This document shows positions 1 to 64,000 of a stretch of DNA of 64,000 nucleotides, in pieces. Source of the DNA: Burkholderiales bacterium PBB1 (GTDB taxonomy: Bacteria; Pseudomonadota; Gammaproteobacteria; Burkholderiales; Burkholderiaceae_C). The DNA is taken from contig NKIN01000001.1 in assembly GCA_002255905.1 (NCBI GenBank), forward strand, positions 1 to 64,000, read 5' to 3'. The position numbers and the translations under genes were made by a program. The notes under the pieces are model-generated. The model had not been told where the DNA came from. It worked only from the letters and a program-made list of their open reading frames with translations, and searched no databases. The first letter of the stretch is position 1; the number at the start of each line of letters is the position of its first letter.

Positions 1-37
1 GCTCACGCACAGCGGGCTTTTTGCTGGGGTCACGGCA

Positions 38-172
38 TCACTGGGCCGCCTGGCGCAGCATGTCGACCACCGGTCGCCGCAGCACATCGCGCAGCCCCCA
101 CCAGCCCGCCGCCAGCGACAGCAGCGCCCCCGACAGCGCACCGAGCAGTGTGCAATCGCTGTGCACTTCGCA
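38..172 (-). pseudogene. C-terminal remnant of an FtsX-family ABC permease
   Basis: The minus strand carries a frame of 44 codons plus stop, closed upstream by TGA at 173-175. It ends in a hydrophobic Gly/Ala/Leu stretch followed by WWGLRDVLRRPVVDMLRQ, which looks like the last membrane helix and cytoplasmic tail of FtsX/LolC-type permeases. No start codon or upstream permease sequence exists in any frame of the following 400 bases, so this is a decayed or truncated tail, not a gene. The family assignment rests on resemblance only. Confidence 0.45.
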
Positions 173-175
173 TCA

Positions 176-601
176 GCTGAGTGATCGCAGGAGTTGGCCG
201 AAACGGGCGAACAACGATCGCTGCGATACAGCGCGACACAAGGCACAGAGCACGGACTCGATCACGGATCGGGATCAGAGTTTTGCTGAGACAAGTTGAG
301 CCCCGTCGGAGCGCGAACGCGTCAGCAAGGCGACAAGATGGGAAAGAGAAAGAAAGCGCGACTTCGGGCGCAGCGCGAGGGCAGGCCTAACGCGGCGGAT
401 CGGGTGCCCTGCAGGCAGCCACTCGCATCGCCCCATTACCGGGGCTGACAGGACCTTCACTCCGGCGCATTTCCGGTGAGCCGTTCTGCAACTGCTGGCA
501 ACAGTCAGCCAGCGACCACTGGCGAATCAAGAAACCTTAAACGGCCAATCGCTCCGGCAGCCGAAGTGACCCAAGTCACTGCTGCAGCCGGAGGCGGGGA
601 G
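176..601. other. Intergenic stretch without convincing gene
   Basis: About 430 bases lie between the permease remnant and cheW. Short open frames occur on both strands, but they are rich in Arg/Ser/Ala and match no family I recognise. The only structured element I see is the hairpin at 552-593, just after the cheW stop. Confidence 0.5.
552..593 (-). terminator. Hairpin downstream of cheW
   Basis: CTCCGGC at one end pairs with GCCGGAG at the other, and an inner GTGAC/GTCAC closes a 4-base loop. It lies 9 bases after the cheW stop codon. There is no strong U-run, so it may be a weak or Rho-assisted terminator. Confidence 0.4.
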
Positions 602-1126
602 TCAATGAGAGTCGCTGATCAGGCCCATGTCGGCACTGGACATGAAGCCCTCGATGTCCATCAGGATCAGCATGCGGTCCCCGACATTGCCGATGCCGGT
701 GATGAAGCTGGTGTCCACAGAAGACGACAACTCGGGCGCCGCCTTGACCGCTTCTTTCGAAAGCTGGAGCACGTCGCTGACCGAATCGACCACAGCACCC
801 ACTACGCGGCCCCGGACATTGAGCACGATCACGACGGTAAAGCTGTCGTACTCGGCGCTATCGCAACCGAGTTTCAGACGCAGATCGACGATGGGGACGA
901 TCACGCCACGCAGATTCACCACACCCTTGATGAATGAGGGTGCATTGGCGATGCGGGTGGGCGTCTCGTAGGACCGAATCTCCTGCACACGCAGGATGTC
1001 GATGCCGTACTCCTCTCCGCCCAGGCGGAAGGTAAGGAACTCACCACCCGAGAGCCCGGCCTTGCTGGCGTTCTCGCGGGCGGCCTCGTGTTGGGCGACA
1101 TGTTGAGCGTCGGTGATCATGTTCAT
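602..1126 (-). CDS. cheW: Chemotaxis coupling protein CheW
   Basis: A 174-residue cytoplasmic adaptor that links chemoreceptors to the kinase CheA. One CheW domain spans about residues 28-168 and shows the family pattern: EYGIDILRVQEI, then IKGVVNLRGVIVPIVDLR, then VVDSVSDVL. The N-terminus is about 20 residues longer than in enteric CheW. It is the last gene of a minus-strand run cheY-cheA-mcp-mcp-cheW, 67 bases after the first receptor gene. A hairpin follows the stop. Family assignment is secure. Confidence 0.96.
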   Translation of the reverse strand: MNMITDAQHVAQHEAARENASKAGLSGGEFLTFRLGGEEYGIDILRVQEIRSYETPTRIANAPSFIKGVVNLRGVIVPIVDLRLKLGCDSAEYDSFTVVIVLNVRGRVVGAVVDSVSDVLQLSKEAVKAAPELSSSVDTSFITGIGNVGDRMLILMDIEGFMSSADMGLISDSH

Positions 1127-1193
1127 GGCTGGCTCCTTACGGACGGGTCTTCGTGCTCAGTGGCTGATGGTGTGGCTGACGAGATGCAGCGGC

Positions 1194-2927
1194 TCAGAAT
1201 GTTTCCCACTCGTCCGAACTGGCGTTGGTGGCGCTGGGGACAGGCGCCGCTGATGCCGCAGCAGGGGACGTGGTGTGGTTCGAACGGGACGAGGGCGCCG
1301 GCTTGCTGACTGGCTTGGAAATCGCAGGACGTTTGGCGATTGCAGCGGGGCGCACGTGCTTGACGGGTGTGCTCGCTGCGTGTGCATCCAGTCGGAAGAT
1401 GCTCATCACGTCAGCCAGCCTGGATGCCTGATCCTTGAGGGATTCAGCAGCGGCGGCGGACTGCTCGACGAGGGCGGCGTTCTGCTGGGTCATCTGGTCG
1501 AGCTGGACGACAGAGGAGTTGACCTGGCCGATGCCGTCGGACTGCTCGGAGGCAGCGGCTGTGATCTCACCGATGATGTCGGAGACACGCTGCACCGAGC
1601 TCACGATCTCGGCCATCGTGTTGCCCGCATTGGCCACCAGGCGAGAGCCAGACTCGACCTTCTCCACGGAAGCGCCGATCAGGTCCTTGATCTCACGGGC
1701 GGCCTCGGCGGAGCGGCCAGCCAAGTTGCGTACCTCGGAGGCGACCACCGCGAAGCCACGGCCCTGTTCGCCAGCGCGGGCAGCTTCGACTGCTGCATTG
1801 AGCGCCAGGATGTTGGTCTGGAAGGCGATGCCATCGATCACGCCGATGATGTCGGAGATCTTCTGGGAAGAGGCGTTGATCTCGTCCATGGTGGAGACCA
1901 CCTGGGAGACCACGGCGCCACCGCGTGCGGCCACTTCGGCGGCCGAGGAGGCGAGCTGATTGGCCTGACGGGCGGAGTCGGCGGACTGCTTGACGGTGCC
2001 GGTGAGCTGCTCCATGGAGGAGGCGGTCTGCTGCAGGTTCGAGGCGGTCTGCTCGGTGCGTGCGCTCAGGTCCTGGTTGCCCGTGGCAATCTCGGCTGAG
2101 GCGGTGCTGATCGACTCGGTGGAGCCGCGCACCTGGCTGACCATTTGATGCAAGGATGCGCGCATGCGGTCGAGCTCTCGCAGCAAATCACCCAGCTCGT
2201 CTTTGCGGTCGGAGTGCACGACGTTGGACAGGTCATTGTTCGCGATGCCTCGCGCCACATCGAGCGCCGAGTTGAGCGGTTGGGTGATCGAGCGGGTGAT
2301 GACGTAGGCCATCCACGCGCCCATGGCGAGCCCGGCGAACAGCAGCATCATCTGCAGCTTCTGGCCATCCGCCACGGCAGCCTTGGCACCGGCCAAGTGC
2401 TTCTCGCTCAACTCAGACTCAAACTGCTGCAGGCTTTTCATCGAGCTCAAGTAAGCCGTGGCAGCCGGCAACATCACCTGGGCGAACTGCGCGTCCGCGG
2501 CTGATTTGTCGCCGCTCTTCAGCAACTCGAGAACCTTGCTGCGAGCCTCGCTGTAAGCGCGCCGCTTGTCGCTGGTCTCGGCCAGCAGGGCCTTGCCGTT
2601 GGGGCTGCTGATTTCCGATTCCAGCGTCTTCTGAATCTCGCCGATGCGAACGGATGTTTCCTTCATCATCGGCTCGAAGTAGGCGACGACCGCTGGATCG
2701 CCGTGCGACTTGGCAATGGCCATGACGCGCGCAATGTTCAGCTCTGTGTCTGCCAACCAGGTGTCAGCCAGCTTGGAGCGTGCTGAAATCGCAATGCTGT
2801 CTTCAAGGTCGTGAGACGAGGCGGACATCCGAAAATAGGCGGCCACTGACATGGTGATCATCAGCGCGAGCACGGCAGCAAAACCGATCGACAGCCGCGT
2901 CGCGATTTTGAAATTGGTCAGCTTCAC
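1194..2927 (-). CDS. Methyl-accepting chemotaxis protein with WETF tail
   Basis: A 577-residue transmembrane chemoreceptor. A first membrane helix lies near residues 10-30, a periplasmic helical sensor up to about 190, a second helix near 192-210, then HAMP, then a long signalling coiled coil with the conserved tip ([20 protein letters not shown]). The Ala/Pro/Ser-rich tail ends in DEWETF, which resembles the NWETF pentapeptide that tethers CheR and CheB in enteric receptors. Neither cheR nor cheB is in this window. A sigma-28-like promoter precedes the gene. Codons for most of the signalling domain are nearly identical in DNA to the next receptor gene. The ligand cannot be told from sequence. 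Confidence 0.95.
1426..2203 (-). repeat. Copy 1 of 778-bp near-identical receptor segment
   Basis: Read side by side, this stretch and 3069-3846 (offset 1643) differ at one base that I could find, position 1449 versus 3092. Identity stops abruptly at both ends. The segment encodes the end of HAMP and nearly the whole MCP signalling domain. It indicates recent duplication or gene conversion. Confidence 0.95.
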
Positions 2928-2964
2928 AAAACTCTCCTGGAATGGTGTGCAGAGAACATCTGAT

Positions 2965-2991
2965 GTATCGACCTATTCGGGCGCGGATGTA
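2965..2991 (-). promoter_or_regulatory. Sigma-28-like promoter of the first receptor gene
   Basis: Read on the minus strand: TACA, 15 bases, GTCGATAC, against the sigma-28 consensus TAAA-N15-GCCGATAA (3/4 and 6/8). It lies 38 bases upstream of the start codon, a suitable place for a class III chemotaxis promoter. Confidence 0.55.
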
Positions 2992-3022
2992 GGGAATCTT
3001 CCTCACACCGCCCCTGGGGGTT

Positions 3023-4588
3023 TCAGCACTGCAAGCGGAACGTACTGACGACCTCGTTGAGCCTCGTCGCCTGATCCTTGAGGGATTCAGCGGCGGCGGC
3101 GGACTGCTCGACGAGGGCGGCGTTCTGCTGGGTCATCTGGTCGAGCTGGACGACAGAGGAGTTGACCTGGCCGATGCCGTCGGACTGCTCGGAGGCAGCG
3201 GCTGTGATCTCACCGATGATGTCGGAGACACGCTGCACCGAGCTCACGATCTCGGCCATCGTGTTGCCCGCATTGGCCACCAGGCGAGAGCCAGACTCGA
3301 CCTTCTCCACGGAAGCGCCGATCAGGTCCTTGATCTCACGGGCGGCCTCGGCGGAGCGGCCAGCCAAGTTGCGTACCTCGGAGGCGACCACCGCGAAGCC
3401 ACGGCCCTGTTCGCCAGCGCGGGCAGCTTCGACTGCTGCATTGAGCGCCAGGATGTTGGTCTGGAAGGCGATGCCATCGATCACGCCGATGATGTCGGAG
3501 ATCTTCTGGGAAGAGGCGTTGATCTCGTCCATGGTGGAGACCACCTGGGAGACCACGGCGCCACCGCGTGCGGCCACTTCGGCGGCCGAGGAGGCGAGCT
3601 GATTGGCCTGACGGGCGGAGTCGGCGGACTGCTTGACGGTGCCGGTGAGCTGCTCCATGGAGGAGGCGGTCTGCTGCAGGTTCGAGGCGGTCTGCTCGGT
3701 GCGTGCGCTCAGGTCCTGGTTGCCCGTGGCAATCTCGGCTGAGGCGGTGCTGATCGACTCGGTGGAGCCGCGCACCTGGCTGACCATTTGATGCAAGGAT
3801 GCGCGCATGCGGTCGAGCTCTCGCAGCAAATCACCCAGCTCGTCTTGAGCTGTGCTCCTGACGGCCTGTGACAAATCACCCGCGGCAATTCGTTCGGCTG
3901 CGGACTGAGCCTGTGCAATGGGGTTGCAGATTGAGTTTGCGTTCAGCAAGGTCAGCGGCACGACGAGCACGATGGCCGCCAACACCGCGCCGCAGAACAG
4001 CCACACCGCTTTCTGCAGGGTGTCCGCGCGCGCGGCGTCGCTGACTTTGGCCTCCTGTTCGAGCATCTCCGCCAGCTTGGCGATCTCACCCTCTGCCTCG
4101 TGGGCAAACTTCTTGGCCTCGCCAATGGCCTTGTTGGCGGTCGGCACGTTGCTGAAGCTTCCGCTTTGCAGCGAATTCAGAACGGGAGTTGCCTTCTCCG
4201 CATACGAAGCCATCAGGCTGTCGATGCGTGTTGCCAGCTGTGTGCGTTGTGCGTGGTCTACGGATGTCAGTTCTCGGGCTTTGGTGCGGGTCTTCTCGAC
4301 CGCGGCGGTCCAGGACGCGCGGTACTTGGTCTGCTGCTCGGCACTTTCAAAGTTGATCAGCATGTCCTTTTCAAACCGACGCGTGTCGCCGATCCCGCTG
4401 CGCAGCTCAGACAGCGATCGGGTTGCCGAGTAGGTTTGCGCCACGAACTGGTCGCCAATGGAACCGATGCGATTCAGGCTCCATAAGCCAGTGGCGCCCA
4501 GCAGCAGAAGAAGAATCAAGACCATCGCTATCGCCCCCAGCATGCGGGTGCGGATCGTGAATCGTCGGAGCAAATCGCTGAGCGTCAT
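3023..4588 (-). CDS. Methyl-accepting chemotaxis protein, second copy
   Basis: A 521-residue chemoreceptor. I chose the ATG at 4588 because the longer frame overlaps the cheA end and its extra 38 residues are not receptor-like. A first membrane helix lies near 17-38, a four-helix-type periplasmic sensor follows, then a second helix near 193-215, HAMP, and the MCP signalling domain. The sensor half is unlike its neighbour, while the signalling half is almost identical in DNA. The protein ends at STFRLQC and lacks the WETF tail of the neighbour, so adaptation enzymes may reach it only through mixed receptor arrays. It follows cheA by 79 bases. Confidence 0.95.
3069..3846 (-). repeat. Copy 2 of 778-bp near-identical receptor segment
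   Basis: Partner of 1426-2203 in the same orientation, with one mismatch found by eye. A direct repeat of this length in tandem genes can also recombine, which would delete the 1643-bp unit between them and leave one chimaeric receptor. Confidence 0.95.
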
Positions 4589-4667
4589 AAGGGTCCTGTC
4601 AAGATATCTGAAGGGACGGTGGCTGGGCGGTCGACGCTGTCTGCCGGTTGTTGTGTCAGGTGCGGGA

Positions 4668-6800
4668 TCAATGCCTGGAGCGACGCACCAGGCTGCCGAC
4701 ATCGAGGATCAGTGCCACACGACCGTCACCCATGATGGTGGCGCCGGAAACGTCGTCGACCTTGCGGTAGTTGGCTTCGAGGTTCTTCACCACGACCTGC
4801 TGCTGACCGAGCAGCTCATCCACCAGCATCGCGACGCGACCGCCTTCGGCTTCGACGACGACCATGATGCTGGTCGTCTTCTCGTCGCCGCCGCGCGGCA
4901 CGTGGAACAGCTGTTCGAGGTCGATCACCGGCATGTAGTCGCCGCGCACTTCGACCACACGGCCGGTACCGCCCACCGTCTTGATGGTGTGCTCGTGCAC
5001 CTGGAACGATTCGATCACCGACGACAGCGGCAGGATGTAGACCTCGTCGCCGATGCCCACGCTCATGCCGTCCATGATGGCCAGCGTCAGCGGCAGGCGC
5101 ACCGAGACGCGCATGCCGTAGCCTTCGGCTGATTCGATATCGACCGTGCCACCGAGCGCGGTGATGTTCTTCTTGACCACGTCCATGCCCACGCCGCGGC
5201 CGGACACATCCGTGACCACATCGGCGGTGGAAAAGCCGGGCGCGAAGATCAGGTTCCAGACCTCGCCGTCGGTCATCGAATCGGGTGCGTCGATGCCGCG
5301 CTCGCGGGCCTTGCGCAGCAGCTTCTCGCGCGACAACCCTCGGCCGTCGTCGCGCACCTCGATGACGATCGAGCCGCCCTGATGCGAAGCCGCGAGCGTG
5401 ATCGTGCCAGTTTCAGGCTTGCCCTTGGCCAGGCGATCGGCCGGCATTTCGATGCCGTGGTCGCAGCTGTTGCGCACCAGGTGCGTCAGCGGATCGGTGA
5501 TCTTCTCGACCAGGCCCTTGTCCAGTTCGGTGGCTTCACCCTGCGTCACGAAGTCCACCTTCTTGCCGAGCTTGGCCGCCAGATCGCGCAGCATCCGCGG
5601 GAAGCGGCTGAACACCATCGACATCGGAATCATCCGGATCGACATCACCGACTCTTGCAGGTCGCGGGTGTTGCGGTCCAGATCAGCCAGGCCCGAAGCA
5701 AGCTGCTGGTACAGCGCAGAGTCGATGTGCTTGCTGTTCTGAGCCAGCATCGCCTGCGTGATGACGAGCTCACCCACCAGGTTGATCAACTGATCCACCT
5801 TCTCGACCGACACCCTCAGGGTGGACGACTCGAGGGTGGCTGCGGGTGCCTTCTCGACCTTGGCCGGCTGGCGAGCGGGTGTGCTGGGTGCGTTGCTCGG
5901 CACTGGCACCGAGGCAGATGCCGCATTCGCTGAGCCAGGTGCACCGGGTGCGTCCTCGAAGAAGCCAAAGCCCGGATCGGGCGGGTTCTCGACCGCCGGT
6001 GCGCCGGGCGATCCTTCATGGAAACCGAAGCCGGGCCCGAGCGGCAACAACGCCACTTTCTCGCGCGCAACGTGGAAGGTGAACAGGTCCAGCAGATCCT
6101 CGTCGCTGCTGGTCGTCACGACCTTGAAGCGGCGCAGGCCATCGCTCGATTGGCCGCCGTCCAGAGGCTCGATCGTGCCGAGATCGACGATTTCCTTGAA
6201 CAGATCGACCAGGTTGTCGGCGTCGCTCGGATCGCTCAGCGGGCCGACGCGCAGCTCCAGGCCGCGCGCCAGCTTGGATCCCGGGGCAGCGGGCGTTGCC
6301 GGGGCCGCCGACTCGGCGGGAGGTTCGCTCAGCACCGAAGCCGGCTTGGGGGTGGTGGGGGCGGCAGACGCAGGCATGGCCTGCCCGGACACCAGCGCGC
6401 GGATCTTCACCAGCAGCTCGCTGGTGTCCACCGGCTCGCCACCGGCGCCTTGATGGCGCGCCAGCTGCGAACGCAGCGCGTCGCCCGATTGCAGCAGCAC
6501 GTCGACCATGGCCGGGGTAGGGTCCAGCTCGTGGCGGCGCAGGCGGTCGAGCAACGTTTCCATCTGGTGCGTCAGCTCAGCCACGTCGGCGAAGCCGAAG
6601 GTCGCCGCGCCGCCCTTGACCGAATGGGCGCAGCGGAAGATCGAGTTCAGTTCTTCGTCGTCGGCGGCCTCGATGTCGATGGCCAGCAGTTGCTGTTCCA
6701 TGCGGTCGAGGTTTTCGCCGGCCTCTTCGAAAAACACCTGATAGAACTGGCTCAGGTCGATGCCCGCACCGCCTGATTGGTCTGTGTTCATGTCACTCAT
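4668..6800 (-). CDS. cheA: Chemotaxis sensor kinase CheA
   Basis: A 710-residue histidine kinase that phosphorylates CheY in response to receptor state. The N-terminal HPt domain holds the phospho-acceptor His59 in [15 protein letters not shown] response-regulator-binding region and an Ala/Pro-rich linker (about 265-310) follow, then the P3 dimerisation helices, the ATP-binding domain with the N box ([11 protein letters not shown]) and Gly boxes ([16 protein letters not shown]), and a CheW-like P5 domain. An alternative start is Met4 at 6791. It lies 51 bases after the cheY-like gene and before the receptors, as in a normal che operon. All catalytic motifs are intact. Confidence 0.97.
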
Positions 6801-6851
6801 TACCCACCCCTGCTCGTCGGATGCGTGTTGTGTCGTGCGCCCTGCGGCGGA

Positions 6852-7214
6852 TCAGCGGATCACCTTCTTGATGACTTCGATGAGCTTGGCCGGGTCGAAC
6901 GGCTTGACCATCCAGCCCGTCGCACCCGCGCTGCGGCCGGCCTGCTTCATCTGATCGCTCGACTCGGTGGTCAGGATCAGGATCGGGGTGGCCTTGAACT
7001 TCGGGTGATTGCGCAGGTTCTTGGTCAGGTTGATGCCGTCCATGCGGGGCATGTTCTGATCGGTCAGCACCAGATCGAAGTCCTGCTGCCCGGATTTCTC
7101 CAGCGCATCCTGACCATCGACCGCCTCGACGACGTGGTAGCCCGCACTCTTCAAGGTGAAGGTGACCATCTGGCGCATCGAGGCCGAGTCGTCCACGGCA
7201 AGAATTGAGTGCAT
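6852..7214 (-). CDS. cheY: CheY-like single-domain response regulator
   Basis: A 120-residue receiver domain with the acidic pair Asp8/Asp9, phospho-acceptor Asp52 (VLTDQNMPRMDG), conserved Thr (ILTTES) and Lys (MVKPFD). No output domain is present. It is less like enteric CheY than the gene at 11268-11666, which is beside cheZ. This copy, next to cheA, may serve as a phosphate sink or a second motor signal. It lies 53 bases after the upstream small gene, probably in the same transcript. Confidence 0.9.
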   Translation of the reverse strand: MHSILAVDDSASMRQMVTFTLKSAGYHVVEAVDGQDALEKSGQQDFDLVLTDQNMPRMDGINLTKNLRNHPKFKATPILILTTESSDQMKQAGRSAGATGWMVKPFDPAKLIEVIKKVIR

Positions 7215-7267
7215 TGCTGTCTCCGGAGGAACGTGTGTAAAGGGTGGCGTGAGGCGGGAGAGGGTGG

Positions 7268-7744
7268 TCAGAACAACTCGATCGAACCGGCGTCCATCTC
7301 CGCCTGCGTGACCGGGTTCGGACGTTGCGGCGGTGACTCGACCACGCCTGCACCATCCTCGTCGTCGCCGAAGGCCTCGCGGGCGAGCGTGTCGACGCAG
7401 CTGCGCAGCCGGTGGTTGGTGTGAACGATCAGCTGGGACGCCATGTCCTGGAACTGCAGCGCCGTCACAGCGCCACCCAATTCCCGCATCAGCGATTGGT
7501 AGGCGGCCGAGTCGCGCTTGTCGTCGCCCTCGGAGCTGTGCGAGTCCATCAGGGCGTGGATCTGCTCGGTGGCGCTGTAGAAGCGTTGCATCAACGTGTC
7601 GCAGGCATCGGCGAGCAAGGTGTGCAGACGATCGAGGTCGTTGGTCGCCATCATCAGGTGGTCCTGCAGATCGGCGGCCAGCATCAAGGGCGGGGGCACC
7701 TGCCCGGCGTGCGTGGGCTCGACCTGGGGTCTGGCATGTTCCAT
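7268..7744 (-). CDS. Chemotaxis-associated helical protein of unknown function
   Basis: A 158-residue, probably all-helical protein. I chose the ATG at 7744, which has a GGGAGC ribosome site; the longer frame has an Arg/His-rich non-conserved start. The centre reads ALQFQDMASQL, similar to the QD-containing active helix of CheZ-type phosphatases (CheZ here has MMAQDFHDLTGQ). The C-terminus is acidic and ends in AGSIELF, reminiscent of the short CheY-binding tail of CheZ. It is first in the cheY-cheA-mcp-mcp-cheW run. A role as a CheY-P phosphatase or cheA accessory factor is inference; I do not recognise a named family with certainty. Confidence 0.7.
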   Translation of the reverse strand: MEHARPQVEPTHAGQVPPPLMLAADLQDHLMMATNDLDRLHTLLADACDTLMQRFYSATEQIHALMDSHSSEGDDKRDSAAYQSLMRELGGAVTALQFQDMASQLIVHTNHRLRSCVDTLAREAFGDDEDGAGVVESPPQRPNPVTQAEMDAGSIELF

Positions 7745-7848
7745 CTGCTGTTTGCTCCCTGTGGTGACGCCTGTCGTCGCCGCCACCCGGTGTCGGGTGC
7801 CGCGTCGCGCGCGGTTGCGGTGGTGAAGCGTCAGGTGGGTTTGAGTGA

Positions 7849-7875
7849 TTTTCGGCACGTGCTGCGAATACATAA
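7849..7875 (-). promoter_or_regulatory. Possible sigma-28 promoter of the cheA operon
   Basis: Read on the minus strand: TTAT, 15 bases, GCCGAAAA. The -10 box matches GCCGATAA at 7 of 8 positions but the -35 box is poor (2/4). It is 105 bases upstream of the first gene of the run. Confidence 0.35.
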
Positions 7876-7991
7876 GCGCAATCAAGATGCCGTTCCGCAG
7901 GCTGTTTCGCTCGAACCGGGGCTGGAGACCAGCCTGAGCAGGGGCCAGCAGCCGATCAACCTGGGGTGATGGCAGGCGGCATACTCAGGGC

Positions 7992-9128
7992 ATGTCGTCC
8001 CGCGCTGCCGAAACTCCGCTGCGTCTGCTGCACCTCGAGGATTCGGAACTCGACCACGCGTTGACGCTGGCCCACCTCAAACGTGGCGGGCTGTGCGTCG
8101 AGGCCAAGCGCGTGGACAGCGAGGCCGATTTCCTGCTTGCGCTCGACCAGCGCTGGGACGTGATCGTGTCCGACTACAACCTGCCCGGTTTCTCGGGCCT
8201 GGTGGCGCTCGATCTGCTGATGGCGCGCGGCGACGACGTGCCCTTCATCCTGGTGTCGGGCGAGATCGGTGAAGAGACCGCCGTCGAAGCCATGCGCAAC
8301 GGCGCCAGCGACTACCTGCTGAAGAACAATCTGGCGCGCCTCGTGCCGGCGCTGCTGCATGCGATCGAGGCGGCCGAGACCCGGCGTGCACGTCAGCGTG
8401 CCGACCGACAGCTCGGCGAGTCACAGCAGCGCCTTCAGGAGCTGGCGCAGCACCTGCAAACCAGCATCGAAATGGAGCGCGCAGCGATCGCGCGCGAAAT
8501 CCACGACGACGTCGGCGGCTCGCTGACCGCGCTGAAGTTCGATCTGGCCTGGATCGCGCGCCACAGCGACTCGCCCGACGTTCAGGCGCGCGTGCAGGGG
8601 GCGCTGGAAACCGTCACGGCCGCCATCGAGTCCAGCCAGCGCATCATGCACAACCTGCGCCCTGCCATCCTGGAGCAGGGGCTGTTGGCGGCCTTGCAGT
8701 GGATGACGGCGCGCTTCGAACGCCGCACCGGCATCGCCTGCCAGCTGCGCGCCCCCGAGCAGGCGCTGCCGCTGGGGCCCGGTGTGCCGCTGGTTGCCTA
8801 CCGCACCGCGCAGGAGGCGCTGACCAACGTCAGCAAACACGCGCAGGCCACGCAGGTGACCATCGACTTGTCGATGGCCGGCGGCGTGCTGTCGCTCGAG
8901 ATCAGCGACAACGGCCGTGGCCTCTCCTCGGACGATCTGGCGAAGGCGCGCTCTTTCGGTATCCGCGGTCTGCGCGAGCGGGCACGTACCGTGGGGGGCT
9001 GGGTCGATCTGAGCAGCGATGCCAGCGGCACCACGCTGATCCTGTCGGTGCCGCTGACCCTCGGCGACGCCGGTGCGGCGAGCAGCGACACCGATGCCGA
9101 TGACCCGACCGGATGGGGCGACCTATGA
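7992..9128 (+). CDS. Receiver-histidine kinase of the NarX/HisKA_3 type
   Basis: A 378-residue soluble protein with no membrane segments. An N-terminal receiver domain (about 10-125, phospho-acceptor Asp61 in IVSDYNLPGFSG) is followed by a coiled coil, then a HisKA_3 dimerisation domain with His171 in AREIHDDVGGSLTAL, then a HATPase domain (EALTNVSKHA, DNGRGL, FGIRGLRERA). This receiver-first layout makes it a relay kinase that takes input from another phospho-donor. It is divergent from the cheA run, and the partner regulator starts 8 bases downstream. The input signal is unknown. Confidence 0.9.
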   Translation: MSSRAAETPLRLLHLEDSELDHALTLAHLKRGGLCVEAKRVDSEADFLLALDQRWDVIVSDYNLPGFSGLVALDLLMARGDDVPFILVSGEIGEETAVEAMRNGASDYLLKNNLARLVPALLHAIEAAETRRARQRADRQLGESQQRLQELAQHLQTSIEMERAAIAREIHDDVGGSLTALKFDLAWIARHSDSPDVQARVQGALETVTAAIESSQRIMHNLRPAILEQGLLAALQWMTARFERRTGIACQLRAPEQALPLGPGVPLVAYRTAQEALTNVSKHAQATQVTIDLSMAGGVLSLEISDNGRGLSSDDLAKARSFGIRGLRERARTVGGWVDLSSDASGTTLILSVPLTLGDAGAASSDTDADDPTGWGDL

Positions 9129-9135
9129 TGTTGTC

Positions 9136-9780
9136 ATGATCAACGTGATGCTGTGCGATGACCACGCGCTGATACGGCGCGGTATCCGCGACACCCTGTC
9201 GGATGCCCCCGACATCCGGGTGGTGGGCGAAGCCGGTGATTACGGCGAGTTGCGCAGTCTGTTGCGCCAGGCCAGTTGCGACGTGCTGGTGCTCGACATC
9301 AACCTGCCGGGCCGCAGCGGCCTCGATGTGCTGCACGCATTGAAGGAAGAGGGCTCCACGCTGCGCGTGCTGGTGGTGTCGATGTACCCGGAAGACCAGT
9401 ACGCCATCCGTGCGCTGAGGGCGGGCGCATTCGGCTACGTGAACAAGGGCGGTGACCCGGCGCTGATCGTCGCTGCGGTGCGCACCGTGGCGCAGGGGCG
9501 CAAGTACGTGACCCCGGAAATCGCGCAGATGCTGGTCGAAAGCCTGACCACGCCCACCACCGAGGCGGCCCACCAGAAGCTCTCCGACCGCGAATTGCAG
9601 ACGTTGGTGATGATCGCCTCAGGCAAGCGCCTGTCCGACATCGCCGAAGAGCTGATGCTGAGTCCGAAGACGGTCAGTGTGTATCGCGCCCGGGTGCTGG
9701 AGAAGCTCGCCCTGAGCAACAACTCCGAGATGACGGTTTATGCGATCCGCAACGGATTGGTCGGCGGAGAGTCGGGCTGA
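9136..9780 (+). CDS. NarL/FixJ-family response regulator
   Basis: A 214-residue DNA-binding regulator. The receiver spans 1-120 (Asp8/Asp9, phospho-acceptor Asp54 in VLDINLPGRSG, Lys in YVNKGG) and the LuxR-type helix-turn-helix about 148-205 (LSDRELQTLVMIASGKRLSDIA, with KTVSVYRARVLEKL). I chose the ATG at 9136 because MINVMLCDDHALIRR is the normal family start. It is the cognate partner of the preceding kinase. Its last 43 bases overlap the end of the convergent EAL gene. Targets are unknown; flagellar or exopolymer genes are possible from the neighbourhood. Confidence 0.93.
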   Translation: MINVMLCDDHALIRRGIRDTLSDAPDIRVVGEAGDYGELRSLLRQASCDVLVLDINLPGRSGLDVLHALKEEGSTLRVLVVSMYPEDQYAIRALRAGAFGYVNKGGDPALIVAAVRTVAQGRKYVTPEIAQMLVESLTTPTTEAAHQKLSDRELQTLVMIASGKRLSDIAEELMLSPKTVSVYRARVLEKLALSNNSEMTVYAIRNGLVGGESG

Positions 9781-10589
9781 CCATCGGGCCAGTTCACCGT
9801 CTCGTCGTTGGCACACGACTCGAACAAAGGCCTGCTGAACAGGTATCCCTGCATCAGGCGGACGCCCAGGTCCTTCAAGAAGAGGTATTCGCCCAGCGTC
9901 TCGATGCCTTCGACGACGATGCGGATGCCCAACTCGTCGCAAATCCGCACCACGCCTCTGGCAATCGCCTGGCGGGCGCGGTCTTGATCGATGTGACGCA
10001 CCAGACCCATGTCGAGCTTGACGATGTCGGGCTGGAATTCAGCGAGCAGGTTCAAGCCGGCATAGCCGGCACCGAAGTCATCGATCGCGGTGAGGAACCC
10101 GATGCGCTTGTACTCGCGCAGGATCTCTGCGAGCCATTTGCCGTCGTTGATGTGCTCGCCCTCGACGGTCTCGAAGATGATCTTCTCGACAGGGAACCCG
10201 TGGGTCTTGGCCGCGGCCAGCGTGGCGCGAATGCACAGCTCCGGCTTGTAGATGGCGTTGGGCATGAAGTTGATCGACAGCCTCGACAGCATGCCGAGCT
10301 GGGCCGCCGTCTTGATGGCCTTGGCGCGGCACGCCTGATCGAACCGATACCGGTTCGCCTCGTTGACTTTCGAAAGCACCGTGGGTGCGCCTTCGCCCTG
10401 GGGGCCACGCACCAGTGCTTCATGCGCAAAGATGCTGCACGTGCCGATGTCGACGATGGGCTGGAACGCGTAACTGAACTGGAATCCCAGGCTTTCGCCA
10501 GGCTTGCAGCTGTCGCACGGCTCGACGGGGGTGCCCGCCGCGTCGAGAGGTACGAAATCAGATGACTGAATGATGGGTATGGATGCCAT
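9738..10589 (-). CDS. EAL-domain cyclic-di-GMP phosphodiesterase
   Basis: A 283-residue stand-alone EAL protein predicted to hydrolyse c-di-GMP. The metal and catalytic set looks complete: EALVRG, Asn in INFMPN, Glu in FETVEG, Asp-Asp in DDFGAGYAG, Lys in KLDMG, Glu in VVEGIET, and QGYLFSRP. No membrane or sensory domain is seen. I chose the ATG at 10589 with GGAG before it rather than the upstream TTG. It lies 17 bases after cheZ, so it is probably the last gene of the mot-che run, where lowering c-di-GMP would favour swimming. Its tail overlaps the convergent regulator gene by 43 bases. Confidence 0.92.
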   Translation of the reverse strand: MASIPIIQSSDFVPLDAAGTPVEPCDSCKPGESLGFQFSYAFQPIVDIGTCSIFAHEALVRGPQGEGAPTVLSKVNEANRYRFDQACRAKAIKTAAQLGMLSRLSINFMPNAIYKPELCIRATLAAAKTHGFPVEKIIFETVEGEHINDGKWLAEILREYKRIGFLTAIDDFGAGYAGLNLLAEFQPDIVKLDMGLVRHIDQDRARQAIARGVVRICDELGIRIVVEGIETLGEYLFLKDLGVRLMQGYLFSRPLFESCANDETVNWPDGQPDSPPTNPLRIA

Positions 10590-10606
10590 AGGCAGGCTCC
10601 ACAAGC

Positions 10607-11254
10607 TCAAAAGCCCAGGCTTGCCAGCAGGTCGTCGACTTCGCCCTGATTGGCCACGACGTCGGTGCGACCTGTGGCATCGACCACCGGCCCTTGCAGA
10701 TGCTGTTCGACCTTTTGCACCTGTTCTGGCGGTGCGGCTTGCACCAGCAGCTTGACCAGGCTGTCTTCCAGATCGCCGGCCAAGGCCACCACCTTGGCGA
10801 CGACTTGACCGGTCAGGTCATGGAAGTCCTGCGCCATCATGATGTCGGTCAGGTGGTTGTCGATGCGCTCCGTCGTCTTCTCGACATCGGTGACGAAGTT
10901 CAGGATGGACCCCGACGCCACCGCCTTCACCGGGTCGGCCACGATGGCCGCCGCGATGCGGCGGGTTTCCTCGATGATGTGCGCGTGGTCTGCCTTCGCG
11001 CAGTCCACCGAGTTCAGTACCTTCTCGGCCGCAGCGCCAGTCTTCTCGGCGATGTAGTTGAGCCGGCTGCGTGCATCGGGCAGGCCTTCGGCTGCAACCT
11101 GCAGCTTGGGCATCACACCGAGTTGACTCAGGGTGTCATGCAACTGCCGCGTGATCGCACCCAGTTGCTGGAACACCTCGGGCGAGGCGCCATGCGGGCT
11201 GCTCGGCGAGGCATCCATCGGAATGCCGGCGTTTGCGAGTTCGTTCATGTTCAT
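10607..11254 (-). CDS. cheZ: CheY-P phosphatase CheZ
   Basis: A 215-residue protein that ends the motor signal by dephosphorylating CheY. It has the long helical hairpin with the active helix IMMAQDFHDLTGQVV, where Gln in the AQD motif is the catalytic residue of the family. The C-terminus reads QGEVDDLLASLGF, the typical CheY-binding peptide on a flexible tether. It follows cheY by 13 bases. Length and motifs are normal for beta- and gammaproteobacterial CheZ. Confidence 0.96.
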   Translation of the reverse strand: MNMNELANAGIPMDASPSSPHGASPEVFQQLGAITRQLHDTLSQLGVMPKLQVAAEGLPDARSRLNYIAEKTGAAAEKVLNSVDCAKADHAHIIEETRRIAAAIVADPVKAVASGSILNFVTDVEKTTERIDNHLTDIMMAQDFHDLTGQVVAKVVALAGDLEDSLVKLLVQAAPPEQVQKVEQHLQGPVVDATGRTDVVANQGEVDDLLASLGF

Positions 11255-11267
11255 GGTGGCCGTCCTT

Positions 11268-11666
11268 TCACGCCGTGGCGGCCAGTTTCTGCATGATCTT
11301 CTGCACCTTCTCTTCCAGCGTCGCCTTCGTGAACGGCTTGACGATGTAGCCGGCAGCGCCGTCCTGGGCTGCGCGCACGATGTCTTCCTTGCGCGCTTCA
11401 GCGGTCACCATCAGCACCGGAAGGTGCTTGAGCGTGTCGTCCTTCTTGATCGCCGACAGCAACTCGAAGCCGTTCATGTTCGGCATGTTGATGTCGCTGA
11501 CGATGAAGTCGAACTTCTGGTTTTTCAGCATACCGAGCGCGACGGCGCCGTCCTCGGCCTCTTCGGCGTTGTTGTAGCCAATCTCCTTGAGCAGGCCGCG
11601 CACGATGCGCCGCATGGTGGAGAAGTCGTCCACGATCAGGAATTTCATGTCGGTCGAGTGGCTCAT
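11268..11666 (-). CDS. cheY: Motor response regulator CheY
   Basis: A 132-residue receiver very like enteric Che[18 protein letters not shown], Asp13/Asp14, phospho-acceptor Asp58 in [13 protein letters not shown], and Lys in [11 protein letters not shown] chose the ATG at 11666; the frame extends 7 residues further but without family support. It lies between motB and cheZ and is the likely direct switch signal binding FliM/FliN. This makes two CheY-like genes in the window. Confidence 0.95.
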
Positions 11667-11707
11667 GGCAATCCTCGGGATGGGCAATCAGAAAGGTGTG
11701 TGTGGTT

Positions 11708-12664
11708 CTATCGGGTGATGCCTGCCGAAATTGAGGGCAGTTCGACAACTGTCGGTGCAGTGCCCGCCGAATCGGTCGGTTCGTCCTGGGCCGACGGGCT
11801 GTTGAAGAAGCGGTCTTCAGCTTCGCGGTTCATCACGATGATGCTGATGCGGCGGTTGGTCGGACTCAGCGGATCGGTGTCGGGCAGCGGTCGGCTCGAG
11901 GCCAGGCCCTGCACCCGCAGCACCCGCGTTTCCGGCAAGCCCCCTGCCAGCAGTTCGCGACGCGACGCGTTGGCGCGGTCAGAAGAAAGCTCCCAGTTGC
12001 TGTAGCCGCGCTCGCCGCTGCTGAATGGCTGCGCATCGGTGTGGCCTTCCAGCGTCAGGTGGTTGGGCACATCGGCCAGCACCTCGCCGATGATCTGCAG
12101 CAACTCGCGCATGTAGGGCTTCACCATCGAACTGCCGCTGTCGAACATGGGCCGGTTGTCGGCGTCGACGATCTGGATGCGCAGGCCTTCGGGGGTCATG
12201 TCCAGCCGGATCTGCGACTGCATCAGTGCGAGTCGCGGGTTGGCCGCCAGCACGTCCTGCACCTTCTGCTTGAGCTCCTCGAGCCGCGCCTTCTCGGCCG
12301 CGCGCAGGTCGGCTTTCAGGGCGAGCAGGTTGATCGTGCTGCGCTTGCCCTCGATGTCGCCTTTCTTGACCTGGCCGTCGGTGCGCGAGAGGTCCTGACC
12401 GCCGCCTTTGAGCACGTGGGCCGAATCGCCCGAACCCGAACCGCCACTCAGCGACACCTTCAGCGGTGAGCTGAAGAAATCGGAGATGCCCTTCTTGTCG
12501 CCCTCGGTGGTCGAACCCAGCAGCCACATCAACAGGAAGAACGCCATCATCGCCGTCACGAAGTCGGCGTACGCGATCTTCCAGGCGCCGCCATGGGCAC
12601 CATGGCCGGCCTTCTTGACCCGCTTGATGATGATCGGCTGCAGTTTCTTGGAGTCACCAGCCAT
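11708..12664 (-). CDS. motB: Flagellar stator protein MotB
   Basis: A 318-residue stator subunit. It has a short basic cytoplasmic start, one membrane helix near 28-50 carrying the proton-binding Asp34 (KIAYADFVTAMMAFF), a plug and linker region, and a periplasmic OmpA-like peptidoglycan-binding domain about 160-290 (LTLEGHTDAQPF, SSDRANASRRELL, NRRISIIV). A Ser/Pro/Thr-rich tail ends the protein. It follows motA after an unusually long 132-base spacer. Function as the ion-conducting anchor is secure, and Asp plus family type suggest proton driving. Confidence 0.97.
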   Translation of the reverse strand: MAGDSKKLQPIIIKRVKKAGHGAHGGAWKIAYADFVTAMMAFFLLMWLLGSTTEGDKKGISDFFSSPLKVSLSGGSGSGDSAHVLKGGGQDLSRTDGQVKKGDIEGKRSTINLLALKADLRAAEKARLEELKQKVQDVLAANPRLALMQSQIRLDMTPEGLRIQIVDADNRPMFDSGSSMVKPYMRELLQIIGEVLADVPNHLTLEGHTDAQPFSSGERGYSNWELSSDRANASRRELLAGGLPETRVLRVQGLASSRPLPDTDPLSPTNRRISIIVMNREAEDRFFNSPSAQDEPTDSAGTAPTVVELPSISAGITR

Positions 12665-12796
12665 TGGTGGCTCCTTTCAACGTTCGTCTGGCGTAGGCGA
12701 GCGCAGCGAGGCCTTCATCAAGCCACGCCCCAGGGACGGGTCGCCCGGCCCGATGGGTGGCGCCCCTCGGGGGCAGGAGCGGAGCGACTGGGGGGC
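12665..12796. repeat. Structured GC-rich spacer between motA and motB
   Basis: motA and motB usually abut, but here 132 bases separate them. The stretch holds GCCCCTCGGGGGC and neighbouring G-runs and C-runs that can fold into a stem. It resembles the CCCCTCGGGG-type intergenic palindromes scattered in Burkholderiales genomes. It may act as an mRNA-stability or partial-termination element that sets the MotA to MotB ratio; that role is inference. Confidence 0.45.
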
Positions 12797-13657
12797 TCAC
12801 TTCTTTCCTTTGACGTGGCTTTCGAGTTCCGCGAAAGTGGGGCGGTCGGTGGAGAACAGTACCTTGCGGCCGAATTCCACCGCCACTTGCGGCGCGTAGC
12901 CCTGCATGCTGGCGAGCAGCGTGGTCTTGATGCACTGCAGCTCCTTGGAGCCGTCTTCGACCTTTTGTTCCAGCAGCCCGCCCAGGGGCTCGACGAAGCC
13001 GTAAGCCAGCAGGATGCCGAGGAAGGTGCCGACCAGTGCCGAGGCGATCATGCCGCCCAGAATGGCCGGTGCCTGGCCGACCGAGCCCATGGTGTTCACC
13101 ACGCCCAGCACGGCCGCCACGATGCCGAAGGCGGGCAGGCCGCCCGCGAGTCGCGCGATCGCGGCCACGGCCGCGTGTTCTTCGTTGTGATGGGTCTCGA
13201 TCTCGCTGTCCATCAGGCTTTCGATCTCGTGGGCATTCAGGTTGCCCGAGACCATCATGCGCAGGTAGTCGGTGATGAACTCGACCACATGGTGGTCGCC
13301 GCCGACCACGGGGTACTTCTTGAAGACCGCCGAGTTGTGCGGGTCTTCGACGTCCTGTTCGATGGACATCAGGCCTTCCTTGCGGGCCTTCTGCAGGATG
13401 TCGTAGAGCAGCGCCATCAATTCCATGTAGCGCGCCTTGCTGTACTTGCTGCCCTTGAAGCAGGCGCCCAGTCCCTTCAGGCTGGACTTGATGACCTTCA
13501 TCTGGTTGTTGGCCAGGAACGCGCCGAGCGCCGCACCCAGGATAGTGATCAATTCGAACGGCAACGCCTTCAGAATCACCTGGATGTTTCCACCGTGAAA
13601 GATGTACACGCCAAAGATGCAGGCCATGGCCAGGCCCCAACCGATGAGTACGAACAT
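12797..13657 (-). CDS. motA: Flagellar stator protein MotA
   Basis: A 286-residue membrane protein with four predicted helices: two near the start (FVLIGWGLAMACIFGVYIF; FELITILGAALGAFLANN) and two near 170-225 (PAFGIVAAVLGVVNTM; GGMIASALVGTFLGILLAYG). A charged cytoplasmic loop between pairs contacts FliG, and the conserved Pro residues flank helix 3. With MotB it forms the proton-driven stator. A sigma-28-like promoter lies 58 bases upstream and a terminator isolates it from flhC, so stator genes appear to be a separate late transcript. Confidence 0.97.
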   Translation of the reverse strand: MFVLIGWGLAMACIFGVYIFHGGNIQVILKALPFELITILGAALGAFLANNQMKVIKSSLKGLGACFKGSKYSKARYMELMALLYDILQKARKEGLMSIEQDVEDPHNSAVFKKYPVVGGDHHVVEFITDYLRMMVSGNLNAHEIESLMDSEIETHHNEEHAAVAAIARLAGGLPAFGIVAAVLGVVNTMGSVGQAPAILGGMIASALVGTFLGILLAYGFVEPLGGLLEQKVEDGSKELQCIKTTLLASMQGYAPQVAVEFGRKVLFSTDRPTFAELESHVKGKK

Positions 13658-13714
13658 GCTGAGACAGTTTCCGAAGTGAGTGCCCGGCGCGGCCGGCGTG
13701 ACGCGCTTGCTCCT

Positions 13715-13741
13715 ATATCGACCCGATCGATCGAGCCTTGA
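13715..13741 (-). promoter_or_regulatory. Sigma-28-like promoter of motA
   Basis: Read on the minus strand: TCAA, exactly 15 bases, GTCGATAT (6/8 to GCCGATAA). The -35 box is followed by G, giving the TCAAG seen at fliC, fliD, fliS and the 84-residue gene. A start near 13705 would leave a leader of about 48 bases. Confidence 0.7.
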
Positions 13742-13810
13742 GTGTGCGGTGGCTCAGGGTGGGGTGATGCCCGCATCAACGGGCCAATCGACGGCCATTC
13801 CGGAAGTCCC

Positions 13811-13835
13811 AAAAAAAATGGACCCCGAGGGGCCC
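13811..13835 (-). terminator. Intrinsic terminator after flhC
   Basis: On the minus strand GGGCCCCTCGGGGTCC forms a GC-rich hairpin with a four-base loop and is followed by A and eight Ts. It lies 128 bases after the flhC stop and about 70 bases before the motA promoter, and should separate flhDC from motAB transcription. Confidence 0.8.
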
Positions 13836-13963
13836 AGTGGAACGCACACGGGGTGCGAGGAGGAGACAACACGCAAGAAACCGGTAGCGCAATGAGAGGC
13901 TCATCGGTGCGTCGCCCGGCGACTTGAGCGCACGGGCCAGCGCACAGACCGAAACCGTGAGAT

Positions 13964-14500
13964 TCAGTGCAACTGGATGCCACCTGCGGCCTTGCCTTTG
14001 CCGGCGCGCGCCGGTGGGTTGCACAGGCCGCACACATAGTGGCGCGAAATTTCGTGAGGGTGGGTGACGAAGTGCCCACCGCACTTCGAGCACTTGGTCA
14101 TGGTGAGCATGCCGTTGTCAATGAACTTGACCAGGCGCCAGGCACGCGTCACTGACAGCAGTTCTTCCAGGCCCTGGGCCTTGGTCTGCTCCTGGTAGAG
14201 CTGGTAGGCCTTGATGACGGTGTCGATCTCGTCCATCTCGGCGACCTTGTTCAGGTACTCGTGGATGTTCAGGAACAGCGACGAATGGATGTTCGGCTGC
14301 CAGGTCATGAACCAGTCGGTCGAGAAGGGCAGTTGTCCCTTGGAAGGCGACTTGCCGGCGACTTCCTTGTACAGGCGCAGCAGGCGCTCGTAGCTCAGAT
14401 CGGTTTCGCTCTCCAGCACCTGCAGGCGGGCGCCGAGGTGGATGAGCGTCACGGCACGTTCGATTTGCCGCGCTTCGGTCAGGATGCTTTTGCTGCGCAT
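13964..14500 (-). CDS. flhC: Flagellar master regulator subunit FlhC
   Basis: A 178-residue partner of FlhD; the FlhD4C2 complex activates class II flagellar promoters with sigma-70. The C-terminal zinc site is complete: Cys137, Cys140, Cys157 and Cys160 in CSKCGG and CGLCNPP. The N-terminal helical part (LTEARQIERAVTLIHLGAR) is typical. It lies 25 bases after flhD. The roughly 300 bases that follow up to motA hold a terminator and the motA promoter but no gene. Confidence 0.96.
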   Translation of the reverse strand: MRSKSILTEARQIERAVTLIHLGARLQVLESETDLSYERLLRLYKEVAGKSPSKGQLPFSTDWFMTWQPNIHSSLFLNIHEYLNKVAEMDEIDTVIKAYQLYQEQTKAQGLEELLSVTRAWRLVKFIDNGMLTMTKCSKCGGHFVTHPHEISRHYVCGLCNPPARAGKGKAAGGIQLH

Positions 14501-14525
14501 GGTGTCTCTCCTCGTTTTGATGGGG

Positions 14526-14849
14526 TCAGGCTGCTTCTTGGTGGCGGCCGGCCATCAGGATGCTGGCGTGCAGGCGGCTGGTCATGTCGTTGGCGGCGCC
14601 CTTGCCATGGTTGGTCAGCAGACCCCAGACCATGTCGTCGTCCATGCGGAAGCGGCACAGCAGGGTGTTGCCCGAAGCGATCTTCATCATCTGCGCCGGC
14701 GTCATCAGGTTCAGCAAGGCGGCGTTCTCTTCACTGATGCCCAGGCGGTACAGCGCCTGTTCGCGGTCGCTGCGAATCAGGCTTTGCGCCAGCATCAGGT
14801 ACGACAGGTTGGCTTCGCGGATTTCGGTGAGGATCTGGTCGGCGGTCAT
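14526..14849 (-). CDS. flhD: Flagellar master regulator subunit FlhD
   Basis: A 107-residue helical protein that tetramerises and joins FlhC on DNA. The start MTADQILTEIREANLSYLML and the central QSLIRSDREQALYRLGI stretch are characteristic. Presence of flhDC rather than fleQ/flrA marks the cascade as the beta/enteric kind. It heads the flhDC transcript. The upstream region carries two inverted repeats that may bind regulators. Confidence 0.96.
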   Translation of the reverse strand: MTADQILTEIREANLSYLMLAQSLIRSDREQALYRLGISEENAALLNLMTPAQMMKIASGNTLLCRFRMDDDMVWGLLTNHGKGAANDMTSRLHASILMAGRHQEAA

Positions 14850-15109
14850 GGCAATGTCCTTGTGTCTGGGCTTCGGTGACGGTGTGTCGCGGCGGGGCCT
14901 TGTTTCACTCTGCTGGTTTCAAAACCGGCGCAACGTGAAACAGATTGTGAAGACCAGAGATGGGGGCTGACATCAGGCCATCTCTGTGGCTTGAGTCCCT
15001 CTTTTGCCATCCAGCCTGTCAGGCAACTTCCTACACGGAGCCTGTGTGGCGGCGTGCACTGCAGGGGCCCTTCCCAGGGCCTGCAGGCGATTGCTTGATG
15101 GGGAGGCAC
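14850..15109 (-). promoter_or_regulatory. flhDC upstream control region with two inverted repeats
   Basis: No gene is visible in this 260-base stretch. It contains TGTTTCAC (14901-14908) facing GTGAAACA (14935-14942), and CAGAGATGG (14955-14963) facing CCATCTCTG (14978-14986). Both are perfect arm pairs about 50-140 bases upstream of flhD, a suitable place for operators of a master gene. A further Pst-type stem (CTGCAGG/CCTGCAG) lies near 15059-15086. I could not place a convincing -35/-10 pair. Confidence 0.45.
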
Positions 15110-15130
15110 GGGCGGCGACAGGCGCCGCCC
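15110..15130 (-). terminator. Hairpin after the cytochrome c gene
   Basis: GGGCGGCG pairs perfectly with CGCCGCCC across a 5-base loop, 6 bases after the stop codon. There is no U-run, so it may protect the 3' end or work with Rho. Confidence 0.45.
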
Positions 15131-15136
15131 GCGCGG

Positions 15137-15538
15137 TCACTTGACGCTGGCCAGGTAGGCGATCAGGTCAGCGCGGGCCTTGGCATCGGGCAGCCCGTCG
15201 TACTTCATGGTGCCGCCCGGAACGGCCTTCTTGGGCGCCGTCACGTAGGCGTCGATCTGCTCCGGGGTCCAGGTGTAGCCGCTGGATTTCATGGCATCCG
15301 AATACTTGAAGTCGGCGATGGCCGCGGCCTTGCGGCCGACCACAGCGAACAGCGACGGCCCTTTCTTGTTCTTGCCTTCCTTCATGCTGTGGCACTCGGC
15401 GCATTGGCCGGCAAAGACATCCAAACCCGCCTGGGTGTCGCCAGCACCCCAGGACACCGCAGGGGCCAGCGCGAACACCGCACCAGCGATCAGGGTGCCG
15501 CGGGCGGCACGCTTCCACCGAGCACCGACAAGAGACAT
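15137..15538 (-). CDS. Periplasmic class I cytochrome c
   Basis: A 133-residue small electron carrier. The signal peptide covers about residues 1-32 (basic start, hydrophobic core, cleavage near SWGAG). The haem site is CAECH (Cys46, Cys49, His50) and the Met ligand lies in GGTMKYDG. This is the short cytochrome c552/c2 pattern. I chose the ATG at 15538; an in-frame TTG at 15556 overlaps the upstream gene end. It follows the cytochrome-porin gene by 14 bases and would be a natural periplasmic acceptor for electrons from it. Confidence 0.92.
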   Translation of the reverse strand: MSLVGARWKRAARGTLIAGAVFALAPAVSWGAGDTQAGLDVFAGQCAECHSMKEGKNKKGPSLFAVVGRKAAAIADFKYSDAMKSSGYTWTPEQIDAYVTAPKKAVPGGTMKYDGLPDAKARADLIAYLASVK

Positions 15539-15552
15539 GTCCGCCAGCCCGT

Positions 15553-16899
15553 TCAAAACGCAGTCCAGACGTAGAGGAACAGCGTGTTGTTGTCAGAGGC
15601 GCGTCGCCCCGTGCCGTCGTAGTTCTTTGAGGACCCGTTGTATTGGCCGTAGAACGTGTACTGCGCGCCCAACCTCACGTTCGCCCAGGGCGCGCCCCAG
15701 GAGGCTTCCTTGCCGAATGGCGTCCAGTTGAGTTCCATGACGCCGCCCGAGGTGTTGGGCCGTGTGCGCGTGTTGTCGGCGTACAAGGCGCTGTCGGAGT
15801 CACCACGGGTGCTGAAGTAGCCCAGTGATGCACCCCAGGTTTGCTGGTACGTGTATGACGTGTTCAGCTTGAGTTCGCTGAGGTGCCCGAACTTGTTGGT
15901 GGCCTCACCCGATCCCAGCAGTGCGCTGCGCTTCTGATGCTCGCGCAGATAGCTGCCCTGCACGGTGACGATGTGCTCGCGGGTGCCCAGGTACTGGTAC
16001 ATCGCATCGACGCCGATGTCGTTGTAGCCGTTGAACTGATTGACGTTGCGATCAGGCTGCAGGCTGCCGCTCAGACCGAACAACCCAGCCGAGTAGGCCT
16101 GCGTCTTGAGGTCCTTGAAGTAGGCCAGGCGCCAGTAGGCCGAGCCGGATTTCAAGCGACCCGGGTCTTCGGAGAGATCCAGGCCGAGCTTCTCCTGCGT
16201 GTTCCTGGGCAGGGATCGGTAAGTACCTGCTTCGGCATACCAGCTGTTGTCGTAGAACGCATAGGCCGTCAGCCCGAGCACGCGCTGCTCGACCGCGCCG
16301 TTGGCGAACGAGCCGGTCTCGGCGCCGCTGTAGCCGAACGGGGTGGTCACGTACGGAAAGCTCCAGACCGACAGCGTGTTGAACGGGTCCTGCACGCCGG
16401 GGTTGTTGTTCAGCGACAGGCCCACCACCAGATCCCGGCCACCCAACGAGGTGGCATGCGCAAGGCGCAGGTCCATCTGATCGATCGAGCTGTCGCCAGA
16501 GGTGCCGTCGTACGTGAGTTGCACGAAGGAGCCGAGGTTCTCGGTCAATCGGCCCGCCAGAAACAGCGAGATCTCGTCGACGCTGACGTTGTTGTTCCGG
16601 TTGTAGCCGTGGTCGGGCGGATCGGCGAGCTTCTTGTTGGTGTTGGTGAAAGAGGCGACAGCCATGCCTGACACCGGGACATGTCCGTCCTTGCCGTCGC
16701 TGTCGGTGTAGCCACCGATCTTGAACTTGATGCCATAAGGCGTGAGCTGCGGGCCGAACGAGCCCACGTGACAGGCTGCGCAGTCCTGCCCGGTCTGGCG
16801 CGCGTAGCTGGGCACGGCCTGGCTGGGCGACGCCCACAGCAACAGGCAGGCCAGTCCGAGCCCGGGGGACACGCGACGAAACATACTTCTCAACGACAT
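15553..16899 (-). CDS. Fused outer-membrane monohaem cytochrome-porin, Cyc2-like
   Basis: A 448-residue exported protein. The signal peptide ends near SPSQA28; the mature start VPSYARQTGQDCAACHVGSF carries one haem site (Cys40, Cys43, His44), then LTPYGIKFKIGGYT. The rest (about 70-448) has alternating polar and hydrophobic strands, no long helix, and ends in FLYVWTAF, a terminal Phe typical of outer-membrane barrels. One CxxCH at the front of a barrel of about 400 residues is the plan of Cyc2, the iron-oxidation cytochrome-porin. It could instead belong to a related cytochrome-porin family of unknown substrate. Its start overlaps the cytochrome b561 gene by 10 bases, implying coupled translation. 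Fe(II) oxidation here is inference. Confidence 0.75.
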   Translation of the reverse strand: MSLRSMFRRVSPGLGLACLLLWASPSQAVPSYARQTGQDCAACHVGSFGPQLTPYGIKFKIGGYTDSDGKDGHVPVSGMAVASFTNTNKKLADPPDHGYNRNNNVSVDEISLFLAGRLTENLGSFVQLTYDGTSGDSSIDQMDLRLAHATSLGGRDLVVGLSLNNNPGVQDPFNTLSVWSFPYVTTPFGYSGAETGSFANGAVEQRVLGLTAYAFYDNSWYAEAGTYRSLPRNTQEKLGLDLSEDPGRLKSGSAYWRLAYFKDLKTQAYSAGLFGLSGSLQPDRNVNQFNGYNDIGVDAMYQYLGTREHIVTVQGSYLREHQKRSALLGSGEATNKFGHLSELKLNTSYTYQQTWGASLGYFSTRGDSDSALYADNTRTRPNTSGGVMELNWTPFGKEASWGAPWANVRLGAQYTFYGQYNGSSKNYDGTGRRASDNNTLFLYVWTAF

Positions 16900-17531
16900 G
16901 GTTGGTCCTTCATGCACAGTTCGGTGGAGGAAAAAGCGGTGGAATTCGAGGCCGCCGTTGCCTTGGCGCGCAGGCCGGGCCACATGGCTGCAAGCACCCC
17001 ATCGCGGCGGATGTGGTGGTGCCATGCCGCGGCGGCGCCGTGCAGTGCGATCAGTGCCAGCAGGCCCCAGGCGGTCCAGGTGTGGATGAGCTCGACGGTG
17101 TCGGCCAGGTCGAGGTCGCGCTCGGTCAGCAGCGGCAGGCTTCCCAGCAGCGGCAGGTTGACGGGCTGCCCGCGCGCATTGGTCAGCAACCAACCGAGCA
17201 GCGGCAGCGACATCAGCGAGGCGTACATGAGGGCCTGAACGAACCGGGACACCCACCGCTGCCAGGGCGTCAGCGGCGTCAGTGGACGGGCCAGCGAGAG
17301 CCGGCTGCGCAAGGCCAGCCTGAGGACAGCCAGGCTGCCGATCAGCAGCCCCGCGATGCGGTGGCCTTGCAGCAGCAGAGTGCGGGCGGTCTTGTCGTCG
17401 ATCCATTCGCGAGACACCACCAGGCCGAAAACGACCAGCAGCAGCGCTGCCGTGATCCAGTGACCGATCACGATCGGCTTGGGGTGGGTGGGATGCGGAT
17501 CGAGGTCCGTCAACGACGCCGGGTGGGGCAT
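16890..17531 (-). CDS. Cytochrome b561-type membrane protein
   Basis: A 213-residue inner-membrane dihaem cytochrome b of the bacterial b561 family. Four helices are visible with candidate haem His residues in VIGHWITAALLL, LLQGHRIAGLL, and IHTWTAWGLLALIALHG. It could pass electrons between the quinone pool and periplasmic carriers. I chose the ATG at 17531, since the frame before it is unlike the family. It leads the b561, cytochrome-porin, cytochrome c run. A 17-base perfect palindrome lies 27 bases upstream. Confidence 0.85.
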   Translation of the reverse strand: MPHPASLTDLDPHPTHPKPIVIGHWITAALLLVVFGLVVSREWIDDKTARTLLLQGHRIAGLLIGSLAVLRLALRSRLSLARPLTPLTPWQRWVSRFVQALMYASLMSLPLLGWLLTNARGQPVNLPLLGSLPLLTERDLDLADTVELIHTWTAWGLLALIALHGAAAAWHHHIRRDGVLAAMWPGLRAKATAASNSTAFSSTELCMKDQPCR

Positions 17532-17558
17532 ACAGGCTCGCGATGAAAGGTGGAACCG

Positions 17559-17575
17559 TGACCCTAATAGGGTCA
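17559..17575 (-). promoter_or_regulatory. Perfect 17-bp palindrome upstream of the cytochrome operon
   Basis: TGACCCTAATAGGGTCA has 8-base arms around a single central base and lies 27 bases before the b561 start, in the only non-coding gap between the kinase gene and the cytochrome genes. On the minus strand it is preceded by T, giving TTGACC within the arm, so it may overlap a -35 box and act as an operator. OmpR-type regulators usually bind direct repeats, so the binder may be another dimeric repressor. Confidence 0.6.
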
Positions 17576-17648
17576 ACCCTTCAAACGCCTGACAGCCGCA
17601 AAGCCGCAGCAACACCCTGTTCGTCGCGCACCCTGTGGGGTCGCGCGG

Positions 17649-17671
17649 GCGGCGCCCGGGAATGGCGCCGC
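17649..17671 (-). terminator. Hairpin after the sensor kinase gene
   Basis: GCGGCGCC and GGCGCCGC form a perfect 8-bp stem with a 7-base loop, 6 bases past the kinase stop codon. No U-run follows, so strength is uncertain. Confidence 0.4.
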
Positions 17672-17677
17672 AGCCGA

Positions 17678-19078
17678 TCAGCCGGCCGGGGGAAACTCGA
17701 CCCTGACGATGAGGCCGGTGCTCTTCTCGGCTCGGCCCAGCGTCAAGGTGGCGCCGTGCCGCTGGACCACTTCGCGCACGATCGCGAGGCCCAGCCCGGC
17801 GCCGCCGGGCCGGGCGCCGGGTGCCTGGTAGAACCGCTCCAGCACCTTGTGGTGCTCATCCATCGGGATCCCCGGGCCATCGTCCTCGACCGACAGCCAG
17901 GGTCGGCCTGCACCGGTGCAGCCGCAGCGCACGGTGACACGGCCATCCCTCGGGCTGTGTCGGATGGCGTTGTCGATCAGGTTCCCGAGCATTTCCCGCA
18001 GCATCCAGGTCGATCCCCGCACGGTGGCCGCTGCCGTCTCGAACCCCAGGTCGACGCGGGCAGCCAGCGCCGGGTCGAGCCAGGCCGAGGCGGCGTCTTC
18101 CAGCAGCTGCTGCAGGTCCAGGGATTCGAAATCCTCGACCGAGGCGGCCTGCGAGCTGGACCTGGCAAGCGCCAGCATCTGGTGCGTCATGTGGACCATG
18201 TGCTGCAGCGCCTGCTGCACCTTCAGCAGGCGCTGTCGCTGGCTTTCCGTGGCGTCCCTGAGCGCCAGCTCGATCTGAGTCTGCACACCTGCCAATGGGG
18301 TGCGCAACTGGTGCGCTGCGTTCGACAGGAAGGCCTGCTGCGATTCGACCGAGGTGCGCACATGCGTCATCAAACGGTTGATCGACCCCACCAGTGGCAG
18401 CAGCTCCTTGGGCAATGGCTCCAACGGCAGTGAGCTCAGGTCTTCCGGCGCGCGCCGGGCCACCGACTCACTGAGGCGGTTGAGCGGCGACATCGCCCGC
18501 TGGACGCCGGTGCGTACCAGCAGCAGCGCCAGCGCGATCAGCAGCAGATTCGGTGGCACGGTATCGATCAGTACCCGCTGGGCCTGCTGCGCACGACGGT
18601 GCGTGGTTTTGGCCACCACGACCGTCACCGGACCCAGCGGCGACGGGTGGGGAAACGTCACCACGCGCATCGCCTGTCCATTCACCAGTCGGTCGGCGTA
18701 CGGAGACGAATCCGCAGCACCCGCATCGGCCAGAGGCAGCAGCGATGCATCGCCACCGATCACCGCCCGCTGGCTGTCCAACACGACGAACATCAATCGA
18801 TCGGTGAGATCGGCCCGCTGCATGGCGGCCAGCGTGCGACCAAGGTGCCAGCCCAGGTCATCGTTGCGGGCATCGTCCGCATCGACATCGAGCCGGGAGG
18901 CGAGCGCGATGGCCACCAGGCGCAGGGCGAGGTCCTGTTCATCGCTGGCCCGCGTCAGGGCCTGGTCGTATTCGTAGACCGCACTGAGCACCAGGACCGC
19001 CAGCAGCGGCCACCACAGGCGCCGCAGCAGCCGCGAGCGCAGAGAGTCAGGGCGGGCGTTCATCGCAGCGGGCGGCAT
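17678..19078 (-). CDS. QseC/EnvZ-type sensor histidine kinase
   Basis: A 466-residue inner-membrane kinase. The first membrane helix is near 20-38, a periplasmic sensor of about 130 residues follows, then a second helix near 170-190 (LLLIALALLLVRTG), a HAMP-like link, a DHp domain with the phospho-His in SNAAHQLRTPLAG, and an ATPase domain (EMLGNLIDNAIRHS, EDDGPGIP, GGAGLGLAIV). The gene follows its regulator by 3 bases. The ligand is unknown. It sits between the ABC efflux genes and the cytochrome genes and could control either. Confidence 0.92.
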   Translation of the reverse strand: MPPAAMNARPDSLRSRLLRRLWWPLLAVLVLSAVYEYDQALTRASDEQDLALRLVAIALASRLDVDADDARNDDLGWHLGRTLAAMQRADLTDRLMFVVLDSQRAVIGGDASLLPLADAGAADSSPYADRLVNGQAMRVVTFPHPSPLGPVTVVVAKTTHRRAQQAQRVLIDTVPPNLLLIALALLLVRTGVQRAMSPLNRLSESVARRAPEDLSSLPLEPLPKELLPLVGSINRLMTHVRTSVESQQAFLSNAAHQLRTPLAGVQTQIELALRDATESQRQRLLKVQQALQHMVHMTHQMLALARSSSQAASVEDFESLDLQQLLEDAASAWLDPALAARVDLGFETAAATVRGSTWMLREMLGNLIDNAIRHSPRDGRVTVRCGCTGAGRPWLSVEDDGPGIPMDEHHKVLERFYQAPGARPGGAGLGLAIVREVVQRHGATLTLGRAEKSTGLIVRVEFPPAG

Positions 19079-19081
19079 CCG

Positions 19082-19744
19082 CTAGAAGTCCAGGCGGTAG
19101 CCGATGCCCCGCACCGTGCGGATCGACACCCCCGCGTCGGCCAGCTTGGCCCTCAAGCGCGACACGTAGATCTCGACCGCGTTGTCGGTGACCTCCTTGT
19201 CCCAGCGGCTGATGCTGTCGGCCAGGCGGCGCTTGGCCACCACCGAGGGCGCTGCCAGCGCCATCATCTCCAGCAGGTCCCATTCACGGGCCGTCAGCGG
19301 CAGTGCTTGCCCCGCGAGCTGGGCTTCGCGGGTGGCCGTGTCCAGTGTCAAAGGCCCCGCGGTCATCCGCGAGCTGACTGCCGACTGGCTGCGCCGAATC
19401 AGCGCCTGGATGCGCGCCAGGAGTTCGGGCACCAGGAACGGCTTGATCAGGTAGTCGTCGGCGCCGTCGTTCAGGCCCCGAACCCGGTCATCGAGGCCGT
19501 CTCGGGCCGTCAGCACCAGCACCGGCACCTTGTTGCCACTCGCCCGCAGGCGCCGGACCAGCTCGAGCCCGTCCATGCGTGGCAGGCCGACATCGATGAT
19601 CGCCAGGTCGTGCATCCGGTGGGCCAGCGCATCGAGCGCGGGTTCGGCGGCACCCAGGTGATCGAGCTCATAGCCCGCTTGCCCGAGGGCTTCGCGCAGG
19701 CCGCTGATCAGCAACTCGTCGTCCTCTACCAGAAGGATGCGCAT
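19082..19744 (-). CDS. OmpR-family response regulator
   Basis: A 220-residue regulator. The receiver domain (1-120) has MRILLVEDDELL, phospho-acceptor Asp51 in IIDVGLPRMDG, and Lys in YLIKPF; the winged-helix DNA-binding domain (about 125-218) reads LTAREWDLLEMM and IYVSRLRAKL. I chose the ATG at 19744; the frame before it has no family match. It is paired with the kinase downstream and divergent from the ABC efflux genes across a 201-base gap, which probably holds control sites for both directions. Confidence 0.93.
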   Translation of the reverse strand: MRILLVEDDELLISGLREALGQAGYELDHLGAAEPALDALAHRMHDLAIIDVGLPRMDGLELVRRLRASGNKVPVLVLTARDGLDDRVRGLNDGADDYLIKPFLVPELLARIQALIRRSQSAVSSRMTAGPLTLDTATREAQLAGQALPLTAREWDLLEMMALAAPSVVAKRRLADSISRWDKEVTDNAVEIYVSRLRAKLADAGVSIRTVRGIGYRLDF

Positions 19745-19945
19745 GGTTCTTCGGGACAGCCGCCTCGGACAGGCCTCAGATGCTAGCGGCACGGCCCGCA
19801 GCCGCTCCCGAAGGAACTTGCCGTCGGAGGTGTGCTCACACGGGGCCACTATTATCCCGGGCATGCCAACGACCGCTACCCACCTTCCGTCTCGCGCGGT
19901 GCGGCCCCGACGCCTCGATGGCATGGCCGTGTCGCGGTCGGTCCC

Positions 19946-21082
19946 ATGATCGTTCCGCTGGCACGCAAATCACTGTTGCACGACTGGCGGCGTTTTCTTC
20001 CCGCGGTGGTGGCGGTGGCGTTTTCCGGCCTGTTGTTGCTGGTGCAGTCGGCGCTGGTGCTGGGCATCTTCGGCAGCGCCGCGGTCTACATCGACTCGTC
20101 GCGCGGCGAGTTGTGGGTGGGCAACCCGAAGACGCCCACGGTGGAGCAGGGCCGCATCCTGCCGCTGGACACCGAGGTGTGGCTGCGACTCGATCCGGCG
20201 GTCAGCCGTGTCGAGGCCTACAACTGGATGGAGGCGGACTGGCGCTCGCGGGCCGATCTGGCTGCGATCACGTTGTTCGTGTCGGGCGTGAGCACCTCGG
20301 CTGACGCCCTGCTGTTTGCGCGGGTGCTGCCCCCCGCGATGCGAGCCAGGCTGGATCAACCTGATTCGGTGATCGTCGACGAGGCCGATCTCGACAAACT
20401 GGGGGTGGTCGTGGGGGATCGCCCGCGCATCAACGGGCGCACGGTGCAGGTGGTCGGCACGGTGTCGGGGCTGCGCACGCTGGGGGGTGTGCATCTGCTG
20501 ACGTCGCTGGAGACTGCGGCCAACCTGCAGCCTGCGGGCGCGGGCGACGAGCGTGTTCCGTACTACGTGGTGAGGTTGCACGAACCATCGCAACTGTCGG
20601 CAGCGCGTTCGCGCCTCGAAGCGGTCGGCCAGGCCCATGGGTTCGCGGTCTGGCCGAGCAAGGTGTTCTCCAAGAAGGCCTCTGATTACTGGCTGTTCGA
20701 TACCGGAGCAGGCCTCGGCGTGTTGTTCATGGCGATCATCGTCAGCCTGGTCGGTGCCGTCATCACCAGCCAGACGCTGATGGGTGCGGTGGCGGGTTCG
20801 GCGGCCGAGTACGCCGCGCTGCAGGCGCTGGGGATCGGTGTGCCGGCGCTGCGGGGCGTGGTGCTCGAGCAGGCCACGTGGATCGGTGGGGTCGGGCTGA
20901 TGGTGGGGGCGGTCGGCGCGTTCGCGGCGCTGCGGCTGGCCAAGCACTACCACGTGCCGGTCGCACTCGACGGCTGGGCCGCTCTGGCCTGCGTGGTGCT
21001 GGTGCTGGGCATTTCCATGATCTCGGGCTGGGCCGCCGTGCGGGCACTGCGCAGCGCTGATCCAGCGTCGTTGCTGCGATGA
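19946..21082 (+). CDS. FtsX/DevC-type ABC transporter permease
   Basis: A 378-residue permease with one helix near residues 17-40, a periplasmic domain of about 200 residues, and three C-terminal helices (LGVLFMAIIVSLVGAVI, ATWIGGVGLMVGAVG, ACVVLVLGISMISG). This is the MacB/DevC plan of mechanotransmission exporters. I chose the ATG at 19946, as MIVPLARKSLLHDWRRF is a normal family start. Stop and next start overlap as ATGA. With the ATPase and adaptor below it forms a DevBCA-like export unit, substrate unknown. Confidence 0.88.
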   Translation: MIVPLARKSLLHDWRRFLPAVVAVAFSGLLLLVQSALVLGIFGSAAVYIDSSRGELWVGNPKTPTVEQGRILPLDTEVWLRLDPAVSRVEAYNWMEADWRSRADLAAITLFVSGVSTSADALLFARVLPPAMRARLDQPDSVIVDEADLDKLGVVVGDRPRINGRTVQVVGTVSGLRTLGGVHLLTSLETAANLQPAGAGDERVPYYVVRLHEPSQLSAARSRLEAVGQAHGFAVWPSKVFSKKASDYWLFDTGAGLGVLFMAIIVSLVGAVITSQTLMGAVAGSAAEYAALQALGIGVPALRGVVLEQATWIGGVGLMVGAVGAFAALRLAKHYHVPVALDGWAALACVVLVLGISMISGWAAVRALRSADPASLLR

Positions 21083-21825
21083 ACACCATGGGCCTCTTCA
21101 AGACACCACCCGCTGCCGCGGCGGTGGCCCTGCGCGGGCGAGACCTGGTCAAGTCGTTTCGCAGTGGAAAGGTGGACACGCCGATCCTGCGTGGCCTCAG
21201 CCTCGATGTGTCTGTCGGCGAACTGACGCTCATTTCCGGTCCGTCAGGCTGCGGCAAGAGCACCTTGCTTGCACTGCTCAGCGGCCTCTCCCGCCCGGAT
21301 TCGGGCGAGGTGCTGGCGCTCGACGAGTCGCTGTGGTCGCTCGATGCGCGGGCACTGGAGCACTTTCGCCTGCGCCACACCGGCTTCGTGTTCCAGGGAT
21401 TCAACCTGTTTGGAGCGCTCGACGCTGTCGAGCAGGTGATGCTGCCGCTGGGAGCGCTCGGGTTGTCGAAGGCAGAAGCCCGCGAGCGCGCGCTGCAGGC
21501 ACTCGACGAGGTCGGTCTGGCCGCACGATCGGGCTTGCGTCCGGGAGAGATGTCGGGCGGCGAGAAGCAGCGGGTGTCGATCGCCAGGGCACTGGCCAAG
21601 CAGCCTCAGTTGCTGTTTGCCGACGAGCCGACCAGCGCGCTCGACGCCAGCAACGGGCAGATCGTGATCGACCTGCTGCACCGGCTGGCGCGCACGCACC
21701 GCGCGGCGGTGCTGTGCGTCAGCCACGATCCCCGGGTGGTCGAGCACGCCGACCGCGTACTGCACATGGAAGACGGGCGCCTGCTCGACGACACACGCCG
21801 CGCGCCGGCGCAAGGATCTGCATGA
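21079..21825 (+). CDS. MacB/LolD-type ABC transporter ATPase
   Basis: A 248-residue ATPase subunit for the preceding permease. Walker A is GPSGCGKST, the Q loop lies in FVFQGFNL, the signature is MSGGEKQRVSIARAL, Walker B LLFADEPTSALD, and the switch His is in CVSHD. The start overlaps the permease stop and the stop overlaps the adaptor start, so all three are translated as one unit. Confidence 0.94.
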   Translation: MNTMGLFKTPPAAAAVALRGRDLVKSFRSGKVDTPILRGLSLDVSVGELTLISGPSGCGKSTLLALLSGLSRPDSGEVLALDESLWSLDARALEHFRLRHTGFVFQGFNLFGALDAVEQVMLPLGALGLSKAEARERALQALDEVGLAARSGLRPGEMSGGEKQRVSIARALAKQPQLLFADEPTSALDASNGQIVIDLLHRLARTHRAAVLCVSHDPRVVEHADRVLHMEDGRLLDDTRRAPAQGSA

Positions 21826-22805
21826 TGAAAACGACCGCTTTGTCACCTCGGCCTGCACGCTCGGCGTGGGGCCTTCTGTCTCTGCTCACCGTGGCGCTGG
21901 CCGCCTGTGCACCGCACGACGATGCCCACAAGGCTTCGCCATCTGCCTCGGCGAGCGCTGGGGGCGCTGCCTCAGCATCCGCGCTGGCCGACAAGCGCTA
22001 TGTGGCCATCGCGCGTGGGCGGGTTGATGTGCCCGGCGGATTGCTGCGCGTGGCCACACCCTACGGCGGCCTCATCGAGCGCTGGGGTGTCGAACCTGGA
22101 GCAACGGTCAAGCAAGGCCAGGTGCTGGCGCAGCTCGATACGCGCGAGCCGCGCACGGCGCTCGAACTCGCCAAGGCCGAACATGCCCGTGCGGTCGCCC
22201 AGCTCGAGGTGGTGCGCACTGAATTGTTGGTAGCCCGCGCGCGGCGCGAACGGGCGATCGCCGCGCCGCTGCCGGGCACGGCGGGCACCCAGGCCCTGGA
22301 GGACGCACGTTTCGCCGTTGTCTATGCCGGGCAGCAACTGGCGGCGCAGGAAACCGCGGTGCTGGTCGAGAAGCAGCGTGTGGACCAGGCGATGCAGGTG
22401 CTGGCTGCGGCCACGGTGCGTGCACCGGCGAACGGCCAGGTGGTGCAGCGCATCGCGCAGGTCGGCGAGTACGTCGAGCCGCACGGGCTGGTGCTGCACT
22501 TGCTGCCAGACGGCCCTCGCATCGTGCGTGCCGACCTCAATGAAGCGCTGATCTCCCGGGTGCAGGTGGGCATGCGCGCCGAGGTGGTCTCGGTCGCCGA
22601 GGACAGTGCGGTGCACGGCGCTCGCGTGCTGAATGTGGGCGAGGTGTTCGGCCCACCGCGCACGCCGGACACCGCCGGCAGTGAAGAGATCGCCGACAAC
22701 CGGGTCGTCGAATGCCTGCTGCAACTGGACGACACGGCCTTGCGCGTCGGACAACGGGTGCTGGTCCGCTTTCTGCCCGCTCAGGCCACTGAGCCCGCGA
22801 AGTAG
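21822..22805 (+). CDS. Lipoprotein membrane-fusion (HlyD/DevB-like) adaptor
   Basis: A 327-residue periplasmic adaptor. A lipobox (LTVALAAC) near residue 24 suggests a lipid anchor. A low-complexity Ala/Ser stretch follows, then barrel-sandwich halves (PYGGLIERWGVEPGATVKQG; VRAPANGQVVQRIAQVGEYV) flanking a helical hairpin of about 90 residues, then a beta-barrel. It would bridge the ABC pair to an outer-membrane channel not present here. Two adjacent ATG codons (21822, 21825) could serve as start. Confidence 0.88.
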   Translation: MMKTTALSPRPARSAWGLLSLLTVALAACAPHDDAHKASPSASASAGGAASASALADKRYVAIARGRVDVPGGLLRVATPYGGLIERWGVEPGATVKQGQVLAQLDTREPRTALELAKAEHARAVAQLEVVRTELLVARARRERAIAAPLPGTAGTQALEDARFAVVYAGQQLAAQETAVLVEKQRVDQAMQVLAAATVRAPANGQVVQRIAQVGEYVEPHGLVLHLLPDGPRIVRADLNEALISRVQVGMRAEVVSVAEDSAVHGARVLNVGEVFGPPRTPDTAGSEEIADNRVVECLLQLDDTALRVGQRVLVRFLPAQATEPAK

Positions 22806-22819
22806 TTCGTGGCAGCTGT

Positions 22820-24055
22820 TCAGTCGTCGCGGGCGAATGCCAGGACGACATTGGTGCCGCCGAAAGCAAACGAGTTGCTGATGGCGGCCTGTAGCCCGGG
22901 CAGTGAGGCCGCGCCGTCGCGGATCAGCGGAACATCGCAGACCGGATCCAGGTTCTGGCAGCTCGGCGTGGGCGGTGCCTGCCGCTGCTGCAGACTGAGC
23001 ACCGTCACCACCGCTTCCAGTGCACCCGCAGCGCCGAGCAGGTGACCGTGCATGGCCTTGGTCGAACTGACCCGCAGGCCATCGATGTCACGGCCCCAGA
23101 CGCTGCGCAAGGCCTCGCACTCGACGCCATCGCCGACCCGGGTGGCCGTGCCGTGGGCATTGCAATAGCCGATGTCGCCGGGTGTCAGGCCGCTCGCGCG
23201 CAGCATGTTGCGCAGCGCGCGCACCTGGCCGGGTGCGTTCGGTTTGGTCATGTGCTGGGCATCGCAGCTGACGCCGCTGCCCGCGAAACGCACGCGCACC
23301 GGAGCCTGCCGCGCCAAGGCGTGTTCGCGCGATTCGAGCACCAGCATCGCCGCGCCTTCGCCCAGTGCAAAACCGGAGCGGTTGCTGTCAAAGGGGCGGC
23401 AGGACTGGCCTGGATCGGTGGGATCGGGCGTGGCGAGCGTCTGCAGCGCCTGCCAGGCGCGCACGACGCCAGGCACCAGCAAGGCTTCGGCGCCGCCGGC
23501 GATGGCAATGTCGATTTCACCGGCGGCAATCGCCTTGGCGGCTTCGGCAATGGCCACGGCCGAGGAGGCGCAGGCCACCGAGTAGGTGTAGACCGGACCT
23601 TGCGCGCCTGCGCGGATCGCGATGTGTGCCGCTGGCGCATTGGTCATGGCCGCGACGACCGTCAGCGGCGAGACACGTCGCCCGCTGCGCGAGGCCTCAT
23701 AGCCGTCTTCGAGCGCGGAAGCACCGCCCATGCCGCTGCCGATGTAGACGCCGATGCGCTCGGGGTCGATGCCGTCGGACCAGCGCGCATCGGCGCGGGC
23801 CAACTCGGACGCGGCCACGGCCATCTGGCTGACCCGGTCGACCCCGACCAACTGCAACTTGGTGAACCAGCGCTCCGGGGAGAAGGCGACGCTTGCAACG
23901 GCAGCGGGCGGCATCCCTTCGTGGTTCCACAAGGCGATGGCCGAGCGGCCCTGGAGCATCGCATCGAAAACGGGCCCGAGGTCATCGCCATGAGGCGACA
24001 CCAGCCCCAGGCCGGAGATCACCACCTCGCGCATGCTCGGCGGGCGGCTGGTCAT
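22820..24055 (-). CDS. Beta-ketoacyl-ACP synthase, FabF family
   Basis: A 411-residue condensing enzyme. The active-site Cys lies in YSVACASSA, the two His in NAHGTAT and AMHGHLLGAAG, and the C-terminal NSFAFGGTNVVL is typical. All three catalytic residues are present, so it should be active. ATGA overlap with the ACP gene and close linkage to a hydrolase indicate a dedicated acyl-building set, not housekeeping fatty-acid synthesis. The flagellin island of Pseudomonas aeruginosa a-type strains also contains ACP and ketosynthase genes. The gene ends 14 bases from the convergent adaptor gene. Confidence 0.92.
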   Translation of the reverse strand: MTSRPPSMREVVISGLGLVSPHGDDLGPVFDAMLQGRSAIALWNHEGMPPAAVASVAFSPERWFTKLQLVGVDRVSQMAVAASELARADARWSDGIDPERIGVYIGSGMGGASALEDGYEASRSGRRVSPLTVVAAMTNAPAAHIAIRAGAQGPVYTYSVACASSAVAIAEAAKAIAAGEIDIAIAGGAEALLVPGVVRAWQALQTLATPDPTDPGQSCRPFDSNRSGFALGEGAAMLVLESREHALARQAPVRVRFAGSGVSCDAQHMTKPNAPGQVRALRNMLRASGLTPGDIGYCNAHGTATRVGDGVECEALRSVWGRDIDGLRVSSTKAMHGHLLGAAGALEAVVTVLSLQQRQAPPTPSCQNLDPVCDVPLIRDGAASLPGLQAAISNSFAFGGTNVVLAFARDD

Positions 24056-24297
24056 TTCTCGGCGACTGCGGCTCGCACCTCGTCGACCACCTGAGCCAGT
24101 TCGGCCAGCGTTTGCACACCGGTACGGGATTCGGGGTAATCGATGTGAAAGTGGTCTTCGATGTTGAACATCAGTTCGGCCAGCGCCAGCGAATCCAGTC
24201 CGAATTCCGAAAGTGGCTTGTGGGGATCGATCGTGGCCGGGTCGATGTCGTAGGCCTTTTTGATCAACCCCAGCAATTCGGTCATGGTGTTGGACAT
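24052..24297 (-). CDS. Acyl carrier protein
   Basis: An 81-residue ACP. The phosphopantetheine Ser sits in FGLDSLALAELM, with acidic helices on both sides (LMFNIEDHFHIDYPES). I chose the ATG at 24297, preceded by GGAG-like sequence; the longer frame lies inside the hydrolase gene. It overlaps the hydrolase end by 16 bases and the ketosynthase start by 4. It probably carries the acyl group used to decorate an amino sugar in this island; that use is inference. Confidence 0.93.
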   Translation of the reverse strand: MSNTMTELLGLIKKAYDIDPATIDPHKPLSEFGLDSLALAELMFNIEDHFHIDYPESRTGVQTLAELAQVVDEVRAAVAEK

Positions 24298-25292
24298 AAG
24301 AGCACTCCTGTGTAGGCGTCGGCTGTGGTCTGGGCAGCGGCCGGATTCATGACGGGCACGTTGGCGGCAGTGTCCATCTGGGGCGCCGCGCTTCGATCCC
24401 CCTGGCCCGAGCACCTCAGCAACTCGGCGGTGACCTGTTGACGATCATTGTCGATGGTGATCATGTGGTACGAATTGTCGAACACCACGAGGCGGTTCTG
24501 ACCCGTGGGCAGGGTGTCGAAAACCCGCTTCACCAGCCCAAGGCTGCAGATTTCATCGAGGCGCGAATGCATCACCACGGTGGGCATGCGCAGGCGTGGA
24601 AACTGGCGTCTGACATGACGCATGAGCCGTTCGGACTGGTTGATCGCCCACAGCGGCAGCGTGGACGGACCCGCTGCGCTGGTGGCCCGCACATGCATGT
24701 CTCGCTCCACCCACTTACGAATTTTTTCATTCTTGATGCCGTAGGGTTCGGTTTCACGAACCGAAATCCAGCGATCGACCCCGAGCGCGTGGGCCACCTT
24801 GCGCCAGCCCCACCATTTGGTTCGTGCCCAGCCGTCGTAGCCGAAGCTGGGCGACATCATCACCAGCGATCGCACATTGAATTCGCCTCGGGCGGCGACG
24901 GCCGCGGCCACCATGCCGCCTGAGCACAGACCGCCCAGGACAAAAGGCTGGCCCGATCCGAACTGCTCCCGGATGGCGTCGCAGGCCGCATTGACCCAGG
25001 ACGACCAGCGTTTGAACTGGTTGCGATCACCCTCGGTGTAGCCCGGAACATTCAGGATGATCAGAGGCGCGCCTCGCGACTGCAGTGGCAGCGAAATCAG
25101 ACCGAACTCACGTGGTGTGCTGAGCAGGCCGTGTATCAATACGATGGGTAAGGAGGGCTCGGACGCAGGAATATTCTTCATCTGTGCAGACAACGCCGGC
25201 GCTGGCTGCGCGTTGACACCGTCGCGGAGAACGGCCGCGCGCGGGTCCTTCAGGGAGGCATTCGGCACCGAGCTGGATGTGGCTTGTTGCAT
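24282..25292 (-). CDS. Alpha/beta hydrolase with Cys nucleophile elbow
   Basis: A 336-residue enzyme. The core runs IVLIHGLLSTPREFG, nucleophile elbow GGLCSGGM, acid residue in MHSRLDEIC, and His in DNSYHMIT. The elbow is GxCxG, not the usual GxSxG; Cys occurs at this position in PHA synthases and dienelactone hydrolases. The N-terminal 45 residues and the last 40 are low-complexity. It is first of a hydrolase-ACP-ketosynthase run. A thioesterase or acyltransferase acting on the ACP-bound chain is plausible but unproven. Confidence 0.75.
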   Translation of the reverse strand: MQQATSSSVPNASLKDPRAAVLRDGVNAQPAPALSAQMKNIPASEPSLPIVLIHGLLSTPREFGLISLPLQSRGAPLIILNVPGYTEGDRNQFKRWSSWVNAACDAIREQFGSGQPFVLGGLCSGGMVAAAVAARGEFNVRSLVMMSPSFGYDGWARTKWWGWRKVAHALGVDRWISVRETEPYGIKNEKIRKWVERDMHVRATSAAGPSTLPLWAINQSERLMRHVRRQFPRLRMPTVVMHSRLDEICSLGLVKRVFDTLPTGQNRLVVFDNSYHMITIDNDRQQVTAELLRCSGQGDRSAAPQMDTAANVPVMNPAAAQTTADAYTGVLLCPTP

Positions 25293-25433
25293 GATGTTCG
25301 ACGAGGGCAGGTGTTGAATACAGCACTGACCAACAGTCGAACGCCGCGCCAGAGTTTAATCGGAGCACGCTTTGCCCAGGATTAAGGCGGCGAACCCGCT
25401 CAGGCCACTGGGAAAGGCCGCGCGTGACGCGGT

Positions 25434-26564
25434 TCAGGTGGTGGCGAGGCGGTCGCAGGCGCTGCGCACCGACGACACCACCCAGGCCACGTCGTCGTCG
25501 GTGAGCGTGGGGCCGATCGGCAGGCTGAGTGCTTCGCGTGCCCAGGCCTCTGCCAGCGGCAGGGATTGCCGTGCCAGCGGGGTGTCGGCGTAGGCACCTT
25601 GCCGATGGATCGGCAGCGGGTAGTGCACCAGGGTGGCAACGCCACGGGCGGTCAGAAGTTCTGCCAGCGCATCGCGCTCGCCATGGCGGACGACGAACAG
25701 GTGCCACGCTGACAGCCGGTCTGCATCGTCGCTCGCCGGCAGGGTCAGGCCCGGCAGGCCGGCCAGGCCGGACCGATACGCCTGCGCGACGCGACGGCGA
25801 TGGGCATTGTCTGCATCCAGTACCCGCAGGCGCTCGCGCAAAAAAGCCGCCTGCAGCTCATCCAGACGGGAATTGACCCCGGCGATCTCATGGTGGTACT
25901 TGACGCTGGAACCGTAATTCCCGATTCGCCGCACGCGATCGGCCAGCGCCGGGTCGTTGGTCGTGACGGCGCCGCCGTCGCCCAGGGCGCCGAGGTTCTT
26001 GCCTGGATAAAAGCTGAAGGCCGCGGCGTCGCCGAGGCTGCCGCACGGCCTGCCGCCGAGTTGCGCGCCATGGGCCTGGGCGGCGTCTTCCAGCAACTTC
26101 AAGCCGTGGCGTCGGGCGATCTCGCTCAACTCGCGCATCGGGGCGGGCCGGCCGTAGAGGTGCACCGCGACGATGGCCCGGGTCCGGGGTGTGATCGACG
26201 CTTCGACGCGGGCCGGGTCGATGTTGCAGCAGTCCGGCGCCGGCTCCACCGGCACCGGCACCGCGCCCACCTCGCTGACGGCGAGCCAGGTGGCGATGAA
26301 GGTGTGCGATGGCACGATGACTTCGTCGCCGGTGCCAATCCCCCAGGCGCGCAGCACCAGGCGCAGGGCATCGAATCCGTTGCCGACGCCCACGCAATGC
26401 GAGGCGCCGCACCATGCGGCGAACTCACGCTCGAAGGCGGCGGTCTCTTCGCCCAGCAGCACGCGGCCGCTGTCCAGCACCCGCGACAAGGCAGCCTGGT
26501 AGGCGGCCCGATGGCGGTCGTTGATGCGCTGCAGGTCGAGGAACGGAACCGGCGCGTGGGCCAT
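25434..26564 (-). CDS. DegT/DnrJ/EryC1 sugar aminotransferase
   Basis: A 376-residue PLP enzyme that transaminates nucleotide-keto sugars. The Lys for the Schiff base is in [15 protein letters not shown]; other motifs are [24 protein letters not shown] and [12 protein letters not shown]. Adjacent placement to a 3,4-ketoisomerase suggests the FdtB/QdtB type that makes dTDP-3-amino-3,6-dideoxyhexose. It starts in an ATGA overlap with the ketoisomerase stop. The dTDP-glucose synthesis genes rmlA and rmlB are not in this window. Confidence 0.92.
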
Positions 26565-27046
26565 CAGACCATGCTTTCGGCGAGCGTGCCCGTCGCCTGT
26601 GCGGTCGCCTGTGCCGCTTCGCGCACGGCCTTGCGCCGGTTGCCATGCACCTGCACCATGAAGTCGCTGTAGTCGCGCAGGTAGTCGGCCTCGTCGTAAC
26701 GCTCGGAGGCCAGCACCATGCAGACGCTGCCGGACGAGAAGTTGTCCAGTTCGCGCCAGGTCATCGGGGGCAGGTACAGGCCCAGATAGGAGCGGTTCAG
26801 GTGGATGCGCTTCTTCTCGAACCCGTCGTCGAGCACGATGTCGAAGCTGCCCGACATGGCGATGACGAACTGGTGCAGGCCCAGGTGCGCATGACCGCCG
26901 CGCTCGGAGCCGCCGGGCACGTCGTACAGGTAGTACACGCGCTTGATGTCGAACGGGATCTGTTGCCCCCCCTCGACAAACGTCAGGTTGCCTCGGGGGT
27001 CCTGGATGCGGGGCATGTCGATGATGCGGCAGTCGGCGATGGCCAT
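26564..27046 (-). CDS. WxcM/FdtA-like nucleotide-sugar 3,4-ketoisomerase
   Basis: A 160-residue RmlC-like cupin. The family pattern is clear: [56 protein letters not shown] and [13 protein letters not shown]. FdtA and QdtA isomerise dTDP-4-keto-6-deoxyglucose to the 3-keto sugar, the substrate of the aminotransferase encoded next. The gene is divergent from the acyltransferase-like gene at 27214, with 167 bases between. Confidence 0.9.
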
Positions 27047-27213
27047 GGTGGCGCTTCCTTCGATGTCAAGGGATGGCGGGGTGACGCTTGAGATTCAGTC
27101 TAGGTGTGTCGCCACGGGTGCTGGCCGGGATAAGTCGGCCAAACCGGCGCTGTTTCTTCGCTTTGGCCAGCGGCATTCAGCAGTCCAATCGGTGGGTCAA
27201 CCTCAAACCGGCC

Positions 27214-28149
27214 ATGGCTGAACAACGTCTACTCATCAGCGCCGACCCGACCTGCGACAGCAGCGAACTGCCCCGCAGCCTGTTCCAGAGTCGTGCGTTC
27301 TTCGAATTGCACGCCGCAGGCCGCGGTGTCTTCTTCGAATGGGCGCAGGGTCAGCGCGTGGTGGCCAGCATCCATTTCACGCCGCTGGCCGACGACCTCT
27401 GGCGCAGCCCGGCGCGGGGCACCAGTGCAGGTTTCGCTTTCGAGCCGAGCCTGTCGCAGGAGGACCTCGGGGCCTTCCATGACGCCGTCCTGCAGCGCCT
27501 GGTGGAACGCGGTGCTCGCCAGATCGAGGTGTTGCCAGCGCCCATGGCGCACGATCCGGTGGCGTTCGCCAACCAGGTCTACCTGCTGCGATCTCGGGGG
27601 TATGTCATCTCCCAGTGCGACCTCAACCACAGCATGGCGGTCACCGATCAGAGCCTCGCCGACCGGATGGCGTATGGCAATCTGAAGCGCCTGCGCAAGT
27701 GCGAGCGCGAAGGCCTGCATGCCGAACGACTGCCGCTGCACGATCTGGAAGCGGTGTACGAGGTGATCGCAGCGAACCGCGTGGCCAAGGGGCACGCGAT
27801 GTCGATGTCACTGCCGCAGCTGCAGACGATGGCAGACCGATTTCCCGAGGCCATCGTGCTGTTCGGCAGCCGCGACGGCCCACGCCTGGCCGCCGCCGCA
27901 CTGTGCCTGCGTCTGGGCGACGGCATCCTGTATGTCTTCTATTGGGGCGATCAGCCTGGCTACGCCACGCTCAGTCCGGTAGTCGGTATTGCCGATGCGG
28001 TGTACCGTCATTGCCAGCAGCAGGGGCTGCGGCTGCTCGATGTGGGCACATCGACCGTCGATCACGAACCTCACCATGGTTTGATCCAGTTCAAGCGCGG
28101 CCTGGGCTTCACCGAGTCCCTGAAGCTGCGTCTGCGCAAGGCACTCTGA
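27214..28149 (+). CDS. GNAT/FemAB-like acyltransferase
   Basis: A 311-residue protein with the double-GNAT look of FemAB/BioF2-type enzymes: SRAFFELHAAGRGVFFEW at the start, YLLRSRGYVISQCDLNHSM in the middle and LYVFYWGDQPGYATLSP later. I chose the ATG at 27214; the frame before it is non-homologous. It is first of four plus-strand genes joined by short gaps or overlaps. It may acylate the amino sugar with a chain from the nearby ACP. I do not know the exact family. Confidence 0.7.
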   Translation: MAEQRLLISADPTCDSSELPRSLFQSRAFFELHAAGRGVFFEWAQGQRVVASIHFTPLADDLWRSPARGTSAGFAFEPSLSQEDLGAFHDAVLQRLVERGARQIEVLPAPMAHDPVAFANQVYLLRSRGYVISQCDLNHSMAVTDQSLADRMAYGNLKRLRKCEREGLHAERLPLHDLEAVYEVIAANRVAKGHAMSMSLPQLQTMADRFPEAIVLFGSRDGPRLAAAALCLRLGDGILYVFYWGDQPGYATLSPVVGIADAVYRHCQQQGLRLLDVGTSTVDHEPHHGLIQFKRGLGFTESLKLRLRKAL

Positions 28150-28174
28150 TGCGGCAACCGATCCCGACCCCGCC

Positions 28175-28909
28175 ATGAGCCGAGACATCGTCGAGTACAC
28201 GGCCTCCTACGAGCACCTGCCGTTCGAGCCGATCCAGGCCGCCTACCGCAGGCGCCGCGTGTTGTCGGAGATTGCGCGCCACCGGCCTGCGAGCCTGCTC
28301 GAGGTTGGGTGCGGGCATGCGCCACTGTTCAGCGACCTCGAAGGCATCGCCATCACCGTGGTCGAACCCGCCCCGGCGTTCGCCGAGCGGGCGCGCCTGG
28401 GTGCCGCCTGCCGACCCGATGTCCGCGTGGTCGAGGCTTTTCTCGAGGACGCTCAGCTGTCGCCCGCACGCTTCGACATGGTGGTGGTGGGCTGCCTGCT
28501 GCACGAGGTCGATGATCCGCAGGCCCTGCTGGCGGCTGTGCGCCGCCATTGCGATCCGCACACGGTGCTGCACCTGAGCGTGCCCCATGCGAACTCGCTG
28601 CACCGCCTGCTGGCCGTGGCCATGGGGCTGATCGACAGCCCGAAAGCGCTGTCCTCGACCCAGCTGACGATGCAGCAACGCAGCACCTATGACAGCCAGA
28701 CACTGCACGCAGAGCTGAACCGCGCTGGCTTCCAGGTGACCGACAGCGGTAGTCTGTTCGTCAAGCCCTTCACCCATGCCCAGATGCAGCAACTGGTCGA
28801 TCAAGGCTTCATGACGACCGCCATGCTCGACGGACTGGACCGGCTGGCCGAGGCCCAGCCGGATCTGGGGTCCGAGATCTGGGTCAATGCGAGGTTGGTT
28901 GATGGATGA
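28175..28909 (+). CDS. Class I SAM-dependent methyltransferase (first of two paralogues)
   Basis: A 244-residue enzyme with the SAM motif I LLEVGCGHAPLFSDL, an acidic motif II (TVVEPAPAF) and FDMVVVGCLLHEVDDP. The C-terminal half (VPHANSLHRLLAVAMGL, then FVKPFTHAQMQQL) is clearly related to the gene at 30269-31000, so the two arose by duplication. Its stop lies inside the start of the FAD enzyme. The methyl acceptor is unknown, probably a sugar intermediate. Confidence 0.85.
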   Translation: MSRDIVEYTASYEHLPFEPIQAAYRRRRVLSEIARHRPASLLEVGCGHAPLFSDLEGIAITVVEPAPAFAERARLGAACRPDVRVVEAFLEDAQLSPARFDMVVVGCLLHEVDDPQALLAAVRRHCDPHTVLHLSVPHANSLHRLLAVAMGLIDSPKALSSTQLTMQQRSTYDSQTLHAELNRAGFQVTDSGSLFVKPFTHAQMQQLVDQGFMTTAMLDGLDRLAEAQPDLGSEIWVNARLVDG

Positions 28910-30272
28910 ACTGCTGCTCATCGGGAACAACGTGGCGCTGCTGGTGGCCGCGATCGAGTTGGAACGGCGCGGGCGTCGGCCGACCCTGATCACCGACGGC
29001 AAGCCGCTGGGCGGACATTTCGCCGGTGCGCGGATCGGCGAGGCGCGCTTCGACGTCGGGATGGTGCAGCTGGAGAAGATCGCACCCACCGCCGCACGGG
29101 CACAGCTGGCCACGTACGACCCGCGTCAGCGCAACGACTGGACCCGCTTTGCCGACCGGGCCGCCGCCTGGCTCGACGCCTGCGAGCCCCTCGTGCGCGC
29201 GCCGACGCCGCAGTGCCTGGTCGAAGGCCGCTGGGTGCCCGACTACCTGATCGCCAACCGGTTGGATGGGTTTCGCGACCTGCAGGCAGAGGCTCCGCCA
29301 CCGATGGGGCGAGACGACCCGCGCCACGCCAGCCACAAGACCACCGGGGCCCTCTACGAGCGACTCAGCTACGCCGACGCAGCCTGTGCCAATCATGGCG
29401 ATGCGCTGCACGCCCGGCTCATCGAGCCGTTTATTCGAAAGCTGACCGGGCATGGGTCCGACGTGCTGCTGGCGCGCTACCACCGGGCGGCCTGGGCACC
29501 TCTGTACTACCCGGAAACGCTGGCTGCCGCGATGCGGGGCGAGGCCACCGGCATCGACGAGTACCCGTTCTGGACCAACCGGACCGGTTGCGTCGGCGAT
29601 CTCGTGGCCCGGCTGTGCGATCGGGTGTCTGGCAGTGGCCGTGTGCGCGTGGTGACCGAGCCGTTGTCGTCGCTGCTGGCTGCAGAGGGTCGCTGGTGCG
29701 TGACCACGCCCTCCGGCCACATGACCTCTGATCGGATCGCGCTGGGGCTGACCGCCGAGCGGGCGAGGGCGTTGCTCGGCTTGGCGCCGCTGCCTGCACC
29801 GCTGGCGGCATCGGTCGTGGTGATGTTCTGCCTCGTGCGTTCGGAAGCCATCCGCCGGCACACCTCGTGCCTGATGGTGGTCGACGAGGCGTTTGCCACC
29901 TATCGGCTCACCGACCAGGATGCGCTGGCCGGCCGCGATCCCGCGTGGCACCGCGTCGTGGTCGAGGCCAGCCCCGACAGCCTGCTGCACCTGGCAAACG
30001 GCGAGGAACCGCAGGACGTGCTGCTGCGCGAGCTCCATCAACTGCTGAGCCTGGCGGGCAACGACGCCGTGCAGGTGCTCAAGACGATGACCGCCCGGAA
30101 TGCGCTGGCGCTGCCAACGGCCGACGAGGTCGATCGCTGCGCCGCAGCACACGAGGAGCTGGCCGCGGTCGCGCCGGGTGCGCAGTTGACCGGCGGTCTG
30201 CTCGGCTACGGCGCGATGTCGATGAACGACCAGATCATCCAGGGATTGAAGATGGCCGAGGAATTCGAATGA
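28902..30272 (+). CDS. FAD-dependent amine-oxidase-like oxidoreductase
   Basis: A 456-residue protein with an N-terminal dinucleotide fold (LLLIGNNVALLVAAIELERRG, then PLGGHFAG) and a C-terminal segment GGLLGYGAMSMNDQIIQGLK that fits the FAD-closing end of protoporphyrinogen-oxidase or UDP-galactopyranose-mutase-like enzymes. The Rossmann glycines are degenerate (GNNVAL in place of GxGxxG), so cofactor binding is not certain. I chose the ATG at 28902. It overlaps the methyltransferases on both sides, so the three proteins probably act together. I cannot name the reaction. Confidence 0.65.
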   Translation: MDELLLIGNNVALLVAAIELERRGRRPTLITDGKPLGGHFAGARIGEARFDVGMVQLEKIAPTAARAQLATYDPRQRNDWTRFADRAAAWLDACEPLVRAPTPQCLVEGRWVPDYLIANRLDGFRDLQAEAPPPMGRDDPRHASHKTTGALYERLSYADAACANHGDALHARLIEPFIRKLTGHGSDVLLARYHRAAWAPLYYPETLAAAMRGEATGIDEYPFWTNRTGCVGDLVARLCDRVSGSGRVRVVTEPLSSLLAAEGRWCVTTPSGHMTSDRIALGLTAERARALLGLAPLPAPLAASVVVMFCLVRSEAIRRHTSCLMVVDEAFATYRLTDQDALAGRDPAWHRVVVEASPDSLLHLANGEEPQDVLLRELHQLLSLAGNDAVQVLKTMTARNALALPTADEVDRCAAAHEELAAVAPGAQLTGGLLGYGAMSMNDQIIQGLKMAEEFE

Positions 30273-31000
30273 ATGCGCGCGCACAAGAGCTGGAGCGGAT
30301 TGCCCAGCGATACCACCTCAACGACCAGGTGCCCGACAAGTTCATCGAGGACATTTGCCAGCAGCACTGCTGCGACTGGCTTCAGACCTTGATCGCACCG
30401 ACCGATCGCGTGATTGAACTGGGCTACGGCGAAGGCATCACGCTGACCCGCCTGGCGCCAGGGGCCGGTCGTTACACGGTGGTCGAAGGCGCGCAAAGCC
30501 TGGTCGCGTTGATGCGTGACAAGCATCCGGAGATCGAAGCAGCCCACGCCATGTTCGAGGACTACCGGCCTCAGGAGCCTTGCACCAAGCTGCTCGCGCT
30601 GCATGTGCTGGAGCATGTGGACGACCCGGTGATGCTGCTGCGCCACCTGCGCAGCTGGCTGACGCCGGACGGCGAACTGGTGGTGGTGGTGCCCAACCGG
30701 GATTCTCTGCACCGTCAGCTGGCGGTGCTGATGGGATTGCAGCCCGCACTCGACACGCTCAGTGCCCGCGACCATGTGGTTGGTCACCAGCGGGTCTATG
30801 ACCTGCCGTCGCTGGAGTCCGATCTTCGTGCCGCTGGATTCGAGCCGATCGATCGCCGCGGCTTCTTCTTGAAGACGCTGCCCAACGGCATGATGCTGGA
30901 CCACTCGCCAGCGCTGGTGCAGGCCCTCAATGTGCTGGGTGATCGCCTGCCCGTGACGATGACGGCCAACCTGGCCGTCCGCGCGCGCCTGTCGAACTGA
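30269..31000 (+). CDS. Class I SAM-dependent methyltransferase (second paralogue)
   Basis: A 243-residue enzyme. Motif I is VIELGYGEGITLTRL, followed by YTVVEGAQSLVAL and LLALHVLEHVDDPVMLLRHL. The stretch PNRDSLHRQLAVLMGLQ and the end GFFLKTLPNGMM align with the first methyltransferase of this operon. It starts in an ATGA overlap with the FAD gene and is the last gene of the plus-strand run. It converges on the 913-residue glycosyltransferase across 54 bases. Confidence 0.87.
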   Translation: MNARAQELERIAQRYHLNDQVPDKFIEDICQQHCCDWLQTLIAPTDRVIELGYGEGITLTRLAPGAGRYTVVEGAQSLVALMRDKHPEIEAAHAMFEDYRPQEPCTKLLALHVLEHVDDPVMLLRHLRSWLTPDGELVVVVPNRDSLHRQLAVLMGLQPALDTLSARDHVVGHQRVYDLPSLESDLRAAGFEPIDRRGFFLKTLPNGMMLDHSPALVQALNVLGDRLPVTMTANLAVRARLSN

Positions 31001-31054
31001 CCCGCGGGCCTTCGCCCTGCGCACCGGGGCCGGCAGCCTGCCCGGGCCGCCGCT

Positions 31055-33796
31055 TCATCCTTGCAGCAACTGCTTCAGCGCATGCTTGAACTGACGATGC
31101 GAGTGCGTGTCCAGGTACAGCTGTCGCGCCTGCCGGCTCAGTTCGCTGTGATGCGATCCGACCGACGCCAGCACCGCAGCGAGTTCCTCGGGCGTGGCCC
31201 ACTTCAGGCTGCGGCTGGCGTACAGGCATTCGTTGTCGGCCAGGCCGTAGGCCTGCGCACTCTCGAAGTAGGCCAGCGGATAACCGCAGCCCTGCGCTTC
31301 GATGGCCGCCCGGCCGCCACCGATCGGCGCGGAGCCGATGTAGACCGCGGCATCGATTGCCTTGAGGTGGTCCCACAGCGACGGGACCAGACCATGGTGC
31401 ACGAAGCGGCCGGGATCGATGGCATGCGCACCGAGGTGCTGCCGGATTTCTTGCACCCAGCTGTCGTCCAGCGGGCCGATGTGGTGATAGACGCCACGCA
31501 CGGCGCCCAAGGCGGCCCGCACGATCTGATGCAAGGCCATCGGGCCGTTGCGCATGAACTTCGCAGGATGTCCGGAGCTGGCGACCGAGAAATCGGTGCC
31601 GGTGACCTCAGGAAACACCTTCACGCCGTGGTCCGGCGCATGCAGGGGCAGCAGGCGCGGCGACGTTGACAGGTGCCCCGCGCAGATGTCCTGAGCGCCT
31701 TTGCTCAGGTCCACATGAACCAGACCGGCGATGGTGCAGCCCAGGCTGGGGTTGTGGTCGCCATGGTGGAAGAGCACCTTGCGCGTCTGCGGCATCGACA
31801 GCGTGGCCACGTACGGGATCGGGTCCTGGTGGTGCCCGAAGTAAAGGATGTGACGCGGTCGCATCGCCTCGGCAAACCGGCGCAGGTTCTGCGCCTTCGC
31901 CCAGCCGGATCCCGACGGCACCACCACCAGCGTGCAGTGCTTGAAACGCTGGGTCAGCTTGTCGATCATCTCCGGCTGACGGTCGTAGGTGTTGAACAGG
32001 TCCGTCAACACCACGACCGCGCGATCGACCTCGTGTGAGATGTCTTCCAGCACGCGGGAATGGCCACCCAGCTCGTAGAGCTCGGTCGCGATGATCAGCG
32101 CCCCGCTGCGCGGTGCGGCACCCCGGCGCGCTTTGCCGGCAGCGGGCTTCGCGACGGGCAACAGGCGGGCCAGCTGTTCGACATGCCGGTCCAGTTGGGG
32201 GTAGTACAGCGCGGCCCGTTCGAATTCAGGCCGCCGGTAGGTGTGGTGCACCCCGGCAGCCAGCGCGCGCATGGCGTTCGGGTAGTCGCTTTGAGCCAGG
32301 TGCGCTGCGACTTCCTGGTCAATGTCGTCGACCAGCAGTTCACGCTGCGGTGTGCAGCGTTGCGCAGATGGTGTTGGCGGTGCCGATGCGGACGCTGGTG
32401 CAGGCGCCGGCACCGGCGACGCGGGCGACGCATTGGACGCTGCGCCGGCAGCACGGCTCAGGAAGGTGGCATCGATCGTGCCGCACAGCGTCGGGATCGG
32501 CCCGAAGCTGGCGTGCTTGCCGGCCAGCAGCGCCGCCGAGTCGAAGAAGGCCGGGGGCAACTGGTAATCGGTGACCGAGTTGTGGAACAGCGGGAGCCGG
32601 ACGATCTGCGGAAATACCTGGTGCTCGCAGATCGCGGTCAGGCACAGGTCGGTACCCCACAGGTGCCAGCCCAGCGCCGGGTCGATGCGGTGGATGGAGT
32701 CGCGTGCAATCACGATCGCCAATTCATCGATCGACACCGCCTTGTCCGATGCAGGGTGATCTGCCGCGTGCAGCCGATCGATCACGAAGCCGGCAGGCTC
32801 ATAGGAGCGCGTGCCGGCATTGACCCCCATGCCGACGAAGCCGATCAGCGCGCGCTGACGATCGGCGGCAGGAATGCCGGCCAGCAGCGCGTGGAGGCGC
32901 TGGCCGAAGCCGGTGGGGAAGTAGACATCCTGGTGGCACAGCAGCACCCAATCGGCATCGCAGCTGGGCAGGGCCTTCTGCAGTGCTTCGGCTGGATCGT
33001 GCGCATGGCGGCACGAGACGATGCGCGCATCGACCTCGCGCAGGCCGGGCGACTGCTCGATGTTGAGTCGCAGCTGTCGCTCGCGGGTCGTGGGCACCAC
33101 GACAGTGAAGTTCGCCACCACGGGGGAGGTCGGGGCCGCAGCGAAGGGGCGCTTGGCGCAGATCACGAACTGGTCGATCGTGAGGGTGCGCCGTGCGGTG
33201 CCACGCGGAATGTCGAGCAGCTCGGCGATTGACAAGGCTGCTGCGGCGATGCCCGCGCTGCTGGGTTCGGCGTCGCGCCGACCCGCCAGTGTCGGCATCC
33301 AGCCCGCGTCCATCAGCAGCTTGTAGACCGAGGCCGGTGACTGGGTGCGCACATCGGCCACCCCGGCGATCAGCGATTCGCTGAGGTCAGCCTCGATGAT
33401 GCGTTCAATCGTCGCCAGCGAGGCGCCGTTCTCCAGTTGCAGCACGAGCGTGGCGTCGGTGCGAGTCAGGGGCTCCAGGCGTTTCAGCAGCGCACAGGCC
33501 TCGTCGCGGCCGCCCAGGCCGGCGCCCAGCACGATCAGGTCACACGGCGTGTCGATGTCCGACAGCGCCGCGTGAGCTTCGGCGTGGTACCAATGCGCCT
33601 GCGGATGGCATTGCAGGTAGGCGCGGGCCAGGTCGGCGCCGCATCCGATGGCCAGCACGTGCTGCGCCTCGGGCAGCGCGTTCAGCAGCAGCGGGTCGAA
33701 CGGCCGCGGCATGTCGCGCGGTGCCGTGAGCTGGCCGTGGACGATGACTTCGACCGCAGGTTGCGATGCAGTGGGGTGGGTGGCGGTGGTGATCAT
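31055..33796 (-). CDS. Large multidomain glycosyltransferase
   Basis: A 913-residue protein with several domains. About 40-215 looks like a methyltransferase fold (VLAIGCGADLARAYL; DLIVLGAGLGG). About 225-440 resembles a GT2-type transferase (FTVVVPTTRERQL; DADWVLLCHQDVYFPTG; LGWHLWGTDLCL). An Ala/Pro/Ser linker covers 450-480. About 560-910 looks like a GT-B enzyme (ELGGHSRVLEDIS; ILYFGHHQDPIPY; YIGSAPIGGGRAAIEAQGCG). It probably extends or methylates the flagellin glycan. It is last of three minus-strand genes reading away from fliC. Confidence 0.8.
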   Translation of the reverse strand: MITTATHPTASQPAVEVIVHGQLTAPRDMPRPFDPLLLNALPEAQHVLAIGCGADLARAYLQCHPQAHWYHAEAHAALSDIDTPCDLIVLGAGLGGRDEACALLKRLEPLTRTDATLVLQLENGASLATIERIIEADLSESLIAGVADVRTQSPASVYKLLMDAGWMPTLAGRRDAEPSSAGIAAAALSIAELLDIPRGTARRTLTIDQFVICAKRPFAAAPTSPVVANFTVVVPTTRERQLRLNIEQSPGLREVDARIVSCRHAHDPAEALQKALPSCDADWVLLCHQDVYFPTGFGQRLHALLAGIPAADRQRALIGFVGMGVNAGTRSYEPAGFVIDRLHAADHPASDKAVSIDELAIVIARDSIHRIDPALGWHLWGTDLCLTAICEHQVFPQIVRLPLFHNSVTDYQLPPAFFDSAALLAGKHASFGPIPTLCGTIDATFLSRAAGAASNASPASPVPAPAPASASAPPTPSAQRCTPQRELLVDDIDQEVAAHLAQSDYPNAMRALAAGVHHTYRRPEFERAALYYPQLDRHVEQLARLLPVAKPAAGKARRGAAPRSGALIIATELYELGGHSRVLEDISHEVDRAVVVLTDLFNTYDRQPEMIDKLTQRFKHCTLVVVPSGSGWAKAQNLRRFAEAMRPRHILYFGHHQDPIPYVATLSMPQTRKVLFHHGDHNPSLGCTIAGLVHVDLSKGAQDICAGHLSTSPRLLPLHAPDHGVKVFPEVTGTDFSVASSGHPAKFMRNGPMALHQIVRAALGAVRGVYHHIGPLDDSWVQEIRQHLGAHAIDPGRFVHHGLVPSLWDHLKAIDAAVYIGSAPIGGGRAAIEAQGCGYPLAYFESAQAYGLADNECLYASRSLKWATPEELAAVLASVGSHHSELSRQARQLYLDTHSHRQFKHALKQLLQG

Positions 33797-33832
33797 CAGG
33801 GGCAGTCCGGTCGTGGCGAGGTCCGCAGGCGC

Positions 33833-35440
33833 TCAGTCGGCCAGCGCCACCTGCGTGTGCGTGGGGGCATGGGCGGTCTGGGCCGGCATGGCAGTCAGCG
33901 CAGGGGTGTCTGGCACCGACTCAGCGACGGCCTCCTCAGGCCCGTCGTCGCCAAAGATCGCGTCGTCTGGCAGCCGCAGATCGGCCTGCATCGTGCGAGC
34001 CAGCGTGCGCTCGCGTGCTGTGGTCTCGACCTTCTGCAGCGCCACGCGCATGAACGCCGCGTTCTCCTTGCTGCAGGGCTGCAGCTTCAGGTCCAGGTAG
34101 CTGGAACCGATCATGTTGAAACGGTGCTCGAACCAGCCGAGGTACCAGAACCACTCGCTGTAGTAGATCCAGGAGTTCTCGTTCATCGCGCGCACATGCG
34201 TCGGGTCCTGCCAGGCGGTCATGGCGCGCTCGTAGGGCACCTCGATCTCGAAGCGGCCGCCCTCCTTCAGCAGGGTCAGCGCGTTGGTCATCAGCTGCGT
34301 CAGGTTCGGCACGTGCTCCAGCACGTTGTTGGCGTACAGCACCTCGATCGACGCCGCAGCGAGCTCGATCTGCCCGCCATAGCGGCTGTCCATCGTCAGA
34401 GGCAACGCAAGCGGGGCGCTCAGATCGAGCACCACGTCGGGCTCGGCACGGTCCTGCACGTCGAGATTGAGCCAGCCGGGGCGGTAGTCCTTGCCCGAGC
34501 CCAGGTTGATGTGGGTCGGCCGCCAGGCCCCGGTGTCGCCGCTGCCCAGACGGTTGATCCCGTGGCCCTGCAGGAAGCCGACACCGAACAGCAGCAGCTC
34601 GGCATAGTCGTCGATCGGGTCGTGCTCGCGGAAGGCTGCCAGACGCCGATGCGCTTCGTCGACATACGCCGGCGTGGCGAAGTGCTGCTTGAAGAAAGAT
34701 TCCAGCGCGTTGCCGGCCGGGTCGATCCAGAACACCGCATCCTCGAAGGCGGCCGGGGCGTGCGCTGCCGGACGACGTTCAGAGATCACCGGCGTGCCCA
34801 TCGACAGGCACTGGAACACGCGCGCCTGCTCGAAGCGCGCGCTGTCGTAGAAGCTGCAGTTCAGCACCGCCTTCGATTGCCGGATGTAGGCATCGCGCTC
34901 GGCGCCGTACAGCGGGTGATCGAACATCGCCACCGACACACCGGTGGCTTCGATGCGCTCGATGAACGCACGCCGGCGCGCGTTCATGCTGCCGAAGAAC
35001 AGCAGGTCGATCGGGCGGTCGGCCAATGGCAGGCTCTCGGCTTGCTCCAGGTACGGTGCATGCAGGAAACGCAACAACGGCACATCGGCGGGATCGTCGG
35101 CATAGGCCCGCACATTCGCCGCGTCGTAGTCGCAGACGGCCGAGGTGCGCAAGAGCTTCAGGTAGGCATCGCTGACCGCCGCACCACCGTCACCCAGCTG
35201 TTCCAGGTTGAAGAAGATGCAGGCATGCCGCCGGCGCCAGTCTTCCGGAAAGCCGAGGTGGGCACCGAACACGATGTTCAGCGCGTCCTCGCGCAGCCGA
35301 TTCTTCGCGACCGTGACCGTGGCTCCGAGCCGCCGCAACTGGTAGCGCACATAGCGCGCCTGATCGAGCAGGCCGAGCGAGTGCACATAGCCGGCGGGCT
35401 GCATCACGGCGATGTGGATGTTGGGCAGGGGAGTGGTCAT
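33833..35440 (-). CDS. Glycosyltransferase-methyltransferase fusion
   Basis: A 535-residue fusion. The first 300 residues resemble a GT-B transferase (QPAGYVHSLGLLDQARYV; IDLLFFGSMNARRRAFIERI; ARVFQCLSMGTPVISERRP). From about 325 comes a SAM methyltransferase (INLGSGKDYRPGWLNLDV; VLYANNVLEHVPNLTQL; GRFEIEVPYERAM). The last 50 residues are acidic and disordered. It could add and methylate one sugar. It sits 36 bases upstream of the 913-residue gene. No known symbol fits. Confidence 0.82.
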   Translation of the reverse strand: MTTPLPNIHIAVMQPAGYVHSLGLLDQARYVRYQLRRLGATVTVAKNRLREDALNIVFGAHLGFPEDWRRRHACIFFNLEQLGDGGAAVSDAYLKLLRTSAVCDYDAANVRAYADDPADVPLLRFLHAPYLEQAESLPLADRPIDLLFFGSMNARRRAFIERIEATGVSVAMFDHPLYGAERDAYIRQSKAVLNCSFYDSARFEQARVFQCLSMGTPVISERRPAAHAPAAFEDAVFWIDPAGNALESFFKQHFATPAYVDEAHRRLAAFREHDPIDDYAELLLFGVGFLQGHGINRLGSGDTGAWRPTHINLGSGKDYRPGWLNLDVQDRAEPDVVLDLSAPLALPLTMDSRYGGQIELAAASIEVLYANNVLEHVPNLTQLMTNALTLLKEGGRFEIEVPYERAMTAWQDPTHVRAMNENSWIYYSEWFWYLGWFEHRFNMIGSSYLDLKLQPCSKENAAFMRVALQKVETTARERTLARTMQADLRLPDDAIFGDDGPEEAVAESVPDTPALTAMPAQTAHAPTHTQVALAD

Positions 35441-35588
35441 GGGCGGGTCTCACTGTCGGCGTGATGCCGGATGAGATCGATCCTAGGCAGGCAGCCTGCG
35501 GGTGGTGCGTGGATCAAGCCGTCGAAACGGCTGCTATTCATCCGGCTGTGCGTTGCGATGCAACGCGCCGGAGCGCAACCTCAGCGGC

Positions 35589-37517
35589 TCAGCCCGCTGC
35601 CGCCAGCACCTCGGGCGCCAACCCGGCCCGCGACCGCTCGACCATCCGCCGGTACAGCGACTCCAGGTCGTTCGCAAAGCGAGCGCCGTCGAACAATGGC
35701 GAGGTGGAGCGTTCGCGTTCCAGCCGTGCCCGCATCCCCTGCAGCCGCTCAGGCTGCTGCAGCAGCGAGATCACGCCCGCTTCGTACTCGCTGGCATTGG
35801 CAAACACCAGCTCATCGAGCCCGACCGTGGTCAGCAGGCTGGCCGCGACCCGGGACGCGAAGGTCTCGCCGATCACGGTGGCCAGCGGCACACCCATCCA
35901 CAGCGCATCGCTGGCGGTGGTGTGGGCATTGCACGGCCAGTTGTCGAGCATCAGGTCGGCGAGCGGCAGGCGCGCCAGGTGGTCGCTGACGCTGGCCTTG
36001 GGCGCAAAGATCAGTCGGTCGGGGTCGACGCCGTGGCGCTTGGCTTCGAGGCGCAGATTGGCGGTGGCTTGGGGGTTGTCATGCAGCAGCCACAGCATCG
36101 CGTTCGGCACCGCCTGCAGGATGTGCATCCAGGCGCCGAAGGTGTCGGGGGTGAGCTTGAAGCTCTGGTTGAAGCAGCCCAGCACCAGCGCATGTTTCGG
36201 CAGACCCCATTGCAGCCGGTCCGAGGGCGCGGGGCGCGTGCGCTGGCTGTCGTTGGGCTGGTAGCAATGCGGCATCTGGGCGATGCACTCGGTGTAGTGC
36301 GCGGCGTGCGACAAAGGCGTGGTGACCGCATCGCCGATGAAGTAATCGATGCAGCGCATGCCGGTGGTGGCAGGAAAGCCGAGAAAGCTGACCTGCACCG
36401 GCGCCGGTCGGTAGGCCAGCACCGACAGCCGGCTGTCCTGCGTGTGGCCCTTCAGTTCGACCAGCACATCGATGCCGTCCGCATGGATACGCTGCGCCAT
36501 CGTGCGGGTGTCCATCGTGCGCATGTCAACGAACTGGTCGCAGGCACGTCGCACGCGGTGCTGCATCGGCGTGTTGTCGTCCTTGCCGTAGGAATACAGC
36601 GTGACCTCGAAGTCACGGGTGTTGCGATGCTCCAGTGCCTCGACGAACAGCTGCGCGGTCGCGTGGTTGTGAAAGTCGCAAGACAGGTAGCCGATGCGGA
36701 TGCGGCCGCTGGCGTCGCGCGCGCGGGTCTGTGGCGGTAGCGGCTGGATCTGGCCGCTGTGAAAGTTGGCGGCCTGTTCGGCCACCATCCTGAACAGCGC
36801 GGGCGGATGCGGCACGCCCAGCAGCGCGAAGGTGGCGCCCTCCGCGGCGTCGGCGTCGCGGTGCCTGAGTTCTTGGATCGCTTCCAGCGCTGCAGTGCAC
36901 GATGCATCGAAGTCGCGCCAGTCACAAGCGTACTGACGCATGTGGATCGCCATCAGGCGTGCGGACAGCCTGCTCGGCTGCAGCGCCAACGTGGTCAGGA
37001 AGCTCTCGGCCGCCGCGTTGTAATCCTTCATGTCCTTGAGGACGAGGCCGAGCCGGAAATGCAGGCTGGCATCGGCCACGTCGATCGCCATCGCCTTCAG
37101 GAACGCATCGAGGGCCTCGTGGTGCCGCTTCAGGTGCCACATCGTCGTGCCCTGGTTGACCAGGAAGTCGAACGATGCCTGCGCCTCGGCGTTGTCGCTT
37201 TGCTGTTCGAAGACCGCGGCCGCTTCGTGCCAGCGGTTCTGTTCCAGCAGCGAGATGGTCAGCACCTGCAGTGCGCGCAGATGGCGCGGGTCGTGCGCCA
37301 CGGCGCGCCGCGCGGCATCGGTCGCAGCGGGTAGCGCACCCGCATGCACGTTGGCGATCGCCAGCGACAGCCAATCGTTCGCCTCAAATCGGTGATCGCC
37401 GGACAGCTGGCTCAGACCACGTGCTGCATCAGCCCACTTGTGTGTGGTCACGAGCTGGTAAGCATGGCGCTTGGCTTGCAGATAGGCGGTATCGGCATGC
37501 GTGTGGGCGTGGGCCAT
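35589..37517 (-). CDS. TPR plus OGT-like glycosyltransferase (GT41)
   Basis: A 642-residue protein. About 15-240 is TPR-like helices ([40 protein letters not shown]). About 280-635 is a GT41/SPINDLY O-GlcNAc transferase domain ([76 protein letters not shown]). Such enzymes transfer a sugar to Ser/Thr of proteins. I chose the ATG at 37517 with GAGGAC before it over an upstream GTG. The place just before fliC, divergent to it, makes flagellin the likely acceptor. Confidence 0.87.
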
Positions 37518-37663
37518 CGAATAGTCCTCGAGCGAAACAACGTGCAGCACCTGGCGGCGCGGATCACCTGAATCTAGAGGGAGGAACACCCGCAGATGGT
37601 TTGAAAAGCGAGGTTCACGCTGGGCTTATCGCCGAGACAAATCGGTGGGTTCACAAAATTTGC

Positions 37664-37690
37664 TCAAGTCGCCAGATCACCAGACGAAAA
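37664..37690 (+). promoter_or_regulatory. Sigma-28-like promoter of fliC1
   Basis: TCAA (37664-37667), exactly 15 bases, then GACGAAAA (6/8 to GCCGATAA). The predicted start near 37698 gives a leader of about 236 bases before the ATG. The whole 416-base gap (37518-37933) contains this promoter and the leader but no gene that I can support. Confidence 0.6.
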
Positions 37691-37933
37691 CATTTCCAAC
37701 GAGGCGTCTGTCCCAAGCTTCGTGGTCCGGAACAGCCGACCGCAGGTCCCCACAACCTATCAAACGGGGGTTTGCAGGATGACTGCCGCCGGGCGCAGCC
37801 GGTCCAGGGACTCTCGGAACGTGCCACTGCACCGACCGCCCGAAGACTGGCTCGATCGAGGTGGGGCAACCCGCCTCAGTCGAGGCAAAGCCGGCGTCCA
37901 CGCCGGGAGTTCATCAACCTAAGGAGCTTTTTC

Positions 37934-39130
37934 ATGGCACTGACCATCAACACCAATGTGAATTCGCTGACGGCTCAGCGCAACCTGAGCACGTCGCAGT
38001 CGTCGCTGTCCACCTCGCTGCAACGCTTGTCCTCTGGCTTGCGTGTCAACAGCGCCAAAGACGACGCCGCAGGCCTCGCGATTGCCGAACGTCTGAACTC
38101 TCAAGTTCGTGGCCTCGGCGTCGCCTCGCGCAACGCCAACGACGGCATCTCGCTGGCGCAGACCGCTGAAGGCGCGCTGGGCAAGGTGACCGAATCGCTG
38201 CAGCGTATCCGTGAACTGGCCGTTCAATCGTCGAACGCCACCAACAGCGCTGACGACCGCAAGGCACTGCAGAACGAAGTCTCGCAACTGCGCGATGAAA
38301 TCGACCGCGTTGCCAAGACCACCACCTTCAACGGCACCAAGCTGCTCGACGGCTCGCTGACCGGCGCCACGTTCCAGATCGGCTCGGGTGCCGGCGAGAA
38401 CATCACCGTCGCTTCGTTGACCAACGCCACCGCTGAAAAGCTGTCGAAGGTCACCTACGGCGCTGCCGACGTGGGCGACATCAGCACCGGCGCGGTCACG
38501 ACGCTGACGGAAATTGCTGCCAACGCGCTGAAGATCACCGTCGACGGCACCGAATACAGCCTCACCGGCGTGAAGGCGGCCAACTCGGCCGAAGAGCGTC
38601 TGGGTCAGGTGGCAGAGGCCATCAACCGCCGCACGTCGGACACCGGCGTCACCGCCTACCTGTCCAAGGAAGCCGACGGCGACTACGCACTGGCCTTCCG
38701 TTCTAGCAAGCTCGACTCGGCTGGTGCTGCTGCTGCGGTTTCGTTCGGCACGGGCTTCACTGTGGCCAGCACCGGCTTCGCCGACGGCAGCGTATCGATC
38801 GCGGGCAGCACCGTTCAGGGCATTGACGCCCTGTCGGTCGAAACCACCGACGACGCATGGCTGTCGATCAAGCAGATCGACAACGCCCTCGACCAGGTCA
38901 ACAGCGCCCGTGCGACCTTGGGTGCACTGCAAAGCCGCTTTGAAACCGCGGTGTCGAACATCGCGATCCAGACGGAAAACACCGCCGCTGCACGGGGTCG
39001 AATCGTCGATGCGGACTTCGCGTCGGAAACGGCCAACCTGTCCCGCTCACAAGTGCTGCAACAAGCTGGCACCGCGATCGTGGCGCAGGCCAATCAGTTG
39101 CCGCAGCAAGTACTGCAGCTGCTGCGATAA
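37934..39130 (+). CDS. fliC: Flagellin FliC, first copy
   Basis: A 398-residue filament subunit. The conserved N-terminal D0/D1 ([39 protein letters not shown]) and C-terminal D1/D0 ([34 protein letters not shown]) are complete. The short variable centre (about 180-300) is rich in Thr/Ser/Ala, giving possible O-glycosylation sites. AAGGAGC lies 7 bases before the ATG. Two hairpins end the transcript. It is one of two flagellins of equal length. Confidence 0.98.
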
Positions 39131-39143
39131 CAGGAAAGGGCAG

Positions 39144-39198
39144 GGTGCCGCTTGCGCGGCACCGCCTTTCTGCATGCCCGGCACTGCCGGGCATTTTT
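39144..39198 (+). terminator. Double terminator after fliC1
   Basis: Two hairpins follow in tandem. GGTGCCGC/GCGGCACC (39144-39163) is closed by a 4-base loop. ATGCCCGGC/GCCGGGCAT (39174-39194) has a 3-base loop and runs into five Ts. The second is a textbook intrinsic terminator, so readthrough into the second flagellin gene should be limited. Confidence 0.85.
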
Positions 39199-39358
39199 CA
39201 TTTCCGGGGCGCAATTTGGCGGGGGTTCACACAGCTTATCGATCGAATGGGGTCTCAAACCGTTCTACAGAATTCGTCTCATCAACAGCGGTCCTTTTTG
39301 ACTGCGACGGATCCGGCAAGTGGTCGGCTCCGGCTTCTGTAGACGTTGGAGACCGACC

Positions 39359-40555
39359 ATGCCACAGACGATCAACACGAACATCAATTCGCTGACTGCA
39401 CAGCGCAACCTGAATGCGTCGCAAGCCTCCTTGTCGACCTCCATTCAGCGCCTGTCCTCGGGGCTGCGTGTCAACAGCGCCAAGGACGATGCCGCGGGCC
39501 TCGCGATCGCCGAGCGCTTGAACACACAGATCCGCGGCCTCAACGTCGCCTCGCGCAACGCCAACGACGGCATCTCGCTGGCGCAGGTGGCTGAAGGCGC
39601 CCTTGGCAAAGTCGGCGACTCGCTGCAGCGCATCCGCGAACTGGCGGTGCAGTCGGCCAACGCCACCAACAGCGCGACCGACCGCGCGGCGTTGCAGGCC
39701 GAAGTGGCCCAGCTCAGCGATGAAGTGAACCGCGTCGCCAAGCAAACCTCATTCAACGGCACGAAGCTGCTCGATGGCAGCTTTACCGCCGCGACGTTCC
39801 AGATTGGCGCCAACTCAGGTGAGGCGATCACCATTGCAGCGCTGACCAATGTCACCACCGACGGTTTGTCGAACGTCACCTACGGATCGGCCGATGTCCC
39901 TGACATCAGCGCGGCAGGTGTCACCACCCTGACTGCGGTCGCCGCTGGGACGCTCGCGATCTCGGTTGGAGGCGTCGAGTACAAGTTGTCCGGCCTCGGC
40001 GTTGCACGCAGTCCCGAGGAGCGACTCGGCCAGGTGGCTGAAGCAATCAATCGACGCACCTCCGACACCGGCGTGACCGCCTACTTGTCCAAGGAGGCCG
40101 ATGGCGACTACGCACTGGCCTTCCGATCCAGCACCCTGGACTCGACCGGCGCTGCCGCAGCGGTCACCTTCGGTGGCTTCACCGTCGCGGAAACCGGCAT
40201 CGGCGACACCAGCGCGACCGTCGCCTCGACCAACGTCGCTGGCTTCAGCACGCTGTCGGTCGCAAGCACAGAGAACGCCTGGCTCGCGATCAAGCAGGTC
40301 GACGATGCACTCGACCAGGTCAACAGCGCACGCGCCACCCTCGGTGCGGTACAGAGCCGATTCGAGACCGCGGTGTCGAACATCGCGATCCAGTCGGAAA
40401 ACACCTCGGCTGCACGCGGTCGCATCGTCGATGCCGACTTTGCGACGGAAACCGCCAACCTGTCGCGCGCGCAGATCCTGCAGCAAGCCGGCACGGCGCT
40501 GGTGGCGCAGGCCAACCAGTTGCCGCAGCAGGTGCTGCAGCTGCTGAAGGGCTGA
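39359..40555 (+). CDS. fliC: Flagellin FliC, second copy
   Basis: A 398-residue flagellin, the same length as the first copy and close to it throughout. D0/D1 ends are complete ([35 protein letters not shown]), and the central segment [20 protein letters not shown] is shared exactly. I chose the ATG at 39359 with GGAG 8-11 bases upstream. Unlike fliC1, fliD and fliS, the 228-base gap before it shows no TCAAG/CGATA promoter, so its control may differ. A stem (GACCCAC/GTGGGTC) follows the stop. Confidence 0.97.
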   Translation: MPQTINTNINSLTAQRNLNASQASLSTSIQRLSSGLRVNSAKDDAAGLAIAERLNTQIRGLNVASRNANDGISLAQVAEGALGKVGDSLQRIRELAVQSANATNSATDRAALQAEVAQLSDEVNRVAKQTSFNGTKLLDGSFTAATFQIGANSGEAITIAALTNVTTDGLSNVTYGSADVPDISAAGVTTLTAVAAGTLAISVGGVEYKLSGLGVARSPEERLGQVAEAINRRTSDTGVTAYLSKEADGDYALAFRSSTLDSTGAAAAVTFGGFTVAETGIGDTSATVASTNVAGFSTLSVASTENAWLAIKQVDDALDQVNSARATLGAVQSRFETAVSNIAIQSENTSAARGRIVDADFATETANLSRAQILQQAGTALVAQANQLPQQVLQLLKG

Positions 40556-40585
40556 TCCGACGCGCTGCGTTTCCACTTCGAAGCG

Positions 40586-40619
40586 CGACCCACGCGGTCC
40601 GATCGGGCTGGGTGGGTCG
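40586..40619 (+). terminator. Hairpin after fliC2
   Basis: GACCCAC (40587-40593) pairs with GTGGGTC (40612-40618), then TTGTCGTTT follows. The stem is 7-8 bp with an 18-base loop, so it is only a moderate terminator candidate. Confidence 0.45.
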
Positions 40620-40633
40620 TTGTCGTTTCGGAC

Positions 40634-40660
40634 TCAAGTTCCAGCGTGCGACACCGATAG
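40634..40660 (+). promoter_or_regulatory. Sigma-28-like promoter of fliD
   Basis: TCAAG start (40634), exactly 15 bases after TCAA, then ACCGATAG (6/8). The ATG of fliD is 26 bases beyond the -10 box, with GAAGGAGC between. Confidence 0.7.
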
Positions 40661-40686
40661 CCCACGAACACTGAAGGAGCGTTCTG

Positions 40687-42141
40687 ATGACGTCTATTGC
40701 ATCCCCTGGTCTGGGCAGCGGTCTCGATGTCAATGGCATCGTCGACAAGCTGGTCGCCATCGAGCAACGCCCCGTCGATCTGCTCACCAAGCAAAAGACC
40801 GAATTACAGGCCAAGCTGTCGTCGTTCGGGTTGCTCAAGAGCTACACGAACAATGTCCACGATGCGGTGGCCAGGCTCGCGGACCCCGCACTGTGGCAAC
40901 AGACTTCGGCGCTCACCACCGATCCGAGCGCGGTCTCGCCGTCATCGACGGCCGCTGCCGTGGCCGGCACCTACAGCGTGGAAGTCCAGCAGCTCGCGCA
41001 GGCGCAGTCGCTGGCCTCGGGCGTCTACGCGAGCAGCGCCGCATCGGTGGGCACCGGCACGCTGAAGATCGAGATCGGCGGCTACGGCAGCGGCACCACG
41101 TTCACGCCGCAGACGCCGCCGAAGACCGTCGACATCGTCATCGGTGTCGGCGAGGACTCGCTGGAAAGCGTGCGCGCGAAGATCAATGCCGCCGATGCCG
41201 GCGTGACGGCGTCGATCGTCAAGGACGCGTCGGGCGCGCGACTGGCGATCAGGTCGACGGCCAGTGGCGTTGACAACGCGATCCGCATCACGGCGACCGC
41301 CGACACCGCGTTGCCTGTCTTGCCGGGCGACCCACCATCGTTGGCCAGCCTGGTCTATGACCCTGGCACGCCAGGCGCCACCAAGCTGACACAGACGGTG
41401 GCTGCGAAGAACGCGCTGGCGACCATCAATGGCCTGTCGGTGAGTTCAGCCACCAACACCTTCACCGACGCGATCGAAGGCGTTTCGTTGAACCTGGGCA
41501 AGGTGACGACCTCGGCGGTCCAGATCCAGGTCGGCCCGAGCAACGATGCGTTCAAGAAGGCCATCAACGATTTCGTCAAGTCCTACAACGAGATCAACAC
41601 CTACCTGACCGCACAGACCAAGTACGACCCCGACACCAAGACCGCCGGCACCTTGCAGGGTGATGGCGCGACGTTGTCGCTGAAGAACCAGCTGCGCTCG
41701 GCGATCACGTTTCCAAGCGGCGCGTCATCGGTCTTCCAGACCCTGTCCGACCTGGGCATCGAGTTGCAGACCGGCGGTGCCTTGTCGGTCAACGACAGCA
41801 AGCTCACCGCCGCGCTTGGCAACCTCGGCGAGGTCAGCAAGGCGTTTTCCAATCCGGGCACGGGTGCCAGCGGCGATCCGAGTGCCGGCCTGGCTGTTCG
41901 ACTGACCGCCTTGACCAATGCCCTGACTCAGACAGACGGTGCGGTCTCGGCGCGCACCGCCGCGTTGCAGGCTTCGATCAAACGCAACGACGACGACGTG
42001 GCGAAGTACCAGACGCGCATCGCTGCCACGAAGGCGCGGCTGCTGGCGCAGTACGGTGGACTCGACACCAAGATCAGCCAGTTGAGCAGCTTGAACACCT
42101 ATATCAACCAGCAGTTCTTCGCAACGAACAAGACGACCTGA
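40687..42141 (+). CDS. fliD: Flagellar filament cap protein FliD
   Basis: A 484-residue cap protein that folds exported flagellin at the filament tip. The N-terminal domain has IASPGLGSGLDVNGIVDKL and GTYSVEVQQLAQAQSL; the C-terminal domain has AINDFVKSYNEINTYL and ends in helices for the cap leg (TRIAATKARLLAQYGGLDTK). GAAGGAGCG precedes the start. It has its own sigma-28-like promoter, 131 bases after fliC2. Confidence 0.97.
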   Translation: MTSIASPGLGSGLDVNGIVDKLVAIEQRPVDLLTKQKTELQAKLSSFGLLKSYTNNVHDAVARLADPALWQQTSALTTDPSAVSPSSTAAAVAGTYSVEVQQLAQAQSLASGVYASSAASVGTGTLKIEIGGYGSGTTFTPQTPPKTVDIVIGVGEDSLESVRAKINAADAGVTASIVKDASGARLAIRSTASGVDNAIRITATADTALPVLPGDPPSLASLVYDPGTPGATKLTQTVAAKNALATINGLSVSSATNTFTDAIEGVSLNLGKVTTSAVQIQVGPSNDAFKKAINDFVKSYNEINTYLTAQTKYDPDTKTAGTLQGDGATLSLKNQLRSAITFPSGASSVFQTLSDLGIELQTGGALSVNDSKLTAALGNLGEVSKAFSNPGTGASGDPSAGLAVRLTALTNALTQTDGAVSARTAALQASIKRNDDDVAKYQTRIAATKARLLAQYGGLDTKISQLSSLNTYINQQFFATNKTT

Positions 42142-42154
42142 GGGGTTGGCGCGC

Positions 42155-42182
42155 TCAAGTGAGGCGCGCGTGGTGCCGATAA
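42155..42182 (+). promoter_or_regulatory. Sigma-28-like promoter of fliS
   Basis: TCAAG at 42155, then GCCGATAA at 42175-42182, an exact match to the -10 consensus. The spacing after TCAA is 16 bases instead of 15. It would drive fliS, fliT and the PilZ gene. Confidence 0.65.
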
Positions 42183-42215
42183 AAAAAGCACACCGACTTC
42201 TTCAGGACACCAGCG

Positions 42216-42668
42216 ATGTTTGCCGCCGCCAACCCCTTTCGGAATGCCAGTTTCAGCGGTCAGTCGAATGCCTATCGTGAGATCGGCGTCACCTCGGCTG
42301 TCGATGGTGCGAACCCACATCGCCTGGTCGAGATGCTGTACGACGGACTGCTCGAGTCGATCGCCCAGGCCCGTGGTGCCATGCACGCCGGAAACATCGA
42401 GTTGAAGTGCCGCAGCGTGAGCCGCGCGGTGCGCATCGTCGAGGAAGGTCTGCTTGCCGCGCTGGACATGGCCTCCGGTGGCGAGCTGGCCGCCAACCTG
42501 GGCCTGCTGTACGGCTATGTGTCGCGGCGCCTCACGCTGGCCAACCTGCGCAACGACGAGGCCATGCTGCAGGAATGCGCCGACCTCGTGCAGCCCTTGC
42601 GCGATGCCTGGTCGCAAATTGCCGCACAGGCTGCTGCACCAGCACCGAAGCGAGTGGTCAACGGATGA
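42216..42668 (+). CDS. fliS: Flagellin export chaperone FliS
   Basis: A 150-residue cytoplasmic chaperone that holds the flagellin C-terminus before export. The start region AYREIGVTSAVDGANPHRLVEMLYDGLLESI is read as the usual first helices, in which Pro-His-x-Leu and LYDG are family marks. The tail is Ala/Pro-rich. fliT starts in an ATGA overlap. Confidence 0.95.
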   Translation: MFAAANPFRNASFSGQSNAYREIGVTSAVDGANPHRLVEMLYDGLLESIAQARGAMHAGNIELKCRSVSRAVRIVEEGLLAALDMASGGELAANLGLLYGYVSRRLTLANLRNDEAMLQECADLVQPLRDAWSQIAAQAAAPAPKRVVNG

Positions 42669-43003
42669 AGCCGCAGCCGCAACCAACCCCAACCGGAACT
42701 GCCATGAGCTCCACCTTGCTCGAGTACTACGAAGCCATCGAGCGCGCCAGCCAGGACATGCTCGAGGCAGCGCGCAATGGCAACTGGGATGCCGTGGTCA
42801 AGCTCGAAGGTGCTTGCGCATTGCTCATCTCCCAGCTCAAACATGCCGCTGCGGATCAGCAGCTTGCCAGCGAGGAGAAGCAGCTGAAGTCGCGCATCAT
42901 GCAGCGCATCCTGGTCAACGATGCAGAGATGCGGGTGCTGGCCGAGCCGTGGCTCGAAGGGCTAGACCACCTGCTGGGCGGTGCCCGCGCCACATTGCAC
43001 TGA
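42665..43003 (+). CDS. fliT: Flagellar chaperone FliT
   Basis: A 112-residue small helical protein placed where FliT, the FliD chaperone and FlhDC modulator, is expected. Weakly conserved marks are STLLEYYEAIERASQDMLEAA and the paired helices with LEGACALLISQL. Start could be 42665, overlapping fliS, or the ATG at 42704, which fits the family length better. Assignment relies on order as much as on sequence. Confidence 0.82.
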   Translation: MKPQPQPTPTGTAMSSTLLEYYEAIERASQDMLEAARNGNWDAVVKLEGACALLISQLKHAAADQQLASEEKQLKSRIMQRILVNDAEMRVLAEPWLEGLDHLLGGARATLH

Positions 43004-43016
43004 GCACTGCCGGGCC

Positions 43017-43775
43017 ATGGACACGCTGCCGATGCCGCTGGATGCCGTCGCTGCCGCGCATGGCGGCCTCGATGACTTTCACATCACGGCACCGGTCGAG
43101 ATTGCAGCCATGCTCAAGCAGCTGCTCGATGCCAATGTGGTGCTCAATCTCAATGCGCCCAACGGGACCGCCGTGGCTGCCACGCTGTGGACGGTGGATG
43201 CCGCACGCGGCGTCATCAGCTTCAGCGCCGACGCCGGATCTCCGCAGTTGCAGGCGCTGATCGAATGCAACGAGGCGGTGGCCGTGGGCTACCTCGACAG
43301 CGTGAAGGTGCAGTTCGATGTGCAGGAGCTGCTGCTGGTACACAACACGCGCACCAGCGCGATCAGCTGCGGCTATCCCCGCGACATGTTCCGTTTCCAG
43401 CGGCGCAACGGCTATCGCGTGCGGCCGCTGCTGCGCCACTCGCCGGCGGCCCGCCTGAACCACCCGATGCTGCGCGACATGCCGCTCGCGCTGCGTGTGC
43501 TCGATGTCAGCATCGGAGGCTGCGCGCTCTTCCTGCCCGACGATGTCCCGATGATCGAGCCTGGCGTGCTGCTCAACGGCGTCGAACTCGAACTCGATGC
43601 CGATACCCGCATCACCACGCCACTGCGGTTGCAGCACGTCACCTCGCTGCAGCACGACGCGGGTGGTGTCCGGCTGGGCTGCGAGATGGTCAATGTCAGC
43701 AGCGACAACCTGCGCGCGCTGCAGCGCTACATCGACCAGACACAGAAGCGTCGCCGCCTGATGGCCTCAGCCTGA
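43017..43775 (+). CDS. YcgR-like flagellar brake with PilZ domain
   Basis: A 252-residue c-di-GMP effector. The N-terminal YcgR domain spans about 15-125; the PilZ domain begins with the Arg motif RRNGYRVRP and carries DVSIGGCAL, the two c-di-GMP-binding signatures, both intact. YcgR slows the motor through MotA or FliG when c-di-GMP is high. It lies 13 bases after fliT. Together with the EAL protein at 9738-10589 it gives a local c-di-GMP brake and release pair. Confidence 0.92.
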   Translation: MDTLPMPLDAVAAAHGGLDDFHITAPVEIAAMLKQLLDANVVLNLNAPNGTAVAATLWTVDAARGVISFSADAGSPQLQALIECNEAVAVGYLDSVKVQFDVQELLLVHNTRTSAISCGYPRDMFRFQRRNGYRVRPLLRHSPAARLNHPMLRDMPLALRVLDVSIGGCALFLPDDVPMIEPGVLLNGVELELDADTRITTPLRLQHVTSLQHDAGGVRLGCEMVNVSSDNLRALQRYIDQTQKRRRLMASA

Positions 43776-43805
43776 GAATTTGTCCACGTTTCGTTACATA
43801 TCGAT

Positions 43806-43844
43806 GACGGCATGCCGTCAAGTCCGATCCGCACTCGCCGACAT
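43806..43844 (+). promoter_or_regulatory. Palindrome and sigma-28-like promoter of the 84-residue gene
   Basis: GACGGCATGCCGTC (43806-43819) is a perfect 14-base palindrome. It overlaps TCAAG (43818), which with 15 bases and GCCGACAT (43837-43844, 6/8) forms a sigma-28-like promoter. The start codon follows 40 bases later after CAGGAG. Confidence 0.6.
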
Positions 43845-43884
43845 CCAGGAAACAGGCAACCCGCCTCGATTCCAGGAGTGAATC

Positions 43885-44139
43885 ATGAGTGTGAACAAGG
43901 TTTCTCCCGCAGGCTCGGTGGATCCACCGGTCGGTCCCGTCCGTCCCGTCGATGCTGCCAGCGGATCATCGCAACAGTCATCCCAGCAGGACCGCAAGGC
44001 ACCCGCTGCCCCCGAGCCCACTGCGCGCCGCTTCCCGTGGCTGAGCTGGGAAACGCGGCAGCTGGAAGCCGCCTCCAAGCAACCGTCACCCTACGGCCGC
44101 GTGCCTTTGCTCGGCGAAACCCTGGACCAGAAGGTGTGA
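43885..44139 (+). CDS. Small unknown protein with sigma-28-like promoter
   Basis: An 84-residue protein with no family I recognise. The first 50 residues are rich in Pro, Ser, Gln and Ala and look disordered. A conserved-looking segment follows: RRFPWLSWETRQLEAASK and then YGRVPLLGETLDQKV. CAGGAG sits 9 bases before the ATG and a sigma-28-like promoter lies 41 bases upstream, both in favour of a real gene. It converges on fliE with a 26-base gap. It has no signal peptide or membrane segment. It could be a late export substrate, a chaperone or a regulator; nothing decides between these. Confidence 0.6.
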   Translation: MSVNKVSPAGSVDPPVGPVRPVDAASGSSQQSSQQDRKAPAAPEPTARRFPWLSWETRQLEAASKQPSPYGRVPLLGETLDQKV

Positions 44140-44165
44140 TGCCCGGCGGGTCGTGAGCGCCTGCC

Positions 44166-44492
44166 TCACACCTGCATGTTCATGATGTCGCTGTAGGCCT
44201 GAACCAGCTTGTTGCGCACCTGGATCGTGGCCTGGAACCCGATCTGCGCCTTCTGCATCGCGACCATCGTCTCTTCGATGCTGACGTTGGGGTTGTCGAG
44301 TTGCACCTCGCGCTGCAACCGTCCTGCTTCCAACTGAGAGTTGCTGACCGCACCCAGTGCCTGCGTCAGCGCGGCCTGGAATCCGCCGCCCGCCGTGGCC
44401 TCTGCGGCCTTCCCCACGGGTAGTCCTTGCGTGTTCAGTCCGGCACGGGCCACTGCCTGGGCAAAGTCGAATGGCTTGAGCGTGACATTCAT
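44166..44492 (-). CDS. fliE: Flagellar basal-body rod-junction protein FliE
   Basis: A 108-residue protein joining the MS ring and rod. The C-terminal helices show the family pattern: LDNPNVSIEETMVAMQKAQI and FQATIQVRNKLVQAYSDIM. I chose the ATG at 44492 behind GGGGGA; the longer frame runs into the intergenic region and fliF. It is divergent from fliF, a common betaproteobacterial arrangement, and the 214 bases between should hold both class II promoters. Confidence 0.95.
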   Translation of the reverse strand: MNVTLKPFDFAQAVARAGLNTQGLPVGKAAEATAGGGFQAALTQALGAVSNSQLEAGRLQREVQLDNPNVSIEETMVAMQKAQIGFQATIQVRNKLVQAYSDIMNMQV

Positions 44493-44706
44493 CGCGTCCC
44501 CCTGGAATCCAACGCCGCAGGCACCGCATCGAGGCGGATGAGCAGCAGGTTTTGATGCTTCCATCGTAGCCAGACGGGTGCGCTGCGATGGGGCGAACTG
44601 GCCGGGGTTTGGTTCGCTTCTCGATCCTTGGAAAGCCACCTGCCGTTCGAATAATGGCTCCCATCGGCCGGCGCTTTCGGCCCTGCACATGCACTGAACG
44701 AGAACG

Positions 44707-46383
44707 ATGGACAACGCTGTCATTCTGAAGTCACCGGGCGCCCCGAACACCGCCCCCGGCTTGGGTACCCGCCTCGCGGGGCTGCCGACGAAAAGCAAGC
44801 TCAACCTCGGTCTTGGTGCGGCAGCGCTGGTCGGCGTGGTGCTGGCCATGCTCGTGTGGAGCAGCCAGGGCGACTACAAGGTGCTGTACGCCAACCTGTC
44901 CGACAAGGACGGGGGCGCGATCATCGCCCAGCTGTCGCAGATGAACATCCCGTACCGCCATTCCGACGGCGGCAATGCCATCCTGGTGCCGTCGTCGATG
45001 GTTCACGACGCACGGCTGAAGCTGGCCTCGGCCGGTTTGCCCAAGGCCTCCGTCGGTGGCTTCGAGATGATGGATGGCGCCCGCTTCGGCCAGACGCAAT
45101 TCCAGGAGCGGCTGACCTTCCAGCGCGGGCTCGAGGGCGAACTCAGCCGTTCGATCACCTCGCTGGCAGCCGTCGAAAGCGCGCGGGTGCACCTCGCGCT
45201 GCCGAACCAGAACGGTTTTTTCCGTGAGCAGCAGAAACCCAGCGCATCGGTCGTGCTGGCGCTCCACGCGGGGCGCACACTCGACCGCGGCCAAGTCGCT
45301 GGCATCGTGCACCTGGTCTCCAGCAGCGTCCCCGAGATGAGCCCGAAGGCGGTCAGCGTGCTCGACCAGACCGGTGCGCTGATCTCCTCGCCGCCGGACG
45401 CCGACGCCCAGGCCGGGCTCGACGCACAGCAATTGCAGTACGTGGCACAGATCGAGCGCGGCTACACCAAGCGCATCGCCGAGTTGCTGGAGCCCGTCGT
45501 CGGTCGCGACAACCTGCGCGCCAACGTGACCGCCGACATCGATTTCGCGCAGATCGAGTCGACCGAGAAGCTGTTCAAGCCGAACCAGGGCGCGAGCGCC
45601 GAGGTCACACTGCGCAGCGAACAGACGACCGAGCAACTGGGCACCAATCCAGCCACGCCATCGGGCGTGCCAGGGGCGGCCAGCAACCAGCCGCCGCTGC
45701 CGGCGGCAGCACCGATCACGGGTGCAGTCGCGCCATTGCAGACCGCGCAGGCCGGAGGCGCCGGTGGCAACAGCCGCCGGGAGGCGGTCAAGAATTACGA
45801 GGTCGACGAGACCGTGCGCGTGACGCGCAACGCCACCGGCACCGTCAAGCGGCTGAACGCGGCGGTGGTGGTCAACAACCGCACCGTCACCGACCCGAAG
45901 GGCAAGGTCACGCAGGTCCCGCTGGCACCGGAAGAGCTGGAAAAGCTGACGGCCCTGGTGCAGGAAAGCATCGGCTACAACAAGGAGCGCGGCGACTCGG
46001 TGCGCGTGATCAACGCGCCGTTCAAGGTCGAGCCCGTGACGGTGGTCGATACCCCCATCTGGAAGCAGCCGGAGATCCTCGACATGCTGCGCGCTGCCGC
46101 GGTCCCCGCCGGCTTGTCGCTGGTGGCGCTGCTGGTGTTCTTCGGGATGATCAAGCCCGGCCTGAAGGCCGCACTCACTCCCACCGCACCGCCACCCGGC
46201 AGCACGATCGACGCCAGCGTCGGTGGCGCCGAGGCCCTGCCCGGTCTGGCCGCGCCGTCGGTGCAGATGCTGGAGGCGCCCCGCGACACGGCCAGGCTCG
46301 ATGCCGCGCGATCGCTGGCCAAGGAAAACCCGGCCGCGGTCGCGCACATCGTGCGCGGCTGGGTCAACGGTCAGCCTGCCTGA
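44707..46383 (+). CDS. fliF: Flagellar MS-ring protein FliF
   Basis: A 558-residue MS-ring protein. The first membrane helix is near 33-52, the periplasmic ring-building domains follow (VLYANLSDKDGGAIIAQL; FGQTQFQERLTFQRGLEGEL; ARVHLALPNQNGFFREQQKP), then a Pro/Ala linker near 310-350, a second helix near 460-480, and a cytoplasmic tail that binds FliG. It is first of fliFGHIJK. Confidence 0.97.
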   Translation: MDNAVILKSPGAPNTAPGLGTRLAGLPTKSKLNLGLGAAALVGVVLAMLVWSSQGDYKVLYANLSDKDGGAIIAQLSQMNIPYRHSDGGNAILVPSSMVHDARLKLASAGLPKASVGGFEMMDGARFGQTQFQERLTFQRGLEGELSRSITSLAAVESARVHLALPNQNGFFREQQKPSASVVLALHAGRTLDRGQVAGIVHLVSSSVPEMSPKAVSVLDQTGALISSPPDADAQAGLDAQQLQYVAQIERGYTKRIAELLEPVVGRDNLRANVTADIDFAQIESTEKLFKPNQGASAEVTLRSEQTTEQLGTNPATPSGVPGAASNQPPLPAAAPITGAVAPLQTAQAGGAGGNSRREAVKNYEVDETVRVTRNATGTVKRLNAAVVVNNRTVTDPKGKVTQVPLAPEELEKLTALVQESIGYNKERGDSVRVINAPFKVEPVTVVDTPIWKQPEILDMLRAAAVPAGLSLVALLVFFGMIKPGLKAALTPTAPPPGSTIDASVGGAEALPGLAAPSVQMLEAPRDTARLDAARSLAKENPAAVAHIVRGWVNGQPA

Positions 46384-46428
46384 TGGCCGCGCAACCCTTT
46401 ACCCCCATCGCCCACGGATGACACGACG

Positions 46429-47436
46429 ATGAGCGCCGATACACCGGAAGAAGGCCTGGAGAACGCCGCGATCCTGCTGATGTCGCTGGGCGAGGAAGAG
46501 GCGGCCGAGGTGTTCAAGTACCTGGCACCGAAGGAGGTGCAGGCGCTCGGCGAGACCATCGCCAAGATGAAGGCGGTCACCCACGATCGCGTCGAAGGCG
46601 TGCTGACGAAGTTCTCCGAGATGGCCGGCGTGCAGAGCATGCTGGTGGCCGACAACGACGAGTACGTGAAGAGTGTTCTGCGCCGCGCGCTGGGCGACGA
46701 CAAGGCCAATCTGCTGATCGATCGCATCCTGCAGGGCAGCGACGTGTCGGGCATCGAGAGCCTGAAGTGGATGGACCCGCAGTCGGTGTCCGAACTGCTG
46801 CGCAACGAGCATCCGCAGATCGTGGCCGCGATCCTGGTGCACCTCGATCCGGATCAGTCGTCCTCGGTGCTGAAGCTGTTCACCGAGCGGCAGCGCAACG
46901 AGGTTCTGGTGCGCATCGCCACGCTCGACGGCATCCAGCCGTCGGCGCTGAAGGACCTCAACGAGGTGATGAGCAAGGTGCTGGCCGGCGGCGACAAGAT
47001 GCGCAAGGCCTCGCTCGGCGGGGTGAAGCCCGCGGCCGAGATCATCAACCTGATGGGCGGCAGCATCGAGACCGCGGTGCTCGACTACATCCGCGAAGCC
47101 GACAACGAGCTCGCCCAGAAGATCATGGACAACATGTTCACCTTCGACGACCTGGAGAAGCTCGACGACAAGGCGATCCAGACGCTGTTGAAGGAAGTGC
47201 AGAGCGAGTCGCTGGTGATTGCCCTGAAGGGCGCCACACCGGAGATGCGCGAGAAGGTGTTCCGCAACATGTCCACGCGCGCGGCCGAGACGCTGCGCGA
47301 AGACCTCGACTCGCGCGGCCCGGTGCGCGTCAGCGAAGTCGAGAGCGAGCAGAAGGAGCTGCTGAAGATCGTCCGCCGCCTGGCCGACGAAGGTCAGATC
47401 CAGTTGACGAGCGGCGGCGACGATGACTTCCTCTAA
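46429..47436 (+). CDS. fliG: Flagellar rotor switch protein FliG
   Basis: A 335-residue torque-generating rotor protein. N-terminal domain (LENAAILLMSLGEEEAAEVF), middle domain with the EHPQ motif (LRNEHPQIVAAILVHL) and C-terminal domain with the charged ridge that meets MotA (DLEKLDDKAIQTLLKEV; ALKGATPEMREKVFRNM). It overlaps fliH by 14 bases. Confidence 0.97.
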   Translation: MSADTPEEGLENAAILLMSLGEEEAAEVFKYLAPKEVQALGETIAKMKAVTHDRVEGVLTKFSEMAGVQSMLVADNDEYVKSVLRRALGDDKANLLIDRILQGSDVSGIESLKWMDPQSVSELLRNEHPQIVAAILVHLDPDQSSSVLKLFTERQRNEVLVRIATLDGIQPSALKDLNEVMSKVLAGGDKMRKASLGGVKPAAEIINLMGGSIETAVLDYIREADNELAQKIMDNMFTFDDLEKLDDKAIQTLLKEVQSESLVIALKGATPEMREKVFRNMSTRAAETLREDLDSRGPVRVSEVESEQKELLKIVRRLADEGQIQLTSGGDDDFL

Positions 47437-48196
47437 GTTCAAGAACGTGCCGCCCCCGGAGGGTGGTACCAAGGCCTCGGCCTACGCGCGCTTCATCCCA
47501 CGCGAGGAGCTCAGTTCGTTCGAGGCCTGGAACCCGAGCGCGCTGTCCGGTGCGGACCCGAATGCCAGCGTGGGCATGCCGACCGCCGAGCCTGAAGCAC
47601 CGACGCTGTCGGTCGCCGAGCAACTGGCGGCGCAATTGCGCGCGGCCCGCCAGAGCGGCTATCAGGATGGCTACCGCGACGGGCTTGCCGCGCTGGAAGG
47701 CTTCAAGCAGAGCTACGCCGCTCAGATCACTGCGCAGCTCGGCCGCCTGGTGGAATCGCATGGCGCACAGCTCGATGGCCTGCAGCAGCAGCTGGCACAG
47801 GCGATCGCGGTGTGCGCGACCTCGATGGCGCGCCAGGTCGTGCGCACTGAGCTGAAGGTGCACCCGGAGCTGATCGCCGCCGTGGCGCAGGAAGCCGTCG
47901 AGGCACTGCTGCTGAGCGCGCGCCACGTCACTGTCAGGGTGCACCCCGACGACCAGCCGCTGGTCGCACTGGGCGCTGCGGATGCACTGCAGGCCCGTGG
48001 CGCGAGGTTGATCCCCGATGCCAGCATCGCGCGCGGTGGCTGCCGTGTCGACAGCGACATCGCAAGCATCGATGGCACCGTGGCCACGCGCTGGCGCCGG
48101 GCCTCGGCTGCACTCGGCTCCGAGGCCGAGTGGACCGAGGCAGATGCCGAGCCCGCGGACCCGCTGCATGACACACCAGACGAGGGCGCCCGATGA
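47423..48196 (+). CDS. fliH: Flagellar export ATPase regulator FliH
   Basis: A 257-residue stalk protein that binds FliI and FliN. Recognised by place and by the [16 protein letters not shown] start, the [17 protein letters not shown] glycine-spaced helix and the C-terminal FliH/V-ATPase E-like domain ([28 protein letters not shown]). It overlaps fliG by 14 bases and fliI by 4. Confidence 0.92.
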
Positions 48197-49662
48197 TCAA
48201 CAGCCCGCTCGAGAACGACGCACTGCAGCGTGCCGCCGAAAGCGCGGCGAGGGCACAGACCAGTGCCGGCGCACGTTCTGACGACTGGACACGCTACCTG
48301 GAGACCTTGCAGATGTTCGCTGCCGATCCGGTGGCGCTCGAGACCCAGGGCATGCTGGTGCGTGTGGCGGGCCTGGTGCTGGAGGCTGCCGGCCTGCGCG
48401 AGCCGGTCGGCTCGGTGTGCGAGGTGCGCATGGCCGGACAACCCCCGGTGCCTGCCGAAGTGGTGGGCTTCTCGGGCGATCGCACCTACCTGATGCCCAC
48501 CGGCGACGTGCATGGTCTGGCCAGCGGCGCCCGCGTGGTGCCGAAAACTTCGCCGATGGTGCCCCTGCAACTGGGTGCTCCACGGCATCCGTGGCGGCGC
48601 AGCCTGGACCGCACGCTGCACCTGCCGGTCGGTGACGGCCTGTTGGGCCGCGTCGTCGATTCGCATGGCCACCCGATGGACCGCAAGGGGCCGCTGGTCG
48701 ACGTGCACAACGCGCCTCTGGTGCGCCGGCCGATCAACGCGATGGACCGCGACCCGGTGCGCACGCCGCTCGACACCGGTGTGCGCTCGATCAACGCGAT
48801 GCTCACCGTGGGCCGTGGCCAGCGGCTGGGTCTGTTCGCCGGCACCGGCGTCGGCAAGTCGGTGCTGATGGGCATGATGGCGCGCTACACCGAGGCCGAC
48901 GTGATCGTCGTCGGTCTGATCGGCGAGCGCGGCCGTGAAGTCAAGGAATTCATCGAGGACATCCTCGGCGCCGACGGCCTGGCGCGCTCGGTGGTGGTGG
49001 CCGCACCGGCCGACGCGCCGCCGCTCACGCGCATGCAGGGCGCCAGTTATGCCACCGCCGTGGCCGAGCACTTTCGCGATCGCGGGCAGCATGTGCTGCT
49101 GCTGATGGACTCGCTGACGCGTTACGCGATGGCGCAGCGCGAGATCGCGCTGGCCATCGGCGAGCCCCCAGCCACCAAGGGCTACCCGCCGAGCTGCTTT
49201 GCCAAGCTGCCGCAGCTGGTGGAGCGCAGCGGTAACGGCACGGCCGGCAGCGGATCGATCACCGCGATCTATACCGTGCTGACCGAGGGCGACGACCCGC
49301 AGGACCCGATCGCCGACGCAGCGCGAGGCATCCTCGACGGGCACATCGTGCTGTCGCGCGAGCTGGCCGAAGCCGGTCACTACCCGGCGATCGATGTCGA
49401 GCGCTCGATCTCGCGCGTGATGACGAACGTGGCACCTTCAGCGCATGTCGAGTCGGCACGCCGATTCCGCCAGCTGCATTCGAAGTACCAGAAGGCGCGC
49501 GACCTGATCCAGCTCGGCGCCTACGCACCCGGACACGACTCCGAGCTCGACAGCGCGGTGCGCCTGCACGCGCCGATGACGCAGTTCCTGCAGCAGGACA
49601 TGCACCAGCCCGCCCACCTCGACAGCAGTGTCGAGTGGCTGCGCGCGGTGGTGTCAGGCTGA
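48193..49662 (+). CDS. fliI: Flagellar type III export ATPase FliI
   Basis: A 489-residue F1-like ATPase of the export gate. Walker A is [11 protein letters not shown], Walker [18 protein letters not shown], and the catalytic loop is [14 protein letters not shown]. The N-terminal 30 residues form the FliH-binding helix and are longer than in enteric FliI. All catalytic residues look intact. It starts in an ATGA overlap with fliH. Confidence 0.97.
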
Positions 49663-49692
49663 CCTGTTTCCCTCTGAACCGAGGCACTCACG

Positions 49693-50157
49693 ATGAGCAT
49701 CCTGCAACCCCTGATGAGCCTGCTGGGCCAGGTCGAGCGCGAGCGCGACGACCTGGCACTGGCCTGCCAGCGTGCCGCGCAGACGCAGCAGACGGCTGCC
49801 GCACAGGCGCAGCAACTGCTGACCTACCGGCGCGACTACGAGCAGCGCTGGGCGCACCAGTTCCGCACCGACGGGCGGATGGAGCTGGTCAACTGCTACC
49901 GCGGCTTCATGGAACGCCTGACGCAGGCGGTGGACCAGCAGTGTGCTGTCGCTGCCCGGGCCGACGCCGAGCTCGAGAACGCACGCCTCGCCCTGCGCGA
50001 AGGCGAAATGCGCGTCGCCTCGGTGCGCAAGCTGATCGAGCGCCGTGTGGCCGAAGCGCACACCACGGCGCAGCGCCGCGAGCAGAAGGCTTGTGATGAG
50101 TTCGCCTCGCGTGCCGCCTGGAACCGGGCTGCAGCCGGACTGGCAGGTGCCGCATGA
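49693..50157 (+). CDS. fliJ: Flagellar export chaperone FliJ
   Basis: A 154-residue coiled-coil protein that acts as central stalk of the export ATPase. Arg/Gln-rich heptads run nearly end to end (VERERDDLALACQRAAQTQQ; LTYRRDYEQRWAHQF; RKLIERRVAEAHTTAQRREQ). The order fliI-fliJ-fliK confirms the call. It overlaps fliK as ATGA. Confidence 0.92.
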   Translation: MSILQPLMSLLGQVERERDDLALACQRAAQTQQTAAAQAQQLLTYRRDYEQRWAHQFRTDGRMELVNCYRGFMERLTQAVDQQCAVAARADAELENARLALREGEMRVASVRKLIERRVAEAHTTAQRREQKACDEFASRAAWNRAAAGLAGAA

Positions 50158-51545
50158 GCGCGCTGGATCGCTCCCAGGCGCTGAATGCGCTGAACCTGAA
50201 GCCGGCGCTGCCTGCTGTCGCCGCTGCGCCCGCCAGAAGCCAGGACAAGGGACCCGAAGGGCAGGACGAGACGAGCAAGGCCCGCTTCTCTCGACTGCTG
50301 GCCCACAGCCGAGCCGAAGCGTCGCAAAAGCCCGTGGACACACCCGACCGCGCTGCGAAGACGCCGGCATCGCCGACGCGTTCCTCACGCGCTGACGCCA
50401 GAAAAAACGACGACCCTGCCGACAAGGCAGACGACGAGGTCGAGGCCCGGCCATCGTCGGCGCCGTCTCGATCGGGCGTGGCCGCGCGGAGCGCGACGGC
50501 GCGTGATACGCAAGACCCGGCGTCCAGCGATGACAAGGCGACGGACGCTGAAAGCACCGCCAACGCGGCAGCGCCTGAAGCCGCACCGCAGTCCGCCATC
50601 GGCAACCCCAGTGACCTGGCTGCATGGCTGGCCAGTCTGCCGCCCGCACCCACGGCGCCCAACTCAGCACTTCCCACGGCAGGCGATGTCAGCGCAGCGC
50701 CCGGCGATGCAACGGACGGCACCGACCCGCCGACGAATCTGCTGGCCACGCTGGGCCAGGCAGGGCCGGACACACCCGGGCTGGAGACGGCGCTCGCCGC
50801 TGCGGCGGGCTCCAAGGCCAGTGATGCCGGTGCAGCCCACGGCCTCGCCTCGACCACCGAGCGTTGGCTCGGCCAGACCCCACCAACTCCTGCGCTCGTC
50901 GATTCGAAAGCACTGCCGGACGCAAGCGCCGGTGCGGCCGCGCTGCCCCCAGCGTTGCTGGCGAACCTCGCTGCAGGGACGCTCGGGGTCGGCAAGAGCG
51001 AAGACGCGCCCAAGACCAGCGCTGCATTGGATGTGTTGCCACTAGCATCGAGCGCGGCCATCGCAGGCCACGGCGTGGCCTCGCTGGCACGGTCCGTCGA
51101 CACGGCGGCCTCGGCGAGTGCCACGGTGCCCACCCCGGTGGGCGACCCTGGATTCCACGAGGCCCTGGCAGCCCAGGTCAGCGTGTTCGCCCGTGCCGGG
51201 CTGTCCAAGGCCGAGTTGCACATGAACCCGGCCGAGCTGGGTCCGGTGTCGGTCCACATCATGATGAACGGCGACCAGGCACGGGTCGACTTCGGGGCTG
51301 ACAGGGCGCAGACCCGGCAGGCCATCGAGGCGGGTTGGGCCGAGCTGGCCGCGTCGCTGCAGGACGCCGGCTTCACCCTCAGCGGCGGTGGTGTGTCGGA
51401 GCAGGCGCAACGCCAGGCCGCCGAGCGCCAGGCAACGTCGCAGGGCACCCGTACCGGGCGTGCCGTGGCGGTTGACGACGTGCCAGCAGCCTCCATCGTT
51501 GCGGCGCGGCCGCGGGCGGGATCGGCGCTGGATCTGTACGCTTGA
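50154..51545 (+). CDS. fliK: Flagellar hook-length control protein FliK
   Basis: A 463-residue molecular ruler. Residues 20-340 are disordered and rich in Ala, Pro, Asp and Ser. The C-terminal switch domain is typical: HEALAAQVSVFARAGLSKAE, LHMNPAELGPVSVHIMMNG and RQAIEAGWAELAASLQDAGF. It tells FlhB when the hook is complete; FlhB is encoded at the right edge of this window. A 605-base gap with a large palindrome follows. Confidence 0.93.
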   Translation: MSALDRSQALNALNLKPALPAVAAAPARSQDKGPEGQDETSKARFSRLLAHSRAEASQKPVDTPDRAAKTPASPTRSSRADARKNDDPADKADDEVEARPSSAPSRSGVAARSATARDTQDPASSDDKATDAESTANAAAPEAAPQSAIGNPSDLAAWLASLPPAPTAPNSALPTAGDVSAAPGDATDGTDPPTNLLATLGQAGPDTPGLETALAAAAGSKASDAGAAHGLASTTERWLGQTPPTPALVDSKALPDASAGAAALPPALLANLAAGTLGVGKSEDAPKTSAALDVLPLASSAAIAGHGVASLARSVDTAASASATVPTPVGDPGFHEALAAQVSVFARAGLSKAELHMNPAELGPVSVHIMMNGDQARVDFGADRAQTRQAIEAGWAELAASLQDAGFTLSGGGVSEQAQRQAAERQATSQGTRTGRAVAVDDVPAASIVAARPRAGSALDLYA

Positions 51546-51574
51546 TTTCTTGACTTGCCATCGGCCCCTCTTCG

Positions 51575-51957
51575 GCGAGATCGCGCCGGGTGTTCGCCCC
51601 GGCGGGCGAGTCACTTTTTCTGCGGGGCCAGAAAAAGTAACCCAAAAGAGGCCCTCAACACCAGCCATTTGGTGACCACGCTTCGGCTACAGGTGGACTG
51701 CACAGGCTCTGGCACGAGAACCCACACCGAGGACCCGAAGGGTCGAGGCGTGGCGATAGCGCATGTTTGAGCCTCAGCGAGGAAACCGCGGAAGTGGTTC
51801 GGAGGATGTTCTCGAGCCAGAGCCGTTGAAGTAGGCCTGTAGCCGAAGCGAGCAGGCCAAATGGCTGGTGTTGGGGCACTCTTCTTTGGTGACTTTCTTC
51901 TGTGCCAGCAGAAGAAAGTTACCCGCCTGCCGGGGCGGAATCCCGGCGCGGTCTCGC
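51575..51957. repeat. Large imperfect inverted repeat between fliK and fliL
   Basis: Left arm about 51575-51721 and right arm about 51809-51957 are reverse complements along most of their length, for example AACACCAGCCATTTGG at 51657-51672 facing its mirror at 51858-51873. Each arm holds its own hairpin (ACTTTTTC...GAAAAAGT; ACTTTCTTCTG...CAGAAGAAAGT). Similar ACTTTCTT/AAGAAAGT elements are dispersed in Burkholderiales and Xanthomonas genomes. No gene is convincing within 51546-52150. It may end or stabilise the fliK and fliL transcripts. Confidence 0.85.
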
Positions 51958-52150
51958 CCCGCGGCAGGCTGCATCGCAGGGGATCATCCGGCTGGCTGCA
52001 CCGCAAGGCATGCAATCCCCAATTCAGCCCTCTTTCCACCCCTTATCGACGCTTCGCCCGGACGCCCCATTTTGATAATGGATCGAACGTCGGCGTGCGG
52101 CCCTTCCGTGGGACGCCACCGACCCGAGACTCTCATCTGAAGGATTCGTC

Positions 52151-52789
52151 ATGGCCACTGCCGCCGCTGCCCCCGCTGTTGTTGACGCCGAAGTCGCTGC
52201 GCCGAAGAAGGGCAAGAAGAAGCTGATCATCATCATTGCCGCGGTGCTGGCGGTGCTGTTGATCGGTGGTGGCGTCGCTGCCTATGTGCTCAAGCAGAAG
52301 GCCGCCGCGGCCGAGGCTGCTGCAGAAGGGGAGGACGGTGACGTACCCGCTGCCAAGGAAGAGCACGCCAAGAAGGACGAACACAAGGCCCCGCCGGTGT
52401 TCGTGGCGCTGGACCCATTCGTCGTGAACCTGGCCGACCGCGAGACAGAGCGCTTCGCGCAGATCGGCGTCACGCTGCAGGTCGACGACGCCAAGTTCGC
52501 CGACGAGCTCAAGCTCTACATGCCCGCCGTGCGCAACGGCATCCTGATGGTGCTGGCGCACAAGACGTCGGCCGAGCTGCTCGAACGCGCCGGCAAGGAA
52601 AGGCTGGCTGCCGAGATCATGCGTGAGTCGGTGCGCCCGATGGGCATCGTCATCGAGGTCGAGGAGCCTGCCACCGAGCCGAGTGCCGACGCCGACGCGG
52701 CCGACAAGCCGAAGAAGAAAAAGAAGAAGAAGCCTGCCGAGCACAACCCGATCACCAGCGTCAATTTCTCCAGCTTCATCATTCAGTGA
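52151..52789 (+). CDS. fliL: Flagellar basal-body-associated protein FliL
   Basis: A 212-residue membrane protein that sits by the stator. One helix lies near 25-45 (LIIIIAAVLAVLLIGGGVAAY), with a basic start, an acidic Ala/Lys linker and a periplasmic domain (VFVALDPFVVNLADRETERF). A Lys-rich run near 188-196 is inserted before the usual end, and the protein closes with ITSVNFSSFIIQ. It heads fliLMNOPQR. Confidence 0.94.
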   Translation: MATAAAAPAVVDAEVAAPKKGKKKLIIIIAAVLAVLLIGGGVAAYVLKQKAAAAEAAAEGEDGDVPAAKEEHAKKDEHKAPPVFVALDPFVVNLADRETERFAQIGVTLQVDDAKFADELKLYMPAVRNGILMVLAHKTSAELLERAGKERLAAEIMRESVRPMGIVIEVEEPATEPSADADAADKPKKKKKKKPAEHNPITSVNFSSFIIQ

Positions 52790-52802
52790 GCGGGCAGCCC
52801 TC

Positions 52803-53804
52803 ATGAATCAGCAGATCCTGTCGCAAGACGAAGTTGATGCGCTGTTGCAGGGCATCACCGGCGAGAGCCAGAAGCTCGAAGCCGAGGACGTGCCCACTGG
52901 GGGCATCCGCGACTACGACATCGCCAGCCAGGAGCGCATCGTCCGCGGCCGCATGCCGACGATGGAGATCATCAGCGAGCGCTTCGCCCGCAACATCCGC
53001 ATCGGCCTGTTCAATTTCATCCGCAAGAGCCCCGAGGTGTCGATCGGCGGCATCAAGGTGCAGAAGTACAGCGCCTTCCTGCGCGAGATCGTCGTGCCGA
53101 CCAACTTCAACATCGTGAGCGTCAAGCCGCTGCGCGGCAGCGGGCTGATCGTGTGCGACCCGACGCTGGTGTTCGCGGTGATCGATGCATTGTTCGGTGG
53201 CGCGGGCAAGTACCACACCCGCATCGAGGGTCGCGACTTCTCGCCGACCGAGCTGCGCATCATCTCGCGGCTGGTCGAGGTGATCACCACCGAGTACCAG
53301 AAGGCCTGGCAGGGCATCTATCCGCTGGAGCTCGAATACCAGCGCTCGGAAATGCAGCCGCAGTTCGCCAACATCGCGACGCCCAGCGAGATCATGGTCG
53401 CGACGTCGTTCACGCTGGAGGTCGGCGACTCGACCGGCACGATCCACTTCTGCATCCCGTACTCGACGCTCGAGCCGATCCGCGACGTGCTGTATTCGAC
53501 GATGCAGGGCGACAGCGCCGAGCCCGATCGCCGCTGGGTCAACCTGCTGAAAGAGCAGATCAAGGCGGCCGACGTGGAACTGGTGGCCGAACTCGCCACC
53601 GCGCCTGCCACGGTCGAGCAGCTGCTGTCGTTCAAGGTCGGTGACTTCATCGAACTGGACCTGCAGCCGGGCATCGAGGCCAAGATTTCCGGGGTACCGG
53701 TGCTGGAGTGCCACTACGGCATCTCGAACGGGCGCTACGCGCTGAAGGTCGATCAACTGTTGACCAGCTCGAACACGGGCTGGCTGGGAGCAAGCAATGT
53801 CTGA
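52803..53804 (+). CDS. fliM: Flagellar motor switch protein FliM
   Basis: A 333-residue C-ring protein. The N-terminal CheY-P-binding peptide is present (ILSQDEVDALLQGI), then the middle domain with the GGxG-like FGGAGKYHTRIEGRDFSPTE and the C-terminal SpoA domain (VELVAELATAPATVEQLLSF). I chose the ATG at 52803, since the longer frame lies in fliL. It overlaps fliN by 8 bases. Confidence 0.97.
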   Translation: MNQQILSQDEVDALLQGITGESQKLEAEDVPTGGIRDYDIASQERIVRGRMPTMEIISERFARNIRIGLFNFIRKSPEVSIGGIKVQKYSAFLREIVVPTNFNIVSVKPLRGSGLIVCDPTLVFAVIDALFGGAGKYHTRIEGRDFSPTELRIISRLVEVITTEYQKAWQGIYPLELEYQRSEMQPQFANIATPSEIMVATSFTLEVGDSTGTIHFCIPYSTLEPIRDVLYSTMQGDSAEPDRRWVNLLKEQIKAADVELVAELATAPATVEQLLSFKVGDFIELDLQPGIEAKISGVPVLECHYGISNGRYALKVDQLLTSSNTGWLGASNV

Positions 53805-54267
53805 TGCCGCCGCACAAAAGCAAGCCGAAGAAGACGCGATGGCCGCCGAGTGGGCTGCCGCACTGGCCGAGTCGAAACCCGAGGCTGCTGCTGCGGCGTC
53901 GTCCGACGATCCGTTCACCTCGGCCCTGCAGAACACCGTCGATTCGGTGGCTCCGGCCAAGTTCACCAACTTTTCGAGTGACTCCGGCGCGGTGGCAGGC
54001 AACGACATCAACATGATCCTGGACATCCCGGTACAGCTCACCGTGGAACTCGGTCGAACCCGCATCCCGATCAAGCACATCCTGCAGCTGGCTCAGGGTT
54101 CGGTGGTCGAGCTCGAAGCGATGGCCGGTGAGCCGATGGACGTGCTGGTCAACGGCTACCTGATCGCGCAAGGCGAGGTCGTGGTCGTCAATGACAAGTT
54201 CGGCATCCGGCTGACCGACATCGTGACGCCGAGCGAACGCATGCGGCGCCTGAGCCGCGGCGGCTGA
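53797..54267 (+). CDS. fliN: Flagellar motor switch protein FliN
   Basis: A 156-residue C-ring protein. An Ala/Glu-rich, poorly conserved start (1-70) precedes the SpoA domain (NMILDIPVQLTVELGRTRIP; ILQLAQGSVVELEAMAGEPM; GIRLTDIVTPSERMRRL), which is very well conserved. It overlaps fliM and is followed by fliO after 24 bases. Confidence 0.97.
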   Translation: MSDAAAQKQAEEDAMAAEWAAALAESKPEAAAAASSDDPFTSALQNTVDSVAPAKFTNFSSDSGAVAGNDINMILDIPVQLTVELGRTRIPIKHILQLAQGSVVELEAMAGEPMDVLVNGYLIAQGEVVVVNDKFGIRLTDIVTPSERMRRLSRGG

Positions 54268-54291
54268 TGTCCGACTCGCACTGACTACTCG

Positions 54292-54657
54292 ATGAGCACC
54301 ATGCCCTGGAGCTCGCTGCTGTGGTTCGCAGCGATCATCGTGATGATCCCGCTGGCGCTGTGGCTGCTCAAGCGCACGCCGCTGGGCGGTGCCGCTTCGG
54401 GCGGCATGATGCGCAGCATCGCGGCGCTGCCGTTGTCTGCCTCGCAACGCATCCTGACGGTCGAGGTCGGGCAGGGTGATCAGCGGCGCTGGCTGGTGCT
54501 GGGGGTCACGCCTCACAGCATCACGACGCTGCACACGATGGAGCCTGCTGTCGACACTGCGGCACCGATCGCATCGGCGGGCGGCGTGGCAGGTTCGTTC
54601 GCGCAAGTGCTGGGACGTTTGCGCGGCCCGGCCGCGGGAGCCGACCGTGCCCCTTGA
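54292..54657 (+). CDS. fliO: Flagellar export assembly protein FliO
   Basis: A 121-residue small membrane protein with one helix near 6-25 ([19 protein letters not shown]) and a cytoplasmic domain ([20 protein letters not shown]) typical for FliO. It aids FliP assembly. FliP begins inside its last codons. Confidence 0.9.
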
Positions 54658-55435
54658 TGTGTTGCGATTCACGCAGGGCCGGCACATCCGCTCTTGCGTG
54701 CTGACCGCTTTCGCCGGCATCTTGCTGGCTTGCGCCAGCGGCGCAGTGTTCGCTCAGAGCACCGGCGCGAGCCTGCCATTGGTGGTGGGGCAGGGCGCGC
54801 AGGGCACCAGCTACTCGGTGCCGATCCAGACCCTGCTGTTCTTCACCGCTTTAAGCTTCCTGCCCGCGGTGCTGCTGCTGATGACCGGTTTCACCCGCAT
54901 CGTCATCGTCCTGAGCCTGTTGCGCCAGGCGCTGGGCACGCAGTCGGCGCCACCGAACCAGGTGGTGGTGGGGCTGAGCCTGTTCCTGACCTTCTTCGTG
55001 ATGGGGCCGACGATCGATCGCGTCTACACCGAGGCGTACGAACCGTTCAGCACCAACCAGATCGCCTTCGACGAAGCACTCAAGCGCGGCGAGGTGCCGA
55101 TGCGCGAGTTCATGCTCAAGCAGACGCGCCAGGCCGACGTGATGCTGTTCGCCAAGCTCGGCAAGATCGACCCGTCGGTCAAGTCGGCCGATGTCCCGTT
55201 CAAGGTGCTGGTGCCTGCATTTGTCACCAGCGAGTTAAAGAGCGCGTTCCAGATCGGCTTCCTGATCTTCGTGCCCTTCCTGGTCATCGACATCATCGTG
55301 GCCAGCGTGCTGACCAGCCTGGGCATGGTGATGCTGAGCCCGGTGCTGATCGCGCTGCCGTTCAAGCTGATGCTCTTCGTGCTGGCCGATGGCTGGAATC
55401 TCCTGCTCGGCTCGCTCGCGGCCAGCTTCGCCTGA
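54647..55435 (+). CDS. fliP: Flagellar export gate protein FliP
   Basis: A 262-residue gate protein. An N-terminal cleavable signal ([19 protein letters not shown]) is followed by four helices and the family motifs [20 protein letters not shown] and [16 protein letters not shown]. No ATG fits; I chose the GTG at 54647 behind GGGAG, which overlaps fliO by 11 bases. A second GTG at 54659 is possible. Confidence 0.94.
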
Positions 55436-55445
55436 AAGGGGCACC

Positions 55446-55715
55446 ATGGATTCGCAACAGGTCTTCACCTTCGGCCAGCAGGCACTGCACCTGTTGCTGA
55501 TGGTCTCCGCGCCCGTGCTGTTGACGGTGCTGGGGGTGGGTCTGCTGGTCAGCGTGTTCCAGGCGGCCACGCAGATCAACGAGCCCACGCTGTCGTTCGT
55601 GCCCAAGATCCTGGCGGCCGTCGGTGTGCTGACCATCACCGGGCCGTGGATGCTGACCACCCTGGTCGAATACCTGCAGCGCACCATCCAGTCGATTCCA
55701 TCGGTCGTGGGCTGA
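55446..55715 (+). CDS. fliQ: Flagellar export gate protein FliQ
   Basis: An 89-residue protein with two membrane helices (ALHLLLMVSAPVLLTVLGVG; ILAAVGVLTITGPWMLTTLV) and the conserved QAATQINEPTLSFVPK loop between them. The ATG at 55446 follows AAAGGGG. Length and order between fliP and fliR are normal. Confidence 0.96.
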   Translation: MDSQQVFTFGQQALHLLLMVSAPVLLTVLGVGLLVSVFQAATQINEPTLSFVPKILAAVGVLTITGPWMLTTLVEYLQRTIQSIPSVVG

Positions 55716-55727
55716 TCTCCAGAGGCC

Positions 55728-56489
55728 ATGCTGACCTTCAACGAGGCGCAGATCTGGGCGTGGGTCAGTCCGCTGCTGTGGCCTTTCCTGCGGGTGCTGG
55801 CCATGCTGGGCACGATGCCGGTGATCGGTCAGCGGCTCGTGCCGATGCGGATGAAGGTGGCGATGTCGTTCCTGATCGCCGTCGTGATGCAGCCGTCGCT
55901 GCCCGCGATGCCGGTGGTCGCGCTCGACTCGTCGCTGGCGCTGATGCTGGTGGTGCAGCAGGTGCTGATCGGCCTGTCGATCGCCTTCGCGGTGCGCATC
56001 GTGTTTGCGGCCGTCGAGTTCGCAGGCGAGATTGGCGGGCTGCAGATGGGGCTCAACTTCGCCGGCTTCTTCGATCCGATCACCCGCAGCCAGAGCACGG
56101 CGCTCGCCTCCTTCTTCAGCGCGATGGTGAGCTGGCTGTTCATCGTCATCAATGGCCACTTGCTGCTCATCGTCGCGGTGTCGCAGAGCTTCGAGGCGTT
56201 TCCGGTCGGCGACGCGCCATTCGCCTTCCTCAAAGCCGTGCGGCCCGAGCTGTGGGGCGCCGAGATCTTCAGCCTCGGGCTGTGGATCGCCTTGCCCCTG
56301 ATCGCGATGCTGCTCTTCACCAACCTCGTGCTGGGCATCATCGCCCGCGTCGCTCAGCAGATGAACATCTTCGCCATCGGCTTCCCGCTCACGATGTCGG
56401 TCGGCCTGATCGGCGTGCTGCTGACGCTGCCGCTGATGCAGATGCCGTTCACGATGGCGCTCGAGCGGATGCTGGGCATGTTCCGCTGA
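55728..56489 (+). CDS. fliR: Flagellar export gate protein FliR
   Basis: A 253-residue gate protein with several membrane helices and the family motifs FNEAQIWAWVSPLLWPFLRV, GEIGGLQMGLNFAGFFDP and the long C-terminal helix pair. It forms the FliPQR pore. The next flagellar gene, flhB, is 6.5 kb away; the convergent amtB stop lies only 10 bases after the fliR stop, leaving no room for a terminator. Confidence 0.96.
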   Translation: MLTFNEAQIWAWVSPLLWPFLRVLAMLGTMPVIGQRLVPMRMKVAMSFLIAVVMQPSLPAMPVVALDSSLALMLVVQQVLIGLSIAFAVRIVFAAVEFAGEIGGLQMGLNFAGFFDPITRSQSTALASFFSAMVSWLFIVINGHLLLIVAVSQSFEAFPVGDAPFAFLKAVRPELWGAEIFSLGLWIALPLIAMLLFTNLVLGIIARVAQQMNIFAIGFPLTMSVGLIGVLLTLPLMQMPFTMALERMLGMFR

Positions 56490-56499
56490 GCGCGCAACG

Positions 56500-57702
56500 T
56501 CACCAGCTGGCTTCGCGCTCCGGCGTGGCACCGATGCGGTGGATCGAGAGGTCTGCGCCGTCGTACTCCTCTTCGGCCGAGAGCCGCAACCCCACCACGG
56601 CTTTCACCGCACCGTAGACCAGCAGGCCGCCCGCGAACGACCAGACCACGCCCATCGTGGTTCCGATCAGTTGCGCCCACAGGCTGACGCCGCCCAGACC
56701 GCCCAGCGCGGGCAGGCCGAAGATGCCGCACGCGATGCCGCCCCAGGCGCCGCAGAGGCCGTGCAGCGGCCACACGCCCAGCACGTCGTCGATCTTCCAG
56801 CGGTTCTGCGTGAGCGTGAACAGCGAGACGAAGATCGCGCCTGCCACCGCACCGGTGACCAGCGCGCCGGCCGGGTGCATCACGTCGGAGCCTGCACACA
56901 CGGCCACCAGGCCCGCCAGCGGGCCGTTGTAGGCGAAGCCGGGGTCGTTGCGCCCCATCAGGGTGGCCACCAGCGTGCCGCCCACCATCGCCATCAGCGA
57001 GTTCACCGCCACCAGGCCGGAGATCTTCTCGATGGTCTGCGCGCTCATCACGTTGAATCCGAACCAGCCCACCGTCAGCACCCAGGCACCGAGCGCCAGG
57101 AACGGGATGCTCGAAGGCGGATGCGCGCTGATCGCGCCATCCTTGCGGTAGCGGTTGCTGCGCGCACCGAGCAGCAGCACCGCGGCCAGACCGATCCAGC
57201 CACCCACCGCATGCACGACCACGCTGCCGGCGAAGTCGTGGAACGCATGGCCGGTGGTGGCCTCGATCCACGCCTGCACGCCGAACCGCCCGTTCCAGGT
57301 GATGCCCTCGAACACCGGGTACACCAGACCCACCAGCACCGCGGTGGCGGCCAGCTGCGGGCCGAAGCGGGCCCGCTCGGCAATGCCGCCGGACACGATG
57401 GCCGGGATCGCGGCCGCGAAGGTCAGCAGGAAGAAGAACTTGACCAGCTCATAGCCGTTGCGCTCGGCGAGCGTGTGGGCGCTGGAGAAGAAGTCGACGC
57501 CATAGGCTACCGTGTAGCCGACGAAGAAATAGGCCAGTGTGGAAACCGAGAAATCGACCAGGATCTTGACCAGCGCATTGACCTGGTTTTTCTTGCGGAC
57601 CGTGCCCAGCTCCAGGAAGGCGAACCCCGCATGCATGGCAAGCACCATGATGGCGCCCAGAAGGATGAACAGGGCATCGGTGCCCTGCTTGACCTGATCC
57701 AT
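56500..57702 (-). CDS. amtB: Ammonium transporter AmtB
   Basis: A 400-residue channel with about 11 membrane helices. Family marks are FLELGTVRKKNQVN at the start, the His pair in DFAGSVVVHAVGGW and LHGLCGAWGGI, and a C-terminal tail with DLSIHRIGA. A sigma-54 promoter and NtrC-like sites lie upstream, in keeping with nitrogen-limited expression. The usual partner glnK is not beside it. The gene is transcribed against fliR. Confidence 0.96.
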   Translation of the reverse strand: MDQVKQGTDALFILLGAIMVLAMHAGFAFLELGTVRKKNQVNALVKILVDFSVSTLAYFFVGYTVAYGVDFFSSAHTLAERNGYELVKFFFLLTFAAAIPAIVSGGIAERARFGPQLAATAVLVGLVYPVFEGITWNGRFGVQAWIEATTGHAFHDFAGSVVVHAVGGWIGLAAVLLLGARSNRYRKDGAISAHPPSSIPFLALGAWVLTVGWFGFNVMSAQTIEKISGLVAVNSLMAMVGGTLVATLMGRNDPGFAYNGPLAGLVAVCAGSDVMHPAGALVTGAVAGAIFVSLFTLTQNRWKIDDVLGVWPLHGLCGAWGGIACGIFGLPALGGLGGVSLWAQLIGTTMGVVWSFAGGLLVYGAVKAVVGLRLSAEEEYDGADLSIHRIGATPEREASW

Positions 57703-57769
57703 TGATCACCCCTTGTGTCTTCCGTGTCGGGGCACAACGCACCAGACTCACTCCGAGACGCACCGTATT

Positions 57770-57786
57770 AGCAAGTTAAGTGCCTA
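57770..57786 (-). promoter_or_regulatory. Sigma-54 promoter of amtB
   Basis: On the minus strand: AGGCAC, then TTAAC, then TTGCT. The invariant GG and GC are 10 bases apart as required, and 5 of 6 bases match the -24 element TGGCAC. It lies 67 bases before the start codon. This is the clearest promoter in the window. Confidence 0.85.
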
Positions 57787-57840
57787 ATTGGTGCGTGCTT
57801 TGTGGGTCGAATCGAGGGCATTCGGCACGCGGCAACACGA

Positions 57841-57882
57841 AATTGGTGCGGACTCGACCGCGATCGCACCCATAAATGGTGC
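57841..57882 (-). promoter_or_regulatory. NtrC-like enhancer sites upstream of amtB
   Basis: GCACC and GGTGC face each other across 7 bases at 57866-57882, and the 10-mer AATTGGTGCG occurs at 57841-57850 and again at 57786-57795, beside the promoter. NtrC sites read GCACC-N5-GGTGC, so the spacing here is two bases long. Distance to the promoter (about 60-110 bases) fits an enhancer. Confidence 0.5.
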
Positions 57883-57905
57883 GGTGCGGTCGATCCTGGG
57901 GCTGC

Positions 57906-58628
57906 TCAGTGCCCGCCGCCCAGGTACGCGGCCTTCACCGCCGGGTCGTTCTTCAGCTTGTCGGCCGGGCCGTGCACCGCGATGCGGCCGTTCTCGAGCA
58001 CGTAGCCGTAGTCGGACACGTTCAGCGCCGCGGCGGCGAACTGCTCGACCAGCAGCATCGTCACGCCCTCCGATTTGAGGCGCGCGATGATGCGGAACAC
58101 CTCGTCGACCAGGATCGGGGCCAGGCCCATCGACGGTTCGTCGAGCAGCACGATCTCGGGGTTGAGCATCACCGCGCGCGCCATCGCCAGCATCTGCTGT
58201 TCGCCGCCAGACAAGGTGCCTGCCAGCTGGGTGCGGCGCTCCTTCAGGCGAGGGAACAGCTCCATCGCGCGTTCCAGGTCGGCCTTCACGTCGCCCTTCG
58301 GGCGGCTGCCCGTCAGGCGCGGGAAGGCGCCCAGCGTCAGGTTGTCGGTCACGCTCATCGTCGCGAACACCCGGCGACCTTCCGGTGAATGCGCCAGGCC
58401 CAGGCGGGCGATGGAGTAGCTCTCTTTGCCGTCGATGCGCTGGCCCGCCAGCGTGATGCTGCCGGCGGTGGGCCGGATCATGCCGGACACGGCGCGCATC
58501 GTCGTCGTCTTGCCGGCCCCGTTGGAGCCGATCAGCGTGACGACCTTGCCCTTGGGCACATCGATGGAGATGCCGTGCAGCACCTGCACCTTGCCGTAGC
58601 CGGCTTCGAGTTTGTCGATGGTCAGCAT
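57906..58628 (-). CDS. livF: Liv-type ABC transporter ATPase LivF
   Basis: A 240-residue ATPase of a branched-chain or polar amino-acid importer. Walker A GSNGAGKTTTMR, signature LSGGEQQMLAMARA, Walker B IVLLDEPSMGLAP, His switch in the variant LLVEQF usual for LivF. It is last of livK-livH-livMG-livF, 9 bases after the fusion gene. Confidence 0.94.
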   Translation of the reverse strand: MLTIDKLEAGYGKVQVLHGISIDVPKGKVVTLIGSNGAGKTTTMRAVSGMIRPTAGSITLAGQRIDGKESYSIARLGLAHSPEGRRVFATMSVTDNLTLGAFPRLTGSRPKGDVKADLERAMELFPRLKERRTQLAGTLSGGEQQMLAMARAVMLNPEIVLLDEPSMGLAPILVDEVFRIIARLKSEGVTMLLVEQFAAAALNVSDYGYVLENGRIAVHGPADKLKNDPAVKAAYLGGGH

Positions 58629-58637
58629 GTGGAATCC

Positions 58638-60566
58638 TCAGGCCGTCTGGCCACCCAGGTAGGCCTCGATGACCTTGTGGTCGGCCTGCACTTCGGCCGG
58701 CAGGCCTTCCGAGATCTTCTGCCCGAAGTCGAGCACCGACACGGTGTCGCACAGGTCCATCACCACGTCCATGTGGTGCTCGATCAGGATCACGGTGATG
58801 CCGTGTTCGCGGATCTTGCGGATGTAGCCGATCAGCTCCTTGATGTCGGGCGCGGTCAGTCCGGCGGCCGGCTCGTCGAGCAACAGCAGCTGCGGGTCGA
58901 GCGCCAGTGCGCGGGCGATCTCCAGCAGGCGCTGCTTGCCGTATGGCAGGTTGCGCGCTTCCTCGTAGGCCAGATCGCCCAGGCCCACGAAGCGCAGCAG
59001 GCCCATGGCGCGCGAGGTCGCAGCGCTGTCTTCGCGACGGTAGCGCGGCGTGTGCAGCGCGACATCGATCAGATGGCTGTCGAAGGTGTGGTGCAGGCCC
59101 ACCAGCACGTTCTGCAGCGCCGTCATCTCGCCGAACAGCTGCACGTTCTGGAACGTGCGCGCGATGCCCGACAAGGCGATGTCCGACGAGGTACGCCCGA
59201 CCACCGTCTTGTTCGTGAAGGTGATCGTCCCCGCGGTCGGCTGGTAGATGCCGGTGAGGACGTTCATCATCGTGCTCTTGCCCGAGCCGTTGGGCCCGAT
59301 CAGGCCATGGATGGTGCCGCGGCGGATCGTCAGGTCGACGTTGTTCAGCGCCTTCAGCCCACCGAACTGCATCAGCACCTGCTGGGCCTGCAGCAGCACG
59401 TCGCCGCGCTGCACATCGCCTCCGGCCTGCCCGACCGCATCGGCGTTGCCGGATACCGCCGCATGGTCGGCTGCCGATGGTTTCAGGTTCAGCAACTGGC
59501 GCACGAAGCCGACGATGCCATCCTGCAGGTAGTAGACGACGAACAGCGTGATCAGGCCGAAGATCGACAGCCGCCAGTCGGTCATCGAATCCAGCTGGAA
59601 CGACAGCAACGCCAGCAAGGCGCTGCCACCCACCGGGACCGCCACGCGCTGCAGCGTGCTGCGCCTCTTCTGGATGAACACGATCGAGCCGATCAGCACG
59701 CCCACGGCGATGGCCACCGACACCCAGCGGAACATCGTGATGTCATCGAGCAGCTTGGGCAGCAGCACGATGATGGCCGCACCGAGCAACGAGCCGATGC
59801 GCGACTTGCGCCCGCCCATGATGACCGCCAGCAGGAACAGCACCGTCAGCTCGAAGTTGTAGGTGTTGGGAGAGATGTACTGTTCGGAGTGCGCGTACAG
59901 CGCACCGGCCAGGCCCGCCAGTGCCGCACTGATGACGAAGGCGTAGACCTTGTAGCGGTAGACCGATACGCCCATGCAGTCGGACGCCACCGGGCTGCCG
60001 CGCAGGGCCTCGAAGGCGCGGCCGAGGTGGCTTTTCAGGATGCGGTGCACCACGATCAAGCTCAGTACCAGCACCGCCGCAACGGTCCAGAACTGCGCGC
60101 GCTTGTCGAACTCGATGCCGAAAGCCTGTGGCTTGCCCAGGGTGATGCCCATGGGCCCTTCGGTCAGGAAGGTCATTTCGTTGATCAGGATCTGGATGAT
60201 GGTGCCGAAGGCCAGTGTCACCATGGCCAGATAGGGCCCGGTGACCTTCAGCGCGGGCAGAGCGAGCAATGCGCCGAACAGCGCAGACACCCCCAGCGCC
60301 GCCGGCAATGTCACCCAGATCGGCGCTCCCAGCTTCATGACCAGCACGCCAGCGGTGTACGAGCCGACGCCGAACAGGCCGGCATGTCCCAGCGACACCT
60401 GACCGGTGTAGCCCACGACGATGTCCAGGCCGAACAGCACGATCGCATAGATCAGGATGGTCTCGACCAGGTGGATGTAATAAGTGTTCTCGACCGCCAG
60501 AGGGAAGGCGATCAGCGCCGCGATGGCGGCTGCATACAGGGCAAGCTGGGTTCCTTTCACGCTCAC
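58638..60566 (-). CDS. Fused LivM permease and LivG ATPase
   Basis: A 642-residue fusion. Residues 1-310 are the LivM permease (GLDIVVGYTGQVSLGHAGLF; LAMVTLAFGTIIQILINE). A link with two extra hydrophobic stretches spans about 315-375, then a polar linker to about 400. Residues 400-640 are the LivG ATPase (LIGPNGSGKSTMMNVL; LPYGKQRLLEIARAL; LLLLDEPAAGLT; LIEHHMDVVM). Both motifs sets are intact. It overlaps livH by 4 bases. Such fusions occur in Burkholderiales transporters. Confidence 0.94.
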   Translation of the reverse strand: MSVKGTQLALYAAAIAALIAFPLAVENTYYIHLVETILIYAIVLFGLDIVVGYTGQVSLGHAGLFGVGSYTAGVLVMKLGAPIWVTLPAALGVSALFGALLALPALKVTGPYLAMVTLAFGTIIQILINEMTFLTEGPMGITLGKPQAFGIEFDKRAQFWTVAAVLVLSLIVVHRILKSHLGRAFEALRGSPVASDCMGVSVYRYKVYAFVISAALAGLAGALYAHSEQYISPNTYNFELTVLFLLAVIMGGRKSRIGSLLGAAIIVLLPKLLDDITMFRWVSVAIAVGVLIGSIVFIQKRRSTLQRVAVPVGGSALLALLSFQLDSMTDWRLSIFGLITLFVVYYLQDGIVGFVRQLLNLKPSAADHAAVSGNADAVGQAGGDVQRGDVLLQAQQVLMQFGGLKALNNVDLTIRRGTIHGLIGPNGSGKSTMMNVLTGIYQPTAGTITFTNKTVVGRTSSDIALSGIARTFQNVQLFGEMTALQNVLVGLHHTFDSHLIDVALHTPRYRREDSAATSRAMGLLRFVGLGDLAYEEARNLPYGKQRLLEIARALALDPQLLLLDEPAAGLTAPDIKELIGYIRKIREHGITVILIEHHMDVVMDLCDTVSVLDFGQKISEGLPAEVQADHKVIEAYLGGQTA

Positions 60567-61438
60567 ACCTTCTTGATGGCTGACTTGCCGAACAGACCCG
60601 CCGGCTTGACTGCCAGCACCAGCAGCAGCAGCACCAGACCCGGCACATCCTTGTAGCCGGTCGACAGGTAGAAACCGGTGGTCGTCTCGGCGATGCCGAG
60701 GATCAGGCCACCGACCACGATGCCCATGCCGCTGTTGAGGCCGCCGATGATGGCCACCGCGAACGCCTTCAGGCCGAGCACCGCGCCCATGGTCGCGCCA
60801 GTGAGCGTCAACGGAGCGATCAGCACGCCGGCGAACGCGGCCGTCATCGACGACAGCGCATACGAGAAGGTGATGACCAGCCCGGTGTTGATGCCCATCA
60901 GCTTGGCTGCGTCGCGGTCATTGAAGGTGGCCACCACCGCCTTGCCGTAGATGGTCTTGCGGTTGAAGAACTCGACGGCGAGCATCATCGCCAGCGCGCC
61001 GAACACCACCAGGATCTCCATCGGCAGCACGTTGGCGCCCAGGAATTTCAATGGTGATTCGGGCAGCGGTGACGGGAACTTCAGGTCGTCGCGGCCCCAG
61101 ACGTTTTCAGCGACGTTCTTGAAGATGATGCCCAGCGCGATGGTGGACATGATCCAGCCGAACTCGCTCTTGATCTTGATCGCCGGCCGCACGCCGATGC
61201 GCTCCACGAAGGCGCCCTGCAGCGCGCCGAACAGGCACACCAGCGGGATCATCAGCCAGTAGTTCACGCCCAGGCCCACCAGCGTCAGGCCGACCAGCGC
61301 GCCCAGCATCAGCGCATCGCCCTGGCCGAAATTCAGGGTGTCGGAGGTGGCAAAGGTGAGCTGGTAACCGAACGCGATGACCGCGTAGATCATGCCCAGC
61401 GCAATGCCGCTGAACACCAGTTGGGTGAAGATTTGCAT
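60563..61438 (-). CDS. livH: Liv-type ABC transporter permease LivH
   Basis: A 291-residue permease with about eight membrane helices. Family marks are QLVFSGIALGMIYAVIAFGY, LNFGQGDALMLGALV, and GLKAFAVAIIGGLNSGMG. I chose the ATG at 61438. A perfect terminator-like hairpin lies between livK and livH, so this gene and those after it depend on readthrough. Confidence 0.94.
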   Translation of the reverse strand: MQIFTQLVFSGIALGMIYAVIAFGYQLTFATSDTLNFGQGDALMLGALVGLTLVGLGVNYWLMIPLVCLFGALQGAFVERIGVRPAIKIKSEFGWIMSTIALGIIFKNVAENVWGRDDLKFPSPLPESPLKFLGANVLPMEILVVFGALAMMLAVEFFNRKTIYGKAVVATFNDRDAAKLMGINTGLVITFSYALSSMTAAFAGVLIAPLTLTGATMGAVLGLKAFAVAIIGGLNSGMGIVVGGLILGIAETTTGFYLSTGYKDVPGLVLLLLVLAVKPAGLFGKSAIKKV

Positions 61439-61466
61439 GACAGGCTCGATCGGTGGGGGCAACGAA

Positions 61467-61497
61467 AAAGTCCCTCTCCCGCCGGGAGAGGGACTTT
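61467..61497 (-). terminator. Terminator-like hairpin between livK and livH
   Basis: AAAGTCCCTCTCCCG faces its exact complement across one base, a 15-bp perfect arm. On the minus strand it runs into TTTTT. It should end most transcripts after livK and so give more binding protein than permease, as in many importer operons. Confidence 0.85.
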
Positions 61498-61513
61498 CAC
61501 GAGAGGCGGTGTG

Positions 61514-62746
61514 TTACTTCTTCTTGGGCAACGCGCCCTTGGCGTTGACGTCCTTGACGCGGACTTCCGACGCCTTCTTCTGGTCTTCTTCGTAGGCGTA
61601 GACCACGCGCTGACCCTTCACCTCGCCGAACACCGGGATGTTCGCGGTGATCGCGTCATGGTCGTCCTTGGTGAACGGGCGGTTGTAGGTCGTCACCACG
61701 CCTTCCACCGGCGCCTTCAGGTCTTCCAGTGCCGCCTTGATCTTCGGGCCTTCGGTGGAGTTGGCCTGCTTGATGGCGGCTGCCAGCAGGTAGATCGAGT
61801 CGTAGCCCTGGGCTGCCGAGACCGGCGAATCCATCCGGTTGGCCTTGGGCTTGAAGGTGCGCAGGTAGGCAATGATGAAAGACTGGCGCTTCGGTGTGGT
61901 GGGCTCCTGGATGAAGGTCTGCGGCATCCGCGCGCCTTCGCCACCGGGGCCGGCGTTGTCGATGAAGTTGGCCATCGACAGGGTCCAGCTGCCGATCATC
62001 GGCACCTTCCAGCCCAGCTTGGTCATGCCGTTGGCGATCTGCGCCAGTTCCGGGCCGATGGCATAGGTGAGGATGGCCTCGGCACCGGCCTCCTTGGCCT
62101 TCAGCAGCTGGGCCGTCATGTCGACGTCCTTGATGTTGAACTTCTCGACCGCAACCGGCTTGACGCCCTTCAGCTCGAGGGCCTTTTCCAGGTCGGCGCG
62201 ACCGAGCTGGCCGTAGTTGGTCGAGTCGGCGAGGATCGCGACCTTCTTGAAGCCGCGCCGCACGACGGCCTCTTCCACGATCATCGGTGCCTGGATGCTG
62301 TCGCTGGCCGAGTTGCGGAAGATGTAGTTCTCGGGCTGGTCCTTGAACTGCTGCGTGATCAGCGTCCCGGTGGCCACGTTGTTCATCACCGGGATCTTCG
62401 CTTCCTGATAGAAGCGCTGCGCGGCCAGTGCCACGCCGGTGTTGATGAAGCCGACAGTGGCGACGACCTTCTCCTTGTTGATCAGTTCCTGCGCGATTTG
62501 CACGCCGCGCTCGTTCTTGGCCTCGTCATCGCGTTCGACCAGTTCGATCTTGCGGCCGAGCAGGCCGCCGGCGGCGTTGATTTCCTCGACCGCCAGCTTG
62601 ACGCCGTCGCGCATGCTGACGCCCATCGATGAAGAGCCTCCGGTGAACGGGCCGGACATGCCGATCTTGATCGGCTCAGCCGCGTAGGCGTTGCCTAGGC
62701 TTGCACAGGCCAGCGCAATGGCGGCCAATTGAAGTCTGAAGTTCAT
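61514..62746 (-). CDS. livK: Liv-type periplasmic substrate-binding protein
   Basis: A 410-residue type I binding protein. The signal peptide (1-22) ends in NAYA, and the mature part starts AEPIKIGMSGPFTGGSSSMG. Family marks include GVKLAVEEINAAGGLLGRKI and GFKKVAILADSTNYGQLG. Ligand could be a branched-chain amino acid, an amide or an aromatic acid. I chose the ATG at 62746 with GGGAG before it; the longer frame is not signal-like. Confidence 0.94.
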   Translation of the reverse strand: MNFRLQLAAIALACASLGNAYAAEPIKIGMSGPFTGGSSSMGVSMRDGVKLAVEEINAAGGLLGRKIELVERDDEAKNERGVQIAQELINKEKVVATVGFINTGVALAAQRFYQEAKIPVMNNVATGTLITQQFKDQPENYIFRNSASDSIQAPMIVEEAVVRRGFKKVAILADSTNYGQLGRADLEKALELKGVKPVAVEKFNIKDVDMTAQLLKAKEAGAEAILTYAIGPELAQIANGMTKLGWKVPMIGSWTLSMANFIDNAGPGGEGARMPQTFIQEPTTPKRQSFIIAYLRTFKPKANRMDSPVSAAQGYDSIYLLAAAIKQANSTEGPKIKAALEDLKAPVEGVVTTYNRPFTKDDHDAITANIPVFGEVKGQRVVYAYEEDQKKASEVRVKDVNAKGALPKKK

Positions 62747-63018
62747 GTTGTCTCCCTGGACGTACTGCCAATGTGCCAATTCAGCCCTGCCGGGCCCGGT
62801 TCGCGACTCTAGTGGGTTTGACGCAGCCGCATCGCTCGCCGGATAACGGGTAAACCCGTAACTTTTGAGCCAGATTTCGATACCTGACAGCAGGCTGACG
62901 CCGCAGCGCATTTCCGACCCCCCGGTGCGCTGAAGAAACCATCAGTTTGCCGTGCTTCTCCGGCGCCAGCGTGCTGTAGGGCTGGGAACAATGCGATGGA
63001 AACCTCACGCACCCGCTC
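62747..63018. promoter_or_regulatory. Divergent control region between livK and flhB
   Basis: This 272-base gap should contain promoters for the minus-strand importer genes and plus-strand flhB. I see no gene, no clear sigma-54 or sigma-28 match, and no strong palindrome. Confidence 0.4.
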
Positions 63019-64000
63019 ATGGCCGAGTCAGACGCACAAGACCGCAATCTTCCCGCCTCGGCGAGGCGGTTGAAGAAGGCGCGCGAAGACGGCAATGTGC
63101 CGCGCTCGCGCGACCTCGGACACTTTGCGGCGCTGGCCGCCGGCGGGTTGGGGCTGGTCGTGATGACACCGACCCTGATCGGCTGGACCCAGGCCGGTCT
63201 GATCCGCAGCCTGAGCTTCGACGCCAACGCGCGACTCGGGCCGTCGGCGATGTTCGAGCGTCTGGCCGACCTGACCGTGATGATGCTCTGGGTGGTCGTG
63301 CCCCTCGGGCTGTGGATGAGCTTCGTCGGCATCGCCAGCGCGCTGGCCCTCGGGGGCTGGAACTGGACCTTGAAGCCCTTGATGCCCAAGTCCACGCCGT
63401 TCAACCTGCCGGCGGGCATCTCCCGCCTGCTGTCGAAGCAGCACGTGATCGATGCCCTCAAGGCGTCGTTGCTGGCGCTGCTGCTGGGCACGGTCGGTTG
63501 CCTCTATCTTTACTTTCACATCGATGAGTTCCGCGGCCTGATGGGCATGCCACTCACCACCGGACTCGCGCAGGCCGGCTCGGCGCTGCAAGGCGGGCTG
63601 TGGCTGCTGCTCGGCGTGCTGGCGGTCTTCGCGGCGGTGGACGCTCCTTTGCAGCGCTATCTGAATGCCAGCAAGCTGAAGATGACGGTGCAGGAGATGA
63701 AGCAGGAGCACAAGGAGTCCGAAGGCAGCCAGGAGGTCAAGGGTCGTCGCCGTCAGCTGATGCGCGAACTCTCACGCCGCCGCATGCTGGCCGCGGTGCC
63801 GACCGCCGACCTGGTGGTGATGAACCCGACCCACTACGCGGTTGCGCTGAAGTACGACGAGGCACTGATGGGCGCGCCGCGCGTGGTGGCCAAGGGCGCC
63901 GATCTGCTCGCGATGACGATCCGCGACACCGCCCGCACTGCCCAGGTCCCGGTGCTGCAGGCCCCGGTGCTGGCCCGTGCGCTGTACGCACACGCCGAAC
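63019..64000 (+). CDS. flhB: Flagellar export switch protein FlhB (partial, cut at window end)
   Basis: The first 327 codons of FlhB run off the right edge. The start MAESDAQDRNLPASARRLKK and REDGNVPRSRDL are typical. Membrane helices are seen near 33-53, 90-112, 145-170 and 185-205. The self-cleavage site NPTH is at residues 269-272 (VVMNPTHYAVALKYD), followed by the cytoplasmic domain. FlhB changes export from hook to filament proteins after the signal from FliK. It restarts the flagellar order broken by amtB-liv. Confidence 0.96.
   Translation, partial: MAESDAQDRNLPASARRLKKAREDGNVPRSRDLGHFAALAAGGLGLVVMTPTLIGWTQAGLIRSLSFDANARLGPSAMFERLADLTVMMLWVVVPLGLWMSFVGIASALALGGWNWTLKPLMPKSTPFNLPAGISRLLSKQHVIDALKASLLALLLGTVGCLYLYFHIDEFRGLMGMPLTTGLAQAGSALQGGLWLLLGVLAVFAAVDAPLQRYLNASKLKMTVQEMKQEHKESEGSQEVKGRRRQLMRELSRRRMLAAVPTADLVVMNPTHYAVALKYDEALMGAPRVVAKGADLLAMTIRDTARTAQVPVLQAPVLARALYAHAE

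Follow-up and report, generated by a model that had tools for sequence, protein, structure and literature searches.

A Cyc2-related gene module with a probable role in electron transfer between cell surface and membrane energy pool

Introduction

Two points about the outer-membrane cytochrome Cyc2 are open in the field: the route by which its electrons reach the quinone pool, and the role of its homologues in bacteria without known iron oxidation. A locus in Burkholderiales bacterium PBB1 raises both. Within the window, a 64,000-nt stretch of contig NKIN01000001.1, three genes encode an inner-membrane cytochrome b561, an outer-membrane monoheme cytochrome fused to a barrel, and a periplasmic cytochrome c (Table 1). 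Judged by its sequences, the module is related to the Cyc2 proteins known for iron oxidation, but with an unusual partner in b561, and it probably serves for electron transfer between the surface of the cell and its membrane energy pool. It offers a compact case of the problem: the partner genes lie together, and one position among them is marked out by two quinone-linked proteins that occur there as alternatives.

Results

Organization and recurrence of the module

All three genes lie on the minus strand where an earlier note on this DNA had placed them, and the b561 and cytochrome c match their family profiles. The b561 gene overlaps that of the fused protein by 10 bp, and the cytochrome c starts either at a TTG (15556; 4-bp overlap with the fused gene) or at an ATG (15538; 14-bp gap). 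A search of genome contigs recovered 24 related loci, 18 of which have b561, the fused protein and the cytochrome c in this order, so the three-gene module is not a product of chance. In one of these 18 (L015) the cytochrome c frame contains an internal stop. The cytochrome c matches NF043008 at 2e-21, below the cut-off of that model; CXXCH is conserved in 23/23 sequences and Met111 in 22/23.

The named relatives found in this search include Ideonella, Paucibacter, Roseateles and Aquabacterium, and a host close to the Leptothrix group, a possibility raised in the earlier note, is plausible. No RuBisCO was found in the host genome, in a search for CO2 fixation that covered RuBisCO alone. Inspection by eye, rather than by profile scan, recognized no iron genes in the neighborhood of the window module or of four relatives. 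Literature on the genera of the relatives yielded no Cyc2 among the matches listed. The earlier note had also suggested that a place beside motility genes would be unusual for Cyc2. Among the loci compared, the window and L002, which is 90% identical, are alone in having FlhDC next to the module; the flagellar neighbors are a local accident, and the link to motility was dropped.

Table 1. Features of the module and its regulatory region in the window.
Feature	Position	Strand	Details
OmpR-type response regulator, 220 aa, first module gene	19082..19744	-	PF00072 3.7e-26, PF00486 9.8e-20
Sensor histidine kinase, 466 aa, 2CSK_N periplasmic sensor domain	17678..19078	-	PF08521 1.1e-15, PF00512, PF02518
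Operator GTCAGG-N4-TGAAGG, presumed response-regulator binding site	17578..17593	-	two half-sites, spacing 10 nt
-10-type hexamer TAGGGT	17561..17566	-	11 nt past operator
Inner-membrane cytochrome b561, 213 aa	16890..17531	-	PF01292 E=7.8e-22
Outer-membrane monoheme cytochrome-barrel fusion, Cyc2 type, 448 aa	15553..16899	-	ATG 16899, stop 15553
Periplasmic class I cytochrome c, c550-like, 133 aa	15137..15538	-	PF00034 E=1e-7, one CXXCH

The fused protein

The fused protein has a single CXXCH (CAACH, residues 40–44) after a signal-type N-terminus and ends in Phe, the plan that had first brought Cyc2 to mind. Proteins of the Cyc2 family have one CXXCH near the N-terminus and a length of at least 365 aa, as does this one. 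The motif published for the region before the heme site, AXPXFAR[Q/K][T/Y] (PMC8406198), appears here as AVPSYARQT. The single, conservative departure, Tyr for Phe, means that the published PXFAR filter would lose the window protein. The motif is exact in 16 of 24 aligned sequences (window included), among them L003, which is 69% identical. PXL is present as PQL, five residues past CXXCH (4 aa in print); in the wider set this spacing varies from 3 to 5 residues, and the Pro is missing in a few rows (L015, L045).

The fused protein had no match among Pfam and NCBIfam models at E up to 1, and solved structures contained no relative detectable by sequence (one match, E 2.7) or with the family profile. 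The AlphaFold2 model has 16 strands (mean pLDDT 68.3, pTM 0.72). Foldseek with this model returned mostly outer-membrane porins, with porins at the top (best E 6e-10), at TM-scores to the query of only 0.36–0.48 for the best 50 rows. A fused barrel of about 16 strands, as in the Cyc2 family, is thus upheld as a prediction. Our own strand count also gave 16 peaks, by an uncalibrated method to which we give no evidential weight. The heme-site segment (residues 21–59) is modeled at pLDDT <50, which counts against the function proposed below.

Place in the Cyc2 family

In the tree, the fused protein does not fall outside the Cyc2 clades: it is nested in a 78-row clade (SH-aLRT 97) that also holds a Cyc2 from a rus-type operon of genome G659. 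The reference Cyc2 of the tree is this G659 protein rather than A. ferrooxidans Cyc2, Cyc2PV-1 or Cyt572. G659 was taken as the anchor because G604, an Acidithiobacillus-type genome with cox genes and a rusticyanin above cut-off, has no match to the fused protein; the rus contig of G604 starts too late for cyc2 in the printed gene order. In G659, the gene adjoining cyc2 matched no family, and the rusticyanin-like genes score under the curated cut-off. Homology with the G659 Cyc2 is full-length (E 2e-78), and five charged or polar residues of the barrel region (D140, R145, N165, R257 and D298) are conserved across the clade, in 26/26 sequences within the branch and 52/52 outside it; both results support the proposed function.

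The ORF list revealed no recognizable cyc1, cup, cox or rus genes beside the window module, and the rusticyanin model TIGR03095 has no match in its genome. The MtrB/PioB-type porin model TIGR03509 matched neither this genome nor any control genome.

The inner-membrane partner

Five histidines of b561 (His24, 57, 150, 164 and 171) are invariant in 19/19 sequences, enough for four ligands, the choice of the four being presumptive. The protein is thus likely a diheme, quinone-linked cytochrome. It occurs in 21 of the 28 loci of the branch, but none of the 72 Cyc2-type loci elsewhere in the tree showed it (some have short flanks), which bears out its description as an unusual partner for Cyc2.

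Inside the module, a NapC/CymA-type tetraheme cytochrome replaces b561 in 4/28 loci. One of these, L018, keeps the regulators and the operator described below. On the tree the exchange takes three or more changes, of which supported branches force three. Since b561 and NapC/CymA are unrelated proteins, both quinone-linked and exchanged for each other, their alternation suggests a connection between this branch of Cyc2 and the quinone pool, and it strengthens the path to that pool drawn in the earlier note. Two branch members, L119 and L121, carry neither protein, which counts against the proposed function. The matching papers, in the excerpts available (PMC5566968 among them), do not describe b561 beside cyc2, and excerpts of PMC12442390, PMC13390432, PMC10654088, PMC7029218 and PMC5566968 contain no pairing of Cyc2 with NapC.

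Regulation

A two-component system usually stands before the module, with regulator and kinase directly preceding it in 13 of the 24 related loci. The promoter signature GTCAGG-N4-TGAAGG-N11-TANNNT precedes the first module gene. Its operator part is present in 17/28 branch loci, all distinct and always with the operator ahead of the module; TANNNT lies at the exact offset in 16 of these 17 and at none of 19 other offsets tried. The earlier note had overlooked the two-component system and the operator, as well as the NapC replacement. We infer that the regulator binds here: the adjacent kinase and regulator would sense a signal and activate the operon through this single operator, which would stand in for a -35 element.

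The exact operator occurs once in the 3.25-Mb genome of the window. With up to one mismatch there are 47 genome matches, 46 of them one-mismatch, compared with 12 for a reversed control pattern; the excess may reflect codon usage or weaker sites. Allowing up to two mismatches in 11 loci gave scattered matches only, besides the exact site in L018. One of the scattered matches, in L017, is on the opposite strand, between the cytochrome c gene and the regulator genes.

Among 19 kinases, at least one of which may be a non-module kinase, the sensor has no His, Cys or Glu conserved at ≥85%. A metal-binding motif in the sensor was rejected, the 19 kinases having no conserved metal-ligand cluster; this counts against the proposed function.

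Discussion

Proposed function and alternatives

We propose, at a probability of about 0.45, that the module is a regulated electron conduit between the exterior and the quinone pool, with dissolved Fe2+ as its most likely substrate. The Cyc2-type monoheme cytochrome in its 16-strand porin would exchange electrons with this or another small reductant outside the cell. From the surface heme they would pass to the dedicated c550-like cytochrome of the periplasm and on to b561, which would reduce ubiquinone; a share might go directly to a cbb3 oxidase. What the DNA shows is the genes with their conservation, the predicted barrel, the operator and the exchange of b561 for NapC; that electrons flow, which way they run and what the substrate is are inferences. 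Two precedents support the scheme: the b561 protein CybB delivers electrons taken from periplasmic superoxide to quinone (excerpt of PMC11869295), and the CymA-like tetraheme protein ImoA is the proposed quinone-pool reductant in an iron oxidizer (excerpt of PMC13390432). It counts against the scheme that Cyc2 homologues in bacteria without known iron oxidation are described as having no known function (excerpt of PMC5566968), as does the failure to recognize by eye any iron gene near the module. The lack of RuBisCO in the host is a further argument against it.

Against a fixed inward direction, NapC/CymA proteins mostly oxidize quinol, and the potential of class I cytochromes c is usually above that of ubiquinone, which would favor outward flow at the inner membrane. 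In such an outward conduit, b561 (or NapC) would oxidize quinol and pass electrons via the cytochrome c and the surface heme to an external oxidant, for example Mn(III/IV), Fe(III) chelates, peroxide or humic quinones. NapC/CymA proteins are the classical quinol dehydrogenases, the step from quinol to c550 is downhill, and the host looks heterotrophic, given the RuBisCO result. ImoA, moreover, can substitute for CymA in outward flow in Shewanella (excerpt of PMC13390432). However, the characterized relatives of the surface protein are Cyc2 proteins that act as Fe(II) oxidases (PMC8406198), and it has barrel residues and a clade in common with rus-type-operon Cyc2; we consider outward flow somewhat unlikely.

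The lack of RuBisCO would also suit a protective system like CybB, a superoxide oxidase, or LcoA–BcnA, in which reactive Fe(II), in the periplasm or at the surface, or superoxide is removed and the electrons enter the quinone pool with no meaningful energy gain. Proteins of the b561 family take part in oxidative-stress defense (excerpts of PMC11869295 and PMC9113575). A two-component system with one exact genomic operator would fit a stress response. Yet removal of superoxide at the inner membrane needs neither a dedicated cytochrome c nor an outer-membrane heme, and NapC, found in the same module, is not known as a superoxide enzyme, which makes protection distinctly unlikely. Very improbable is a porin that merely carries its heme, as a plug or a sensor, while the neighbors form no chain with it: the redox-partner genes travel along in order, and the inner-membrane partner is swapped for another quinone-linked cytochrome, although the heme segment is modeled at low confidence and Cyc2 has been suggested as a possible Fe(II) sensor in Sideroxydans (excerpt of PMC12442390).

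Returning to the inward conduit, we tentatively suggest that an entire Cyc2 branch, in Burkholderiales and Rhodocyclales that look heterotrophic, possesses an inducible pathway of its own leading directly to the quinone pool, with a plug-in b561 or NapC/CymA-type enzyme at the inner membrane and a dedicated two-component switch that activates the whole as one unit (one exact operator, in one genome). This would be one more wiring of Cyc2 and would let electrons be taken up mixotrophically. The single operator would be a ready reporter for the inducing signal, and among the relatives are named strains that can perhaps be grown in culture: Thauera sp. 2A1, Azoarcus sp. L1K30, Paucibacter sp. TC2R-5 and B2R-40, Roseateles caseinilyticus P7 and Ideonella azotifigens DSM 21438.

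Comparison with known systems

The rus-operon Cyc2 of the Acidithiobacillus, Acidiferrobacter and Acidihalobacter type has the same monoheme CXXCH after the signal peptide and the same fused porin barrel, and kinship extends in G659 to the full-length homology and nesting given above. The surroundings differ: rus operons pair Cyc2 with a c4-type cytochrome, copper proteins and an aa3 oxidase (excerpt of PMC10654088), whereas the window module has a monoheme c550, b561 and an adjacent two-component system. A RegB/RegA two-component system has been reported for the iron-oxidation genes of A. ferrooxidans (excerpt of PMC5506826).

The Cyc2 of neutrophiles, such as Cyc2PV-1 (Cluster 1 in print), shares the N-terminal heme motif and the fused porin. 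The neutrophile-type genes in our tree, which we take to be from Gallionellaceae, match the window protein only at the N-terminus (∼40–60 bits, first 140 residues) and form a clade separate from its own.

A quinone-linked inner-membrane cytochrome beside outer-membrane iron-oxidase genes is also found in Mto with ImoA/CymA and in the Cytbc system of a nitrate-dependent iron-oxidizing member of the Gallionellaceae, where it is a tetraheme protein (ImoA/CymA) or a b561 fused to a diheme c (Cytbc) (excerpts of PMC13390432, PMC5566968 and PMC12442390). Unlike Cytbc, the window b561 is unfused, and one fused monoheme protein stands in place of the decaheme MtoA and separate MtoB porin that form the surface part of those systems. 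CybB and LcoA belong to the b561 family as well, and the window b561 has enough invariant His for two bis-His hemes. Its operon also encodes an outer-membrane cytochrome, whereas LcoA pairs with a lipocalin and CybB acts directly on superoxide, according to the excerpts available. Finally, Cluster 2 cyc2 is reported from Leptothrix and Sphaerotilus genomes, three of them in Group 2/3 and a fourth an outlier of that group (excerpt of PMC13386937); likened by description, these are possibly the same kind of gene as that in the window.

Module genes and fused protein

The three genes claimed by the earlier note are present at its positions, all on the minus strand. For the fused cytochrome-porin, neither Pfam nor NCBIfam gave a match with E≤1. 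A barrel of 16 strands was predicted for it by AlphaFold2 from 24 sequences (mean pLDDT 68.3, pTM 0.72), with pLDDT<50 at residues 21–59 around the haem. A Foldseek search with this model returned 232 matches in the PDB with E≤0.001 (best E 6e-10). Of the best 50 of the 232, nearly all carry names of porins or other barrels of the outer membrane, and a few are titled as artificial Zn proteins. The TM-scores of these 50 to the query are 0.36–0.48, so that the fold class is clear and the detail is not.

The window protein differs by one residue, Tyr for Phe, from AXPXFAR[Q/K][T/Y], the Cyc2 motif given in PMC8406198, and the published Cyc2 filter would therefore exclude it; an exact fit is seen in 16 of the 24 aligned sequences. 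Five histidines are invariant in b561 (19 of 19 sequences), a number sufficient for four ligands. A MacB/FtsX-type pair also lies near the module in two related loci, L002 and L003, with a different arrangement in L003.

Features of the module region in the window
Feature	Position	Strand	Remarks
b561	17531-16890	minus	PF01292 7.8e-22
Fused cytochrome-porin	16899-15553	minus	one CAACH after signal-type N-terminus; ends in Phe
Cytochrome c	15538 (or TTG 15556)-15137	minus	PF00034 1e-7
MacB/FtsX-type ABC transporter pair	19832-21825	plus	reads away from response regulator

Related loci and place within the Cyc2 family

A scan of genome contigs gave 24 related loci (L002–L025, of which L025 is a short piece close to the end of its contig); among the named relatives are Ideonella azotifigens, Paucibacter, Roseateles, Zoogloea, Thauera, Azoarcus and one Thiotrichaceae MAG. 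In 18 of the 24 (L002–L015, L019, L022–L024), the genes for b561, fused protein and cytochrome c sit together with their order unchanged, the cytochrome c frame of L015 being interrupted by a stop. Genes for a response regulator and a kinase come immediately before the module in 13 (L002, L003, L005–L014, L024), and at L004 the kinase alone is left before the contig end. Downstream of the module at L118 is a repeat array, CRISPR-like by eye, followed by what we take to be a Cas-like gene.

When 399 genomes of the order were searched with a profile of the fused protein, 93 had matches. Apart from fragments, the matches form three tiers: the window's own kind (from ~500 bits upward), a wide set of full-length matches (~180–430 bits), and an N-terminal-only tier (~40–60 bits) matching over about the first 140 residues and mostly from two families, which presumably resembles Gallionellaceae Cyc2.

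A tree was built from 98 proteins: 68 listed matches, 21 of the 24 genome-contig loci, 6 plasmid loci, two Cyc2 of another genome, G659, and the window. The window falls within a branch of 26 rows (SH-aLRT 97). This branch is part of a clade of 78 rows (97), in which the G659 proteins and an Acidiphilium plasmid copy are also found. One G659 Cyc2 gene adjoins genes for COX2, COX1 and CtaA and lies ~7 kb from a rusticyanin-like gene (137 bits, below the 146.7 cut-off); these surroundings resemble the layout of rus operons in PMC10654088, where a connection is also drawn between Cyc2 of Acidithiobacillus and homologues in Burkholderiales and Acidiphilium. Because the clade holds both this rus-like locus and the Acidiphilium copy, we infer that the window branch probably belongs to the published Cluster 2. 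Numerous barrel-region residues are common to the branch and the rest: D140, R145, N165, R257, D298, Y213, Y221 and Y255 are present in 26/26 proteins of the branch and 52/52 of the rest; thus, the pore is conserved, and not only the haem end. Cluster 2 cyc2 genes have already been reported in a few Leptothrix-Sphaerotilus genomes (PMC13386937), and Cyc2 from bacteria not known as iron oxidisers (PMC5566968).

A Cyc2-type gene on the Acidithiobacillus ferrooxidans plasmid record CP084173 (H6) equals the Acidiphilium pACRY03 copy (NC_009469, H7) in score and identity to the query, suggesting plasmid transfer.

Exchange of the inner-membrane partner

Among the 28 loci of the branch, the partner beside the fused gene is b561 in 21, a four-haem cytochrome in 4 and neither in 2, with one locus cut (L021). 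The four-haem proteins (189–206 aa; L016, L017, L018, L020) belong to the NapC/NirT family (PF03264, E 2.2e-64 to 2.5e-67), and since they score below the NCBIfam napC_nirT cut-off, they are NapC/CymA-like, not NapC proper. Their gene precedes the fused gene in L016, L017 and L018, as that for b561 does, and in L018 the cytochrome c gene separates the two; in L020 the four-haem gene lies downstream. The loci with neither partner are L119, which also has a cytochrome c'-type gene, and L121, without a cytochrome c match. On the careful tree, the NapC label requires 3 changes, forced by starred branches, L018 being a long branch of uncertain place.

The b561 and NapC types are unrelated proteins whose common property is quinone chemistry at the inner membrane. 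The swap of two such types inside a single module is the best evidence that the branch is wired to the quinone pool. Outside the branch, b561 was found near the Cyc2-type gene in 0 of 72 tree rows (best profile E 0.11; some flanks spanned only 0–1.5 kb), and the usual neighbour is a dihaem cytochrome (19 of the 20 loci L082–L101). In the literature searched, which takes in few subscription papers, no description of b561 or NapC adjoining cyc2 was found; a b561-containing protein beside mto has already been described.

The dihaem frames of L082–L101 measure 210–286 aa as open frames and stand in place of the monohaem c550; two Cytochrom_C stretches each are present in L086, the one scanned of these loci, and in L131. 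At L081 (4556–8804), genes for several small cytochromes and for a tetraheme protein of the NapC family come after a distant Cyc2-like gene of FARKY type; a partner of NapC type may thus have been acquired at this locus as well.

A candidate operator before the module

Before the first module gene stands GTCAGG-N4-TGAAGG (half-sites 10 nt apart), followed after 11 nt by TANNNT. The pattern was first spotted by eye when 21 upstream regions were inspected, of which several do not have it, and was tested afterwards. GTCAG-N5-TGAAGG occurs 22 times in 1.41 Mb (the retrieved loci plus the window, duplicate stretches included), every time before the module. With duplicates removed, 17 distinct loci carry it (window, L002–L014, L018, L024, L120). 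The L018 site, found outside the regions used to spot the pattern, stands in the order regulator, kinase, operator, NapC, cytochrome c, fused gene. TANNNT is present at the same offset in 16 of the 17 loci and at none of 19 other offsets. The exact operator has one copy in the 3.25-Mb genome against ~0.45 expected from base composition; one-mismatch copies in the window's genome number 46 more, against 12 in all for a reversed control pattern. The operator is absent in loci without a kinase and regulator directly adjoining the module (L015, L019, L022, L023, L118), and in L016, L017 and L119, where the two-component genes are less closely related.

The spacing suits replacement of the −35 element by a regulator of OmpR type. 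That iron-oxidation genes can be under two-component control is already known from RegB/RegA of A. ferrooxidans (PMC5506826).

Histidine kinase and response regulator matches both occur within the retrieved stretch in 10 of the 20 loci L062–L081 (L062, L064, L067, L069, L070, L073, L077–L079, L081), which carry N-terminal-only, Gallionellaceae-looking Cyc2; the association of Cyc2 with two-component systems may extend beyond the branch.

Direction of electron flow and host genome

If electrons run inward, they would pass from Fe2+ to the surface haem and on to c550, and then through b561 to quinone. PMC8406198 gives a potential of 208 mV for Cyc2PV-1 and about 0±100 mV for Fe(III)/Fe(II) at pH 7, by which the path as far as c550 is sound. 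Reduction of ubiquinone by c550 would run uphill unless the potential of the c-type cytochrome is low or the membrane potential helps; this is the main weakness of inward flow and the strength of its rival, flow outward from the quinone pool. CybB takes electrons on the periplasmic side and delivers them to quinone (PMC11869295). For ImoA, outward operation is possible in Shewanella, and inward operation has been proposed in Sideroxydans (PMC13390432).

In the host genome, searches found no RuBisCO (control matched in 5 of 14) and no NapC-family protein (control matched in E. coli); the MtrB/PioB profile matched neither there nor in any control. The genome contains four b561 genes, one fused cytochrome-porin and one ccoN of a cbb3 oxidase. 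The natural reading is that the host is a heterotroph able to use the cbb3 oxidase.
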